A DNA stretch of 51,639 bases from a candidate division WOR-3 bacterium. Lineage in GTDB: Bacteria > Hydrothermota > UBA3072. Below, piece after piece: positions 1 through 51,639 of this stretch. The notes beneath the pieces were generated by a model, which saw only the letters and a list, made by a program, of their open reading frames with translations, was not told the origin of the DNA and ran no database searches. Position 1 is the stretch's first letter. Every line of letters begins with the position of its first letter. The stretch is taken from positions 1-51,639 of the forward strand of contig JBDRZZ010000012.1 of NCBI GenBank assembly GCA_039804165.1, read 5' to 3'. The position numbers and the translations under genes were made by a program.

Positions 1-299
1 GATATAGAAGTCTTTGAAGGGAAAGAGCATTTCTTTCATAAAGTCAATAATTATCTATTTTTCTTTAATACGATGAGAAAGAACTCAAACAAGAATGATG
101 AACTCCTTTAGAGATACTTATTGAGAGAAACAAATCTCCTGAACTTGTCCACTGGTTTGTGGCGGATCTTGATAAACTCCTGGAAAAGAAAATGGATGTG
201 ACTCTTGATCTGGAATTAGACCTTGTGAATGTTAAAATATCTCAAAGTGTCCACCACCTGCCTTGGAGGGTCTCTAAAAATTTTTATAAGGGATTATGA
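1..299 (+). pseudogene. C-terminal fragment of a transposase-like gene, frameshifted
   Basis: The first frame reads open from base 1 to a TAG at 109-111. It ends in residues resembling the tail of integrase-core transposases (NTMRKNSNKND). Around base 100 the reading shifts to another frame, which continues TPLEILIERNKSPELV and stops at 297-299. A 'KTPLEIL'-like segment after an asparagine/arginine-rich stretch is common at the C-terminus of DDE integrase-type transposases, so the two pieces look like one gene broken by a frameshift. The 5' part lies outside the window. I saw no terminal inverted repeat or target duplication. The family is not identified, and assignment as a transposase is moderate. 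Confidence 0.45.
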
Positions 300-303
300 A
301 ATG

Positions 304-2109
304 TTATTTCAGATATAGCATACTCTTTGATTTAGAAATGTTCCCTGCTTGTAAATTATAATAATAAATTCCTGCTGGAAGGTTTTTCTTGTTTCCTATT
401 TTGGAGAGGTCAATTTTCACTTCATAATCGCCTTTGTCTTTTTCTTCGTCTAACAGTACACTTATAACTCTTCCGCAAATATCATATATATACAATTTTA
501 CTTTTGTTTTTTGAAAGACCTTAAATGGTATATAGGTAAAGGAATTAAAAGGATTTGGATAGTTTTGTCCGAGTTGGAAAAATTCTCCTTTTGTTGTGTC
601 TTCCAAAACCAAACCGGAACTTCCTTCTACTACTATATCTCTAAAGCAATGTATTGTTCCTATTTGATTAGAAAGGGTTAATGTGAATGTCTTTGTGTTC
701 TTTACATTAACTATTACAGAGCCATTTAATGCTACGGATTTTATGGAATCACCGCCGAAATCTAAGGAAGCAGATGTGGCATTTTCCGAAGTCCAGCTTA
801 GAGTGACGGTATCTCCATTTTCCGGAAGTAAAGTTTTTGACGCTTTTAGGAATCCTTTTGGGAGGTCTGGGATTAGTTTATTCTTTGCGTGGATTTTTAC
901 TGCGTTAAGAAGTGGATTACGCTCATTAACCGAAGGGAAATCTTTTTTATTCAAGTATTGTGCAGGAACATCGTAAAAAATAAATCCACCAATATCCATA
1001 GTGTCTACCAAATTTACAACTTCTTTCATTGTTGATGTGTCTGCGAAAGTAATGTATATATCTCCTTCATTTCCTATAGAATCTCTGCCAATATAAGGGC
1101 ATTTCCTTGGTTCGTCATAATGGAGAGTTCCAGTTGCGGTATCAAGATAGTTCTTCTTTAGCCAATAATATTCTTTTCCCCAGTAGTAGACTTTAATTGG
1201 AGGATAATCTGGATCCCACTCTTGGAGTGGAGCTGTAACACCATTATTAGGATCATTCTTAAGTCGTCCCCCTCTCCAGATTTTAGCGTAGGTTGAGACA
1301 CCGCAGCCCAATCTTTCTTTAGGAATTCCGTAATCATCCTTCCACTTTTTTGTTTTGCTATATATGGAAGTAAGTGGATTACCATAAATATCCGTTGCCC
1401 CTGCGGTGTAAACAGGACAGTTATGCCAAGTTTTAGTTGTCCAGAGCCCATCCATATCATAAGTCATTATATTCACCTGGGCAAAATATTGTGCGACTCT
1501 TGCCCAGAATTCCGGAACCGTGTATACTGCTGCTGTTAGTAAAGGTTTTTTTGTTCTATCATACCAAGCGTGGTATTTTTGAAGTGTATCATATAATTCC
1601 TGAATAAATAATCTTGTATTTGCTGTATCAACGTTAGTGAGAGGTTCAATATCAAGGTCAACTCCATCATATTTTGCTCCTAAGATGACCGAATCAATAA
1701 TGGTTCTTATTGCATTTCTTCTATAAGTTGGATTTGATACCATTTTTGTCCAATTTCCCCCTCCTCCTTCCCCAAATATAGTTAAGATTATACATTTTCC
1801 TTTAGAATGAACATATTCGTTAAAGAGTTTCCTTCTCTGACTCAATAAAGTTGACCCCCAAGTTAAAGTGTTATCCCATTCTTTTTTTACATTCATTTTA
1901 CCTAGGGAATCAAGGCTTGCATTAAACATAATTAGATGGGTCATTGCATCTAAGTCAATTTCTTCATAAGGTTGATTTCCATAATTTGAGGCACCAACCT
2001 CCATATTAAGGTTCCAAGAAGCTATATATCCGGAAACCCACTTATTCCAGTCTTCTGAAAAGAAGTTAATTCCATATAAAAGGGATAGTGTTATAAAGAT
2101 TTTCCTCAT
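304..2109 (-). CDS. Secreted glycoside hydrolase family 18 protein with C-terminal sorting tail
   Basis: A 601-residue protein with a short N-terminal signal sequence (about residues 1-18) and a GH18 (chitinase / endo-N-acetylglucosaminidase type) domain over about 25-400. The family signature DGVDLDIE lies at 148-155, with the aspartates and the catalytic Glu155 all present. IMTYD at 214-218 matches the GH18 strand-6 motif. A small Ig-like segment follows. The last ~85 residues form a Por/type IX-like sorting tail starting LGQNYPNPFN and ending in a GIYYYNLQAG strand. It should hydrolyse beta-linked GlcNAc glycans outside the cytoplasm; the substrate is not predictable. A strong SD (AAGGAGGT) precedes the ATG, and a promoter lies at 2127-2154. 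Residues 327-338 closely match a segment of the secreted protein at 37209-39566. Confidence 0.85.
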   Translation of the reverse strand: MRKIFITLSLLYGINFFSEDWNKWVSGYIASWNLNMEVGASNYGNQPYEEIDLDAMTHLIMFNASLDSLGKMNVKKEWDNTLTWGSTLLSQRRKLFNEYVHSKGKCIILTIFGEGGGGNWTKMVSNPTYRRNAIRTIIDSVILGAKYDGVDLDIEPLTNVDTANTRLFIQELYDTLQKYHAWYDRTKKPLLTAAVYTVPEFWARVAQYFAQVNIMTYDMDGLWTTKTWHNCPVYTAGATDIYGNPLTSIYSKTKKWKDDYGIPKERLGCGVSTYAKIWRGGRLKNDPNNGVTAPLQEWDPDYPPIKVYYWGKEYYWLKKNYLDTATGTLHYDEPRKCPYIGRDSIGNEGDIYITFADTSTMKEVVNLVDTMDIGGFIFYDVPAQYLNKKDFPSVNERNPLLNAVKIHAKNKLIPDLPKGFLKASKTLLPENGDTVTLSWTSENATSASLDFGGDSIKSVALNGSVIVNVKNTKTFTLTLSNQIGTIHCFRDIVVEGSSGLVLEDTTKGEFFQLGQNYPNPFNSFTYIPFKVFQKTKVKLYIYDICGRVISVLLDEEKDKGDYEVKIDLSKIGNKKNLPAGIYYYNLQAGNISKSKSMLYLK

Positions 2110-2126
2110 TTTTAACCTCCTTATTT

Positions 2127-2154
2127 ATCTTATTTTTATTATAATCAAAGTCAA
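2127..2154 (-). promoter_or_regulatory. Promoter of the GH18 gene
   Basis: On the minus strand, TTGACT (2149-2154) and TAAGAT (2127-2132) are separated by 16 bases, just upstream of the GH18 SD and ATG. The gene can therefore be transcribed separately from the CPBP gene 53 bases upstream. Confidence 0.5.
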
Positions 2155-2162
2155 TAGGTTCT

Positions 2163-2909
2163 TCATTTAATTAGACCCCAGATAACGTGCCATATTACAT
2201 CAGTCCAAAAATGGATTTCTACTGCAGTTAGAAATCCATTTTTTCGGAAAAAATAGGCGGTAAAAATAGAAAGAATCCCATTTAGAAGAATAATTCCAGA
2301 AAATAAGCACGAAGGGATTTCTCTAAGAGAATTCAACCCAAGGAGAATCATAACAGAAGGAAGATGAGCAAAGCCAAAGGTAATGGCAGAAAAGATAGAG
2401 ACAATCCAAAAAATTTGATTCTGCCATTTTCCTCTTAGAATTGAAGAGAGGAACCAAACCCAAGAAGAGATAAAAAACAAACGGAAAATTATTTCTTCAC
2501 CAATGGCTGCACTAATAGAAGCTATAAGTGAAGTGGGGAATGGAGGATGAGGTAGTGGTGTTCCCAAATAATGGGTTAAAATTATATCAGCTAGAATGAA
2601 AAAGAATCCAATCCCTCCACCAACAAAAATTGGAATAAGGAGCCTTTCCTTATTAGAACTTTTTGGATCCCAAAGATTAGCAAAGCCAAGTTTTTCCGAG
2701 AGTTTTATTCCAATAAGACCCAACCCTCCATAAAAAATGAGAATAATAAATCCATTTATAATAGCGAGTTTTGGCTTTGAAATGGTTGTTTCTTGGAGCT
2801 TTAAAGAGGTTCCTTGAGGCAGAAATACATTTATAGCTCCTACAATGGCAAATATTATAATAAAGCCAATATATATCTTAATTGATATATTTAGTTTTTT
2901 ATTTTTCAT
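2163..2909 (-). CDS. CPBP family intramembrane metalloprotease
   Basis: A 248-residue polytopic membrane protein with about six hydrophobic segments. The CPBP (CAAX protease / bacteriocin-processing, Abi) motifs are present: the EExxxR motif as GEEIIFRLFF near residues 136-145, a conserved His in FAHLPS, and a C-terminal His-containing segment (HFWTDVIWH). Family members cleave substrates within the membrane; the natural substrate here is unknown. The start lies 2 bases beyond the stop of the upstream TPR gene, and there is no clear SD, so translation is probably coupled to that gene. Confidence 0.8.
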   Translation of the reverse strand: MKNKKLNISIKIYIGFIIIFAIVGAINVFLPQGTSLKLQETTISKPKLAIINGFIILIFYGGLGLIGIKLSEKLGFANLWDPKSSNKERLLIPIFVGGGIGFFFILADIILTHYLGTPLPHPPFPTSLIASISAAIGEEIIFRLFFISSWVWFLSSILRGKWQNQIFWIVSIFSAITFGFAHLPSVMILLGLNSLREIPSCLFSGIILLNGILSIFTAYFFRKNGFLTAVEIHFWTDVIWHVIWGLIK

Positions 2910-2911
2910 TT

Positions 2912-3760
2912 TTACTTATTTTCTTCTATTTTTGTAAAAACTTTAAAAAATTTGTTAACTGATTCTTCTTCTAAATTTCTATTGTATTCCCTTACAATCT
3001 TTTTAGCATTATAAATATTTCCAAAATAATATCTCTTTGAGAGAAGAAAATAAATAATAAAAGCATTCCCATATTCTTCTTTAAGTAATTTGTATAAAGT
3101 GAAATAGAGTAAAGGAGCATTAAGAATAAAGGCATTAATTCCTTTCCCAAAATTTCCTCCATAAATTTGTCCTGCTCCAGGAATGAAAAAAGAGAGACAT
3201 TCTGCGAGTTTTTCTGACTTATATTTCAGATTTTTTGCTTGAGTAAGTAAAGAGTCTACTTCTTTGACAAAAATTTCGTCTTTCTCTTCCAAATAAATAT
3301 TTAAGGCTATTCTTGCAGAATCCCATTCGTAAGAGCAAATATAAGAAATTCCAAGAAAAAGAGAAGCTTCTCTTTTTATATTAGAATATTTGTTTAGAGA
3401 TAGAACTTCCCAAAGGATTTCCTTTGCTTTATTATATTCCTTTAATGCAATATATGTTACACACAAATCTATTTTTCTTTCCTCTTTTGCGCTATCATTT
3501 TCTTCGAAAAGGATAGAAGACTCTAAACTTAAAATAGAATTTTCTAAATCTCCCTTTTCTCTATATCCAAGAGCCATTTTATAATAAGCATAACTGACTT
3601 TTTCTCCTTCTGGGTTGAAATAAATGTAACGCTTGTATTCGTGAATAGCTTCTTCATAAAGCCCAGCATCAAAACATTTATCTGCAAGTTCCAAAACTCT
3701 ATCTTTTTCTTTTGGTAAAAAGCTTAGAAGTATGAAAGAAAAACAACTAAAAATTTTCAT
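2912..3760 (-). CDS. TPR-repeat protein with C-terminal membrane segment (paralog A)
   Basis: A 282-residue protein with a hydrophobic N-terminal signal, tetratricopeptide-like helical repeats over about 20-170 (for example YEEAIHEYKRYIYFNP), then a membrane region opening with IPGAGQIYGGNFGKG at about 193-207. It ends in a FGNIYNAKK motif. The 'PGxGxxY..G' plus 'FGNIY' tail is shared with the upstream neighbour, so the two are paralogs. The gene overlaps the upstream gene by 14 bases and is followed by the CPBP protease. No specific function is recognised. The YidD-linked setting suggests a role in envelope assembly (inference). Confidence 0.7.
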   Translation of the reverse strand: MKIFSCFSFILLSFLPKEKDRVLELADKCFDAGLYEEAIHEYKRYIYFNPEGEKVSYAYYKMALGYREKGDLENSILSLESSILFEENDSAKEERKIDLCVTYIALKEYNKAKEILWEVLSLNKYSNIKREASLFLGISYICSYEWDSARIALNIYLEEKDEIFVKEVDSLLTQAKNLKYKSEKLAECLSFFIPGAGQIYGGNFGKGINAFILNAPLLYFTLYKLLKEEYGNAFIIYFLLSKRYYFGNIYNAKKIVREYNRNLEEESVNKFFKVFTKIEENK

Positions 3761-4598
3761 TTAAAAAATTTTTTATAGATAATTTAAACATTAATTCTTG
3801 TTCTTCATTGTAAATATCCGCAGCCACAATAGAACCATATATGTTTCCGAAATAAAGAAAAACACCCAAACTTCCAAAGATCCATCCTTTTACTGAATGT
3901 ATTCCATCTTCCTTGAATCCTTCATAAGCCTGCCAAGCACTAAACCCAATGGTCACAAAAGAGTGAAAACCTTCCATAGGTCGGTTGCAGTAATATTTGC
4001 CCGAACCCGGAATAACTGTGGAAAGGAAACCAGAAAGAGCCCTATTCTTTTTTGGAAGATTCTCTCCAACTTCTACTAATCTTAACAATGGATTTCTATC
4101 CAAACTGGAAGCTTTCAAACATTTTTTCGCTTCTTCCCATTTTTTTGACAGGATATAATTGATAGCAGTTAATTGAAGAGCTTTATTGCTTGTATCGGAT
4201 CTTTCTAAAAAGGATCTCAGGATTTCTTCGGATTTATTAACGCTGTCCATTAAGGAGTAACATAAGCTTAATTCTAAGTAAACCTCTTCTAACAATCCAC
4301 TTTTTGGATATTCGGAAGGGATTTTTTTTAAATATTTTATGGAATTTTTATAATCCTCATTTAATCGGTAACAGATAGCTATTTTGAAAAATATGGAATC
4401 TGCATTCTGGGGAAGAGAATCTAAAGCGAAAAGAAAACGTTGGAATTCTATGATAGCTCTTGTATACTCTTTTTCTTTATATAGATATTCCCCAAAAGCT
4501 CGAATATTTTTCGGGCTAAAATACGGAGTTTCTTTGCTTTTAACCCCTATGGAAAAGGTAATACAAAAAAACAAAAATAATTTATTTGCAAATTTCAT
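3747..4598 (-). CDS. TPR-repeat protein with C-terminal membrane segment (paralog B)
   Basis: A 283-residue paralog of the next gene downstream. It has a signal sequence (1-22), TPR-like repeats at about 30-170 (YTRAIIEFQRFL, YKNSIKYLKKI), then the shared membrane motif IPGSGKYYCNRPMEG at about 196-210 and the FGNIYGS segment near the C-terminus. The start overlaps the yidD stop by 4 bases, which indicates translational coupling. The sequence alone does not give a function. Co-occurrence of YidD with two such proteins hints at a membrane-protein insertion or outer-membrane assembly role. Confidence 0.7.
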   Translation of the reverse strand: MKFANKLFLFFCITFSIGVKSKETPYFSPKNIRAFGEYLYKEKEYTRAIIEFQRFLFALDSLPQNADSIFFKIAICYRLNEDYKNSIKYLKKIPSEYPKSGLLEEVYLELSLCYSLMDSVNKSEEILRSFLERSDTSNKALQLTAINYILSKKWEEAKKCLKASSLDRNPLLRLVEVGENLPKKNRALSGFLSTVIPGSGKYYCNRPMEGFHSFVTIGFSAWQAYEGFKEDGIHSVKGWIFGSLGVFLYFGNIYGSIVAADIYNEEQELMFKLSIKNFLNENF

Positions 4599-5050
4599 TT
4601 TTCTTTATAAAAAGTTCCTTTAAAATAGCATTCATTTTTTAACAATTTATTCTTCCCTCTTATGTAATAGGCTTCTACAGGATAATCAATCGCAAGTTGA
4701 GTCTCGGGGTCTATTTGATAATATTTTCGAGAAGAAAATGAGCATCTTTGGAGACGATCACTTGTCATAAGGAGACCATAAATTAAGCCATATTTTTGGA
4801 CTGCTTTTGCCCCGAAACGGGAACAAGAAAAAGTGAAATTGCAAGAAGGAAGATCCTGAGAGGAGATAAATTTTCTATAGATCAATATAAGGCTGGAAAA
4901 TATAATCTTAGCCTCAGAAGTTTCTTTGGGATTAAATACCGTAATTTCTTCCTTTTCCCTTATTGATTCTTTCTCCTTCTGAATAAACTCTAAGTCATAT
5001 TTAATTGAAGTAGAAAAAAGATAAAGAGATAGAAATTGAGCTAATAGCAT
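4595..5050 (-). CDS. yidD: Divergent YidD-like membrane protein insertion factor
   Basis: A 151-residue protein whose central part (about residues 48-100) matches YidD: LILIYRKFISSQDLPSC, then a second Cys in FSCSRFGAKAVQKYG, then a GLLMTSDRLQRC segment. YidD normally has 70-110 residues; this copy adds a hydrophobic N-terminus and a charged linker before the core, plus about 40 residues after it. Both family cysteines are kept, but the usual CxxxPTCS context is altered. YidD helps YidC-dependent insertion of inner-membrane proteins. A strong SD (AAGGAG) precedes the ATG. It is the first gene of a minus-strand run with two TPR paralogs and a CPBP protease. The family assignment is fairly sure, and conserved function less so. 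Confidence 0.7.
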   Translation of the reverse strand: MLLAQFLSLYLFSTSIKYDLEFIQKEKESIREKEEITVFNPKETSEAKIIFSSLILIYRKFISSQDLPSCNFTFSCSRFGAKAVQKYGLIYGLLMTSDRLQRCSFSSRKYYQIDPETQLAIDYPVEAYYIRGKNKLLKNECYFKGTFYKEK

Positions 5051-5299
5051 TTTATCTCCTTAACTCGTTGTCTCTTTTTTAAAAAATCCGCAAAAAATAT
5101 TAAAAGCTGGATGCTCATATAATATTGACTCAGTTATAAAGAAAGTAAATTTCATATTCGACCGTAAAGTTAATATTTATTAAAGAAAAGTCAAGATTAA
5201 ATCTATAAGCAGAAGTGCCTAAGCATCTTCATATTGTGAAAAATATGCTCGAAATATCTCTAATGAGAAAAATTTATTCTTCGAAGTAATAAATCCCCC

Positions 5300-5327
5300 T
5301 TGACAAATGAAATTTGTTCTTTATATT
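5300..5327 (+). promoter_or_regulatory. 23S rRNA promoter P1
   Basis: TTGACA at 5300-5305 and TATATT at 5322-5327 with a 16-base spacer. It resembles P2 downstream: both begin TTGACAAAT and contain a GAAATTT stretch in the spacer, so the tandem pair may be a duplication. Confidence 0.6.
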
Positions 5328-5384
5328 ATGAATAAGAAAATAAAAATTTTAAAGAGAAGAAACTATTTTTGGGAAAAATAGGGA

Positions 5385-5412
5385 TTGACAAATTTATGAA
5401 ATTTATTATTAA
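5385..5412 (+). promoter_or_regulatory. 23S rRNA promoter P2
   Basis: TTGACA at 5385-5390 with a TATTAA-like -10 at 5407-5412 (16-base spacer), a few bases before the processing stem. A start near 5419 would begin the precursor almost exactly at the stem. Confidence 0.55.
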
Positions 5413-5420
5413 TAAATTTC

Positions 5421-5449
5421 GTTCTTTGATAATTGAATAGATAATAGAT
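5421..5449 (+). repeat. Left arm of the 23S processing stem
   Basis: This 29-base segment is the exact reverse complement of 8488-8516, so the precursor RNA can close into a perfect 29-bp helix around the 23S. Such stems are RNase III targets. The arm opens with GTTCTTTGATAATTGAATAG, which resembles rRNA leader / boxA-like antitermination sequence. Confidence 0.85.
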
Positions 5450-5460
5450 GTTAGACTTTT

Positions 5461-8481
<3,021 letters not shown>

Positions 8482-8487
8482 AAAAAT

Positions 8488-8516
8488 ATCTATTATCTAT
8501 TCAATTATCAAAGAAC
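8488..8516 (+). repeat. Right arm of the 23S processing stem
   Basis: Perfect reverse complement of 5421-5449. It begins six bases after the mature 3' end of the 23S. The short tail beyond it (8517-8566) holds no 5S gene and no obvious terminator hairpin other than this stem. Confidence 0.85.
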
Positions 8517-8566
8517 TTTTTTATCACATTTGGGAATTTTTGAGATTTAAGAAAGATTTTTACTTT

Positions 8567-10153
8567 TTATAGATAGCCGAGATTTTTTAGATGTTCTTTT
8601 ATAGACTTATCCTCTTCTTCTGTTAAGTAATGAGATTCATTAGATTTTTTATAGGAGTTATAATCTAAATCACTAAAAGAAATTTTAAATTTTTTTTCTT
8701 CCATAATTTCTGTAAGCACTCTTCCATCGCAGTCTTTCGGTATAGGTATTTCCATTAAAACACACGAGGTAGGAAATAAGTCGTAAATATTTGCTTCAAG
8801 ATGTGTTCCTTTTTTTATTCCTTCGCCCATAACAAATATGATTCCATCAAGAGCTGAGGTGTGATGTCCAACAATTGATGGTCTATCTACTTTTTTGTCT
8901 ACGATTCTCCCTGGAAGGTTTGTGTTTATTCTGTAGTCCTCTGTTGAGGTATAAACAATTTCTGGCATTTCTTCAAAAAAATCCCCTTTGAATAATTCCC
9001 ATTTTGTTTTTGCAATAAGGATTGTTTTATTCCCATTTTCTGGGTCTTTAGCTTCAAGAAGAGCTTCTCTTATTTCTTCCGCTCCTTTTTTCTTTGCATT
9101 AGGAGTGGGATAAAACTTTGGATTTAGGTATATTCCTGCATACCAGTGAGCATAAGCCTTTGTGTTTTCCCAATCTACTTGTTCTTTAATACTTTCTCTA
9201 ACAATCTTAAATTTTAATTTATCAGAGAAAAGATTTCTTAAAAAGCCGAAATTTTTTATGATTAATATTCCAGCCTTATAAGTAAGATTAAAGAGATTAC
9301 TTTTAAAACTTTTTGATTTTTTTAAGTATCCTCTTTCTAAAAGATATTGATTTATATAAAAGTATTTTGTTGGAGCTTTTGAAAATCCATGATCAGAAAT
9401 CACTATTACATAATCAGGTTTATGTTGATTATAGATTTCTCTTAAAGATTCGTCGCTTTTCTTTAGATAATCAAGAACGCTATTTTTGTCATTCCAAAAA
9501 TAATGCATGAAGTCATCAATTTCTTTAAAATTAATTATGAAAAACTCGGGACTATATTTTTTTAGTAAACTTATGGCATTTTTTGTTCTATTTTTTATTA
9601 AAATTTCAAACTCTTTTTTTAATTTCTTTAGTCTGTTTTTATTTAAATTTTTATCGGTTTTACCTACTCCTTCGGGAAGTTCTAAATCAATTACATATTC
9701 TGTAAGTTCCTTTCTTAGTTGTTCCGGATAAACAAAGTCTTTGGCATTTTTAGGGGTAAGTGCTCCACTTACAAAAAAACCATTAACTTTCATAGGTGGA
9801 TATGTCATTGGAATATTCATTACACCTACTTTTCCGTTAAAATTGGAAACCCATTCCCAAATTGTCCAGGTTTTTATGTCTGTAGAGTTTATAAATTGAG
9901 CTCCTTTAAAGAAATCCGGATTAAATCCTTTTTTTTCTCCTTTGTATAAAAAAGGACCAATTTTCCCAGGATTTTTGCCCGTGAAGATCACTGGCCATGC
10001 AAGCATTGTGAAGGGGGGAATAATGCTTTTTAAAGAGCCAAAAGCTCCTTTTTTGTAAATTTCTGAAAGGAAAGAGAGCTCTCCTTTTTCTACCCATTCT
10101 TTTATTTCTTTATAAGGAGCTCCATCTAGACCTACTACAAGAACTTTTTTCAT
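8567..10153 (-). CDS. AlkP-superfamily type I phosphodiesterase / nucleotide pyrophosphatase-like protein
   Basis: A 528-residue protein of the alkaline phosphatase superfamily (type I phosphodiesterase/nucleotide pyrophosphatase branch). It starts KKVLVVGLDGAP, with metal-binding Asp10. The segment PPFTMLAW places a nucleophile candidate at Thr49. VISDHGF near residue 255 and GHHTS near 429 supply further metal ligands. It has no signal peptide, so it is probably cytosolic. The substrate cannot be predicted; family members hydrolyse phosphodiesters or transfer phospho-groups. No SD precedes the ATG. A promoter at 10160-10187 has its -10 six bases from the start codon, implying a leaderless transcript. 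It converges with the 23S gene. Confidence 0.85.
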   Translation of the reverse strand: MKKVLVVGLDGAPYKEIKEWVEKGELSFLSEIYKKGAFGSLKSIIPPFTMLAWPVIFTGKNPGKIGPFLYKGEKKGFNPDFFKGAQFINSTDIKTWTIWEWVSNFNGKVGVMNIPMTYPPMKVNGFFVSGALTPKNAKDFVYPEQLRKELTEYVIDLELPEGVGKTDKNLNKNRLKKLKKEFEILIKNRTKNAISLLKKYSPEFFIINFKEIDDFMHYFWNDKNSVLDYLKKSDESLREIYNQHKPDYVIVISDHGFSKAPTKYFYINQYLLERGYLKKSKSFKSNLFNLTYKAGILIIKNFGFLRNLFSDKLKFKIVRESIKEQVDWENTKAYAHWYAGIYLNPKFYPTPNAKKKGAEEIREALLEAKDPENGNKTILIAKTKWELFKGDFFEEMPEIVYTSTEDYRINTNLPGRIVDKKVDRPSIVGHHTSALDGIIFVMGEGIKKGTHLEANIYDLFPTSCVLMEIPIPKDCDGRVLTEIMEEKKFKISFSDLDYNSYKKSNESHYLTEEEDKSIKEHLKNLGYL

Positions 10154-10518
10154 AACAAACTAATACACTGATGAAATAAAAAGTCAATCCCCATTAAAAA
10201 TGGGGCTTTCCAAAATTTTTGTGTAAGAGGTTGATTTTAAAGTAAGAAATGGTGATAGAAAAAAGGAAAGGAAGGTTCGGGAGCAAAGTATTCATTGAAA
10301 TATTTAGCATATAGGGAAGTGGAAAATAATTGCAAATGAAGGAGGATTTAAGTATAGAGAATCTTTAGATGAAAAGATATTAAGTTCTAAGAAATTGATG
10401 TTTGCCTCTTTTAGGAGTTAAACTATTGGTTTACTCAAATATAGTTCAGACGAGAATGGTTGTAATCTAATAAGAAAACGAAATTTTTAAACCTCTTCCC
10501 TGAAAAGGAGGTGTGTCT
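10154..10518. other. Intergenic region with no convincing gene
   Basis: Apart from the promoter at 10160-10187 this stretch is A+T-rich, and all six frames are broken. A 7-bp hairpin (CCCCATT / AATGGGG, 10189-10205) has no T-run. Short coding-like bits around 10240-10420 may be a decayed gene, but nothing is recognisable. Confidence 0.5.
10160..10187 (-). promoter_or_regulatory. Promoter of the AlkP-like gene (leaderless)
   Basis: Minus-strand TTGACT (10182-10187), a 16-base spacer, then TATTAG (10160-10165). Six bases separate the -10 box from the ATG at 10153, so transcription should start at or next to the start codon. Confidence 0.6.
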
Positions 10519-10584
10519 ATGAAAAAAGTTGTCAGTTATTTAGAAAAGTTTAATTATAATAATTTTCTTTTGAATGTTCTATAA
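10519..10584 (+). CDS. 21-codon mini-ORF with a strong SD, possibly a gene remnant
   Basis: AAAAGGAGGTG lies 5-6 bases before an ATG opening a 21-residue frame (MKKVVSYLEKF...) that ends at 10584, inside the 3' end of the opposing radical SAM gene. The perfect SD and the bacterial-looking start suggest the 5' stub of a gene whose remainder was deleted, or a tiny peptide. No promoter was identified. Low confidence. Confidence 0.2.
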   Translation: MKKVVSYLEKFNYNNFLLNVL

Positions 10585-11338
10585 AACATTTTACTGGGAT
10601 TTTTTTCTGCCAAAGGTAAGCCTTAAGTTGTTTTGAGAAAAATTCCATTTTTTTTCTGCTTTTTAAAAACTCATAACTCTCAGAAAATTTGTTTTTTAAA
10701 ATTTCTCTTAATTCCTCTCCTCCCAAATTGGTATTAAGGATTTCAATCAAATAATAATTTACAAACCCTCTTGTTAAAGAAAGAACCTTTCTAAGTTCTG
10801 TGAGGAGTGGAATAACAGGACTTATAAAACAAAAAGTTTTTATTCCTCTTAAGTGTAATTCTTTAAGGGTTTTAATTCTATTTTCATTTGAAGGGGCATA
10901 AGGTTCAAGTATCTTTCGAACTTCTTCCGAGAAACAGTTTATCGTTAAACCCACTTTTAAGTTTTTGAATTCCTTAAGTAAATCAATATCTCTTAGGATA
11001 AGATCTGATTTTGAGAGAATTGAGAGCTTTATTTCTTTATTCATATTCTCGAGGACTCTTCGGGTAAGTTTTAGTTCTTTTTCAAGAGGTTGATACGGAT
11101 CAGAGACAGAACTCATTGAAACTTCTCCAGATACTTTTTTCTTTACAAGCTCTGGAGCATTTATTTTCACTTCAATCCAACTTCCCCATGGTCCATAATT
11201 TTTCCATTCGCTCATATATTTGGCATAGCAATATATACATTTATGTCCACATCCTACATATTGGTTTATAGTGTATTCTAATTCGGAATTTTTTGTTTTG
11301 GTGTATATAGATTTTGCTTCCCGTTCAATAATTCTCAT
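10550..11338 (-). CDS. Radical SAM protein of the SPL / Rv2578c-like type
   Basis: With a start at 11338 the protein has 262 residues. The radical SAM cluster motif is C30-GHK-C34-IY-C37 (CxxxCxxC). It is followed by SSVSDPYQPLEKELKLTR, typical of the spore-photoproduct-lyase-like / Rv2578c-like group of radical SAM proteins; their reactions are mostly unknown. The frame stays open upstream to 11482, but those 48 residues lie over the microprotein gene in another frame and look non-coding, so the ATG at 11338 is preferred (GAAGG just upstream). It lies 22 bases after the microprotein stop and is probably cotranscribed with it. Confidence 0.75.
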   Translation of the reverse strand: MRIIEREAKSIYTKTKNSELEYTINQYVGCGHKCIYCYAKYMSEWKNYGPWGSWIEVKINAPELVKKKVSGEVSMSSVSDPYQPLEKELKLTRRVLENMNKEIKLSILSKSDLILRDIDLLKEFKNLKVGLTINCFSEEVRKILEPYAPSNENRIKTLKELHLRGIKTFCFISPVIPLLTELRKVLSLTRGFVNYYLIEILNTNLGGEELREILKNKFSESYEFLKSRKKMEFFSKQLKAYLWQKKIPVKCFIEHSKENYYN

Positions 11339-11360
11339 TTCCTTCAACTTATATAAATTT

Positions 11361-11540
11361 TTATTTGTTCTTTCTTCTATCTTTCCCTGAACGTCGATCC
11401 TTCCCTGATCTTCTTTCTGGCCCATTATAATTTGGGTTAGAATTTTGCCTTCGGTCTTTTCCTGATCTTCTATCCTTTCCACTTCTTCTTTCAGGACCTA
11501 CATATCCAGGAGTAAAGATAATTTTTTTACTTTTTTCCAT
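11361..11540 (-). CDS. 59-residue Arg/Lys-rich microprotein with two identical 17-residue repeats
   Basis: ATG at 11538-11540 follows AGGAGG and a promoter at 11558-11586; the stop is at 11361-11363. Residues 15-31 and 40-56 are both GPERRSGKDRRSGKDRR, each preceded by Tyr-x, and each contains two copies of RRSGKD. The 59 residues include 12 Arg and 9 Lys. At DNA level the two repeat copies differ in 10 of 17 codons, and every difference is synonymous (including AGT/TCA for Ser and AGA/CGT for Arg). This shows selection on the protein in this frame. It lies between priA and a radical SAM gene, 22 bases before the latter. ERRxGxDRR-type motifs occur in other bacterial proteins, but I know no assigned function. 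A nucleic-acid-binding role or modification by the neighbouring enzyme is speculation. Confidence 0.8.
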   Translation of the reverse strand: MEKSKKIIFTPGYVGPERRSGKDRRSGKDRRQNSNPNYNGPERRSGKDRRSGKDRRKNK

Positions 11541-11557
11541 TTCTCCTCCTAATTAAA

Positions 11558-11586
11558 AATATATTAATAAAGATAAAGAAAGTCAA
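11558..11586 (-). promoter_or_regulatory. Promoter of the microprotein / radical SAM pair
   Basis: Minus-strand TTGACT (11581-11586), a 17-base spacer, TATATT (11558-11563). It begins 11 bases beyond the priA stop and gives a short leader with a strong SD before the microprotein ATG. Confidence 0.6.
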
Positions 11587-11596
11587 TTTTTGAATT

Positions 11597-13519
11597 TTAT
11601 AGCATATTAAGTGGATCTATTTCAAACGAAATCTTTACTCCTTGAGTTTTATTTTCGTAGAGTTTTCTGAATAGAGTTGGAAGAGTGTATTCTTCTTTTG
11701 CTTTAAGAAGAAGGTGAAAACGAAAATACCCTTCAATTTTTCCTATAGGGCAAGGAGCAGGTCCAAGTAAAATAATCTTTTCTGATTCCTTCAAATTTTT
11801 TATTGTTTCTTTTATTTTAATTGCGGTTTGTTCAGCTTTTTCTATCTTCTTAGATTTAACAACAATTCTTCCTAATTTTACAAAAGGAGGATAATTTGCG
11901 GATTCTCTAAATTTTATTTCTTCTTTGTAAAAATTTAGGTAGTTAAGATCCAAAACATTTTTTATTGCATAATGATTCGGATTGGTACTTTGGATGAGGA
12001 CTTTTCCTTTTACACCTCTTCCTGCCCTTCCTGCTACTTGAAATAAAAGCTGAAATGTCCGTTCCGTTGCTCTATAATCTGGTAGGTCTAAAGCTGTGTC
12101 TGCGGAAAGAACACCAACAAACCCTATATCTGGAAAGTCGAACCCTTTTGTGACCATTTGGGTTCCAAGAAGAATTTGAATTTCTCCTCTTTTCAATTGT
12201 TCATATATTTCTTTATGGGTGTGGGGTCTGCTTATGGAATCAGTATCCATTCTTCTTATCTTATAATTCTTATATCTTTCTTTAATTTCTTCTTCTATTC
12301 TTTCTGTCCCCCAACCAAGATAAGTGATTTTCTCATTACAAATAGGGCAATTTTCAATCTTTTTTTCTCTTTTCCCACAATGATGACAGATTAAGCTATT
12401 TGATATCTTATGGAGGGTTAGGGAAATGTCACAATCACTGCACCTTGCAGCCCATCCACAATTGTAACACTTTCCGTAAGGTGCATACCCCCTTCTATTT
12501 AAGAAAAGAATTACTCTTGAAGGCTTTTCTCCCATAAGAGCTTCTTCTATTCCCTTTTTCATTTCTTCAGAGAAGATTTTTCCTTTTGGATTTACAATTT
12601 TAAGAGAAGGGAAAGTCATTCCTTCCACTCTTTCCGGAAGATGAAGGAGTTCATATTTACCTTTTTCTGCATTATAAAAAGATTCAATAGAGGGAGTTGC
12701 ACTTCCAAGAATCACAGGAAAATTGCCTATTTTACCTCTCATTACCGCTAAATCTCGAGCAGAGAATCTTGGTTTTGGATCTTCTTGATGATAAGATTCC
12801 GAGTGTTCTTCATCCACTATGATTAAACCAAGGTTTTTGAAAGGGCTAAAAACACTCATTCTTGAGCCAACTCCAATTTTCAAATTCCCATTTAAGGCGT
12901 TCATCCAGTATGAATATCTCATACTCTTAGAAGATTTATAATGGTATTCTTCACAGGTTCCAAATCTTTCTCTTATTCTATCGATAACTTGTGGGATAAT
13001 TGAAATCTCTGGAACTAAATATAAGACGCTTTTTCCTTTGTTTATTACTTTTTCCATAACTCTCAAGTAAATTTCAGTTTTGCCGCTTCCAGTGACACCA
13101 AAAAGTAGAAAAACTTTAAATTGTTCATTTTCTACAGCTTCAATTATTTTCTTATAAGCCTCTTTTTGATATGGATTTAATTCTATTTTGCTCTCCTTTT
13201 TTGGATATTCTTTGATTTCTCTTACTCTTTTCATTATGGGAGGAATGCAAAAAGAAAGCACTATTCCAAGAGGGCAGACATAATACATAGAAACCCACTT
13301 GCATAAATTAAATAGGTCTTCTGGTAAATCTATAATTTTTGCCTCAATTTCCTTTGCTCCTTCAAAAGGATTTGCTTCTTCAACGACAACACCTATTAAC
13401 TTTCTGTTTTTGAAAGGAATTTGAACAACACTTCCCTCTTTTAAATCCAAGGTTTCTTGTGCCTTATAAGTAAAAAAGGAAAATTTGTCAATTGGAATGG
13501 ATACTTTATAATATTTCAT
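11597..13519 (-). CDS. priA: Primosomal replication restart helicase PriA
   Basis: A 640-residue superfamily 2 helicase. It has the N-terminal 3'-DNA-binding domain, a Walker A motif GVTGSGKTE near residue 141, a DEEH Walker B near 235, and GSATPS. The PriA zinc-binding region at about 348-400 carries eight cysteines in CxxC/CxxC spacing (CYNC, CSDC, CHHC, CPIC). PriA reloads the replisome at stalled forks. Length and motifs are complete. The start overlaps the upstream helix-hairpin-helix gene by 4 bases. Confidence 0.95.
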   Translation of the reverse strand: MKYYKVSIPIDKFSFFTYKAQETLDLKEGSVVQIPFKNRKLIGVVVEEANPFEGAKEIEAKIIDLPEDLFNLCKWVSMYYVCPLGIVLSFCIPPIMKRVREIKEYPKKESKIELNPYQKEAYKKIIEAVENEQFKVFLLFGVTGSGKTEIYLRVMEKVINKGKSVLYLVPEISIIPQVIDRIRERFGTCEEYHYKSSKSMRYSYWMNALNGNLKIGVGSRMSVFSPFKNLGLIIVDEEHSESYHQEDPKPRFSARDLAVMRGKIGNFPVILGSATPSIESFYNAEKGKYELLHLPERVEGMTFPSLKIVNPKGKIFSEEMKKGIEEALMGEKPSRVILFLNRRGYAPYGKCYNCGWAARCSDCDISLTLHKISNSLICHHCGKREKKIENCPICNEKITYLGWGTERIEEEIKERYKNYKIRRMDTDSISRPHTHKEIYEQLKRGEIQILLGTQMVTKGFDFPDIGFVGVLSADTALDLPDYRATERTFQLLFQVAGRAGRGVKGKVLIQSTNPNHYAIKNVLDLNYLNFYKEEIKFRESANYPPFVKLGRIVVKSKKIEKAEQTAIKIKETIKNLKESEKIILLGPAPCPIGKIEGYFRFHLLLKAKEEYTLPTLFRKLYENKTQGVKISFEIDPLNML

Positions 13520-15057
13520 ATTAGAAAGGCAATACCAAGCTCATGAGAAATCTCTTCTTTAAAATCGATTCCCCATTTTAAATGAATTTTAAAGGGTAAT
13601 AATTTCTCTCCTAAAAGAAAGTATAACCTTTTTCCAGAGCCGTAGAGTTGTTTAATTGTAAATTTCCCCGGTAAATCGTTTTCGTATTCATAAATTCTTG
13701 ATTCCCAATTTGCTATTTCGTATAATATTAGCCCACCTTCAAAAATGAAGTTCTTAGAATGGCGTAAAATTAGGTAAGTTAAAAACCCTGAACCCTCTTT
13801 TCCATTTAGGGCTTCAAATCTTGTTTTAAGATTTATTTCATTAATTTTATAAATTGCGTCAAGTCTATAATTTTTTTGCCCAATTTTAGCTTTTATCCTG
13901 TTTTCTAAAGTTAAATTTTTTATTGGAGTAAAGGATAAATGGATTTCTCCAATTTTATTGAATGGCTCAAAATTTGAAATATTCCTGGAGAATTCTGAAA
14001 AAAGACCAATAGAGAAGATAGGAGAGATATTTCTGGTGTAGCTTAAGTAAAATACTTCTTTATCTTTTTGAAAAGGAGAATTCCTTATTGTTGGGAGCGA
14101 ATCTTTTATATTTACATATATGGCTTTTAATCCTCTACCATTATCTATACCCATCGAGTAAGAGAGATTTTTTTTAAGTTTAGGAAAGTCCCCTCCTCCT
14201 GTTCCAAGTTCTAAGCGGAAGATATTCCCTCCCAAGTCCTTAACCATATAAAAAGAAGTTAGGATGTTTTTACCGTTTTTTTCTGCTTCGCTGAAACTAC
14301 CTGTTACTCTTATAGTAGAGGTTTTGTAGCTTAATCCCAGGAGTTTTTCTTTTCCCAAAGTTTCTATTTTATTGTAAGAGCTAAAAAATATTAGATTCTT
14401 CCATTCACAAGTAATTCCCCTTAAATAATTTTCTTTATATGTAGAGAGATGGGGGCTGAAACCTTTTTCTCCAGGAATACTTCCTCCTCTATAAAAAAAG
14501 TCGGGTTTTCCCATTATAATTCCCATTCCTAAATCGAGATCATAATTCCCAATTATTAACTTTTCTGGGATATAAATTGAAAAAGCATAATACTTAGAGG
14601 GTTTTTCTTCTTTCCAATCTTTTTCAAAAAGAGCATTTAGAAAAATCCCTTTGTAAGGAAGAATAACTTTATTATAAACTTTACTTTGGGGTGAACTTAT
14701 TTTTCTTTCAAATCTAAGTAGAAATTCAGAATCTTTATGTCTTTTTTGTTTTTTATCCTCCACAACAAAAAATTTTTTTATTCTATCAAAAAGATAAGGG
14801 GTTATTCCTTCTATTAAAAGGAGTTCTTCTTTTTTTAAAAAAGGATGTTTTTCCCTATATTTTATTATCCTATCCACGAGATAGCTGTCTAGATAAGGAA
14901 CAAGTAAAAGCTCATCTTTTCTTGCATTATTTATGTTTATTGGATTTTCCTCAAGTCTTCTTATTCTTTCTAAAAATTCTGGGGTGTTTGTTATTTCCTC
15001 TTCGATTTCAAAAGGTTCTACTGATAAAAGCCAAAATAGCAATAATAGTTTTCCCAT
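13516..15057 (-). CDS. Helix-hairpin-helix protein with barrel-like C-terminal region
   Basis: A 513-residue protein with a signal-like N-terminus (about 1-13). Two ComEA-like helix-hairpin-helix units follow at about 35-95 (NINNARKDELLLVPYLDSYL, then a KKEELLLIEGI repeat). The remaining ~400 residues are rich in alternating hydrophobic strands and aromatic residues and look like an outer-membrane beta-barrel. HhH-plus-barrel proteins occur in FCB-group genomes; the function is not established, though DNA binding or uptake at the envelope is possible. It overlaps the NUDIX gene by 50 bases at its start and priA by 4 at its end. This start is kept because it preserves the signal sequence. Confidence 0.6.
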   Translation of the reverse strand: MGKLLLLFWLLSVEPFEIEEEITNTPEFLERIRRLEENPININNARKDELLLVPYLDSYLVDRIIKYREKHPFLKKEELLLIEGITPYLFDRIKKFFVVEDKKQKRHKDSEFLLRFERKISSPQSKVYNKVILPYKGIFLNALFEKDWKEEKPSKYYAFSIYIPEKLIIGNYDLDLGMGIIMGKPDFFYRGGSIPGEKGFSPHLSTYKENYLRGITCEWKNLIFFSSYNKIETLGKEKLLGLSYKTSTIRVTGSFSEAEKNGKNILTSFYMVKDLGGNIFRLELGTGGGDFPKLKKNLSYSMGIDNGRGLKAIYVNIKDSLPTIRNSPFQKDKEVFYLSYTRNISPIFSIGLFSEFSRNISNFEPFNKIGEIHLSFTPIKNLTLENRIKAKIGQKNYRLDAIYKINEINLKTRFEALNGKEGSGFLTYLILRHSKNFIFEGGLILYEIANWESRIYEYENDLPGKFTIKQLYGSGKRLYFLLGEKLLPFKIHLKWGIDFKEEISHELGIAFLI

Positions 15058-15535
15058 CTTTTATCTCGCCTTTATTTATTTTTTTCACTACATCTTCAAT
15101 TTTTATTTTTACAATTTCAATTTTTTCCTCAGAAGGACGTTTTAAAGAGCAAGGTATTAAATCTGAGGCTTTAAATAGATGTATAATTTCATTGCTATAA
15201 CCTGGAGTGAGATAAATATCCCCAATTTTTTCAAGTTTTCCAGGTTTGTAATTTATTTCTTCCTGAAGTTCTCTTTGGATTGTTTGGATAGGAGATTCTC
15301 CCTCTTCAATTGTCCCTGCAGGTATTTCAAGAAGAACCTCATTTACAGGGTAACGGTATTGCCTTACAAGTATTATTTCAGATTCATTAATAAAAGGAAG
15401 GGCAGCAACGGCTCCAGGATGAGAAACGTATTCCCTAAAAGTTTTTGTGCCGTCTTTAAGAGACACTCTATCTGCATTTAGTTTTAATAACCTCCCTGTA
15501 AAAATTCTCTTCTCTTCAATTATTTTTTCTTTCAT
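15008..15535 (-). CDS. NUDIX hydrolase, ADP-ribose pyrophosphatase type
   Basis: A 175-residue protein. The Nudix box is at residues 74-95 (GTIEEGESPIQTIQRELQEE), with the metal-binding REUxEE residues R88, E89, E92 and E93. The Gly that usually follows (EExGU) is Asn here. VRQYRYPVNEVLLEIPAG before the box is typical of ADP-ribose / nucleoside diphosphate-sugar pyrophosphatases (NudF type). A good SD (GGGAGG) precedes the ATG. The gene lies 11 bases after the upstream barrel gene and is probably in its operon. The exact substrate is inferred from the family. Confidence 0.85.
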   Translation of the reverse strand: MKEKIIEEKRIFTGRLLKLNADRVSLKDGTKTFREYVSHPGAVAALPFINESEIILVRQYRYPVNEVLLEIPAGTIEEGESPIQTIQRELQEEINYKPGKLEKIGDIYLTPGYSNEIIHLFKASDLIPCSLKRPSEEKIEIVKIKIEDVVKKINKGEIKDGKTIIAILAFISRTF

Positions 15536-15546
15536 TTTTCCTCCCT

Positions 15547-16230
15547 TTATCTTTTCCTATAATATATTGTAAAAATCTCAGAGAAACCAAGTTCAGGATG
15601 GTTTTGAAGGCCAATTGAAAGTCTAAGAAGAGCACCTTCAAAAGAAAAGCCTATTGTCGGAACCAGAGGATTTGTTAAGAGCCCAAGAGAAGCGGTAAAC
15701 CTAGGAAATTTTATTTTATAACCAAATCCCATATTTATTCCCCAATTTTCTAAGAAGTTAATTTTTATTCCAAATTCGTTCCATTCATCTGAGTAAGCCC
15801 CGGAGAGTTCTAATTCGGTTGGGATTGTGGTATTTTTTATCCAAGAGAGAATTTTGAAAGTTCTAATAGAAAATTCATAGTTTAATAAAAAAAGCACAAA
15901 AGAAAAATCAAGACAAAAGCCGAGCTCTCCTTTTGATTCTTGATAAAGATAGAGAAGCGATGGTTCAGTTATGAAGATAGTATTTTCAGATCTTACTTTG
16001 TAATCACTTTCTATTGCAAGTTCTCTATAAAAGGAAGAGCCGAAATGAGAAATTCCAATACCATAGGTTTTAGTTTTCCATACGGCTTTAACTGTTTGAA
16101 GTTCAGGAAGTGAATATAATTTCTCGTAAGTTATGAAAAGAGAATTCTCTAAGAATCTACTTATGTTTCCAAAACCAAACTCATCTGCCGTTCTAAGCTC
16201 TGGGAAAAGGGAAAATATTATTAAAAACAT
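15547..16230 (-). CDS. Hypothetical secreted barrel-like protein
   Basis: A 227-residue protein of unknown function. It has a short hydrophobic N-terminus followed by alternating polar/hydrophobic strands rich in Gly, Phe and Tyr (YGIGISHFGSSFY, WGINMGFGYKIKF, PTIGFSFEGALLRLSIGLQ). The pattern resembles a small outer-membrane beta-barrel of the PorV/UPF0164 kind seen in FCB-type genomes. It is the first gene of the minus-strand run that continues to NUDIX, the HhH protein and priA. A promoter lies at 16260-16287; there is no clear SD. Confidence 0.55.
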   Translation of the reverse strand: MFLIIFSLFPELRTADEFGFGNISRFLENSLFITYEKLYSLPELQTVKAVWKTKTYGIGISHFGSSFYRELAIESDYKVRSENTIFITEPSLLYLYQESKGELGFCLDFSFVLFLLNYEFSIRTFKILSWIKNTTIPTELELSGAYSDEWNEFGIKINFLENWGINMGFGYKIKFPRFTASLGLLTNPLVPTIGFSFEGALLRLSIGLQNHPELGFSEIFTIYYRKR

Positions 16231-16259
16231 ATTTTTATTTCTCTTTTTTCATATTTTTT

Positions 16260-16287
16260 AGTATAAAAAGAGATTTTTTAAAGTCAA
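16260..16287 (-). promoter_or_regulatory. Promoter of the barrel-NUDIX-HhH-priA run
   Basis: Minus-strand TTGACT (16282-16287), a 16-base spacer, TATACT (16260-16265), giving a leader of roughly 20 bases. Confidence 0.55.
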
Positions 16288-16312
16288 GATTATAGATAAA
16301 AAGACTGCTGGC

Positions 16313-16338
16313 TTGACAAATCTTTTAGCTTATATAAT
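16313..16338 (+). promoter_or_regulatory. Likely ftsE promoter with short spacing
   Basis: TTGACA (16313-16318) and TATAAT (16333-16338) are both consensus but only 14 bases apart, so either the spacer is unusually short or another -35 is used. The -10 lies 14 bases from the ftsE ATG, and no SD is visible. Confidence 0.4.
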
Positions 16339-16352
16339 TTAACAAACAAAAG

Positions 16353-17015
16353 ATGATTGAAATTAGAAACGTAAGTAAAAAATTTAGAAAAGATTGGTAT
16401 GCTTTAAAGAATATAAATCTTTCAATAGAGAAGGGAGATTTTATTTTCCTTACGGGGCAAACAGGTTCAGGTAAGACAACCCTCTTAAGGCTTATATATA
16501 TGGATATTTTTCCGGACGAAGGGGAGGTAGCTGTCGCTGGTTATCGTTCTTCAACAATAAAGGAATGGGAAATTCCTTATCTTAGGAGAAGAATTGGAAT
16601 TATTTTTCAAGACTTTAAATTACTTCCAGATAAAACAGTTTATGAAAATGTTGCTTTTGCCCTTGAAGTTATTGGGGAAAGAGGTAAAAAGATAAGAGAG
16701 AAAGTTATGCAGGCTCTTACTTTGGTTGGGCTTTCTCATAAGAGAAACGATTTTCCCTATACTCTTTCAGGTGGAGAACAACAAAAAACAGCCATTGCAA
16801 GGGCTTTGGTGAGAGAACCTTTTATTCTCCTTGCAGATGAACCTACAGGGAATATTGATCCAGAGGGTTCCGAAGAAATAATTAGGCTCTTGCAGGAAGT
16901 AAATACTGCAGGAACGGCCGTTCTTATGGCTACTCATGCTGTAGAGCTTTCTAAGAGGATAGGGGGTGGGAGATTCATTCATATTGAACATGGGGAAATA
17001 GTGGAAAGTAGATAG
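16353..17015 (+). CDS. ftsE: Cell division ATP-binding protein FtsE
   Basis: A 220-residue ABC ATPase. Walker A is GQTGSGKTT (35-43), the Q-loop is IFQDFKLLP, the signature LSGGEQQ is at 138-144 followed by Lys rather than the common Arg, and Walker B is LLADEPTGN (159-167). The KLLPDKTVYENVAFALEV segment is characteristic of FtsE. With FtsX it regulates septal peptidoglycan hydrolases at the inner membrane. It is the first gene of a run with ftsX, rnfCDGEA and mfd. There is no SD, and the leader is probably very short. Confidence 0.92.
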   Translation: MIEIRNVSKKFRKDWYALKNINLSIEKGDFIFLTGQTGSGKTTLLRLIYMDIFPDEGEVAVAGYRSSTIKEWEIPYLRRRIGIIFQDFKLLPDKTVYENVAFALEVIGERGKKIREKVMQALTLVGLSHKRNDFPYTLSGGEQQKTAIARALVREPFILLADEPTGNIDPEGSEEIIRLLQEVNTAGTAVLMATHAVELSKRIGGGRFIHIEHGEIVESR

Positions 17016-17016
17016 A

Positions 17017-17892
17017 ATGTTTGCATTAAGAGAAGCTTTAATAGGGTTAAAAAGAAACGGTGGCACAACATTTATAGCAATTGGGATAATGTTCTTTTCC
17101 CTTTTCCTTCTTGGAATATTTCTTTGGGGAACTTTTAATCTTTTTGGAGTGATAAGACTTGCGCGAGAAAAGGTCGAAATAAATGCTTTTCTTATAGAAG
17201 AGTTATCCGAAAAACAAATAGAGGAGCTCGCTCAAAAGCTTAAATCTATTGTAGGAGTAGAAGGAGTAGAGTTTATTAGTAAGGAGGAAGCCTTGAAAAA
17301 ATTTCAGGAAGAAATAAAAGATGCTCCAAGCTTACTTGAAGCAATTAAAACAAATCCACTTCCCTCTTCTTTTAATATAAAGTTAAAAGACGGATTTACT
17401 TCTCCAGATAAAGTGAAAGAAATTGCGGAAAAAATTTCTGTATTTAGCGAGTTTGTTTCTGTAGAATATGGAGAAAAATGGATTGATAGGCTTGATAAAG
17501 TGGTAAAAATTTTGTTCCTTTTTGATATTCTTCTCGGTATTGTGATTGGCATTGCTTCGATTTTTATTGTATCAAATACAATTAGATTAACAGTTTTAGC
17601 TCAAAGGAGGACAATAGAAGTTATGAAGCTTGTTGGAGCTACAGAAAGAACAATTCAGCTACCTTTTATGGTTGCAGGCTCAATAGAAGGGTTTACAGCT
17701 GGGGCTTTAAGTGGGGGTCTTTTATATTTGATTTATCAAATAACATATAAGTTTTTTGTAAAATTTTATTTTCCTTACAATCCTATAATAATAGGAACAA
17801 TTGTGCTTGGTATAATTTTAGGGATGATTGGTAGTAAGTTGGCTGTTAAATCAACCTCGAAGGAGTTAAAATTTGAAGCTCCTAACGTTTAG
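17017..17892 (+). CDS. ftsX: Cell division permease-like protein FtsX
   Basis: A 291-residue membrane protein with one N-terminal transmembrane segment, an extracytoplasmic domain (about 50-160), and three C-terminal segments. The conserved region is SNTIRLTVLAQRRTIEVMKLVGATE, typical of FtsX. It starts one base after the ftsE stop, and its end overlaps rnfC by 20 bases. It partners FtsE to control peptidoglycan hydrolase activity during division. Confidence 0.92.
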   Translation: MFALREALIGLKRNGGTTFIAIGIMFFSLFLLGIFLWGTFNLFGVIRLAREKVEINAFLIEELSEKQIEELAQKLKSIVGVEGVEFISKEEALKKFQEEIKDAPSLLEAIKTNPLPSSFNIKLKDGFTSPDKVKEIAEKISVFSEFVSVEYGEKWIDRLDKVVKILFLFDILLGIVIGIASIFIVSNTIRLTVLAQRRTIEVMKLVGATERTIQLPFMVAGSIEGFTAGALSGGLLYLIYQITYKFFVKFYFPYNPIIIGTIVLGIILGMIGSKLAVKSTSKELKFEAPNV

Positions 17893-19189
17893 AGGTGGAA
17901 TACATCCACCTTCTTATAAAGAGAAGACAAAGGATTGTAGAATAAAAAGAATCCCGATTCCTGATTTTTTGTATATTTATTTATCCCAGCATACAGGGAC
18001 TCCTTCTAGCCCAATTATAGAGAAAGGTGTTGAAGTAAAAATAGGACAAAAGATAGCAACCTTAGGAGGTAAATTGTCATCTGCTCTTCATTCTCCTGTG
18101 AATGGAGTATATGAGGGAATAGTAACTCATCCTCACCCTTTAGGAGGAAGGAAAGAAGCTATGAAGATAAGAGTTCTTAAAGAAAAAGATAAACCTTTTG
18201 AAGTGACTTTGAGAGAAGATGTTACTTCTCTTTCGAAAGAGGAGCTTATTGAGATTATTAAAGAGAGTGGAATAGTGGGTATGGGTGGAGCAGCTTTTCC
18301 AACTTATTATAAATTACAAATTCCACCTGGTAATAAAATAAAAGATTTAATAATAAATGGAGTTGAATGTGAGCCTTTCCTTACATCAGACTATAGAGTA
18401 ATGATGGAATATTCGGAAGAAGTAATAAAAGGGATTGATATTTTAAGAAGGATAATTGAACCGGAAAATGTGTGGGTGGCAATTGAGGATAATAAACTTG
18501 ATGCTTTTCGTAGGTTGGAAGATGCGGCTTCTAAATTCCCTTGGATTAAATTTGCCCTCCTAAAGACAAAATATCCTCAGGGTTCTGAGAAACAATTGAT
18601 AAGTGCGATCACAAAAAGAGAAGTTCCTGAAGGAGGTTTACCTTTTAGTGTTGGGGCTTATGTGCAAAATGTTGGAACTGTTTTTGCAATTTATGAAGCA
18701 GTCTATCTTGGTAAACCTCTTTTTGAAAGAGTTGTGACTGTAACTGGGAGTATAAGACATCCGTCTAATTTTCTTACACCTATTGGAACACCTTTAGAGC
18801 ATTTAATTGAGGTTGCCGAAGGACCAATAGGGGAAATTGCAAAAGTAATTAATGGAGGACCTCTAATGGGTATAACTCAAGCAACCCTTAAGACTTGTGT
18901 TACTAAAGGGACAACCGGAATTCTTGTGCAGAGCGAAAGGGAGTTAAAGAAGATGGAGCCTACACCCTGTATAAGATGTGGTGCTTGTGTTTTGGTTTGC
19001 CCAATGAGGTTACTCCCAACAGAATTATATAAATATATTGAAAAGGAAAAGTGGGATAGGGTAGAAGATCTTGGGGTTTTATCCTGTATGGAATGTGGGA
19101 GTTGCTCATATGTTTGCCCTGCGAAAATACCTCTTACTCAAGAGATTAAGATAGCTAAAAATAAATTGATAAAAAAAGAGAGTAAATAA
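17873..19189 (+). CDS. rnfC: Rnf electron transport complex subunit C
   Basis: A 438-residue peripheral Rnf subunit. The start is TTG at 17873, with AAGGAG seven bases upstream and the family N-terminus KLLTFRGGIHPP. The nucleotide/flavin-binding segment GMGGAAFP is at about 136-143. Two [4Fe-4S] motifs follow: C366, C369, C372, C376 and C405, C408, C411, C415. Two such clusters distinguish RnfC from NqrA. The complex couples ferredoxin:NAD+ electron transfer to Na+ or H+ transport; RnfC is the NADH side. It overlaps ftsX by 20 bases and abuts rnfD. Confidence 0.95.
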   Translation: MKLLTFRGGIHPPSYKEKTKDCRIKRIPIPDFLYIYLSQHTGTPSSPIIEKGVEVKIGQKIATLGGKLSSALHSPVNGVYEGIVTHPHPLGGRKEAMKIRVLKEKDKPFEVTLREDVTSLSKEELIEIIKESGIVGMGGAAFPTYYKLQIPPGNKIKDLIINGVECEPFLTSDYRVMMEYSEEVIKGIDILRRIIEPENVWVAIEDNKLDAFRRLEDAASKFPWIKFALLKTKYPQGSEKQLISAITKREVPEGGLPFSVGAYVQNVGTVFAIYEAVYLGKPLFERVVTVTGSIRHPSNFLTPIGTPLEHLIEVAEGPIGEIAKVINGGPLMGITQATLKTCVTKGTTGILVQSERELKKMEPTPCIRCGACVLVCPMRLLPTELYKYIEKEKWDRVEDLGVLSCMECGSCSYVCPAKIPLTQEIKIAKNKLIKKESK

Positions 19190-20172
19190 TGTTACGGATT
19201 ACTCCTGCTCCTCACATTTTCTCTAAGGTTAGCGTAAAGAGGATAATGTGGAGTGTCGTTTGGGCTTTAACTCCTGCTTTAGTATATTCTATTTATATTT
19301 TTGGAATAAGAGTTCTTTTTCTCTTGTTTCTTTCAATTGCTTCAGCTATGGGAAGTGAATTTCTATTTGAGAAAATTACAAAAAGAAAAATAACAATAAT
19401 GGATGGAAGTGCTGTTATCACAGGTTTTCTTATCTTATTTAACATATCTCCCAATTCTCCCTGGTGGTTCCCTGTGGTTGGTTCTACTTTTTCTATTCTT
19501 ATTGCTAAACAGTTATTTGGTGGTATTGGATATAATATCTTTAATCCTGCTCTTATTGGTAGAGCTTTCCTTATGGCTTCCTGGCCAAAATTAATGACTG
19601 GAAATTGGGTTCCTCCTAAATCTGGTACACTCTCAGGCCTTCCTTCTCAGTTTCTTGATGGAATATCCCAAGCAACACCTTTAACTTTGTTAAAGGTAAA
19701 CCCTACTTCTTCTGTTGTAGAATCTTTAAATTCAACTTATATGATTAAATCTCTTTTCTTTGGAAAAGTTGGTGGTTGTGTAGGAGAAACTTCGGCCCTT
19801 CTCCTTTTAGTAGGAGCTTTATATCTATTTATTATGAGAATTGCAGATTGGAGGATTTCTCTTGGTTATATTGGTTCTATATTTGCACTCTCGGGAATTT
19901 TTTATTTTTCAGGATTAACACCCGTGAATCCTCTTTTCCATATCTTATCTGGAGGTGTGATGCTAGGAGGGCTTTTTATGGCAACAGATCCTGTCACTTC
20001 TCCAGTTACATTAAAAGGGAGGTGGATTTTTGGAATTGGGGGTGGATTAATTTGTGTTTTAATAAGAATCTGGGGAGGATATCCTGAAGGGGTCTCTTAC
20101 TCAATTTTAATAATGAATATGTTTGTGCCTCTTTTAGATAGGATTTCAGAGAGAAAGATATTTGGGAGGTAA
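19189..20172 (+). CDS. rnfD: Rnf electron transport complex subunit D
   Basis: A 327-residue integral membrane subunit with about eight transmembrane segments. The FMN attachment motif is SQAT at 160-163 (DGISQATPL), with Thr163 the expected covalent FMN site; Gln stands where Gly is usual ([ST]GAT). GYNIFNPALIGRAFL and the FMATDPVTSP segment near the C-terminus are family hallmarks. Its ATG overlaps the rnfC stop by one base. Confidence 0.94.
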   Translation: MLRITPAPHIFSKVSVKRIMWSVVWALTPALVYSIYIFGIRVLFLLFLSIASAMGSEFLFEKITKRKITIMDGSAVITGFLILFNISPNSPWWFPVVGSTFSILIAKQLFGGIGYNIFNPALIGRAFLMASWPKLMTGNWVPPKSGTLSGLPSQFLDGISQATPLTLLKVNPTSSVVESLNSTYMIKSLFFGKVGGCVGETSALLLLVGALYLFIMRIADWRISLGYIGSIFALSGIFYFSGLTPVNPLFHILSGGVMLGGLFMATDPVTSPVTLKGRWIFGIGGGLICVLIRIWGGYPEGVSYSILIMNMFVPLLDRISERKIFGR

Positions 20173-20173
20173 T

Positions 20174-21094
20174 ATGGTAAGGAAAATCCAAGAGGTAATG
20201 GTGATATTTTTAGTTAGTATAACTTCTGCTTTTCTTCTTGCTTTTGTTTATAAATATACAGCACCTATCATCGCTAAAAACAAAGAAGAGACATTAAATA
20301 AATTGTTAAGCGAAGCATATCCGAGGCCTAATGTTATCTTTAAAGAGGTAAAACGAGACACATTATGGAGAGTCTTTAAAGATGGGAAATTTATAGGTCT
20401 TGTTTTTAGAGGAGAAGCTAGAGGATATTCTGGCAAGATAAGACCTCTTGTAGGGGTTGATTCAAGTGGTATAATTCTAAAGGTTAGAATTCTAAAAGAG
20501 GAACTTACAGAGACACCTGGTTTAGGTATGAAGATAGTAGAGGAGTCTTTCTTAAAACAGTTTGAGGGACTTACTAAAAATGAAGTGTGGTTGAAAAAAG
20601 AGAAAAGAGAAGGGAAAATAGATGCAATAACACAAGCGACAATATCCTCCAAAGGGATTACATTGGCTATAAGAGAAGGGATGGAAAAATTTGAGGAGTT
20701 TTTACCAGGATTTAAAGAAAAGAAATTTTTAGAAGGGAGCCTTGATTCTTTAAGAGATATATATGGGGAAGAAGTGAAAGAAATTGTGCCAGGAGAACTA
20801 TGGGAGATTTCAAACAATTTTGTGTTTTTCTTAAAAGGAGAAGATTCTTCAAATGTTTTTTATACACTTGTGTTTTTAAAAGAAAAGGTTATAAAAAAAC
20901 TATTTATTTTGATAGAGAGCTTTGAGGGAAAAGAAAAGATAAAAGAGGAAGAAATTTTAAAGAGTTTGTTTCGCCTGAATTCAATTGAGGATCTGGATAA
21001 AATAGAGTTTCCAAAGGAAATTAAAGAACTTGGTGAAAAAATTGAAAGAGAAATGAAAAATAAATATGAACAATTAATTGGGAGGGGAAAATAA
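20174..21094 (+). CDS. rnfG: Rnf electron transport complex subunit G with long C-terminal extension
   Basis: The ATG at 20174 follows GGGAGG by four bases; an in-frame TTG at 20162 is less likely. The protein has 306 residues, with one N-terminal transmembrane helix (about 8-27), a periplasmic FMN-binding domain, GYSGKIRPLVG and ETPGLGMKI, then DAITQATISS at 150-159 with Thr156 the expected covalent FMN residue. RnfG usually ends soon after this motif (about 200 residues). Here about 130 more residues continue (177-306), rich in charged and hydrophobic residues, with no recognised domain. The stop overlaps the rnfE AUA start as ATAA. Confidence 0.9.
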   Translation: MVRKIQEVMVIFLVSITSAFLLAFVYKYTAPIIAKNKEETLNKLLSEAYPRPNVIFKEVKRDTLWRVFKDGKFIGLVFRGEARGYSGKIRPLVGVDSSGIILKVRILKEELTETPGLGMKIVEESFLKQFEGLTKNEVWLKKEKREGKIDAITQATISSKGITLAIREGMEKFEEFLPGFKEKKFLEGSLDSLRDIYGEEVKEIVPGELWEISNNFVFFLKGEDSSNVFYTLVFLKEKVIKKLFILIESFEGKEKIKEEEILKSLFRLNSIEDLDKIEFPKEIKELGEKIEREMKNKYEQLIGRGK

Positions 21095-21705
21095 AACAAG
21101 CTTTTTTAAACGGGGTAATTAAAAACAATTTAATTCTTGTGATTGCAATTGGACTTTGTCCTACCCTTGCAGTAACCACTTCTGCGTATAATGGTTTAGG
21201 GATGGGGCTCGCTGCAACTTTTGTTTTTGTTTTTTCCAATCTTATCATTTCTTCCTTAAGGAAGATCATCCCTAATAATTTAAGAATTCCAGTTTTTATT
21301 ATAATAATTGCATCTTTTGTCACAATAATAGATTATGTTCTAAAAGCTTATATACCTCCACTGTCTGCACAATTGGGTGTTTTTGTTCCGCTTATAGTTG
21401 TAAATTGCGGAATTCTTGGTAGAGCGGAAGCTTTTGCTTATAAAAATCCTGTAAATCTTTCTTTTATGGATGGCCTTGGAACAGGTTTAGGATTTACACT
21501 TGTGCTTTTTATAATGGGAAGTTTAAGAGAAATCTTAGGCCAAGGTAAATGGATGAGCATCCCTGGAATTTTTGATGGATTTAAAATATTTGGTTTGTCT
21601 TATGTTAATTCTCCTATAATTCTTTTTATTCTGCCACCTGGCGGTTTTCTTACAATTTCTTTCCTAATGGGAATTTCAAAATTTTGGAGGAAGAATAATG
21701 AATAA
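21091..21705 (+). CDS. rnfE: Rnf electron transport complex subunit E, apparent AUA start
   Basis: A 204-residue membrane subunit (LCPTLAVTTS, VPLIVVNCGILGRAEAFA, GSLREILG motifs). The first standard start in frame is GTG 21139, which would remove 16 residues aligning with the conserved family N-terminus (FLNGVIKNN here against VQGLWKNN in E. coli RsxE). That GTG has no SD. Upstream, the only suitable codon is ATA at 21091, five bases after GGAGG (21081-21085), and it overlaps the rnfG stop as ATAA, the pattern usually seen with ATGA. An AUA start, or a G-to-A sequence error, is inferred. Confidence 0.85.
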   Translation: MKQAFLNGVIKNNLILVIAIGLCPTLAVTTSAYNGLGMGLAATFVFVFSNLIISSLRKIIPNNLRIPVFIIIIASFVTIIDYVLKAYIPPLSAQLGVFVPLIVVNCGILGRAEAFAYKNPVNLSFMDGLGTGLGFTLVLFIMGSLREILGQGKWMSIPGIFDGFKIFGLSYVNSPIILFILPPGGFLTISFLMGISKFWRKNNE

Positions 21706-22285
21706 TCTTTTTCTCATATTTTTATCGGCATTTCTTATTAATAATGTGATTTTAATGCGATTTTTGGGTCTTTGCCCATTTTTTGGGGTTTCTAAAGAAA
21801 TTAAAACGGCTACCTCTATGGGGATGAGTGTTATCTTTGTGATGACCCTTGCCACAGTAATAACTTGGTTTTTGTATAATTATGTTTTGGTCCCTTTAAA
21901 TTTGATTTACTTAAGGACAGTTGTATTTATTTTGGTAATTGCCTCTCTTGTTCAGTTTCTTGAACTTTTCTTTAAGAAACAGCTTCCAGCCCTATACTCG
22001 GCTCTTGGTATATTTTTACCTCTTATAACAACTAATTGTGTTATTTTAGGTGTTGCCTTTCTTACTATAGACAATAAATTCAACTTAATAGAAGGGATTG
22101 TTTTTGCAATTAGTAATGGTTTAGGCTTCCTTTTTGCAATTATCCTTATGGGTGCAATTCGAGAAAGATTGGAAATTGCTCCTATTCCTCGAGCCCTTAA
22201 AGGGCTCCCAATAGCCTTTATTGTAGCTGCTCTTATGGGGATTGCATTTCTTGGCTTTTCTGGATTTTTGGGTTTATCTATATAA
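21698..22285 (+). CDS. rnfA: Rnf electron transport complex subunit A
   Basis: A 195-residue integral membrane subunit, homologous to RnfE with opposite topology. Motifs include NNVILMRFLGLCPFFGVSK near the N-terminus, PLITTNCVILGVAFL, and the GAIRERLE segment. The ATG overlaps the end of rnfE by 8 bases and has GGAGG upstream. It ends three bases before mfd, leaving no room for rnfB, which often follows rnfA. Confidence 0.94.
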   Translation: MNNLFLIFLSAFLINNVILMRFLGLCPFFGVSKEIKTATSMGMSVIFVMTLATVITWFLYNYVLVPLNLIYLRTVVFILVIASLVQFLELFFKKQLPALYSALGIFLPLITTNCVILGVAFLTIDNKFNLIEGIVFAISNGLGFLFAIILMGAIRERLEIAPIPRALKGLPIAFIVAALMGIAFLGFSGFLGLSI

Positions 22286-22288
22286 AAT

Positions 22289-25240
22289 GTGAAGCTTAAA
22301 GAGGACATATACAATTTTTTAAAGAAGGAAATAGGGGAAGAAAAAGTTTTTTCTCCTCCTCCATATCCTGGAGAGATTCTTTTGGCTTACTCTTTTAAAG
22401 AAAAAGGCCCCCTTGTTCTTTTAACAGAAGAATCTCCTTTAAAAGTTGCGCAAGATGCTGAATTTTTCTTCACCAAGATTTTGTGGTCTGGTGAGAATTT
22501 AAAGAAACTAAGTGCACGTATTAAAACAAAAGATTTTGAAATTTTAATTCTTGAAGAAAGAGATTTGTACCTTGAGATTCCTCAACAAGATTTTATTAAG
22601 CTTTCCATAGGAGGAGAATTTTCCTTATCTAACTTTCAGAGATTTCTGGAAGAATGTGGCTTTCTAAGGAGAAAGAGAGTTTATGAAGAGGGTGAGTATG
22701 CCTTAAGAGGAGGGATTATTGACATTTGGAGTCCAGATAAAGAATCTCCTTTAAGAATAGAACTTGAGGATGAAAAAATTGTTTCTCTTAGGCTGTTTGA
22801 TCCTTTAACTCAATTATCTATTAGAGAGATTAATGAGGCGAATCTTTTAATTGATAAAGGAGAGGTAAAAGTCTTAGGAGAAGTAATAAAGGAATTTTTT
22901 AAGATTGGCAGAAAAATTGAAGGGTTTGATCCCGAGATTTTGTTAACTCCAGAAGGGAAGACAATTCCTTTTATTCCAGCCATTTCTTTTAATAGAAATC
23001 TTGAGCACTTTAGAAAAGAAATAAGAATGCTTAAGGGTTTTAGAATATTTATTGCTGCAGGTACTCCCGGTGAAGTGAGTAGGCTCCACGAACTATTTGA
23101 TTCCGAATTTCCTGAAATAGAATATTTGGACCTTTTTCTATCAAAGGGTTTTGTAATAGATAAGATAAAAATTGCAGTTTTTACAGAGGGAGATCTTTTT
23201 GGGGCTCTTAGAGCTATTAGAAAAATAAAAGAAGAAGAGATTCCTGTAGAGTTTGACTATAAAGGTTTTATGCGAGGAGATTATCTTGTCCATGAAGACT
23301 TTGGTATAGGCCGTTTTGGGGGACTTGAAATAGTGGAGATAGATAAGAGAAAAAGAGAATGTATTGTGGTAGAATACAAGAACAAGAGTAGAATTCTTGT
23401 GCCAATCGAGAAATCAAGACTTCTTACAAAATATGTTGGAGGAGGAGAAAAAGAACCAGAGCTTTCTGATCTTTCAAGGAGTAAATGGGAAGTCAGAAAG
23501 AAAAGAATAAAAAAAGAGTTAGAAGATTATGCACGATCTCTACTTGAGCTTTATGCAAGGAGGTCTCTTGCTAAGGGATATTCTTATTCAAAAGATAATT
23601 CTTTAATAAGAGAACTTGAATTTTCTTTTCCATTTCAGGAAACCCCTGATCAAGAAGAAGCAATAAAGGATGTTTATGAAGATATGGCAAAAGATAGACC
23701 GATGGATCGTCTTCTTTGTGGTGAAGTTGGTTTTGGTAAAACTGAGGTTGCGCTTCGCACAGCATTTAAAGCAGTGATTGAATCTAAGCAGGCAGTTCTT
23801 CTTGCCCCTACAACGATTCTTGCAGAACAGCATTATAGAACTTTTAAAGAAAGACTGAGAAATTTTCCTGTTAACATTGAGTTACTTTCCAGACTTACTA
23901 AAAAAAGAGAAAAAGAAATTCTTGAAAATATTAAAACAGGAAAGTGCGATATTGTAATTGGAACCCATATGTTGATTAATAAGAAGATAGAGTTCAAGGA
24001 CTTAGGGGTTCTCATAATTGATGAAGAACAACGTTTTGGAGTTAGGCAGAAAGAGAAAATAAAAGAGATGAAAATAAATGTAGATGTTCTTTCAATGAGT
24101 GCAACTCCCATTCCTAGAACTCTTCAACTCTCCCTTTTAGGATTGAGAGATTTGTCTGTGATTCGGACCCCTCCTTTGGGAAGGAAAAAAATTATTACGG
24201 AAGTAATCTATTGGGATGAAAATAAGATACGAGATGCAATATTAAGAGAGATAGAAAGAGGAGGACAGGTTTTCTTTGTTCACAATAGGGTTGAGAGTAT
24301 TGAGAATGTTAGAAAAAAATTAGAGGGAATTGTTCCTGAAGTGAAAATTGTTGTAGGACATGGACAGATGGAAGCGGAGGTTCTTGAGAAAAGGATGATA
24401 GATTTTCTTGAACGTAAATACGACCTTTTGCTTTCAACAGCTATTATAGAGTCTGGACTGGATTTGCCGAATGTGAATACAATAATAATTGACAAGGCTG
24501 AAAGTTTTGGACTTGCAGATTTACATCAATTAAGGGGGAGGGTGGGAAGGTCTTTTAGACAAGGATTTTGTTATCTTATAGTTCCAAAAGGGCTAAGTGG
24601 AAAAGCAAGAGATAGAATATCTACAATAAAAACATATTCGGATTTAGGCTCTGGATTTAAGATCTCTCTTAAAGATCTTGAGATAAGGGGAGCTGGAGAA
24701 ATTTTAGGGGAGGAGCAACATGGTCATATTGCCACTTTGGGTTATGAACTATATTTGAAACTTCTTAAGGAAGCTATTAGGAAAGTTAAGGGAGAAGAAG
24801 TTACAGAAAGACCGGAAGTGGAGGTGATTCTTGAAGGGGCTTTTTATATTCCTAAAGATTATATTCCAGAAGAAGAGGAAAGGATTGAATTATACAGAAG
24901 AATTTCATCTGCTTTGAGTGTAGAAGAAATTGATAAAATAGAGAGTGAAATAAAAGACCGTTTTGGAAAGATGCCTTTTAATGTTTTAAAAATCCTTAAA
25001 TGGGCAAAAATTAAGATTTTGGCAGAGTCTAAAGGAGTAAAGAAGGTTGAAGAAGGAATAAAATCGTTTAATTGTGAAATGAGGAGAGAACTTAAGAAAG
25101 AAGAAATAGAAAGGTTGGTTTCTAAGATAGAAGGAATTAAGTTTTCTTTTAGGGAAAAAGTTATAAATGTCTCGATTCCAAGAGATGCCATTTTTATGTT
25201 TTTAGAACTTTGTGATACCGTATCTAATTCTTCTTTCTGA
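22289..25240 (+). CDS. mfd: Transcription-repair coupling factor Mfd
   Basis: A 983-residue SF2 translocase starting with GTG three bases after the rnfA stop. The N-terminal UvrB-homology region carries GGIIDIWSP at about 146-154. The RNA polymerase-interacting CarD-like domain begins near 325 (GDYLVHEDFGIGRFGG). Walker A GEVGFGKTE is near 479, the DEEQ box near 578, and QLRGRVGRS near 748, with a C-terminal TRCF domain. It displaces stalled RNA polymerase and recruits UvrA. It is shorter than the 1148-residue E. coli protein. Overlap with the rnf run suggests cotranscription. Confidence 0.94.
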   Translation: MKLKEDIYNFLKKEIGEEKVFSPPPYPGEILLAYSFKEKGPLVLLTEESPLKVAQDAEFFFTKILWSGENLKKLSARIKTKDFEILILEERDLYLEIPQQDFIKLSIGGEFSLSNFQRFLEECGFLRRKRVYEEGEYALRGGIIDIWSPDKESPLRIELEDEKIVSLRLFDPLTQLSIREINEANLLIDKGEVKVLGEVIKEFFKIGRKIEGFDPEILLTPEGKTIPFIPAISFNRNLEHFRKEIRMLKGFRIFIAAGTPGEVSRLHELFDSEFPEIEYLDLFLSKGFVIDKIKIAVFTEGDLFGALRAIRKIKEEEIPVEFDYKGFMRGDYLVHEDFGIGRFGGLEIVEIDKRKRECIVVEYKNKSRILVPIEKSRLLTKYVGGGEKEPELSDLSRSKWEVRKKRIKKELEDYARSLLELYARRSLAKGYSYSKDNSLIRELEFSFPFQETPDQEEAIKDVYEDMAKDRPMDRLLCGEVGFGKTEVALRTAFKAVIESKQAVLLAPTTILAEQHYRTFKERLRNFPVNIELLSRLTKKREKEILENIKTGKCDIVIGTHMLINKKIEFKDLGVLIIDEEQRFGVRQKEKIKEMKINVDVLSMSATPIPRTLQLSLLGLRDLSVIRTPPLGRKKIITEVIYWDENKIRDAILREIERGGQVFFVHNRVESIENVRKKLEGIVPEVKIVVGHGQMEAEVLEKRMIDFLERKYDLLLSTAIIESGLDLPNVNTIIIDKAESFGLADLHQLRGRVGRSFRQGFCYLIVPKGLSGKARDRISTIKTYSDLGSGFKISLKDLEIRGAGEILGEEQHGHIATLGYELYLKLLKEAIRKVKGEEVTERPEVEVILEGAFYIPKDYIPEEEERIELYRRISSALSVEEIDKIESEIKDRFGKMPFNVLKILKWAKIKILAESKGVKKVEEGIKSFNCEMRRELKKEEIERLVSKIEGIKFSFREKVINVSIPRDAIFMFLELCDTVSNSSF

Positions 25241-25268
25241 GTGGTTTTTGAAAAGTTTTATCTAAGAC

Positions 25269-25297
25269 TTGACAGAACTTCAAAATTAAACTATGTT
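25269..25297 (+). promoter_or_regulatory. Promoter of the GH31-GH13 pair
   Basis: TTGACA (25269-25274), a 17-base spacer, TATGTT (25292-25297). The -10 is 11 bases before the ATG and no SD is present, so the mRNA should be leaderless or nearly so. Confidence 0.6.
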
Positions 25298-25308
25298 GAT
25301 TAAAAAGA

Positions 25309-28134
25309 ATGAGAAGAAGTGTTTTTTTTCTTTTAACATTTGTATTTTTTAGAGCTTTAGCTTTTGATGTGAAAATTCATCAGTTAAAAAATGGATTTTG
25401 GGTAAGAACTCGTAAATTTAATATAAAGGTCCAATTCTATAGAGATAACATAGTCAGGGTTGTTAAGTGGTTACCTGAGGGCTCAGAAGAGAAGTTAAGT
25501 TTGGTTATCCTCTGGGATACTTTACCAAATGTGATGGTGGAGCTTAAAGAGAATGATAGAGAGATACTCCTTAGCTCTGAAAGGGTTAAAGTAAAAATAT
25601 CTAAAGAAGAGGGGAAAATTGAGTATTTAACAGCGGGTGGTGAAATTATTTTAAGAGAAAAAGGGGAACCAAAATTTATACCTGTTAAAGACAAATATGA
25701 AAAGGCTTTTAGTGTTGAGCAAAAATTTATTTTAACCCCGGACGAAGGAATTTATGGTCTCGGACAACATCAAGATGGATATATGAACTATCGTGGGAGG
25801 AAAGTTCTTCTTGTCCAAACGAATACTGATGCGGTTATTCCCTTTTTTATTTCCACTCATAGATACGGAATACTATGGGATAATTACTCTAAGACAATCT
25901 TTGAAGACAAGGAGGGAGAAACTTTGCTCTGGTCAGATGTTGGAGATAATATTGATTATTACTTTATTTATGGGAAGGATATGGATGAGATTATTAGTTC
26001 TTATAGAAGCCTCACTGGGCAAGCTCCAATGTATGGTAAATGGGCTTATGGATACTGGCAAAGTAAAGAGCATTATGCGACTCGTGAGGAGTTATTAAAT
26101 ATAGCGCAAGAATATCGTAGGCGGAAAATTCCAATTGATAATATTGTCCAAGATTGGCAATACTGGGGAGGGAATGATAAATGGAGTGGAATGATATTTG
26201 ATGAAGAAAGATATCCAAATCCGGAGGAGATGATAAAAATTCTTCATGATTTGAATTTTCATATAATGTTCTCCATCTGGCCTGGTCTTGGTCCCAATAC
26301 TCAAATTTATAAAGATATGGAGAAAAGAGGATATCTTTTCAATGTTATTGGATGGGCAAGTTTCAAATACTATGATACTTTTATTCCTGAAGCAAATGAT
26401 CTATATTGGAAATATTTGAAGAAAGGTTTGTTCTCTAAGGGAGTTGATGCTTGGTGGGTTGATTCCTCAGAACCAGATATTGTAAATGCAACAACTAAAG
26501 AGTCACAAGAATACGAAATGAAAAAAATTGGAAGGAATTATCTTGGAAGTTGGGCAAGATATTTAAATGCTTATTCGCTTTTGATGATGGATAAGTTATA
26601 CGAAAATCAGAGGAAAGAGACAGATAAAAAGAGAGTTTATATCCTTACTCGTTCGGCCTTTTTAGGTCAACAAAGAGCCGCAGCCACAACTTGGTCTGGA
26701 GATATTGGAGCTAGTTGGGAAATTTATAAAAAGCAAATCGCTGCAGGAATAAATTTTTGTATGTCGGGTATTCCATATTGGACTTTTGATATTGGAGGTT
26801 TCGTTCTTGGAGCTTATGGAGGTGTTTTCTCTAAGGGAGGAAAAGACCCATCTTATCAAGAACTTTATGCTAGAATGTTTCAATTTGGTGCTTTCTGCCC
26901 TATTTTCCGCGCTCATGGTTCTGAGACTCCTCGAGAAATCTGGGAGTTTGGAGAATTTTCAGAATCAATGATAAAAATTGACAATTTACGCTATCGTTTA
27001 CTTCCATATATTTATTCTCTTGCTTGGAAAGTAACAAGTGAAGGATATACAATTATGCGTGGCTTACCAATGGATTTTACAGAGGATAAAAGAACTTATT
27101 CAATTAGTGACCAGTTTATGTTTGGCCCTTCAATAATGGTATGCCCTGTTACTGAATATATGATTTACCGTCCCCCAGATTCTAGCATTCTTATAACTCC
27201 AGAACATTTTCGAACAAAGGATGGGAAATTAGGATTACAGGCTAAATATTATAAAGATTCAGAATTTAAAATCCTATCTTATGAGCAAATAGAACCAAAT
27301 ATAAATCATCGTTGGTATACAGGAAGACCCTTCTATATGACTGATTCTGCCTTTTCTGTTAGATGGGAGGGCAAGCTAATTCCAACTGAGACAGGTAAAC
27401 ATCAATTTCACTTGAAGAGTTACGATGCAAAACGTATTTTTTTAAATAGAAAGGAACTTCCTTTTATTTATACAAGCGTAGAGCAATACACAGATTTTGT
27501 GGAATTAGAGGCAGGGAAGGAGTATGAATTTATTTTAGAAATGCAAAATAGGTCAACTGGTGCTGCTAAAATGAAATTATATTGGAAAACCCCTTCAATA
27601 TTCAAGAAAGAAGAGATTATTGAAAAAAGAGAGAAAAAAAGGGAAGTTTATTTACCAAAGGGGTGTAATTGGATAGATTTCTGGACAGGGAATAAATTTA
27701 GAGGGGGACAAGAAATCTCTTCGGATGCACCTACAGATAGGATCCCATTATTTGTTAAAGAGGGGTCTATAATTCCAATGGGACCATTTATTCAATACTC
27801 TACAGAAAAGCCACCAGATCCCATAGAACTTAGAGTATATCCGGGAGCTGATGCTTATTTCACTTTGTATGAAGATGAAAATGACAATTATAATTATGAA
27901 AAGGGGTTATACTCAACTATCCCTTTTTGTTGGAATGATGAAAGAAAAGAGCTTACGATTGGAGATAGACAAGGGTGTTTTCCCGGAATGCTTAAAGAGA
28001 GAACCTTTCGGGTTATTCTTGTAAAAGAGCTTCATGGTATAGGTATAGAGATTACAAAGAATCCTGATAAGACTATTTTATATAAAGGTAATAAAATTAC
28101 TGTTAGTTTTAAAAATGGAGGGGATAATGAGTAA
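25309..28134 (+). CDS. Secreted GH31 glycosidase with PA14 domain near the C-terminus
   Basis: A 941-residue protein with a signal peptide (about 1-18) and a GH31 domain. The nucleophile Asp385 lies in WWVDSSEPD, and the acid/base Asp465 in TWSGD. The DxxEPD form of the motif resembles alpha-xylosidases of the BoGH31A type, so alpha-xylosidase or alpha-glucosidase activity is expected outside the cytoplasm. A PA14-like domain (about 640-763, with ending LYWKTPS) is inserted between VTEY (614-617) and REVYLPKG (about 778), i.e. in the C-terminal beta region. In the paralog at 33326-36148 the PA14 domain is instead N-terminal. It is followed by the overlapping GH13 gene. Confidence 0.9.
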   Translation: MRRSVFFLLTFVFFRALAFDVKIHQLKNGFWVRTRKFNIKVQFYRDNIVRVVKWLPEGSEEKLSLVILWDTLPNVMVELKENDREILLSSERVKVKISKEEGKIEYLTAGGEIILREKGEPKFIPVKDKYEKAFSVEQKFILTPDEGIYGLGQHQDGYMNYRGRKVLLVQTNTDAVIPFFISTHRYGILWDNYSKTIFEDKEGETLLWSDVGDNIDYYFIYGKDMDEIISSYRSLTGQAPMYGKWAYGYWQSKEHYATREELLNIAQEYRRRKIPIDNIVQDWQYWGGNDKWSGMIFDEERYPNPEEMIKILHDLNFHIMFSIWPGLGPNTQIYKDMEKRGYLFNVIGWASFKYYDTFIPEANDLYWKYLKKGLFSKGVDAWWVDSSEPDIVNATTKESQEYEMKKIGRNYLGSWARYLNAYSLLMMDKLYENQRKETDKKRVYILTRSAFLGQQRAAATTWSGDIGASWEIYKKQIAAGINFCMSGIPYWTFDIGGFVLGAYGGVFSKGGKDPSYQELYARMFQFGAFCPIFRAHGSETPREIWEFGEFSESMIKIDNLRYRLLPYIYSLAWKVTSEGYTIMRGLPMDFTEDKRTYSISDQFMFGPSIMVCPVTEYMIYRPPDSSILITPEHFRTKDGKLGLQAKYYKDSEFKILSYEQIEPNINHRWYTGRPFYMTDSAFSVRWEGKLIPTETGKHQFHLKSYDAKRIFLNRKELPFIYTSVEQYTDFVELEAGKEYEFILEMQNRSTGAAKMKLYWKTPSIFKKEEIIEKREKKREVYLPKGCNWIDFWTGNKFRGGQEISSDAPTDRIPLFVKEGSIIPMGPFIQYSTEKPPDPIELRVYPGADAYFTLYEDENDNYNYEKGLYSTIPFCWNDERKELTIGDRQGCFPGMLKERTFRVILVKELHGIGIEITKNPDKTILYKGNKITVSFKNGGDNE

Positions 28135-29884
28135 AAAGTTAAAAAATATCATTATTTTTATTGTTATGATGTTATGGAGTATAAGTACTGAAGGAGAGGT
28201 CCTATCAATTGATTCGGCTGAGATTACAGGTGAATATAAAATTCCGCCTTGCCCAGAATGGGTTCATAATGCGGTTTTTTATCAAATATATCCTCAAAGT
28301 TTTTATGATTCTAATGGAGATGGGATTGGAGATCTTAATGGGATAATTCAAAAATTGGATTATGTGAAGAGCCTTGGCGTGGATGGAATTTGGATAAGTC
28401 CATTCTTTGAATCACCATTTAATGATGGAGGTTATGACATATCAAACTATTATAAGGTAGCTCCTCGTTATGGGACAAATGAGGATGCGAGGCGTTTATT
28501 TAAGGAAGCAAAAAAACGAGGATTAAAGATTTTATTTGATTATGTTGTGAGTTATACAAGTATTGAACATCCCTGGTTTCGAGAATCCGCAAAACAAGAG
28601 AAAAACAAATACTCCAATTGGTATATTTGGACTAATAATACTTGGGTAGATCCTCCCTTAGAATATAGGGCTTCTTTTATAAAAGGCTATAGTAGGCGAA
28701 ACGGACAATTTATGTATAATTTTTATTGGAGTGAGCCAGCTTTAAATTTTGGATTTCTTTCGCCCACTGAGGATTGGATGTTGCCGATTGATCATCCAGA
28801 TGTTCTTGCAATGCAAGAAGAACTAAAAAAGGTTTTGCGATTCTGGATGGATATGGGGGCTTCTGGTTTTAGAGCAGATATGGCTGGGGCTCTTGTTAAA
28901 AATGCTCATATAAAAGAAGGGGATGAGCTCTTTCTTAAGAGAGACGAAGGGACAAAGAAATTCTGGAATGAAATAAGAAAGATTATTGATAATGAGTATC
29001 CTGAAGCTTTTATGGTTTCAGAGTGGTCATATCCTGAGGCTGCTTTAAATGGTGGTGGATTTCATGCAGATTTCTATCACTGGTTTCCGGGATACAATGA
29101 CCTTTTTCAAAAAGAAAGCTGGAGAATCTTAAATGGACTTTCGGAAGGGCATAGTTTTTTTGATAAAGAAGGTAAGGGAAATATTACTAATTTTCTTAAG
29201 AGTTATTTAGACCAGTATAATAAAACTAAGGGTAAAGGTTACGTTAGTCTTCCAATTGGAAATCATGATCTTTCTCGATTAAATATCCAGAGATCAACCA
29301 TAGATCTTGAAATTATTTTTGCTTTCTTGCTGACAATGCCTGGGATTCCTTTTATCTATTATGGGAATGAGATTGGAATGCGTCAATTGGAAGATGTGCC
29401 TTTTGTAGAAGGAGCTTATAAACCAAGGGCAGGAGCCAGAACACCGATGCAATGGACCGGAGGGAAAAATAGAGGTTTTTCAACCGCTTCTTGTGACAAA
29501 CTCTATTTGCCTGTTGATACAGCTCTAGATGCGCCAAATGTGGAAAGTCAAGAAAAAGACCCAAATTCATTGTTGAATCGGGTTAAAAAACTTATCCAAC
29601 TTAGAAAAAATGAAATAGCCTTAACTGCTTATGCCGAATTTGTCCCAGTGTTCGCAAAGGAAAATACCTATCCGTTTATATATGCTCGGGCATACGAAGA
29701 TGAAATGATACTGGTGATATTGAATCCTGCCGCAAGAGAAGAAAAAGCTAATTTCAGTCTTAAACCTCTCATTAGTCATTATGAACTATTAGCGGGCAGG
29801 GAAATGAAAATTGAGATAAAGGGAAGTAAGTATCAAGTTACAACACCCGGACAGAGTTACGCAATATACAAACTCGTGAAATAA
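28127..29884 (+). CDS. Secreted GH13 alpha-glucosidase-like enzyme with altered region I
   Basis: The ATG at 28127 follows GGAGGGG and overlaps the GH31 stop by 8 bases; the protein has 585 residues and a signal peptide (about 1-23). The GH13 barrel has AVFYQIYPQSF and NGDGIGDLNG, as in the oligo-1,6-glucosidase/alpha-glucosidase branch. The catalytic residues are present: nucleophile Asp251 (GFRAD), acid/base Glu299 (VSEW), Asp381 (GNHD). In conserved region I the usual DxxxNH reads D138-YVV-S142-Y143, so the substrate-binding His is replaced by Tyr. Sequence after it (TSIEHPWF) keeps the family pattern, so alignment is firm. Likely an extracytoplasmic alpha-glucan oligosaccharide hydrolase or transglycosylase. 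Confidence 0.88.
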   Translation: MSKKLKNIIIFIVMMLWSISTEGEVLSIDSAEITGEYKIPPCPEWVHNAVFYQIYPQSFYDSNGDGIGDLNGIIQKLDYVKSLGVDGIWISPFFESPFNDGGYDISNYYKVAPRYGTNEDARRLFKEAKKRGLKILFDYVVSYTSIEHPWFRESAKQEKNKYSNWYIWTNNTWVDPPLEYRASFIKGYSRRNGQFMYNFYWSEPALNFGFLSPTEDWMLPIDHPDVLAMQEELKKVLRFWMDMGASGFRADMAGALVKNAHIKEGDELFLKRDEGTKKFWNEIRKIIDNEYPEAFMVSEWSYPEAALNGGGFHADFYHWFPGYNDLFQKESWRILNGLSEGHSFFDKEGKGNITNFLKSYLDQYNKTKGKGYVSLPIGNHDLSRLNIQRSTIDLEIIFAFLLTMPGIPFIYYGNEIGMRQLEDVPFVEGAYKPRAGARTPMQWTGGKNRGFSTASCDKLYLPVDTALDAPNVESQEKDPNSLLNRVKKLIQLRKNEIALTAYAEFVPVFAKENTYPFIYARAYEDEMILVILNPAAREEKANFSLKPLISHYELLAGREMKIEIKGSKYQVTTPGQSYAIYKLVK

Positions 29885-29923
29885 TTGGAAGGTACTATAT
29901 AATTGACTTTCCAGAGTCTGATA

Positions 29924-30860
29924 TTAACGAGGAAATTGAGAATATTCATAATAGTTTTTCCCCTGGATTAACACAACAACCAGGGTCTGTGGCCAACATA
30001 TTTTATGTTTCTTCATGAGCTCTTCCATGAGATCTGGCACATTCATCCTTATAAATACATCGTTTCCATTCGCCTTCCAATGAATTTCGATTTCTAAGCT
30101 TTGCCAGAATTTGAGAATTCTCCCATATTTGCATGATGTTTTCCTCTCATATTCCCCAACTTTATCTGGAGGAGCATACATGGTATTACATCTGGTATAC
30201 ATGGGACAGCCAGGTACTCTTATTAATATTGGGCCATCTGTTTGTGCTTCTGTCAACAACTTCATAATTTCTTTCCTTTCATTTGGTTGTAACACCTTGT
30301 TGGGAGTTCCCTTTTAACTCTTGGAACCTGGAGCAAATCGAAGAATTCAGCAGCTATTGTCCCATAGTCTATAGCCAGTTTTAACATATTCGGTATTTCA
30401 TCTACGGTACCTCTTCTAATGGCCATCCTAAATTGGAAAGGCCAACCAACTTCCTTGCATGCTTTAGCACCATCAATAGATATCTGTACAGCCATAATAC
30501 CAGAGGATTTCAATCGTCTAGCTATATCTGGGTCAATTAGTCTACCGTTACTACCAATGATTATCCTCAATCCTTTTGTAGAGGCATACTTAGCAATATC
30601 GAAAAAATCATCTCTGTAGAGTAGTTCCCCTCCGTTGAAAATCAAGAGCTTTATCTCTAAATTTCGAGATCATCCAAAAGTTTTTTATTCCTCTGTTGAA
30701 AATTCATTAGGGGTCCGGCTCTTCGGTAGCTTCGCTATAACAGTGTTTGCATTTAAGATTACATTTTCTTGTAATAGCATATGAGACAAGAAATGGGGGC
30801 AGAATAAGTGTTTTATGAATTTTCTTCTTATCCTTTTCTCTTTTATAACGGTTCTCTTTT
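29924..30860 (-). pseudogene. Decayed radical SAM/SPASM-domain gene
   Basis: Minus-strand reading gives a radical SAM start region with CNLKCKHCYSEA (about 30715-30760), then stops at EPDP. A second piece follows after several in-frame stops (NEFSTEE, stop). A third begins IFNGGELLYRDDFFDIAKYAS and runs to 30262. The last, in another frame (30295 to 29924), carries LQPNERKEIMKLL and SPASM-like cysteines (GCPMYTRC, TSCKYG). Ordered homologous pieces in different frames indicate a single gene broken by at least one frameshift and several stops. The parent resembles AhbC/AhbD-type or metallo-oxidoreductase-maturation radical SAM proteins. The 5' limit is approximate. Upstream to 30912 I see no start codon. 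Confidence 0.75.
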
Positions 30861-30912
30861 TTATTTTTTTCTGATTTGGAATTTTACGTTTTGATATTTA
30901 ATTTTTATATTT

Positions 30913-33339
30913 TTATTTTGCCAATATCTCGACCGAATCTGGCTTCAATCCTTCGGAAGTAGCTAGGAGGGATACTCTTCCTGGTCTATCTTTTGCCTGA
31001 ACAACAACAAGGCACAATCCATTGAATGCTTTTATATAATTTGCTTTAAAGGGTTCGTGGCTTATTTGAGAACCATTATCAACCCCTATAATTGATCCTT
31101 CCCCTTTAATTTCAAAATTAATTAGATTACTAGCATATGGCACTAAGACTCCTTTTTCATCAACCACTTTTACTATGATGAATGAAAGGTCTTTTCCGTC
31201 TGCTTTAATCTTTTTACGGTCGGGCTCAAGGATAATTTTTGAAGGCTTTCCAGCAGTTTTAACCTCTTTTACAATAGGCTTTTCTCCTTTTTTCTTGCCA
31301 ATAGCTTTAAGTGTGCCTGGAATATAGTTTACCCTCCACACTAATTTATAATCATTCTCATTTTTTTGTTTTTTCCCTAAGGATTCACCATTTAAAAATA
31401 ATTCTACTTCATCATAATTTGTATAAACCCAAACATCTATAATATCTTCTTCTTTCCAGTTCCAATGGGGCAAGAGGTGTAAAACAGGCTCATCGCTCCA
31501 TTCGCTCTTATAGAAATAGTAAGCATCCTTTGGGAAACCTGCAAGGTCTATTACCCCGAAATAAGAACTTCGTGCTGGCCAGCCATAAGGTGTAGGTTCA
31601 CCAAGATAATCAAAACCGCTCCAAATGAACATCCCGGAGATAAAATCGTATTTTTTTACTATTTTCCAGGTTTCCTCATGGGTTGAGCCCCAGGGAGTTC
31701 TACAGTTGTCGTATGATGAACAGGTATAATCAGGGTTTCCGGTTGACAGCGGTAAATCCCAGCGAGGAGGCCAGATTCTTATACTATCCGAAGGCATATC
31801 ATAGTGTCCCCGAGTGGCTAAAGATGAATTTGTTTCAGTAGCGATTAGTATTTTTCCAGGATATGTTTTAGGAAAATCTACAAATTTATCGTGGCTATAA
31901 TTATAACCAATCAAATCTAAAGCCCCTGATTTAATTATAGGATTTGAAGGTTGAGTCTCATTACAAGCAGCTGTTACTGGACGTGTTGGATCAACATTTT
32001 TTACAATTTTTACAAGTTCTTTTGTGATAATAGAACCAACACTATCTTCTTTATCCCATTGTTCCATAACTTCATTACCAATACTCCAGATAAAAACTGA
32101 TGGATGGTTACGATCTCGTCTAATCATATCTTCAAGATCTTTTTTGTGCCATTCTTTAAAATATAAATGGTAGTCAAATTCCATTTTCTTTTTTTCCCAG
32201 ACATCAAACGCTTCATCCATTACAATAAAGCCCATTTTATCACATAAATCCAATAGTTCAGGTGTTGGAGGATTATGGGAGGTTCTAATCGCGTTACATC
32301 CCATTCCTTTTAAAATTTCAAGCTGACGCTCTAGAGCTCGGAGATTTACAGCCGATCCTAAACATCCAAGATCATGGTGATTGCAAACTCCTTTAATTTT
32401 AATGTGTTTCCCATTAAGAAAAAATCCTTTTTCTGGATCAAAGTTAAAATAACGGATGCCAAAACTCGTTTCATAATCGTCAAATATTTTCCTTTCATAC
32501 TCGATTTGAGAAATAGCTTTATAAAGATAAGGATTTTCGATTGACCATAAAATTGGATTTTTTATCTTGATTTTCTGAGTGGTAGAGGTAATAGAATCTT
32601 TTAAAATTATTAGAGAAGAAGTGTTGGCAATTCTTCTACCTTTTTCGTCATAAATGAGTGTTTTTAAGGTTATTTCTTGAGGTCCTTCTATTCTTTTTCT
32701 TATATCTGTCTTAATATTTATTTCCGCTATATTTTTTGTTATTTTTGGTGTTGTTATAAATGTCCCCCAATTGTCTACAAAAATTTTATTTGTATACACC
32801 AACCATACATTTCTATAAATTCCCGAACCGGAATACCATCTTGAGTTGGGTTGTTGAGAATTATTCACTCTTACTGCAATTACATTTTCTCCCCCAAGGT
32901 TAAGATAAGGGGTAAGTTCATATCTAAAAGAGATATAACCATAGGGCCTTTTACCAAGATAATGCCCATTTATCCAAACTTCACTATTTTGATAGATACC
33001 CAAAAAATCAATAAAGATCAATTTATCTTTTTCCTTTTCGGAAATAACGAATCTTTTTCTATACCATCCAATTCCACCTGGTAAAGCTCCTCCAGCTGGA
33101 GTAGTTGGATGGTCTTTGCTAAAGACTCCTTCAATGCTCCAATCATGAGGTAGGTCAAGAACTCGCCAATTAGAATCATCAAAATCAGTTTTTTCTGCAC
33201 CTTCTATTTCACCCAAATAGAATTTCCAGTCTTTACAAAAGTTTTCGATTCTTCGAATTTTAAAAGGTGTGCTATTGCAAAGAGATGATAATATTAGGGT
33301 GTAGATTATAACTCTAAGATAAGATCTAATTTTCTTCAT
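30913..33339 (-). CDS. Secreted GH2 beta-galactosidase-like enzyme
   Basis: An 808-residue protein with a signal peptide (about 1-23). The GH2 sugar-binding domain (WKFYLGE... PHDWSIEG) and immunoglobulin-like domain are followed by the TIM barrel with IRTSHNPP (351-358). The acid/base Glu423 lies in SIGNE, and the nucleophile Glu502 in LIATETNSS. The C-terminal part resembles the DUF4982 and Ig-like modules of Bacteroidota beta-galactosidases (VELFLNGESLGKK). Likely a beta-galactosidase acting outside the cytoplasm on side-chain galactose; beta-glucuronidase or mannosidase activity is less likely. Its start overlaps the upstream GH31 gene by 14 bases, so the two are cotranscribed. Confidence 0.88.
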   Translation of the reverse strand: MKKIRSYLRVIIYTLILSSLCNSTPFKIRRIENFCKDWKFYLGEIEGAEKTDFDDSNWRVLDLPHDWSIEGVFSKDHPTTPAGGALPGGIGWYRKRFVISEKEKDKLIFIDFLGIYQNSEVWINGHYLGKRPYGYISFRYELTPYLNLGGENVIAVRVNNSQQPNSRWYSGSGIYRNVWLVYTNKIFVDNWGTFITTPKITKNIAEINIKTDIRKRIEGPQEITLKTLIYDEKGRRIANTSSLIILKDSITSTTQKIKIKNPILWSIENPYLYKAISQIEYERKIFDDYETSFGIRYFNFDPEKGFFLNGKHIKIKGVCNHHDLGCLGSAVNLRALERQLEILKGMGCNAIRTSHNPPTPELLDLCDKMGFIVMDEAFDVWEKKKMEFDYHLYFKEWHKKDLEDMIRRDRNHPSVFIWSIGNEVMEQWDKEDSVGSIITKELVKIVKNVDPTRPVTAACNETQPSNPIIKSGALDLIGYNYSHDKFVDFPKTYPGKILIATETNSSLATRGHYDMPSDSIRIWPPRWDLPLSTGNPDYTCSSYDNCRTPWGSTHEETWKIVKKYDFISGMFIWSGFDYLGEPTPYGWPARSSYFGVIDLAGFPKDAYYFYKSEWSDEPVLHLLPHWNWKEEDIIDVWVYTNYDEVELFLNGESLGKKQKNENDYKLVWRVNYIPGTLKAIGKKKGEKPIVKEVKTAGKPSKIILEPDRKKIKADGKDLSFIIVKVVDEKGVLVPYASNLINFEIKGEGSIIGVDNGSQISHEPFKANYIKAFNGLCLVVVQAKDRPGRVSLLATSEGLKPDSVEILAK

Positions 33340-36148
33340 TCATTTTTATAGATACTGATTTACCATTATATTTTATCGTTTTATCTGGTCTTCGCTTGAA
33401 ATCCAACCCTACTTCTTTTTTCTTGGAAACCCATATGATATTGATTGTCCTTTCTTTTAGCATCCCTGGAAATTCTCCTTTTCTTTCTCCTATTGTTAAT
33501 GTTTTTGCCTTCTCTTCGTAAATGAAAGGTATTATAGAAAAAATATCTTTTTCATAATTATAATTTACATTTTCATCTTCATATAGATCAAATTTTGCAT
33601 CTTTTCCTGTGTAAACATATAAAATTAGAGGTTCTGCAGGTTTTTCAGTTGAGTACTGGATTTCTGGACCGAATGGAATGATTGAACCTTCCTTTACGAA
33701 AATTGGTATCTCTGAGTAAGGTGCAGAAGCCAGAATTGTTTCTCCGCCTTTAAAATATTTACCGTTTTTTAGCTCATACCAACCAGTTTCTTTTGGTAGA
33801 TAAACCTTACGGGTTCTTGCTTTATACTCAGTTACAGGATTTATTAAAAGAGCAGGTCCAAACATAAATTGGTCTCCGATATTTAATACCTTCTCATCAT
33901 AGGAAAAATCCATAACCAGAGCCCGCATTATTGTGTAATCTTTTTGGGTAACCATTCCAACCAAGGAATAGATATAGGGCATTAATCTATAACGTAATTT
34001 ATCGTAATATAACATTGATTTATATGCTGGATGAGTATCAGGAGCTACGTTAAAAATTTCTCTATAAGGGAATTGTCCATGTACTCGGAATAAAGGGCAA
34101 AATGTACCAAATTGGAACCATCTTGTCATTAACTCTCGCCATTCCTCAAGAGTCTCTCCTTTTGCATTCTCGTAACGAGGTTCAACGGCAAATCCTCCTA
34201 TATCAGTTGTCCAGTATGGGATACCTGAGAGACAAAAATTTAACCCTGCAGGAATTTGGGCTCGAAGATCTTCCCATCTTGCAGCAACATCTCCACTCCA
34301 TGTGGCTGCTGAGTAGCGTTGTTGTCCAGCGAAAGCTGAACGAGTCAAGATAAAAACTCTCTGATTTGGTTTGGTTTTTCTTTGCCCTTCATAAACTCCT
34401 TTACAAGCCATTAAAGAATATGTATTTCTATATCTTGCACAACTCCCTAATGCTGTGGGGTGCATCCTAAGACAAGTTTCTTCCATTGATAGGTTTGATT
34501 GAATGTCAGGTTCGGTAGCGTCTAGCCACCAAGCATCAAAACCTTTAGAGAATAAGTGCTCATTGATTTGTTTCCAGAATAGGTCCCGAGCTTCTTCGCT
34601 ATAAGGATCATAAAATGTTGATAGATATCCTGCCCCAACCCAATCTTTTTGCTCTTTTTCAATATTTCGAAGATAAAGCCATCCTTTTCTCTTGAATTCT
34701 TCATAATGTTCTGTTCCTACATAAAATTTTGGCCATACTGATATCATAATTTGAGCGTGGAGAAGATTGTGAAGTTCCCAAACCATACCTTGAGGGTCTG
34801 GATATCTTGTAGAATCAAAATCGTGGGAACCCCATTTGTCTTCCTCCCAATAGAACCAATCTTGGACAATGTTATCAAGAGGTATTCTTCGCCTTCGAAA
34901 TTCTCTAACAACTGAGAGTAACTCCTCTTGAGTTTTGTAACGTTCTCGGGATTGCCATAAACCCATAGCCCATTTGGGCATCATTGGGGCTTTTCCTGTA
35001 ATTTTCCGATAACCCTGAATAACTTCGTCTAAGTTTTCTCCATAGATGAAGTAATAGTCAATCTGGTCCCCAACCTCTGAGTAAATAGACCAGGTGTTTT
35101 TATCATCTTCCTCTTCTGGGCTAAGATATTTCAAACCAATAAAACCTCCATTTGGTATCCACTCTATTTTTATTTTATAACGTTTTCCTTTTTCCATTGA
35201 GAACCTAATTATATGTATCCAGGGGAGCCAATTTTGTCGCCATGAATCAACTAATAGAGTATCATTCAACCACATTTTTGTATACCCCGAACAGTAGAGT
35301 CTGAATTTATGGATTCCTGAGTATTGAGGTTCGATCTCTCCACTAAAGCGAACACTCCCTTCGTTTAAATTGAAATTCTTTGGAAATGTATCGCGAAGAT
35401 CAATGAATTCATATTCTATTCTTTTCTCAATCCTTGATGCGACCAATTGTTGGAAGTCTTTTGTATTAAAGAACTCCACACTGAGCCCACCTTCTTTACC
35501 TTCTTTATCAAATAATTTTAGTGAAGAGAGTGATTCGAAGTCCCTTATGTCTCCAAATTTGGTTCTCGAATTGTTATCCCATAAGATCCCGTAATTTTTA
35601 TTAGAAACTATGAACGGAATAGCCACAATGATATTATGTTGCCAGAGGTCCACATCATAACCTTTATAATTCATAATTCCATTTTGATGTTGCCCTAATC
35701 CGTAAAATCCTTCAAGAGGAGAAGAGTTAAAAATTTGTTGGATGTGATAAGTTTTTTCTCCCATAACATAAGTTGGTGTAATTATTTTACCTTCTTTTCT
35801 TTCTTCGAGAATTAAATGGCCATTTGGATCATAAAAAGCAATATTCCCTTTTTCTTTTTGAGCTTTAATTATAACCTTAGAAGTAGAAAGAATAAATTCA
35901 TTCTCTTTTTCTTTTAAGGACCATCCTATGGGTTCCCAATTTGTTTTCTCAACCATTAAACTTGGTCTGATTGAGAAACTCTTTTCTTGTGTTGCTGTAA
36001 TATGGATAATATTTTCTGAACACACCTCTATTTTCAACATTCTTGGTTCCGTAGGTTTTTCTTTTTTAAGTTTGAGAATGAGCCCATCAGGTATTTTTTT
36101 ATATTCCCAATTTAATCCACAAATTATAAGTAGAAAAATACTAAACAC
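33326..36148 (-). CDS. Secreted GH31 alpha-xylosidase-like enzyme with N-terminal PA14 domain
   Basis: A 940-residue protein starting with GTG, signal peptide about 1-13. The GH31 catalytic residues are nucleophile Asp543 (WWLDATEPD) and acid/base Asp620 (TWSGD). The DATEPD motif, and a PA14-like domain (about 220-345) inserted in the N-terminal beta-sandwich, match the arrangement known for Bacteroides BoGH31A alpha-xylosidase. Next to a GH2 beta-galactosidase this fits removal of xyloglucan-type side chains (inference). It is clearly paralogous to the plus-strand GH31 at 25309-28134 (shared LGQHQ.G.MNY, DYYFIYG, YIYSL segments). Confidence 0.9.
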   Translation of the reverse strand: MFSIFLLIICGLNWEYKKIPDGLILKLKKEKPTEPRMLKIEVCSENIIHITATQEKSFSIRPSLMVEKTNWEPIGWSLKEKENEFILSTSKVIIKAQKEKGNIAFYDPNGHLILEERKEGKIITPTYVMGEKTYHIQQIFNSSPLEGFYGLGQHQNGIMNYKGYDVDLWQHNIIVAIPFIVSNKNYGILWDNNSRTKFGDIRDFESLSSLKLFDKEGKEGGLSVEFFNTKDFQQLVASRIEKRIEYEFIDLRDTFPKNFNLNEGSVRFSGEIEPQYSGIHKFRLYCSGYTKMWLNDTLLVDSWRQNWLPWIHIIRFSMEKGKRYKIKIEWIPNGGFIGLKYLSPEEEDDKNTWSIYSEVGDQIDYYFIYGENLDEVIQGYRKITGKAPMMPKWAMGLWQSRERYKTQEELLSVVREFRRRRIPLDNIVQDWFYWEEDKWGSHDFDSTRYPDPQGMVWELHNLLHAQIMISVWPKFYVGTEHYEEFKRKGWLYLRNIEKEQKDWVGAGYLSTFYDPYSEEARDLFWKQINEHLFSKGFDAWWLDATEPDIQSNLSMEETCLRMHPTALGSCARYRNTYSLMACKGVYEGQRKTKPNQRVFILTRSAFAGQQRYSAATWSGDVAARWEDLRAQIPAGLNFCLSGIPYWTTDIGGFAVEPRYENAKGETLEEWRELMTRWFQFGTFCPLFRVHGQFPYREIFNVAPDTHPAYKSMLYYDKLRYRLMPYIYSLVGMVTQKDYTIMRALVMDFSYDEKVLNIGDQFMFGPALLINPVTEYKARTRKVYLPKETGWYELKNGKYFKGGETILASAPYSEIPIFVKEGSIIPFGPEIQYSTEKPAEPLILYVYTGKDAKFDLYEDENVNYNYEKDIFSIIPFIYEEKAKTLTIGERKGEFPGMLKERTINIIWVSKKKEVGLDFKRRPDKTIKYNGKSVSIKMNEEN

Positions 36149-36211
36149 TTTTTATTTCCAAGAATTTCCTATTCTAAATCTCGCTTATATAAAACATTTC
36201 TTATTTCAAAT

Positions 36212-37198
36212 TTAAAATGAAAGCCCAAGCGTTACCCTTTCCGCAGAGTTTAAGTATCTAAATTCACTATATGAAAAGTCAAGTTTAATATTACCCGTAT
36301 TTATCCCGAAACCAAGACAAACTTTTTCTTCGTCATAATTAAATTTATAACCTGCTCTTAGCTTTAGAATTCCTATAGAATATTCTCCTCCAATCTGTAT
36401 TCTTTCAGAATAATCTCTTGAATGAACAGCATCAATAGCTAAAAGAAATGATCTACCAGGGTGCTCTCCAAATAGGTCGAGTAAGTCCATACCAATAGCT
36501 ATCTTAAATGTGAGCGGGAGTTGGAAATCATAAACTTCATATTTAACTGATGGAGAAAAATTTCGGACAGACATTCCAAATCTAAAACTTTTAAATCCAG
36601 GATAAAAGATTGTGCCGAGGTCATAAGCCATTGTATACGTTTCATTTTCTTGGATGAATATTGAGTCTGTTTCTTTGTTTAGCATTCGGGTGGAGCCAAG
36701 GTGTTGATACGCATATTTAATATGCCCACCTATCATAAATTTATCTGTAAATTTCCGGGCATACGCCAAACCGAAAGAAAAGGTGCTTACTTCCAGGGGG
36801 CCGGTTACTTCATATCCTTTTTCGTTTGTTTCCGAAACAATAGTTCCAATAATTTCTCCGTAGTCTGGAGAAGGGATAAGACTAAAACCGAAATTTCCCC
36901 AATTTCTGCCATTTATAGCTATACCAATTGCATTATAGGCTATATTAGCAAACCATGCGGTTCTTGAAATTATAAAGTCAAAATTTCGGTTTTCCATTTG
37001 TGCCATTCCCGCAGGGTTATGGAAAATTGCATTAGCGTCATCGGAAATAACAGTATAAGCTTCCCCCATTGCACCAGGTCTTGCTCCAACACAAACGTCA
37101 AGAAACTTAAAGCCTGTCTGAGCTAACTTTTTAATTGCAAGAACCTTATTGGGTATTATTAGAATTAATATTATTAAAAATTTCATAAACTTTCTCAT
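36212..37198 (-). CDS. PorV / UPF0164 family outer-membrane protein
   Basis: A 328-residue protein with a signal sequence (about 1-21) and the family opening AQTGFKFLDVCVGARPGAMGEAY... DDANAIFHNPAGMA (about 27-65), followed by amphipathic barrel strands. PorV/PorQ-family barrels act in type IX-type secretion and in delivery of sorted cargo in FCB bacteria. Here the gene sits between a secreted protein with a sorting tail and the GH31-GH2 pair, downstream of a TonB receptor. SD GGGAGGG precedes the ATG. Confidence 0.8.
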   Translation of the reverse strand: MRKFMKFLIILILIIPNKVLAIKKLAQTGFKFLDVCVGARPGAMGEAYTVISDDANAIFHNPAGMAQMENRNFDFIISRTAWFANIAYNAIGIAINGRNWGNFGFSLIPSPDYGEIIGTIVSETNEKGYEVTGPLEVSTFSFGLAYARKFTDKFMIGGHIKYAYQHLGSTRMLNKETDSIFIQENETYTMAYDLGTIFYPGFKSFRFGMSVRNFSPSVKYEVYDFQLPLTFKIAIGMDLLDLFGEHPGRSFLLAIDAVHSRDYSERIQIGGEYSIGILKLRAGYKFNYDEEKVCLGFGINTGNIKLDFSYSEFRYLNSAERVTLGLSF

Positions 37199-37208
37199 CT
37201 TTCCCTCC

Positions 37209-39566
37209 CTATCTGACTATTACAAACTTTACATTTTTACTTTGGCCTTGAGGCGTTGTTATATGAGCAATGTAAAGACCACTTACAACCATCTGTCCGG
37301 AGTCTGTTGTTAAAAAGGTCTGATGGGTGGGATCTGACCAAGCTTCTCCACCAGAACCATTCGTATGCTCAATAGTTTTAATTAGGTCACCTGTCTCATT
37401 ATATATCCTAATAGTGCAAACTGGAGGTAAGTTTAGAAACATTAGTTTGTATTTCCCTTCTTCCCCTGAGTATTGAAGTCCTAAATCTCCAGCCCTCATA
37501 CTGTATGGATTTGGGACAACAAGAACACTATCAAGGTTTTCTGCTGCTGGAGGGCAAAGTGTTGTTGAAAATGTGGTTCTGGTTAACCATTTACTACTTT
37601 CTAAGGATTCTGTAAGTTCTCCAAAATCTGACTCTCCTCCTTTATCAAAAGCTGTAATATAGTAGTAATAATTCTGACCCTTTAAGGCGGTTGAATCTTT
37701 AAATGAATGTTCTATTATGGGGCTATATATAACCTCTCCACCTGGATCTTTACCTCCACACTGATAGATAAGCTTCCATTCTCCTATAAAACCAGCATTT
37801 GAGTAAGTAGGTCCTGGGTTTCCTAAGGCTCTATATATCCTATACCCAGTAAAGTCTGGAGCTTCTTCAGATTGAGAACCCCAAGAAAGTTCTATATACT
37901 CTGGTCTTGAATTAACATAGAAGAATTCAGGTGGTGGAGGAGGGACAGGAGCAGAGTAGCCATTATCAAAGTTCCATTGAGCTCGGAGGGCATTATGCTT
38001 TACAGAATCTAAAACGGAAAAAATCCATTCATCTTTTGCTAAGGTTGCCGAGTCATTAACTGGACTACCATGCCAGATTTCAGGATACTCATACCACTTA
38101 TGGGGACACTTCCTCGGTCCATCATAACGAAGGGTTCCTGCAAGCCACTTTTGTCCTATCTCATAACTTGTCCGAGCATCAAGACCACCTAAGGAGAGGA
38201 CCTGAACCAGCCGGAGTGAATCTCCAAGTTCAAGACGATAAGGACCAAAACTTGCTTGAGCTGGAGCATGCCAGACTTGATACCAAGATATTTCAGTTGG
38301 ATGAGAACCTGGCAAATCAATAGATGGGACGTTATGATAAGTATTGGGGAAAGGTTCTCCTATCCAATAATGCATTGGATCAGAAGGAGGAATGTCCTGC
38401 ATAAGATAAACATCATTATCATATAAAGGATCAGGATTTACTGTCTGTCCGTATTTCATTACATTATAAACCGTTATCCATTCGCTTTTTGGTCTTTCTC
38501 CCGAATGATATTTGAAGGCATAATCATTACAAAAACAGTTAGAATTACTTCTTGGTTGGGTTGAATCGTCAGAAGCTGGATTATTGGGGAACTGTTCTTC
38601 TACGGGATGAAGACCATCTTTGGTCTTAGGAGCGAATATTGTTGCAACACAGATGTTTGCCGATTCGTCAATATAACCTCGGTCGTATTCGCCGAAACAT
38701 TGAGCTAAGGAAAATCCTAAGGCCCAGGTTCCTCTCATGACCCCACCAGGTGTGGGTATTGGATACCAAAACTGAGCCCGTAGGGGCATTGAATCAAGTT
38801 GCTCTGGAGTTACTCCCCACCAATCAGTCCAACTATTTGAACCCCAACTAACCTCTACAGGCATAAACTGTGCTTGTCTCATTATATAAAGAGAATCAAG
38901 GGTTTGCCCGGGAAGCTCTATTTCTGGATCTTCGTTAATATTTCCTGTATTTACAAAGACCCAATCGTAAATAATGTAATCGTCATGATTTTTTCCTGTC
39001 CATACCAGGTATCTTGCACGAATGTCCAAGCCTAGCCATGTTCCAATGGAAGATTCGACAATTAAATCAGCTGTGCAATTATTATTTCCGGAGAAATTTT
39101 TAATATAGTCAGGATTAATCTCATCTCCTGACATTTTAGGAGGTTCAAGGTGGATCCCATCTACTACTACTTCAGGAATCTTATATCTATAATATCTCCT
39201 AATCATTGTTCCTTCTTTTACTCGGGGAAACATTTTACCTAAAGCTTCGATTTTTTCATATTCTCCAAAAGGAGCACCAGCAAGGCGGATTCTTCTTCCT
39301 TCTGGATCGGCAACAAGGGAATCCGGACCTTGCCAGTTTACGACTCCCAAAACAAGAGCAAAACAGTGAACAATTTCCCAAAAGTCTTCATCCACTTTTG
39401 CATATGCCACAGACATTCTGTTTGTTGCCTCTGTCTGTCTCCCAGAGGCAACAACCTTCATCCAAACGTTATTTACTTTGATATCCCTTCTAATATCAGG
39501 ATAAGAAGGTAAGGGATAAATAGTCATTACAGAGATAAGAAGCAATATATTTAGAAACTTTTTCAT
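37209..39566 (-). CDS. Large secreted protein with FN3 domain and C-terminal sorting tail
   Basis: A 785-residue protein with a signal peptide (about 1-23). The first ~540 residues resemble no enzyme I recognise. A fibronectin type III-like domain follows (about 550-670: PEYIELSWGSQ... YYYYITAFDKGGES), then a Por-type tail (about 690-785) starting VVPNPYSMRAGD and ending VSGLYIAHIT... KFVIVR. Such proteins commonly follow a TonB receptor in FCB-type and candidate-phylum genomes and may be surface glycan or protein binders. Residues near 38103-38138 encode GTLRYDGPRKCP, nearly the same as a segment of the GH18 protein. It lies 20 bases after the receptor and 10 before the PorV gene. Confidence 0.7.
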   Translation of the reverse strand: MKKFLNILLLISVMTIYPLPSYPDIRRDIKVNNVWMKVVASGRQTEATNRMSVAYAKVDEDFWEIVHCFALVLGVVNWQGPDSLVADPEGRRIRLAGAPFGEYEKIEALGKMFPRVKEGTMIRRYYRYKIPEVVVDGIHLEPPKMSGDEINPDYIKNFSGNNNCTADLIVESSIGTWLGLDIRARYLVWTGKNHDDYIIYDWVFVNTGNINEDPEIELPGQTLDSLYIMRQAQFMPVEVSWGSNSWTDWWGVTPEQLDSMPLRAQFWYPIPTPGGVMRGTWALGFSLAQCFGEYDRGYIDESANICVATIFAPKTKDGLHPVEEQFPNNPASDDSTQPRSNSNCFCNDYAFKYHSGERPKSEWITVYNVMKYGQTVNPDPLYDNDVYLMQDIPPSDPMHYWIGEPFPNTYHNVPSIDLPGSHPTEISWYQVWHAPAQASFGPYRLELGDSLRLVQVLSLGGLDARTSYEIGQKWLAGTLRYDGPRKCPHKWYEYPEIWHGSPVNDSATLAKDEWIFSVLDSVKHNALRAQWNFDNGYSAPVPPPPPEFFYVNSRPEYIELSWGSQSEEAPDFTGYRIYRALGNPGPTYSNAGFIGEWKLIYQCGGKDPGGEVIYSPIIEHSFKDSTALKGQNYYYYITAFDKGGESDFGELTESLESSKWLTRTTFSTTLCPPAAENLDSVLVVPNPYSMRAGDLGLQYSGEEGKYKLMFLNLPPVCTIRIYNETGDLIKTIEHTNGSGGEAWSDPTHQTFLTTDSGQMVVSGLYIAHITTPQGQSKNVKFVIVR

Positions 39567-39586
39567 TGTAATCGCCTCCTTTTTAT

Positions 39587-42500
39587 TTAAAAATCCATCT
39601 TAAGCCCGAAAGAAATCCTTCTTGGATCATGAAATGCTAAGAAAGTTACATTTGGATCATTAATATAGGGTTTCTTTTCGCTGCAAAGGTCTCCAACCTT
39701 ATCGTTACCAGGCTCATATTCTTCTTTGCCTTCAAAAACTGGATCTTCATAAATCTTTAATTTTAGAGATCTTAAGTAGTCTCCTTTATCATCTTTTCCC
39801 CCTTTGAAACCGTTAGGATCTAGGTATCTCCAATCGAGGAGATTCTCCACTTCTGCAAATATACTTATATTTAAACTCGCAAAAGAAATACTCTTAGCAA
39901 GTTTGGCATTTAATGTTCTCCAGGGTTGCCATTGTAGATTATATTGGAATCTTGGTAATCCGGTTCTTAAAGGATCCCATGTTTCCCAAAAACCAGCTTT
40001 CCATTCATAAAGGAAAGAAAGATCAAAGCTTCCAAAGATAATCCCCCATTCCTTAGGAGAAGAAAATTGGATGAAAGCATTCATTCTTGGCTGAGGTCTA
40101 GAAACAGCTTCTATTGGATCTCGAAGGCCTTCCTTTTGATTTTTTATTGGGTCTTCATAATAAACTTCTCTTCCAACAGTTCCCCAAGTTTTTACCATAT
40201 AGTCGTAATTTATCCAACCTTTTATATTTCCAAAACGTTTCTCAAATCTGAACTCAAAGCCTCTAATATCCTCATAATTTGTGTTCTCTACAGTTGCATA
40301 ATTTATATCTCCATAGTAACTTTCGTATCTAACCCAAGCAGTCTGTCTATCTACATCTTTGTAATACCCTGCAAGGTGAGCCCAGAACATTCCAATTATA
40401 TTAAAATCGGCGCCTAATTCGTAAGCAATGGTTCTCGGCATACTAGCAGAAGGATTCCCCAACGCCGCCATAGGATCTCCTGGTTTCCCAAAATGCATTA
40501 AATACATATCTTTGGAAGAAGCCATTGAATAGAAATGACCATAGTTAAAATACAATTTCGCATTCTCTGAAATTGGATGTGAGATTCCAATTCTTGGACT
40601 CCATTGCATTTGAGCCTGGACTGGTGTCATTACTTCAGGAGGAGGATTGCTTGATCTTAATGTATCTTTAAGTTGAGCTGTAAAGATTTGTGGGAAGCGT
40701 TCCTTAAATGGCCACTTGCAATTAGGATTATTGTAATCCATTCTAAGACCAATATTTGCAATGAATCCTTCAAATTCAAGCTTGTCTTGAATGTAAGCTC
40801 CTCCTCTTATTGGTTGATGATCCCACTCAATAACCCAACGTTCGCCACCTCCATATCCAGGAAAGTTCTTTTCTGCATAAGTATACATATCATCATAGTT
40901 AAAAACAAAACCGGCTTTTATTTCATTATATTTGTTTAATTGACTTGTAATATCAAACTTTAAATTATAAGTTACAACGTTAGAAAGGTCAATTGCACAA
41001 GCTCCATTTCCACCCATAACTGCGTTGTCAGCTGATTTTAGTTCTTTATAAGTGTAACCAAAAGGAGATTCTGTTACTTCGACCCCACTTGGAAGAGTGT
41101 ATTTAGTAAGAGTATCTCTTTTAGGAAGAGGTTCTACTCCAGGATCCATAAGCCTTTCAAACCAACTTTGATTTGTGTCTACACCAAAAACGCCATTACA
41201 CTTGTTTTCGGAAATAATTCGAGTGAATCTCAAGGTATAAAAAGTGCTTTGGTTTAGAGAATGGTCGATAGAAATTCCTTGCATATCTTTATCAATAACA
41301 GCAGGAGAAAAGGCACAGGGGTAATAAATAGTGCTAAGTCCCCATTCTCCATCTACATATTCTGAACTTTCTTTATTGAACACATCTTTACCGCTCATAA
41401 AAAAGCCCCCAGGATCTCCTTTACCATAAGAACCGCCTCCTAAAATCCCAACGCTTCCTCCTGCTTTTTCTCCAGTTGCATAAGCACCTAAAGTATAAAT
41501 TACTTCTTTCATTCCTTCTAATGAAAGTTTCATATTTTTAGTTAAAAAAGATGTAATTTTTAAACTAGCGTTCCACTCATGATAAAATTCTTGGCCTTGA
41601 TTCACAGGAAGTCCAAATTGTTGGTAATCAGTTCGGTAAGAAGCAAGAAAAGTAAGATTGCCTAAATGTTTCCCTATAATTGGCAAAGGTCCTCCAAAGG
41701 AGCCATCTACATTCCAGTCAGGTTCGTCTCCGTAAGTTCTATCTCTCGGATGCCCATGATAATCCTCTGGGATTAAATCTGAGGTTCCTTCTACACAATG
41801 AGTCCACATAAATTCTTCATAAGCCTGTTGTGGAGTCATGCCATGTGCAGGTCCATAAGTATTCCATCCTTCCCATTTGCTCCTAAGATATTTGTAAATC
41901 GTATCTTGCCCAGCTTTTTGTCCATATTCCTCAAGCCAAGCTTTATATCCATGGAATGCGACGTTTTTCCCACTTTTAGGAAGAGTGGTGGTATCCAGAT
42001 AAGGTCTAAGTAAAACGTTTTTAGGATTGAATACAGAAGGTCCTCTATGTTTCATTTGTGGTGGGGCATATCTAAAATTGAAGGTTCCTTCATATTTTTC
42101 AAAAGAAGGCTCTTTAGTTACAATATTAATAACCCCCGAACGGACATTCCCGTATTCAGCATTGAATCCCCCTTTTAAAATATTTAGTTCTTTAATAGTA
42201 GAAATATTGGGAGTCATCAGCATAGAATTAGAGCGGTTATCCACAAGCATAAGACCATCTACCATGAATGCAGTTTGGTCCATTCCTCCTCCCCTAACTT
42301 TCCAGTTCTCTACTCCAGATTGCAGATTTATATACTCGCTTATATCTGTTACCAATGGAACCGCTTCTATTTCTTCTCTTTTTGCACTGATCGTGCTAGA
42401 AGAAATGTCCATTTTTATCACTTCTGCTTCGGCTCTTACGGTGATCCCCTCTGAGGGAAGAACGGTAGGTTTAAGTTCAAATTTGATTTGAGTTGTATGG

Positions 42501-42805
42501 TCTGCAGTTACTTCAATCCTTGTTTTTGTCACACTTTCGTAGCCCATCATACGTGCTTGAATACTGTAAATGCCAGGTGGAACATTCATAATGAAGAAAA
42601 AACCATTTTCGTCACTCGCAGCACCCATACTAGTTCCTTCAATTATTACATGAGCTCCTATTAGAGGAACGCCTTTTTCCGCATCTATTACAACCCCAAT
42701 AATCTTTCCCGTAATTCCTGCTTGTGCTTGTGGGGAAAGAAATAAGAACAAAAAGACAAGTCCTACAACTCCAACCCATCTAGAAATAAAAACACTTCTC
42801 TTCAT
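39587..42805 (-). CDS. TonB-dependent outer-membrane receptor with N-terminal CarboxypepD-reg domain
   Basis: A 1072-residue protein: signal peptide (about 1-29), a carboxypeptidase regulatory-like domain (about 31-115, GVVIDAEKGVPLIGAHVIIEG), a plug (about 135-235, DGLMLVDNRS and GFNAEYGNVRSGVINIVTKEP), then a long beta-barrel ending in Phe (SFGLKMDF). This is SusC-like in layout and imports a ligand through the outer membrane using TonB energy. No SusD homolog follows. The SD is AAGGAGGG. It heads the minus-strand run receptor, FN3 protein, PorV, GH31, GH2, with a promoter at 43015-43043 and a ~200-base leader. Confidence 0.93.
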   Translation of the reverse strand: MKRSVFISRWVGVVGLVFLFLFLSPQAQAGITGKIIGVVIDAEKGVPLIGAHVIIEGTSMGAASDENGFFFIMNVPPGIYSIQARMMGYESVTKTRIEVTADHTTQIKFELKPTVLPSEGITVRAEAEVIKMDISSSTISAKREEIEAVPLVTDISEYINLQSGVENWKVRGGGMDQTAFMVDGLMLVDNRSNSMLMTPNISTIKELNILKGGFNAEYGNVRSGVINIVTKEPSFEKYEGTFNFRYAPPQMKHRGPSVFNPKNVLLRPYLDTTTLPKSGKNVAFHGYKAWLEEYGQKAGQDTIYKYLRSKWEGWNTYGPAHGMTPQQAYEEFMWTHCVEGTSDLIPEDYHGHPRDRTYGDEPDWNVDGSFGGPLPIIGKHLGNLTFLASYRTDYQQFGLPVNQGQEFYHEWNASLKITSFLTKNMKLSLEGMKEVIYTLGAYATGEKAGGSVGILGGGSYGKGDPGGFFMSGKDVFNKESSEYVDGEWGLSTIYYPCAFSPAVIDKDMQGISIDHSLNQSTFYTLRFTRIISENKCNGVFGVDTNQSWFERLMDPGVEPLPKRDTLTKYTLPSGVEVTESPFGYTYKELKSADNAVMGGNGACAIDLSNVVTYNLKFDITSQLNKYNEIKAGFVFNYDDMYTYAEKNFPGYGGGERWVIEWDHQPIRGGAYIQDKLEFEGFIANIGLRMDYNNPNCKWPFKERFPQIFTAQLKDTLRSSNPPPEVMTPVQAQMQWSPRIGISHPISENAKLYFNYGHFYSMASSKDMYLMHFGKPGDPMAALGNPSASMPRTIAYELGADFNIIGMFWAHLAGYYKDVDRQTAWVRYESYYGDINYATVENTNYEDIRGFEFRFEKRFGNIKGWINYDYMVKTWGTVGREVYYEDPIKNQKEGLRDPIEAVSRPQPRMNAFIQFSSPKEWGIIFGSFDLSFLYEWKAGFWETWDPLRTGLPRFQYNLQWQPWRTLNAKLAKSISFASLNISIFAEVENLLDWRYLDPNGFKGGKDDKGDYLRSLKLKIYEDPVFEGKEEYEPGNDKVGDLCSEKKPYINDPNVTFLAFHDPRRISFGLKMDF

Positions 42806-43014
42806 TTGGCCCTCCTTTTTAAGATTTATAAATGGGGGAATAGAAAAACAAAGAAGTAAGGTTTGGATAGAATGTTTGATGAATTTCTTTAAGATATTGA
42901 GGTTATAAACGCTAAATTTTATTAGGCCCTTTAAATTCTTTTTTAAAATAATAGAAAAATCATCCTTTTTAATTTTTCCTCCTTATCCTTATTAAATATT
43001 ACTCTTTTATCTTA
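42806..43014 (-). promoter_or_regulatory. Long 5' leader of the TonB-receptor operon
   Basis: From the predicted start near 43008 the leader runs about 200 bases before the receptor ATG. It contains a second SD (AAGGAGG) with a six-codon ORF (MIFLLF, 42963 to 42943) that could be a leader peptide. I could not identify a known riboswitch or a strong hairpin. Confidence 0.3.
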
Positions 43015-43043
43015 TTTATATATTACAAGAACTTCTTTGTCAA
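43015..43043 (-). promoter_or_regulatory. Promoter of the TonB-receptor glycan operon
   Basis: Minus-strand TTGACA (43038-43043), a 17-base spacer, TATAAA (43015-43020): near-consensus sigma-70 type. It is divergent from the birA promoter about 75 bases away. Confidence 0.65.
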
Positions 43044-43118
43044 GGGTAAAATTTTGGAGGAGTCGATAGCTAATTTTTATTAAGGATAAGGCTTAGTTTT
43101 AATTTTTGTTATTTAAGG

Positions 43119-43146
43119 TTGCAAAAGAGGGAGTAATTAATATAAT
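43119..43146 (+). promoter_or_regulatory. birA promoter (leaderless)
   Basis: TTGCAA (43119-43124), a 16-base spacer, TATAAT (43141-43146). The -10 ends five bases before the ATG and no SD is present. A second, overlapping TATAAT at 43146-43151 touches the ATG. Confidence 0.55.
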
Positions 43147-43151
43147 ATAAT

Positions 43152-43841
43152 ATGCCAAGAATTATAAAATTGGAAGAAGTTGATTCTACAAATGAGTGGG
43201 CGAAAAGGAATCTTTCTAAATTGGAAGATTTGGATAGTGTAATTGCAGAGGTGCAAACTCAAGGGAAAGGGAGAAATGGAAAGAGTTGGTTTTCTCCAAA
43301 AGGGGGATTGTGGTTTTCTGTGATTCTTACTAATTTTAATGGAGGAATTGGGGCTCTTTCTCAACTTTGTGCTGTTAGTGTTTGTGAAATTTTGAGTAAG
43401 TTAGGGGTAAATCCAAAAGTGAAATGGCCTAATGATATTATTTTGAAGGGTAGAAAATTGGGGGGAATTCTTACAGAAAAAATAAAAGATAAATTCATAA
43501 TAGGGATTGGCCTAAATATTAATCTAAGCAGTTCGGATTTTCCCATTCCTCTTAAAGATGTTGTGATAACAATGAAGGAATTGTTGCATAGAGATCTTGA
43601 TACAAAAGAGATTGCGAAGAATATAGTAATAAGTATAGCAAAATTTAGAAATAATTTTGAAGAGGTTTATAAAAGATATGTGGATCTTAGTGAAGATATT
43701 GGAAGAATGGTGAAAATCAAAGATGGGCAGGAGACTTTTGTAGGGATAGTTGTGAAGGTTCAGAAGGATGGGGGAATAAGGATAAAAAGTGAGGAAACCG
43801 AGAAAGTTTTTTATTCTGGAAGCATTTTTTATTTAGATTGA
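43152..43841 (+). CDS. birA: Biotin--[acetyl-CoA-carboxylase] ligase (no HTH domain)
   Basis: A 229-residue class I (monofunctional) biotin protein ligase. VDSTNEWAKRN at 10-20 and the biotinyl-AMP-binding loop GKGRNGKSW (38-46) are typical, as are VKWPNDIILKGRKLGGIL at about 93-110 and the C-terminal SH3-like domain. There is no N-terminal DNA-binding domain, so it should not repress biotin genes. It biotinylates carrier proteins such as acetyl-CoA carboxylase or decarboxylase subunits. A leaderless start is likely. Confidence 0.92.
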   Translation: MPRIIKLEEVDSTNEWAKRNLSKLEDLDSVIAEVQTQGKGRNGKSWFSPKGGLWFSVILTNFNGGIGALSQLCAVSVCEILSKLGVNPKVKWPNDIILKGRKLGGILTEKIKDKFIIGIGLNINLSSSDFPIPLKDVVITMKELLHRDLDTKEIAKNIVISIAKFRNNFEEVYKRYVDLSEDIGRMVKIKDGQETFVGIVVKVQKDGGIRIKSEETEKVFYSGSIFYLD

Positions 43842-43867
43842 GTTTTTGGAATCTGGCTTTAAATAAA

Positions 43868-44650
43868 ATGAAGAAGTTATTGATTTTCTTTTTCTTAATT
43901 CTCTTTTGCGAAAACAATAAAACCAAAATTTACTCAGGGGTTTTTACTGCTGAGAATTATTTGTTGAGATCAGAAGTTGGAGGGAAAATTTTGTCTATTT
44001 ATTTTGAAGAAGGAGATAAAGTAGAAAAGGGAGATACAATCGCTCTAATAGATAATAGAGAAATAAAGTTTATCATAGAATCTATGGAATATAAAGTTAA
44101 GGGTCTTAAAATTCAACTTGAGAACTTAAACGAAGATTTAAGAAAGGCGGAAAAGCTTTTTAGAAATTCTGCAATTTCAGAAATAGAATTTGAGAGGGTT
44201 AAAAGGAGTAGGGATCTTGTAGCTACTGAACTTAAAGGGACAATTGCTTCTCTAGAGGCGCAAAAAGAAAATTTGAAAAAATTTTTTATAATTTCTCCAG
44301 TAGATGGATATATTAGCTCAAAATATTTGAAGGTTGGAGAAGTAGTAATTCCTGGAACTCCTATTTTTGAAGTGCAGGATCCTTCTTTGATTTATCTCAA
44401 TATATATGTTACTGAAGAGGACTTACCCAAAGTTTCTATTGGAGATGAAGTTAAAATTAAAGTGGATGCATTCCCAGAGGATATTTTTAAGGGGAAAGTT
44501 TCTTTTATTTCAGAAAAAGCTGAATTCACACCAAAAAATATTCAAACAAAGGAAGATAGGACTTTGCTTGTTTATCGAGTGAAAATCACTGTAGAAAATC
44601 CAGAAGGAAAAATAAAAAGCGGAATATACGGAGATGCTTTCTTCTATTGA
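43868..44650 (+). CDS. HlyD-type membrane fusion protein of an ABC exporter
   Basis: The ATG at 43868 gives 260 residues with a hydrophobic N-terminus ending in Cys (ILFC, a weak lipobox). An upstream in-frame TTG at 43838 is less likely because it pushes the signal inward. Two half biotinyl-lipoyl segments (EVGGKILSIYFEEGDKVEKG, and SPVDGYISSKYLKVGEVV) flank an alpha-hairpin coiled coil (about 70-135). A beta-barrel domain follows (VTEEDLPKVSIGDEVKIKV). It links inner-membrane ABC permeases to an outer-membrane channel. Its end overlaps the ATPase gene by 17 bases; no outer-membrane factor gene is in the run. Confidence 0.85.
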   Translation: MKKLLIFFFLILFCENNKTKIYSGVFTAENYLLRSEVGGKILSIYFEEGDKVEKGDTIALIDNREIKFIIESMEYKVKGLKIQLENLNEDLRKAEKLFRNSAISEIEFERVKRSRDLVATELKGTIASLEAQKENLKKFFIISPVDGYISSKYLKVGEVVIPGTPIFEVQDPSLIYLNIYVTEEDLPKVSIGDEVKIKVDAFPEDIFKGKVSFISEKAEFTPKNIQTKEDRTLLVYRVKITVENPEGKIKSGIYGDAFFY

Positions 44651-45368
44651 TTTTGTTGTTCAAACATTTGATCTTTCAAGAAATTTTGGGAAAATAAAAG
44701 CCGTAGATAAGCTTAATTTTTCTGTTAGAAGAGGAGAAATTTTCGGTTTTCTTGGTCCAAATGGTGCAGGGAAAACAACTACAATTAGGATGCTTTGTGG
44801 GATTCTTGAGCCTTCTTCTGGAACAGCTAAAGTTTGTGGTTTTGATATTTTGAAAGAAACAGAACTCTTGAAGCCACGTATTGGATACGTTTCCCAACGA
44901 TTTAGTCTTTATCAAGATCTTACGGTGTACGAAAATCTTTATTTTTATGCCAACATATATGATATTTTTGGAGAAAAAGCCAAGGAGATAATAGAGGAGA
45001 TGATAGAGCTTGCTGGACTTAAAGGAAGAGAGAACACAATTTCTTATTATCTTTCAGAGGGGTTAAAGCAAAGATTAGCTCTTGTGTGTGCTCTTGTTCA
45101 TAATCCTGAGCTTCTTATCCTTGATGAGCCAACAGTGGGAGTTGATCCTATTACCCGAAAAGAGTTTTGGGATACATTGAGAAAACTTGCGGATAAGGGA
45201 AAAACCTTGATAGTTTCAACCCATCTTTTAGACGAAGCTTATAAGTGTGATTCTCTTGGCTTTATGCATCTTGGTAAACTGGTTGCTTATGGGACGCCTA
45301 AGGAACTTACAAGAGGAGGAAAAGAATCCCTTGAAGAGACATTTGTAAGGCTTGTGAAAAATGCGTAA
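44634..45368 (+). CDS. ABC-2 type exporter ATP-binding protein
   Basis: A 244-residue ATPase. Walker A is GPNGAGKTT (41-49), the Q-loop SQRFSLYQDLTV is near 88-99, the signature reads LSEGLKQ (140-146) instead of LSGGQ, and Walker B is LLILDEPTVGVD (160-171). This matches the drug/antibiotic ABC-2 (CcmA/YbhF) subfamily. It powers the two permeases that follow. It overlaps the adaptor gene by 17 bases and the next permease by 8. Confidence 0.92.
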   Translation: MLSSIDFVVQTFDLSRNFGKIKAVDKLNFSVRRGEIFGFLGPNGAGKTTTIRMLCGILEPSSGTAKVCGFDILKETELLKPRIGYVSQRFSLYQDLTVYENLYFYANIYDIFGEKAKEIIEEMIELAGLKGRENTISYYLSEGLKQRLALVCALVHNPELLILDEPTVGVDPITRKEFWDTLRKLADKGKTLIVSTHLLDEAYKCDSLGFMHLGKLVAYGTPKELTRGGKESLEETFVRLVKNA

Positions 45369-46416
45369 GATTTGGATGATAATTTGGAAAGAAATGATTC
45401 ATTTAAAAAGAGATAAGCGGTCAATGATAATTGTTTTTGTTCTACCTTTATCTATGATAATTTTATATGGGTATGCGATTTCCTTTGATCTTAAGGGGAT
45501 TCCTACAGGGGTTGTGTGTTTTGATAGATCACCTTTCATTTGTGATCTTATTTTTTCGCTTTCTGCATCTCTTTATTTTAAAATTATTAACTTTGATTCT
45601 CCGGAGAAGTTATATGAAGCCTTAAAAGGAGGAAGAATTAAATGTGGATTTATTTTCCCTCCTAATTTTTCTAAAGATAGAATTTCGAAAGGTTTTGGAG
45701 AAGTCCAAGTTTTAATAGATAGTAGTGATGGGAATTTGGGTAAAAAAATCCAGGATACAATACAACGGTTTTTTATGAAATCAGAAATAAATATTCGTTT
45801 TCTTTATAATCCCGAGCTTAAGAGCAGGAATTTTATTATTCCTGGTCTTATGGTTGTTCTTATGACATTATTAAGCGTTGTAATTATGACTCGGTCTATT
45901 GTTGGAGAGAAAGAAAGAGGAAGCTTCGAGATGTTAAGTTCAACTCCTTTAAAATCTAATACTATAATATTTGGGAAGATAATACCTTATGGATTTATTG
46001 CTTTTATTAATGTGTTTATTGTTACAGGATTTTCTTTTGTTATATTTAGGATTCCTTTTAGAGGAAGTCTTTTAGCTCTTGCTTTTTATTCTCTTATTTT
46101 TCTGTTTCCCACTCTTTCTATTGGGGCAATGATTTCATCTTATGCAAAGACTGAACTAACAGCACTTCTTGCATCTTATCTCTACACGATGCTTCCCTCA
46201 ATTATTCTTTCAGGGTTTATTTTTCCAATAGAAAATATGCCAAAGTGGCTACAACCAATAACCTTTTTTATTCCGGCAACCCATTTTTTAAAAATTGTAA
46301 GAGGTATTTTCCTTAAAGGGATTAATTTCTTTCCAAATGAATCTATAGCTCTTTTTTCTCTTGGGATTTTTTATTTTATATTTACAATAAGAGGAGTAAG
46401 GAGAAAAGTAAATTGA
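45361..46416 (+). CDS. ABC-2 type exporter permease 1
   Basis: A 351-residue permease with one N-terminal transmembrane helix, a large extracytoplasmic domain (about 45-170) and five C-terminal helices. The ABC-2 motif region reads VGEKERGSFEMLSSTPLKS, followed by PFRGS. It resembles the YbhS/YbhR and YhhJ group, which pairs with an HlyD adaptor. It overlaps the ATPase and the second permease; the two permeases are paralogs and probably form a heterodimer. Substrate unknown. Confidence 0.9.
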   Translation: MRKIWMIIWKEMIHLKRDKRSMIIVFVLPLSMIILYGYAISFDLKGIPTGVVCFDRSPFICDLIFSLSASLYFKIINFDSPEKLYEALKGGRIKCGFIFPPNFSKDRISKGFGEVQVLIDSSDGNLGKKIQDTIQRFFMKSEINIRFLYNPELKSRNFIIPGLMVVLMTLLSVVIMTRSIVGEKERGSFEMLSSTPLKSNTIIFGKIIPYGFIAFINVFIVTGFSFVIFRIPFRGSLLALAFYSLIFLFPTLSIGAMISSYAKTELTALLASYLYTMLPSIILSGFIFPIENMPKWLQPITFFIPATHFLKIVRGIFLKGINFFPNESIALFSLGIFYFIFTIRGVRRKVN

Positions 46417-47471
46417 AGAAGAGACGTCTCTTCGCCGTGGTAAAAAAAGAATTTTGTCAAATAAAAAGAGATAAAAGCCTATTCCCGATTGTAATTCTTG
46501 CTCCAATAATTCAACTTTTTCTCTTTGGATATGCAGTGAGTCTTGATATAAAAGAAGTTCCTATTGTTCTTTTAAAAGAAGGAAATGATAGGAGCTCTGA
46601 AGAAGCTATACTTTCTCTTATATCAAGTGGTTATTTTATAATAAAAGAAAATGTTTCTTCTATAAAAGAATTTGAAAAATCAATTTTATGTGGAAGAACA
46701 AAAGCAGGAGTTATATTGAGAAAGGGGGAAATAAATATTGTGATTGATGGTTCTGATAGTAACACTGCTGCCCTAATTGAAGGATATTTTGAAAAAGTTT
46801 TTGGAAAAAAGGAGCTCTTTTCTCTGGGATTAATTGTTCCACAAGGAAAAGTGCTTTTTAATCCAAATCTAAAGACAGTTAATTTTATGGTCCCAGGGGT
46901 CACTGCACTTGTTTTAATGATAATTACAATGGTGCTCTCTTCAGGGATTCTTGTTAAAGAGAAAGAAAGAGGAACCATTGAGCATATCTTTGTAACACCT
47001 GTTTCTTCTGGGGAGGTAATTCTTGGAAAACTCTTACCTTTTATGATCATAGGTTTTTTAGATCTTTTTCTTGTGGTTTCGGTAGGAGTATTTATTTTTA
47101 AAGTGCCTTTTAAGGGAAGCGTTAGCTTTTTAATCTTTGCCACATTTCCTTTTATCCTTACTATGCTTTCCATAGGGATTCTTGTATCTATAACTTCTAA
47201 GACTCAGCAACAGGCTATTATGACAACCTTTATGATAATGCTCCCAAACCTTATATTGAGTGGATTTATGTTCCCTATAGATAATATGCCATTGTTAATG
47301 CAGAAATTGACTTACTTAATTCCTGTTAGGTATTACTTAACGATACTTAGGAGTATCTTTCTAAAAGGAGCTGGTTTAAGAATTTTGTTGAAAGAGGTCA
47401 TTATTCTATTTCTATTTGGTTTTTCATTTTTGTTTTTGAGTATAAGAACTTTTAAGAAAAAACTTTCTTAA
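46413..47471 (+). CDS. ABC-2 type exporter permease 2
   Basis: A 352-residue paralog of the preceding permease (KEFCQIKRDKSLFPIVILAPIIQ start; VKEKERGTIEHIFVTPVSS; MFPIDNMPLLMQ). The start is TTG within the TTGA overlap with the upstream stop, and an AAGGAG lies nine bases upstream. It shares topology with permease 1 and completes a four-gene exporter: adaptor, ATPase and two permeases. Confidence 0.9.
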   Translation: MKKRRLFAVVKKEFCQIKRDKSLFPIVILAPIIQLFLFGYAVSLDIKEVPIVLLKEGNDRSSEEAILSLISSGYFIIKENVSSIKEFEKSILCGRTKAGVILRKGEINIVIDGSDSNTAALIEGYFEKVFGKKELFSLGLIVPQGKVLFNPNLKTVNFMVPGVTALVLMIITMVLSSGILVKEKERGTIEHIFVTPVSSGEVILGKLLPFMIIGFLDLFLVVSVGVFIFKVPFKGSVSFLIFATFPFILTMLSIGILVSITSKTQQQAIMTTFMIMLPNLILSGFMFPIDNMPLLMQKLTYLIPVRYYLTILRSIFLKGAGLRILLKEVIILFLFGFSFLFLSIRTFKKKLS

Positions 47472-47484
47472 AATTTGTAAGAAC

Positions 47485-47512
47485 TTGCGTTTTTTTCTCC
47501 GGGAATTATTTT
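47485..47512 (+). promoter_or_regulatory. Promoter of the HAD phosphatase gene (leaderless)
   Basis: TTGCGT (47485-47490), a 16-base spacer, TATTTT (47507-47512), seven bases before the ATG. Confidence 0.45.
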
Positions 47513-47519
47513 TAAAGGA

Positions 47520-48338
47520 ATGGATAAATTAAGAACTCATAAACTAAAGAGAAAACAGAAGAGGTATTTGTTCGTTTGTGATTTTGATAAGACCTTAAGT
47601 TTTGATGACTCTGGGGTCATTTTAAGTGAAAAGATTGGGATTGACGAAGAGAAATTTGAGAAAAAACTCATAGAGATGAGGGAAAGAAATATTGTCCAAT
47701 TAGGTGGAGAACTTGCTCAGCTTATTACAACAGATCCTGATTACAAAGGGAAAGTTACAAAAAATCTCTTTGAAGAAGTTGGGAGAGAAGTAAGACTTAA
47801 AAAGAATGTAGCTGAGTTAATGGAGATTTTAAATAACGGAATTGATGATAATAGATTTATCTGTTATGTTGTTTCTGCTTGTCCGGCTGAAATCATAATA
47901 ACTGCTTTAAGAGAAATTCTTCCCCCTGAACACATCTTTGGGACTACTTTTGTGTATGATGCCGAAGGAAAAGTTATAGAAATAGAGAGAACCGGAGCAG
48001 GTCACGGAAAAGTTGCGATTGTAGACTACTTAAGAGAGATTAATAAAATTCCGAGAGATAGGATAATTTATGTGGGAGATGGTTCTTCTGATTTGCACGT
48101 TATGTTACATGTGAATGCTTATGGAGGTTATCCTATAGCTGTATCCTCTTCTCCATATTTAGGACATATTTCTAAAAGAACCGTTCTTTCAGATAGTGCT
48201 TTGAGTATTTTAACACCAATTTTGGAGGATATTTTAGGATATAAAGAAGCTCAAATAAAAAAATTTTTTATTGAAATTGGTCATACGATTTCCGAATGGA
48301 GTAAGGTGAAAACTGATTGGATAGTTCTTGAAGATTGA
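47520..48338 (+). CDS. HAD-superfamily phosphatase, phosphoserine phosphatase-like
   Basis: A 272-residue cytosolic HAD hydrolase. Motif I is DFDKT (Asp21, Asp23), motif II is in VVSACP near 121, motif III is the Lys in GHGKVA, and motif IV is GDGSSD near 184. The C1-type cap and PSPase-like order suggest a small-molecule phosphomonoesterase such as SerB-type or a related phosphatase; the exact substrate is unknown. It is transcribed alone, and a terminator-like hairpin lies just after it. Confidence 0.8.
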   Translation: MDKLRTHKLKRKQKRYLFVCDFDKTLSFDDSGVILSEKIGIDEEKFEKKLIEMRERNIVQLGGELAQLITTDPDYKGKVTKNLFEEVGREVRLKKNVAELMEILNNGIDDNRFICYVVSACPAEIIITALREILPPEHIFGTTFVYDAEGKVIEIERTGAGHGKVAIVDYLREINKIPRDRIIYVGDGSSDLHVMLHVNAYGGYPIAVSSSPYLGHISKRTVLSDSALSILTPILEDILGYKEAQIKKFFIEIGHTISEWSKVKTDWIVLED

Positions 48339-48344
48339 TTTTTT

Positions 48345-48377
48345 AAAAACAATAAGGGCAGAGGACCTGCCCTTATT
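48345..48377 (-). terminator. Intrinsic terminator of the ferritin-like gene
   Basis: A 10-bp perfect stem (AATAAGGGCA 48351-48360 with TGCCCTTATT 48368-48377, 7-base loop). On the minus strand it is followed by GTTTTT, so it terminates the ferritin-like gene. On the plus strand it lies 12 bases after the HAD gene but lacks an adjacent T-run. Confidence 0.7.
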
Positions 48378-48392
48378 GGGGAAAGATAATTT

Positions 48393-48881
48393 TTATTTGA
48401 TTTGTTTAAGATCTTCTTTTATCGCTTCAAGGTCTTCTTCATGTTCAACTTCGTCTTTTAAGATAGATTCTATAATGTTAGTTGTAACTGGATCTTTATC
48501 TCCTAAGAAATTCAAGAGACTTTGATATGCTTCTATTGCGCACTGTTCTCCTTTTATATTTTGTTCTACAATTTTACCTACCTTTGGATCTGTGGGTGCA
48601 TCATATCCACAATTTGTCATTTTATACCAATCTTCTGGTTTTAGAATTGGGGTTCCTCCAAGTTGAATAATTCTTTCAACAAGCATATCCGCGTGTTTTA
48701 ATTCGTCTTCTGCGTGTTCAACTAATTCGGTTACAACAGCGCCTCTCATTGGACCTGTAACAACTTTTGATCCTATCCAATATTGATAATAAGCAAGCCA
48801 TTCATCTGCGAGGGCCTTATTGAGCAAATCAATAAGTTTTTTTATATCAACTTTTACAATTTCTCTTCCTTTTGTTCCCAT
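48393..48881 (-). CDS. DPS-like / bacterioferritin-like iron protein with Cys pair
   Basis: A 162-residue four-helix ferritin-like protein. Likely di-iron ligands are Glu27 (ALADEWLAYYQYW), Glu60 and His63 (EHAEDELKHAD), Glu112 (GEQC), and Glu144/His147 (DEVEHEED). Two cysteines, Cys91 (NCGYDAP) and Cys114 (GEQCAIEAY), lie where the DPS-like (DPSL, thioferritin) subgroup carries its active-site Cys pair. This would make it a peroxide-consuming iron-storage cage important in anaerobes (family inference). A good SD (AAAGGAGG) and a near-consensus promoter are present; it is a single-gene unit with a terminator. Confidence 0.8.
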   Translation of the reverse strand: MGTKGREIVKVDIKKLIDLLNKALADEWLAYYQYWIGSKVVTGPMRGAVVTELVEHAEDELKHADMLVERIIQLGGTPILKPEDWYKMTNCGYDAPTDPKVGKIVEQNIKGEQCAIEAYQSLLNFLGDKDPVTTNIIESILKDEVEHEEDLEAIKEDLKQIK

Positions 48882-48907
48882 TTTTCCTCCTTTATTTTTA
48901 GCTCCTT

Positions 48908-48936
48908 AATATAGATAAATAATTCCATTTTGTCAA
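48908..48936 (-). promoter_or_regulatory. Promoter of the ferritin-like gene
   Basis: Minus-strand TTGACA (48931-48936), a 17-base spacer, TATATT (48908-48913). It is divergent from the promoter at 48962-48989. No clear PerR/Fur operator was recognised. Confidence 0.65.
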
Positions 48937-48961
48937 TCCCAAATGCCTCTAAAAACTTATA

Positions 48962-48989
48962 TTGACAACTTCTTTTTTATATATATAAT
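48962..48989 (+). promoter_or_regulatory. Promoter of the DUF2378-like gene
   Basis: TTGACA (48962-48967), a 16-base spacer, TATAAT (48984-48989): consensus. The start at 49008 has an SD-like GGAAGG. Confidence 0.65.
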
Positions 48990-49007
48990 ATAAATGAAAG
49001 GAAGGAA

Positions 49008-49565
49008 ATGGAAGTAAAGGGGAGTGGGATAATAGTTTTATATGAATTTATAAAAACCAATTTTGGAATGAAAAATCTTAACCTCTGGCTTAACTCTCTT
49101 CCAAAGGAAGCAAAAGAAGTTTACAGTAAAAGGATTCTTGTTAGTTCCTGGTATTCACTCAAAGAATTCTTTGTTGAACCTACGAGGAAGATGTGTGAAT
49201 TGTTTTATAATAAAGATTTAAAAGGAGCTCGGGAAGTTGGAAGATTCAGTGCGGAATATGGGCTAAAGAGGTTTTACAGTAGTTTTTTAAGAACTAATAC
49301 CCCTCAGGCTTTGGTGAAACGAGCGTCTCAGATATTCTCAACTTATTATCGTCCCTGTGTAGTAGAGGCAGAAGAAAAAGGCGAAAAAAAGATATTGGTA
49401 AGAATAAAAGAATTTCCGGAAATGGATGAAATTGTGGAGAATCGGATATTAGGATGGATAGAAAGAGCGATTGAAATTTGGAGAGGCAAAAACGTCCAGA
49501 TTAAAATAATTAAATCTTTGGTTTTAGGTGATTCTTTTAGTGAGTTTGAGATAAGCTGGGAATAA
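49008..49565 (+). CDS. Conserved protein resembling the DUF2378 / TIGR02265 family
   Basis: A 185-residue soluble protein without signal or membrane segments. Its pattern (KGSGIIVLYEFIKTNFG; LNSLPKEAKEVYSKRILVSSWYSL; GAREVGRFSAEYGLKRFY; RASQIFSTYYRP; the C-terminal SFSEFEISW) resembles the V4R/heme-NO-binding-like group around DUF2378, best known from deltaproteobacteria. The biochemical role is unknown; ligand sensing is possible. It precedes the CcdA fusion by 53 bases, which has its own promoter. Confidence 0.55.
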   Translation: MEVKGSGIIVLYEFIKTNFGMKNLNLWLNSLPKEAKEVYSKRILVSSWYSLKEFFVEPTRKMCELFYNKDLKGAREVGRFSAEYGLKRFYSSFLRTNTPQALVKRASQIFSTYYRPCVVEAEEKGEKKILVRIKEFPEMDEIVENRILGWIERAIEIWRGKNVQIKIIKSLVLGDSFSEFEISWE

Positions 49566-49583
49566 AAGTTTCTTTTTATCCTC

Positions 49584-49611
49584 TTGACAAAGAAAGAGGG
49601 AAAATTATTTT
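49584..49611 (+). promoter_or_regulatory. Promoter of the thioredoxin-CcdA fusion gene (leaderless)
   Basis: TTGACA (49584-49589), a 16-base spacer, TATTTT (49606-49611), seven bases before ATG 49619. The -10 box overlaps an in-frame upstream TTG at 49610, so translation must begin at 49619. Confidence 0.6.
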
Positions 49612-49618
49612 GTTTTCA

Positions 49619-51100
49619 ATGGCCAGGTATATTTTATTTATTTCTTTTTTATTATTCGCGGATTTAGATGAAAAAGAGCTTGCCAAAATACAAAATAGCA
49701 TAGGCTTATATTTTTTCTATTCACATGAGTGTGAACATTGCTCTTTTGTGAAAGATAGAATATTGCCTCCACTCATAAAGAAATACAACTTAAAAATTAA
49801 GTTCTTTGAAATTGGAGATCCTTCTAACTATGAATATCTTGTCTCTATAGAGGAAAAATATGGGGATAAGAATAATGAAATTCCTGTTGTGGTTATAGGA
49901 AAGTACATCTTAGGGGGGCTAGAGGAGATAGAAAAAAGTCTTGAGGAAAAAATAATAGAGTATAAAGATTCGGGTTGTGGTTTTCCAGATATAAGGAAAG
50001 AAGGTTCAGTTTCTTGTGGAAAGATAGAAGCTGTTTATTTTTATGATAGTAAATGTAAAGTCTGTGCAAGGATAAATTATGAAATTCCTTTTTTACAAAA
50101 ACTTTATCCAAACTTGAATATAAAAGAATATGAAACGAGCGATAGGGAATCTCAAAAGTTGAATGAGGCTTTTTGTGAGTTTTATAAAGTCCCTTCCTCG
50201 AAAAGATTAACAGTCCCGATGCTTTTTATTGGGAATGATTATTTTACTCAAGAGGATTTAAAAAAAATGAGCTTAAAAGAGATTTTAGAAAAATACAAGG
50301 GAAAAGAAACTACTCTTCCTTGGGAAGAGGTTCTTAAATTAAAAGATAAAGCAGAAGAAAATATTCAAAAAAGATTTAAAAATATAGGGATCTTTACAAT
50401 AATTTTGGCGGGGCTTATTGATGGTATTAATCCTTGTGCTTTTGCAACGATAATATTTCTAATAGCTTTTTTGTCAACTTTAGGTAAAAAAGCAGAGGAA
50501 ACCCTTCTTGCAGGGATAACTTATAGCTCGATGGTTTTTATTGTTTATTTCTTAATAGGAGTTGGTTTAATTAAGTTTATTACTCTCCTAAAATTAACAA
50601 ATGTTATTGGGAAGATAATTTTGAGTTGTGTCGCGCTTTTAGCAATATTCTTTGGCGTTCTTTCTTTCTATGATTACATAAAACTTAAGAAAGGGGAAAT
50701 AAGTGAAGTAAAGCTTCAGTTGCCAAGAGGGGTTAAAAAAAGGATTCACTTTGTAATTAGAGAAAAAATGGGGAAAAGAAATATTTTTATAGCTTCGGTT
50801 ATTAGTGGCTTTTTTGTTTCCTTAAGCGAGTTCATTTGCACAGGACAGATTTATTTGCCCACCATTGCTTTTGTAACCGGAATTCCCCAATTGAGGGTTA
50901 GAGCGTTGATATACCTTATATTTTACAACGTTGCTTTTATTGTTCCTCTTGTTGTTGTTTTCCTTAGTGTATATAGAGGAATGAAATCAGAAGCCTTAAA
51001 TAAATTTTGGAGTAAAAAGGTTAAATTTGTAAAATTGGCTACTTCTTTCTTCTTTGTTTTCTTGGGAATCTTTGTAATTTTATATATTTCTTTATTTTAA
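49619..51100 (+). CDS. Two thioredoxin-like domains fused to a CcdA/DsbD-type membrane domain
   Basis: With ATG 49619 the protein has 493 residues. A signal or anchor helix (about 4-15) precedes a first thioredoxin-like domain with CEHC (Cys38, Cys41) and cis-Pro IPVV. A second domain carries CKVC (Cys146, Cys149) and VPMLF. The membrane part (about 255-493, six or so helices) is CcdA/DsbD-like, with NPCAF (Cys273) and ICTGQ (Cys407) as the redox pair. It probably passes electrons from cytosolic thioredoxin across the membrane to two extracytoplasmic thioredoxin domains in one chain. The order (both domains N-terminal) differs from classical DsbD. Confidence 0.85.
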   Translation: MARYILFISFLLFADLDEKELAKIQNSIGLYFFYSHECEHCSFVKDRILPPLIKKYNLKIKFFEIGDPSNYEYLVSIEEKYGDKNNEIPVVVIGKYILGGLEEIEKSLEEKIIEYKDSGCGFPDIRKEGSVSCGKIEAVYFYDSKCKVCARINYEIPFLQKLYPNLNIKEYETSDRESQKLNEAFCEFYKVPSSKRLTVPMLFIGNDYFTQEDLKKMSLKEILEKYKGKETTLPWEEVLKLKDKAEENIQKRFKNIGIFTIILAGLIDGINPCAFATIIFLIAFLSTLGKKAEETLLAGITYSSMVFIVYFLIGVGLIKFITLLKLTNVIGKIILSCVALLAIFFGVLSFYDYIKLKKGEISEVKLQLPRGVKKRIHFVIREKMGKRNIFIASVISGFFVSLSEFICTGQIYLPTIAFVTGIPQLRVRALIYLIFYNVAFIVPLVVVFLSVYRGMKSEALNKFWSKKVKFVKLATSFFFVFLGIFVILYISLF

Positions 51101-51119
51101 GCTCCCCCTAACTAAAATA

Positions 51120-51148
51120 TTGACAAAACTAATCAAATCTAATATAAT
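51120..51148 (+). promoter_or_regulatory. Promoter upstream of the last gene(s)
   Basis: TTGACA (51120-51125), a 17-base spacer, TATAAT (51143-51148): full consensus. It lies about 290 bases upstream of the secreted-protein ATG, so it drives either the small ORF at 51171 or a long leader. Confidence 0.65.
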
Positions 51149-51170
51149 TTAAAAACAAAGGAATCGTCTA

Positions 51171-51425
51171 ATGTTAAAGAAATTCCAAAAAATTTCTAAA
51201 ACAGAATTTAAACCGCTTAGAAATATTTTCTTTAAAATAAGTAATAAAAATTTTACGAATGAAAAAATTTTGTATTCTGCAAAAGAGAGCTTGCAAAATG
51301 CAATTTGTTTAAAATTTTATCTATTTGGGATTCAATATCTTAATTTTTGGAACAGAAATTGTATATTTGATAAATGGTTCTTTGAAAATTTAGCGGGTGT
51401 TAGTAGGTGGTTCAGGATTGTTTAA
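51171..51425 (+). CDS. Possible small basic protein, or long leader of the next gene
   Basis: An 84-codon frame beginning ATG with AAAGGA eight bases upstream and a consensus promoter 23 bases upstream. The product is basic and rich in Asn, Phe and Lys, with no recognised domain. Composition alone does not separate it from A+T-rich non-coding DNA. The alternative is a 290-base untranslated leader for the gene at 51448; a TTCTTTGAAAATTTAG element near 51380 resembles the start of the 23S processing stem. Confidence 0.35.
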   Translation: MLKKFQKISKTEFKPLRNIFFKISNKNFTNEKILYSAKESLQNAICLKFYLFGIQYLNFWNRNCIFDKWFFENLAGVSRWFRIV

Positions 51426-51447
51426 CTTAATTAAAAGGAGGTTTAAC

Positions 51448-51639
51448 ATGCGTAACCTTTTATATGTTTTAGGTTTAGTTTTGCCTGTTTTTGTGTTTGG
51501 GGCGTGGGGGATTGGTTCTGCTTCTGAGGATGCCACCTTTGAGTTTATTTTGCCATCCATCGTTGCTGTTACATTAGACAATTCTAGTATTCAGTGGGAC
51601 TTTACTGATATAACAGTTAATCCTAACAATCCTGAGTTT
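51448..51639 (+). CDS. N-terminal part of a secreted protein (cut by window end)
   Basis: Strong SD (AAAAGGAGG) seven bases before the ATG. The 64 visible residues begin with a signal peptide (MRNLLYVLGLVLPVFVFGAW), then a beta-rich sequence (FEFILPSIVAVTLDNSSIQW). The remainder lies outside the window. No family is recognised; the short beta segment would suit a surface or fimbria-like protein, but that is a guess. Confidence 0.7.
   Translation, partial: MRNLLYVLGLVLPVFVFGAWGIGSASEDATFEFILPSIVAVTLDNSSIQWDFTDITVNPNNPEF

Follow-up and report, generated by a model that had tools for sequence, protein, structure and literature searches.

A free-standing arginine-rich microprotein of a WOR-3 bacterium resembles the c-di-GMP-binding tail of Cle proteins

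Introduction

Between priA and a radical SAM protein gene of a WOR-3 bacterium lies a 59-codon open reading frame, translated as MEKSKKIIFTPGYVGPERRSGKDRRSGKDRRQNSNPNYNGPERRSGKDRRSGKDRRKNK (11361-11540, minus strand), in which an arginine-rich stretch of 17 residues occurs twice. The locus raises two questions, whether so short a frame is a real gene and, if it is, what its product binds. We addressed them in the window, that is, the whole stretch of 51,639 nucleotides that was analysed, and in related genomes.

The repeats bring to mind the ARR, a c-di-GMP-binding tandem of [YF]xGP[DE][RK]R (PMC5677366, eLife 2017). Grafted onto E. coli CheY, the ARR binds c-di-GMP with a Kd of 150 nM and a 2:1 stoichiometry; in CleD, the R156A mutation abolishes binding and R169A weakens it about 5-fold (PMC5677366). 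ARRs were found in 302 proteins, nearly all of them alphaproteobacterial, 91% being CheY-like and 5% having no known domain (PMC5677366). Receptors for c-di-GMP are hard to predict, as many are not domain-based.

Results

The microprotein gene and its neighbours

The features of the locus are as follows.

11361..11540, minus strand: 59-aa arginine-rich microprotein gene, ATG to stop (ORF; relatives across several phyla; dN/dS)
11448..11498, minus strand: repeat copy 1, residues 15-31, GPERRSGKDRRSGKDRR (sequence)
11373..11423, minus strand: repeat copy 2, residues 40-56, GPERRSGKDRRSGKDRR, protein identical to copy 1 (sequence)
11544..11549, minus strand: strong Shine-Dalgarno sequence, GGAGGA (sequence)
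11558..11586, minus strand: sigma-70-like promoter, TTGACT-17-TATATT (consensus match only, 10/12 bases)
11597..13519, minus strand: priA, upstream neighbour of the microprotein gene (PriA_C, PriA_3primeBD, Zn_ribbon_PriA)
10550..11341, minus strand: radical SAM protein gene, 263 aa (PF04055; start backed by the G001 orthologue), a neighbour not counted in the function

The initial annotation had reported identical repeats separated by 13 silent changes over 10 codons, and recomputation gave the same result: the two GPERRSGKDRRSGKDRR copies differ at 13 nucleotides, which fall in 10 of their 17 codons, and every difference, AGT/TCA and AGA/CGT among them, is synonymous. If single changes struck the repeat codons at random, only about 23-27% would be synonymous, which makes such a divergence very unlikely without protein-level selection; with changes taken to be independent and unconstrained, 13 out of 13 has a probability of roughly 5e-9. 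The dN/dS ratio, proposed in the same annotation as a check, is 0.06-0.15 among same-phylum relatives, and in the comparison with the same-genus copy dS is saturated (pS 0.93, pN 0.22). The Shine-Dalgarno sequence and the promoter-like site, both claimed earlier, sit within the 56-base gap after priA, and the promoter is plausible as a consensus match. Together with the low dN/dS of the relatives, these signals indicate that the ORF is a real gene and, with the silent divergence of the repeats, bear out the previous view of a gene under protein-level selection.

The neighbours were correctly recognized as priA and a radical SAM gene, since the PriA domains and PF04055 agree with these names. 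The radical SAM gene is indeed adjacent, but the 22-base gap given for it has to be corrected: 19 bases separate the microprotein gene from the ATG at 11341, and 22 are obtained only when the stop codon is counted. The radical SAM ORF also has a 310-codon version with a GTG start (10550-11482), which overlaps the microprotein gene in another frame. This GTG is 141 bases too early, the orthologue of the sister species (G001) favouring the 263-codon start, and automatic annotation of the longer ORF could swallow the microprotein gene. Elsewhere in the window, the region at about 6.9-8.4 kb contains ORF debris resembling a ribosomal RNA region, and no tRNA or tmRNA gene was found from 1 to 51639.

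Architecture of the protein and comparison with the Cle motif

Three further features, all on the same strand, describe the motif content of the protein.

11484..11504, minus strand: first [YF]xGP[DE][RK]R motif, Y13VGPERR19 (sequence; motif definition PMC5677366)
11409..11429, minus strand: second [YF]xGP[DE][RK]R motif, Y38NGPERR44 (sequence; motif definition PMC5677366; family alignment)
11409..11462, minus strand: ARR-like core, G27KDRR to GPERR44 (alignments; R31-R44 spacing of 13 residues, like CleD R156-R169)

The 59 residues contain six xG[PK][DE]RR hexads. These form two triplets, and a complete YxGPERR opens each triplet. The aromatic residue and the proline of the Cle motif are missing from four hexads, all SGKDRR, and the full YxGPERR copies are 25 residues apart compared with 12-14 in Cle tails; many relatives carry the second YxGPERR only. 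It is the core of the protein, GKDRRQNSNPNYNGPERR, that places R31 and R44 in the same register as R156 and R169 of CleD, within the 12-14 residue spacing of Cle half-sites and with the last arginine conserved; at this register the first half-site (R31) reads RSGKDRR and not YxGPxRR. When 18 relatives belonging to several phyla are aligned, R31 and R44 never change and position 38 holds Y or F; G40 and E42-R44 are conserved, with variation (R/H/Q) at position 43, which is [RK] in the Cle motif. Arg and Asp are abundant throughout the repeats, where the flanking Cle-type Arg (N-terminal) and Asp (C-terminal) are not confidently assignable. In the CleD ARR as present in PDB 6SFT, REWVEAVAYVGPDRRRFNSADYKGPRKRKA, the numbering suggests that R156 and R169, which are 13 residues apart, would correspond to the final Arg of the two half-sites and to no other. 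Almost the same string as GKDRRQNSNPNYNGPERR occurs in some Cle tails of alphaproteobacteria, namely DRRRKANPNYNGPERR (L083/L094) and DRRRKQDENYKGPERR (L142).

The resemblance was quantified with profiles from either side. Against a profile of 25 alphaproteobacterial Cle tails, microproteins excluded, the window protein scores 24.2 bits, a value reached by none of 30,000 full shuffles and by none of 30,000 shuffles in which the arginines were fixed (best 18.9 bits). Part of this significance is due to repetition, because two matches add up in the whole-protein score; taken singly, the best match has 11.9 bits, which 21/50,000 full and 55/50,000 arginine-fixed shuffles attain. With its two exact copies and this score, the protein thus has the tandem organization of a Cle-type ARR. 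Conversely, a profile of 18 microproteins run against 177,635 distinct PDB sequences returned one match with E<1, the CleD entry 6SFT (E=0.025), which we take to be the ARR-c-di-GMP complex, in an alignment spanning DRR...Y.GP..R. A PDB search with the single microprotein sequence gave no match, CleD being found by the family profile only. The E-value would be modest by itself, and its weight comes from this entry being both the sole match and the expected one.

No family was identified when the microprotein and 17 of its relatives were scanned against Pfam and NCBIfam. At 59 aa and with no Pfam domain, the product is an ARR-like peptide and does not qualify as a Cle protein. AlphaFold predicts no fold (pLDDT 62, pTM 0.15), as expected for a peptide ordered by its ligand, and the model suggests that the microprotein is most likely disordered when alone.

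Distribution and co-occurrence with c-di-GMP genes

Proteins of 45-70 residues related to the microprotein are encoded in WOR-3 (Caldifarciminota in the NCBI taxonomy), most likely the phylum of the host, as well as in Chloroflexota, desulfobacterial lineages and others. Stand-alone proteins with related motifs are also known from Aliikangiella and Thioalkalivibrio, which can be cultured. Six GGDEF matches are present in the host genome, the two examined having an intact GGEEF and the RxxD inhibitory site, and there are two MshEN domains; a PilZ domain was not found in this genome. The microprotein is present in 19 of 147 genomes of the phylum, and all 19 have GGDEF, compared with 98/147 overall; none of the 49 phylum genomes without GGDEF has the microprotein (Fisher p=2e-4 by genome and, more weakly, 0.02 by genus). 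Outside the phylum, GGDEF is found in 39 of 40 genomes carrying related motifs. This co-occurrence with diguanylate cyclases is moderate evidence for c-di-GMP as the ligand, because GGDEF is common in bacteria and the genomes are not independent.

Related motifs are also found on, or next to, proteins of c-di-GMP signalling. The motif is fused to PilZ in L055 (more weakly in L049) and adjoins a PilZ gene in L080; a GGDEF-DUF484 gene adjoins it in L047, with homologues near L050 and L063, and a gene with an HD_5 (HD-GYP-like) domain lies two genes upstream in L111, with a homologue in L112. Cle response regulators carry it in L077, L083, L091 and L093. The motif also forms the tail of an RRM protein (L081) and is appended to GyrA, to a nucleotide cyclase and to a FAD oxidoreductase.

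Archaeal occurrences extend the distribution further. Short proteins of small-genome archaea carry the motif, including YxGPERRSGKDRRSG, and in the one archaeal genome examined for GGDEF (L062) this domain is absent; in the phylum of L062, three further genomes among 87 carry similar short proteins. A family of archaeal proteins of 74-144 residues (L179, L180, L183, L182), from a phylum whose one examined genome lacks GGDEF, has YxGPERRSGxxRR at the N-terminus and ERRSGxxRR at the C-terminus.

Discussion

From the motif, its spacing and the company of diguanylate cyclases, we infer that the microprotein is probably a free-standing, intrinsically unstructured c-di-GMP-binding peptide, like the C-terminal ARR of the CheY-like Cle proteins. 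Binding of c-di-GMP, to which the sequence points, was not among the roles weighed in the initial annotation. The two have in common a tandem of [YF]xGP[DE][RK]R in a short peptide, key arginines 13 residues apart with a conserved x-Y-x-GP segment between them, and occurrence in genomes with GGDEF. They differ in that the ARR of Caulobacter CleA-E (PMC5677366; 6SFT) has two half-sites and is attached as a C-terminal tail to a CheY-like receiver domain, whereas the microprotein stands alone, has six hexads in two triplets and is found outside alphaproteobacteria. The ligand would most likely be an intercalated c-di-GMP dimer, bound via arginine-rich half-sites of the [YF]xGP[DE]RR type, and the disordered peptide would wrap such dimers. 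As the spacing of CleD half-sites is kept in GKDRRQNSNPNYNGPERR, more than one ligand dimer might be accommodated per peptide, and the larger number of half-sites may increase capacity or avidity.

Two roles can be envisaged for such a peptide, sequestration or buffering of c-di-GMP, or acquisition of structure on binding followed by contact with a partner. The former is the simplest, because no effector domain is attached and because peptides engineered from CleD lower free c-di-GMP when expressed (PMC11757272); assuming that binding occurs, we consider the chances of a buffering rather than a partner-binding effector role to be about even. These c-di-GMP-sequestering peptides (CSP; Hee et al. 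2020, as summarized in PMC9062693 and PMC11757272) are free peptides of the same motif; as a fusion, one variant inhibits biofilm formation (PMC9062693). They are man-made, and by analogy the microprotein may be their natural, free-standing counterpart, with more repeat units.

The high Arg and Lys content could instead point to an RNA- or DNA-binding peptide, ribosome- or nucleoid-associated, whose repeats are generic basic elements. Short length and high basicity are likewise features of Thx/bS31-like proteins and of other arginine-rich microproteins that belong to the ribosome or bind nucleic acids. In support of this idea, an RRM gene lies directly downstream of the microprotein gene in the sister species (L104), the motif is a tail on an RRM protein (L081) and on a GyrA C-terminal domain (L051), a general nucleic-acid-binding tail would also explain the attachments to a nucleotide cyclase and a FAD oxidoreductase, and archaeal relatives exist where GGDEF was not found (one genome examined). 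However, the residue preceding each RR is nearly always acidic, so that the repeat is not simply basic; the conserved P-x-Y-x-GPERR core and the 13-residue register fit the Cle motif, for which charge is insufficient, as the arginine-fixed shuffles show; and the PDB profile search returned CleD and no nucleic-acid-binding protein. The acidic residue and the YxGP core, together with the lack of a Pfam or NCBIfam match, also set the microprotein apart from Thx/bS31-like proteins. We therefore consider a generic nucleic-acid-binding peptide unlikely.

Binding of some other nucleotide, or of a partner protein, for instance as a docking motif in signalling complexes, also appears unlikely for the microprotein; the Cle ARR would then be a specialised descendant or a convergent form. 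Such a function would account for the presence of the motif on histidine kinases, response regulators, a nucleotide cyclase, TPR and metabolic proteins, and for its archaeal occurrences, but the sole experimentally characterised relative binds c-di-GMP (PMC5677366), and the co-occurrence with GGDEF argues in the same direction. The archaeal motifs, the RRM, GyrA, cyclase and oxidoreductase attachments and the four atypical hexads nevertheless make a broader nucleotide- or RNA-binding role possible.

That the microprotein is a RiPP-like precursor and the substrate of the adjoining radical SAM enzyme would fit two genes 19 bases apart on the same strand. Apart from the host, the order priA-microprotein-radical SAM is seen in the genus's one sister species alone, where (G001, L104) the RRM gene intervenes between the microprotein and radical SAM genes. 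The expectation that the microprotein stays between priA and the radical SAM gene thus fails beyond the genus: relatives in other genera have neighbourhoods unrelated to this locus, no radical SAM partner recurs in the neighbourhoods examined in other genera and phyla, and for the family as a whole these neighbourhoods revealed no operon partner conserved across phyla. As the pairing is confined to the genus, a special tie to the enzyme is unsupported; no separate leader and core are apparent in the protein either, and this reading, largely refuted by synteny, is very improbable. Finally, a spurious ORF devoid of protein function, which the shortness and low complexity of the frame could evoke, is rejected, as the silent divergence of the copies, the dN/dS values and the relatives in many phyla show a protein under selection.

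Returning to a c-di-GMP-binding peptide, a wider proposal is that bacteria of several phyla naturally encode free-standing sponge peptides for c-di-GMP and that the motif is a portable c-di-GMP-sensing tag on unrelated proteins (PilZ proteins, kinases, DNA gyrase, RRM proteins, phage repressors), which we hold to be possible rather than probable. If real, such a class of receptors would have been largely missed, because its members are short, disordered and without a Pfam or NCBIfam model. Literature searches for the repeat strings (e.g. RRSGKDRR, GPERRSG, GPDRRR) and for the phrase 'c-di-GMP sponge' found no paper, and stand-alone, multi-unit ARR-like microproteins across phyla appear to be undescribed in the literature searched. 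If confirmed, they would allow c-di-GMP receptors to be sought across phyla by means of a linear motif, would be a precedent from nature for the engineered c-di-GMP-sequestering peptides, and would assign a function to a class of conserved microproteins overlooked by gene finders and domain libraries.

Several other occurrences of the motif were observed. In Auribacterota, a GyrA C-terminal beta-propeller protein (L051:3-1523) ends with RRSGKDRR...ERRSGKERRSGKDRRSGKK. In Desulfobacterales, two small proteins of the GGRRSG.DRR / HIPERRSGKDRR type are encoded downstream of a comM-like gene (L078, 3466-3615 and 4284-4508; L084, 4971-5114 and 5790-6014), and in WOR-3 a 100-aa arginine-rich protein is encoded directly after a comM-like gene (L111/L112). 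The histidine-kinase-like C-termini of L164 (G001:C24) and L109 carry the motif, EMPTDFHYVDRRSGKERRSSKGRR, and in L109 a response regulator gene directly follows. A plasmid search found none. On viral contigs, proteins resembling XRE-type phage repressors (L170:2482-3210, L172:2566-3180, L173/L174:2425-3102) have the same arginine-rich tails, KDRRSGKDRRQNVHEVDFERRSGLDRR, WDGTERRSGKDRRKS and NDRRSGVERR...HDRRSGHDRR, and could be second-messenger-responsive repressors.
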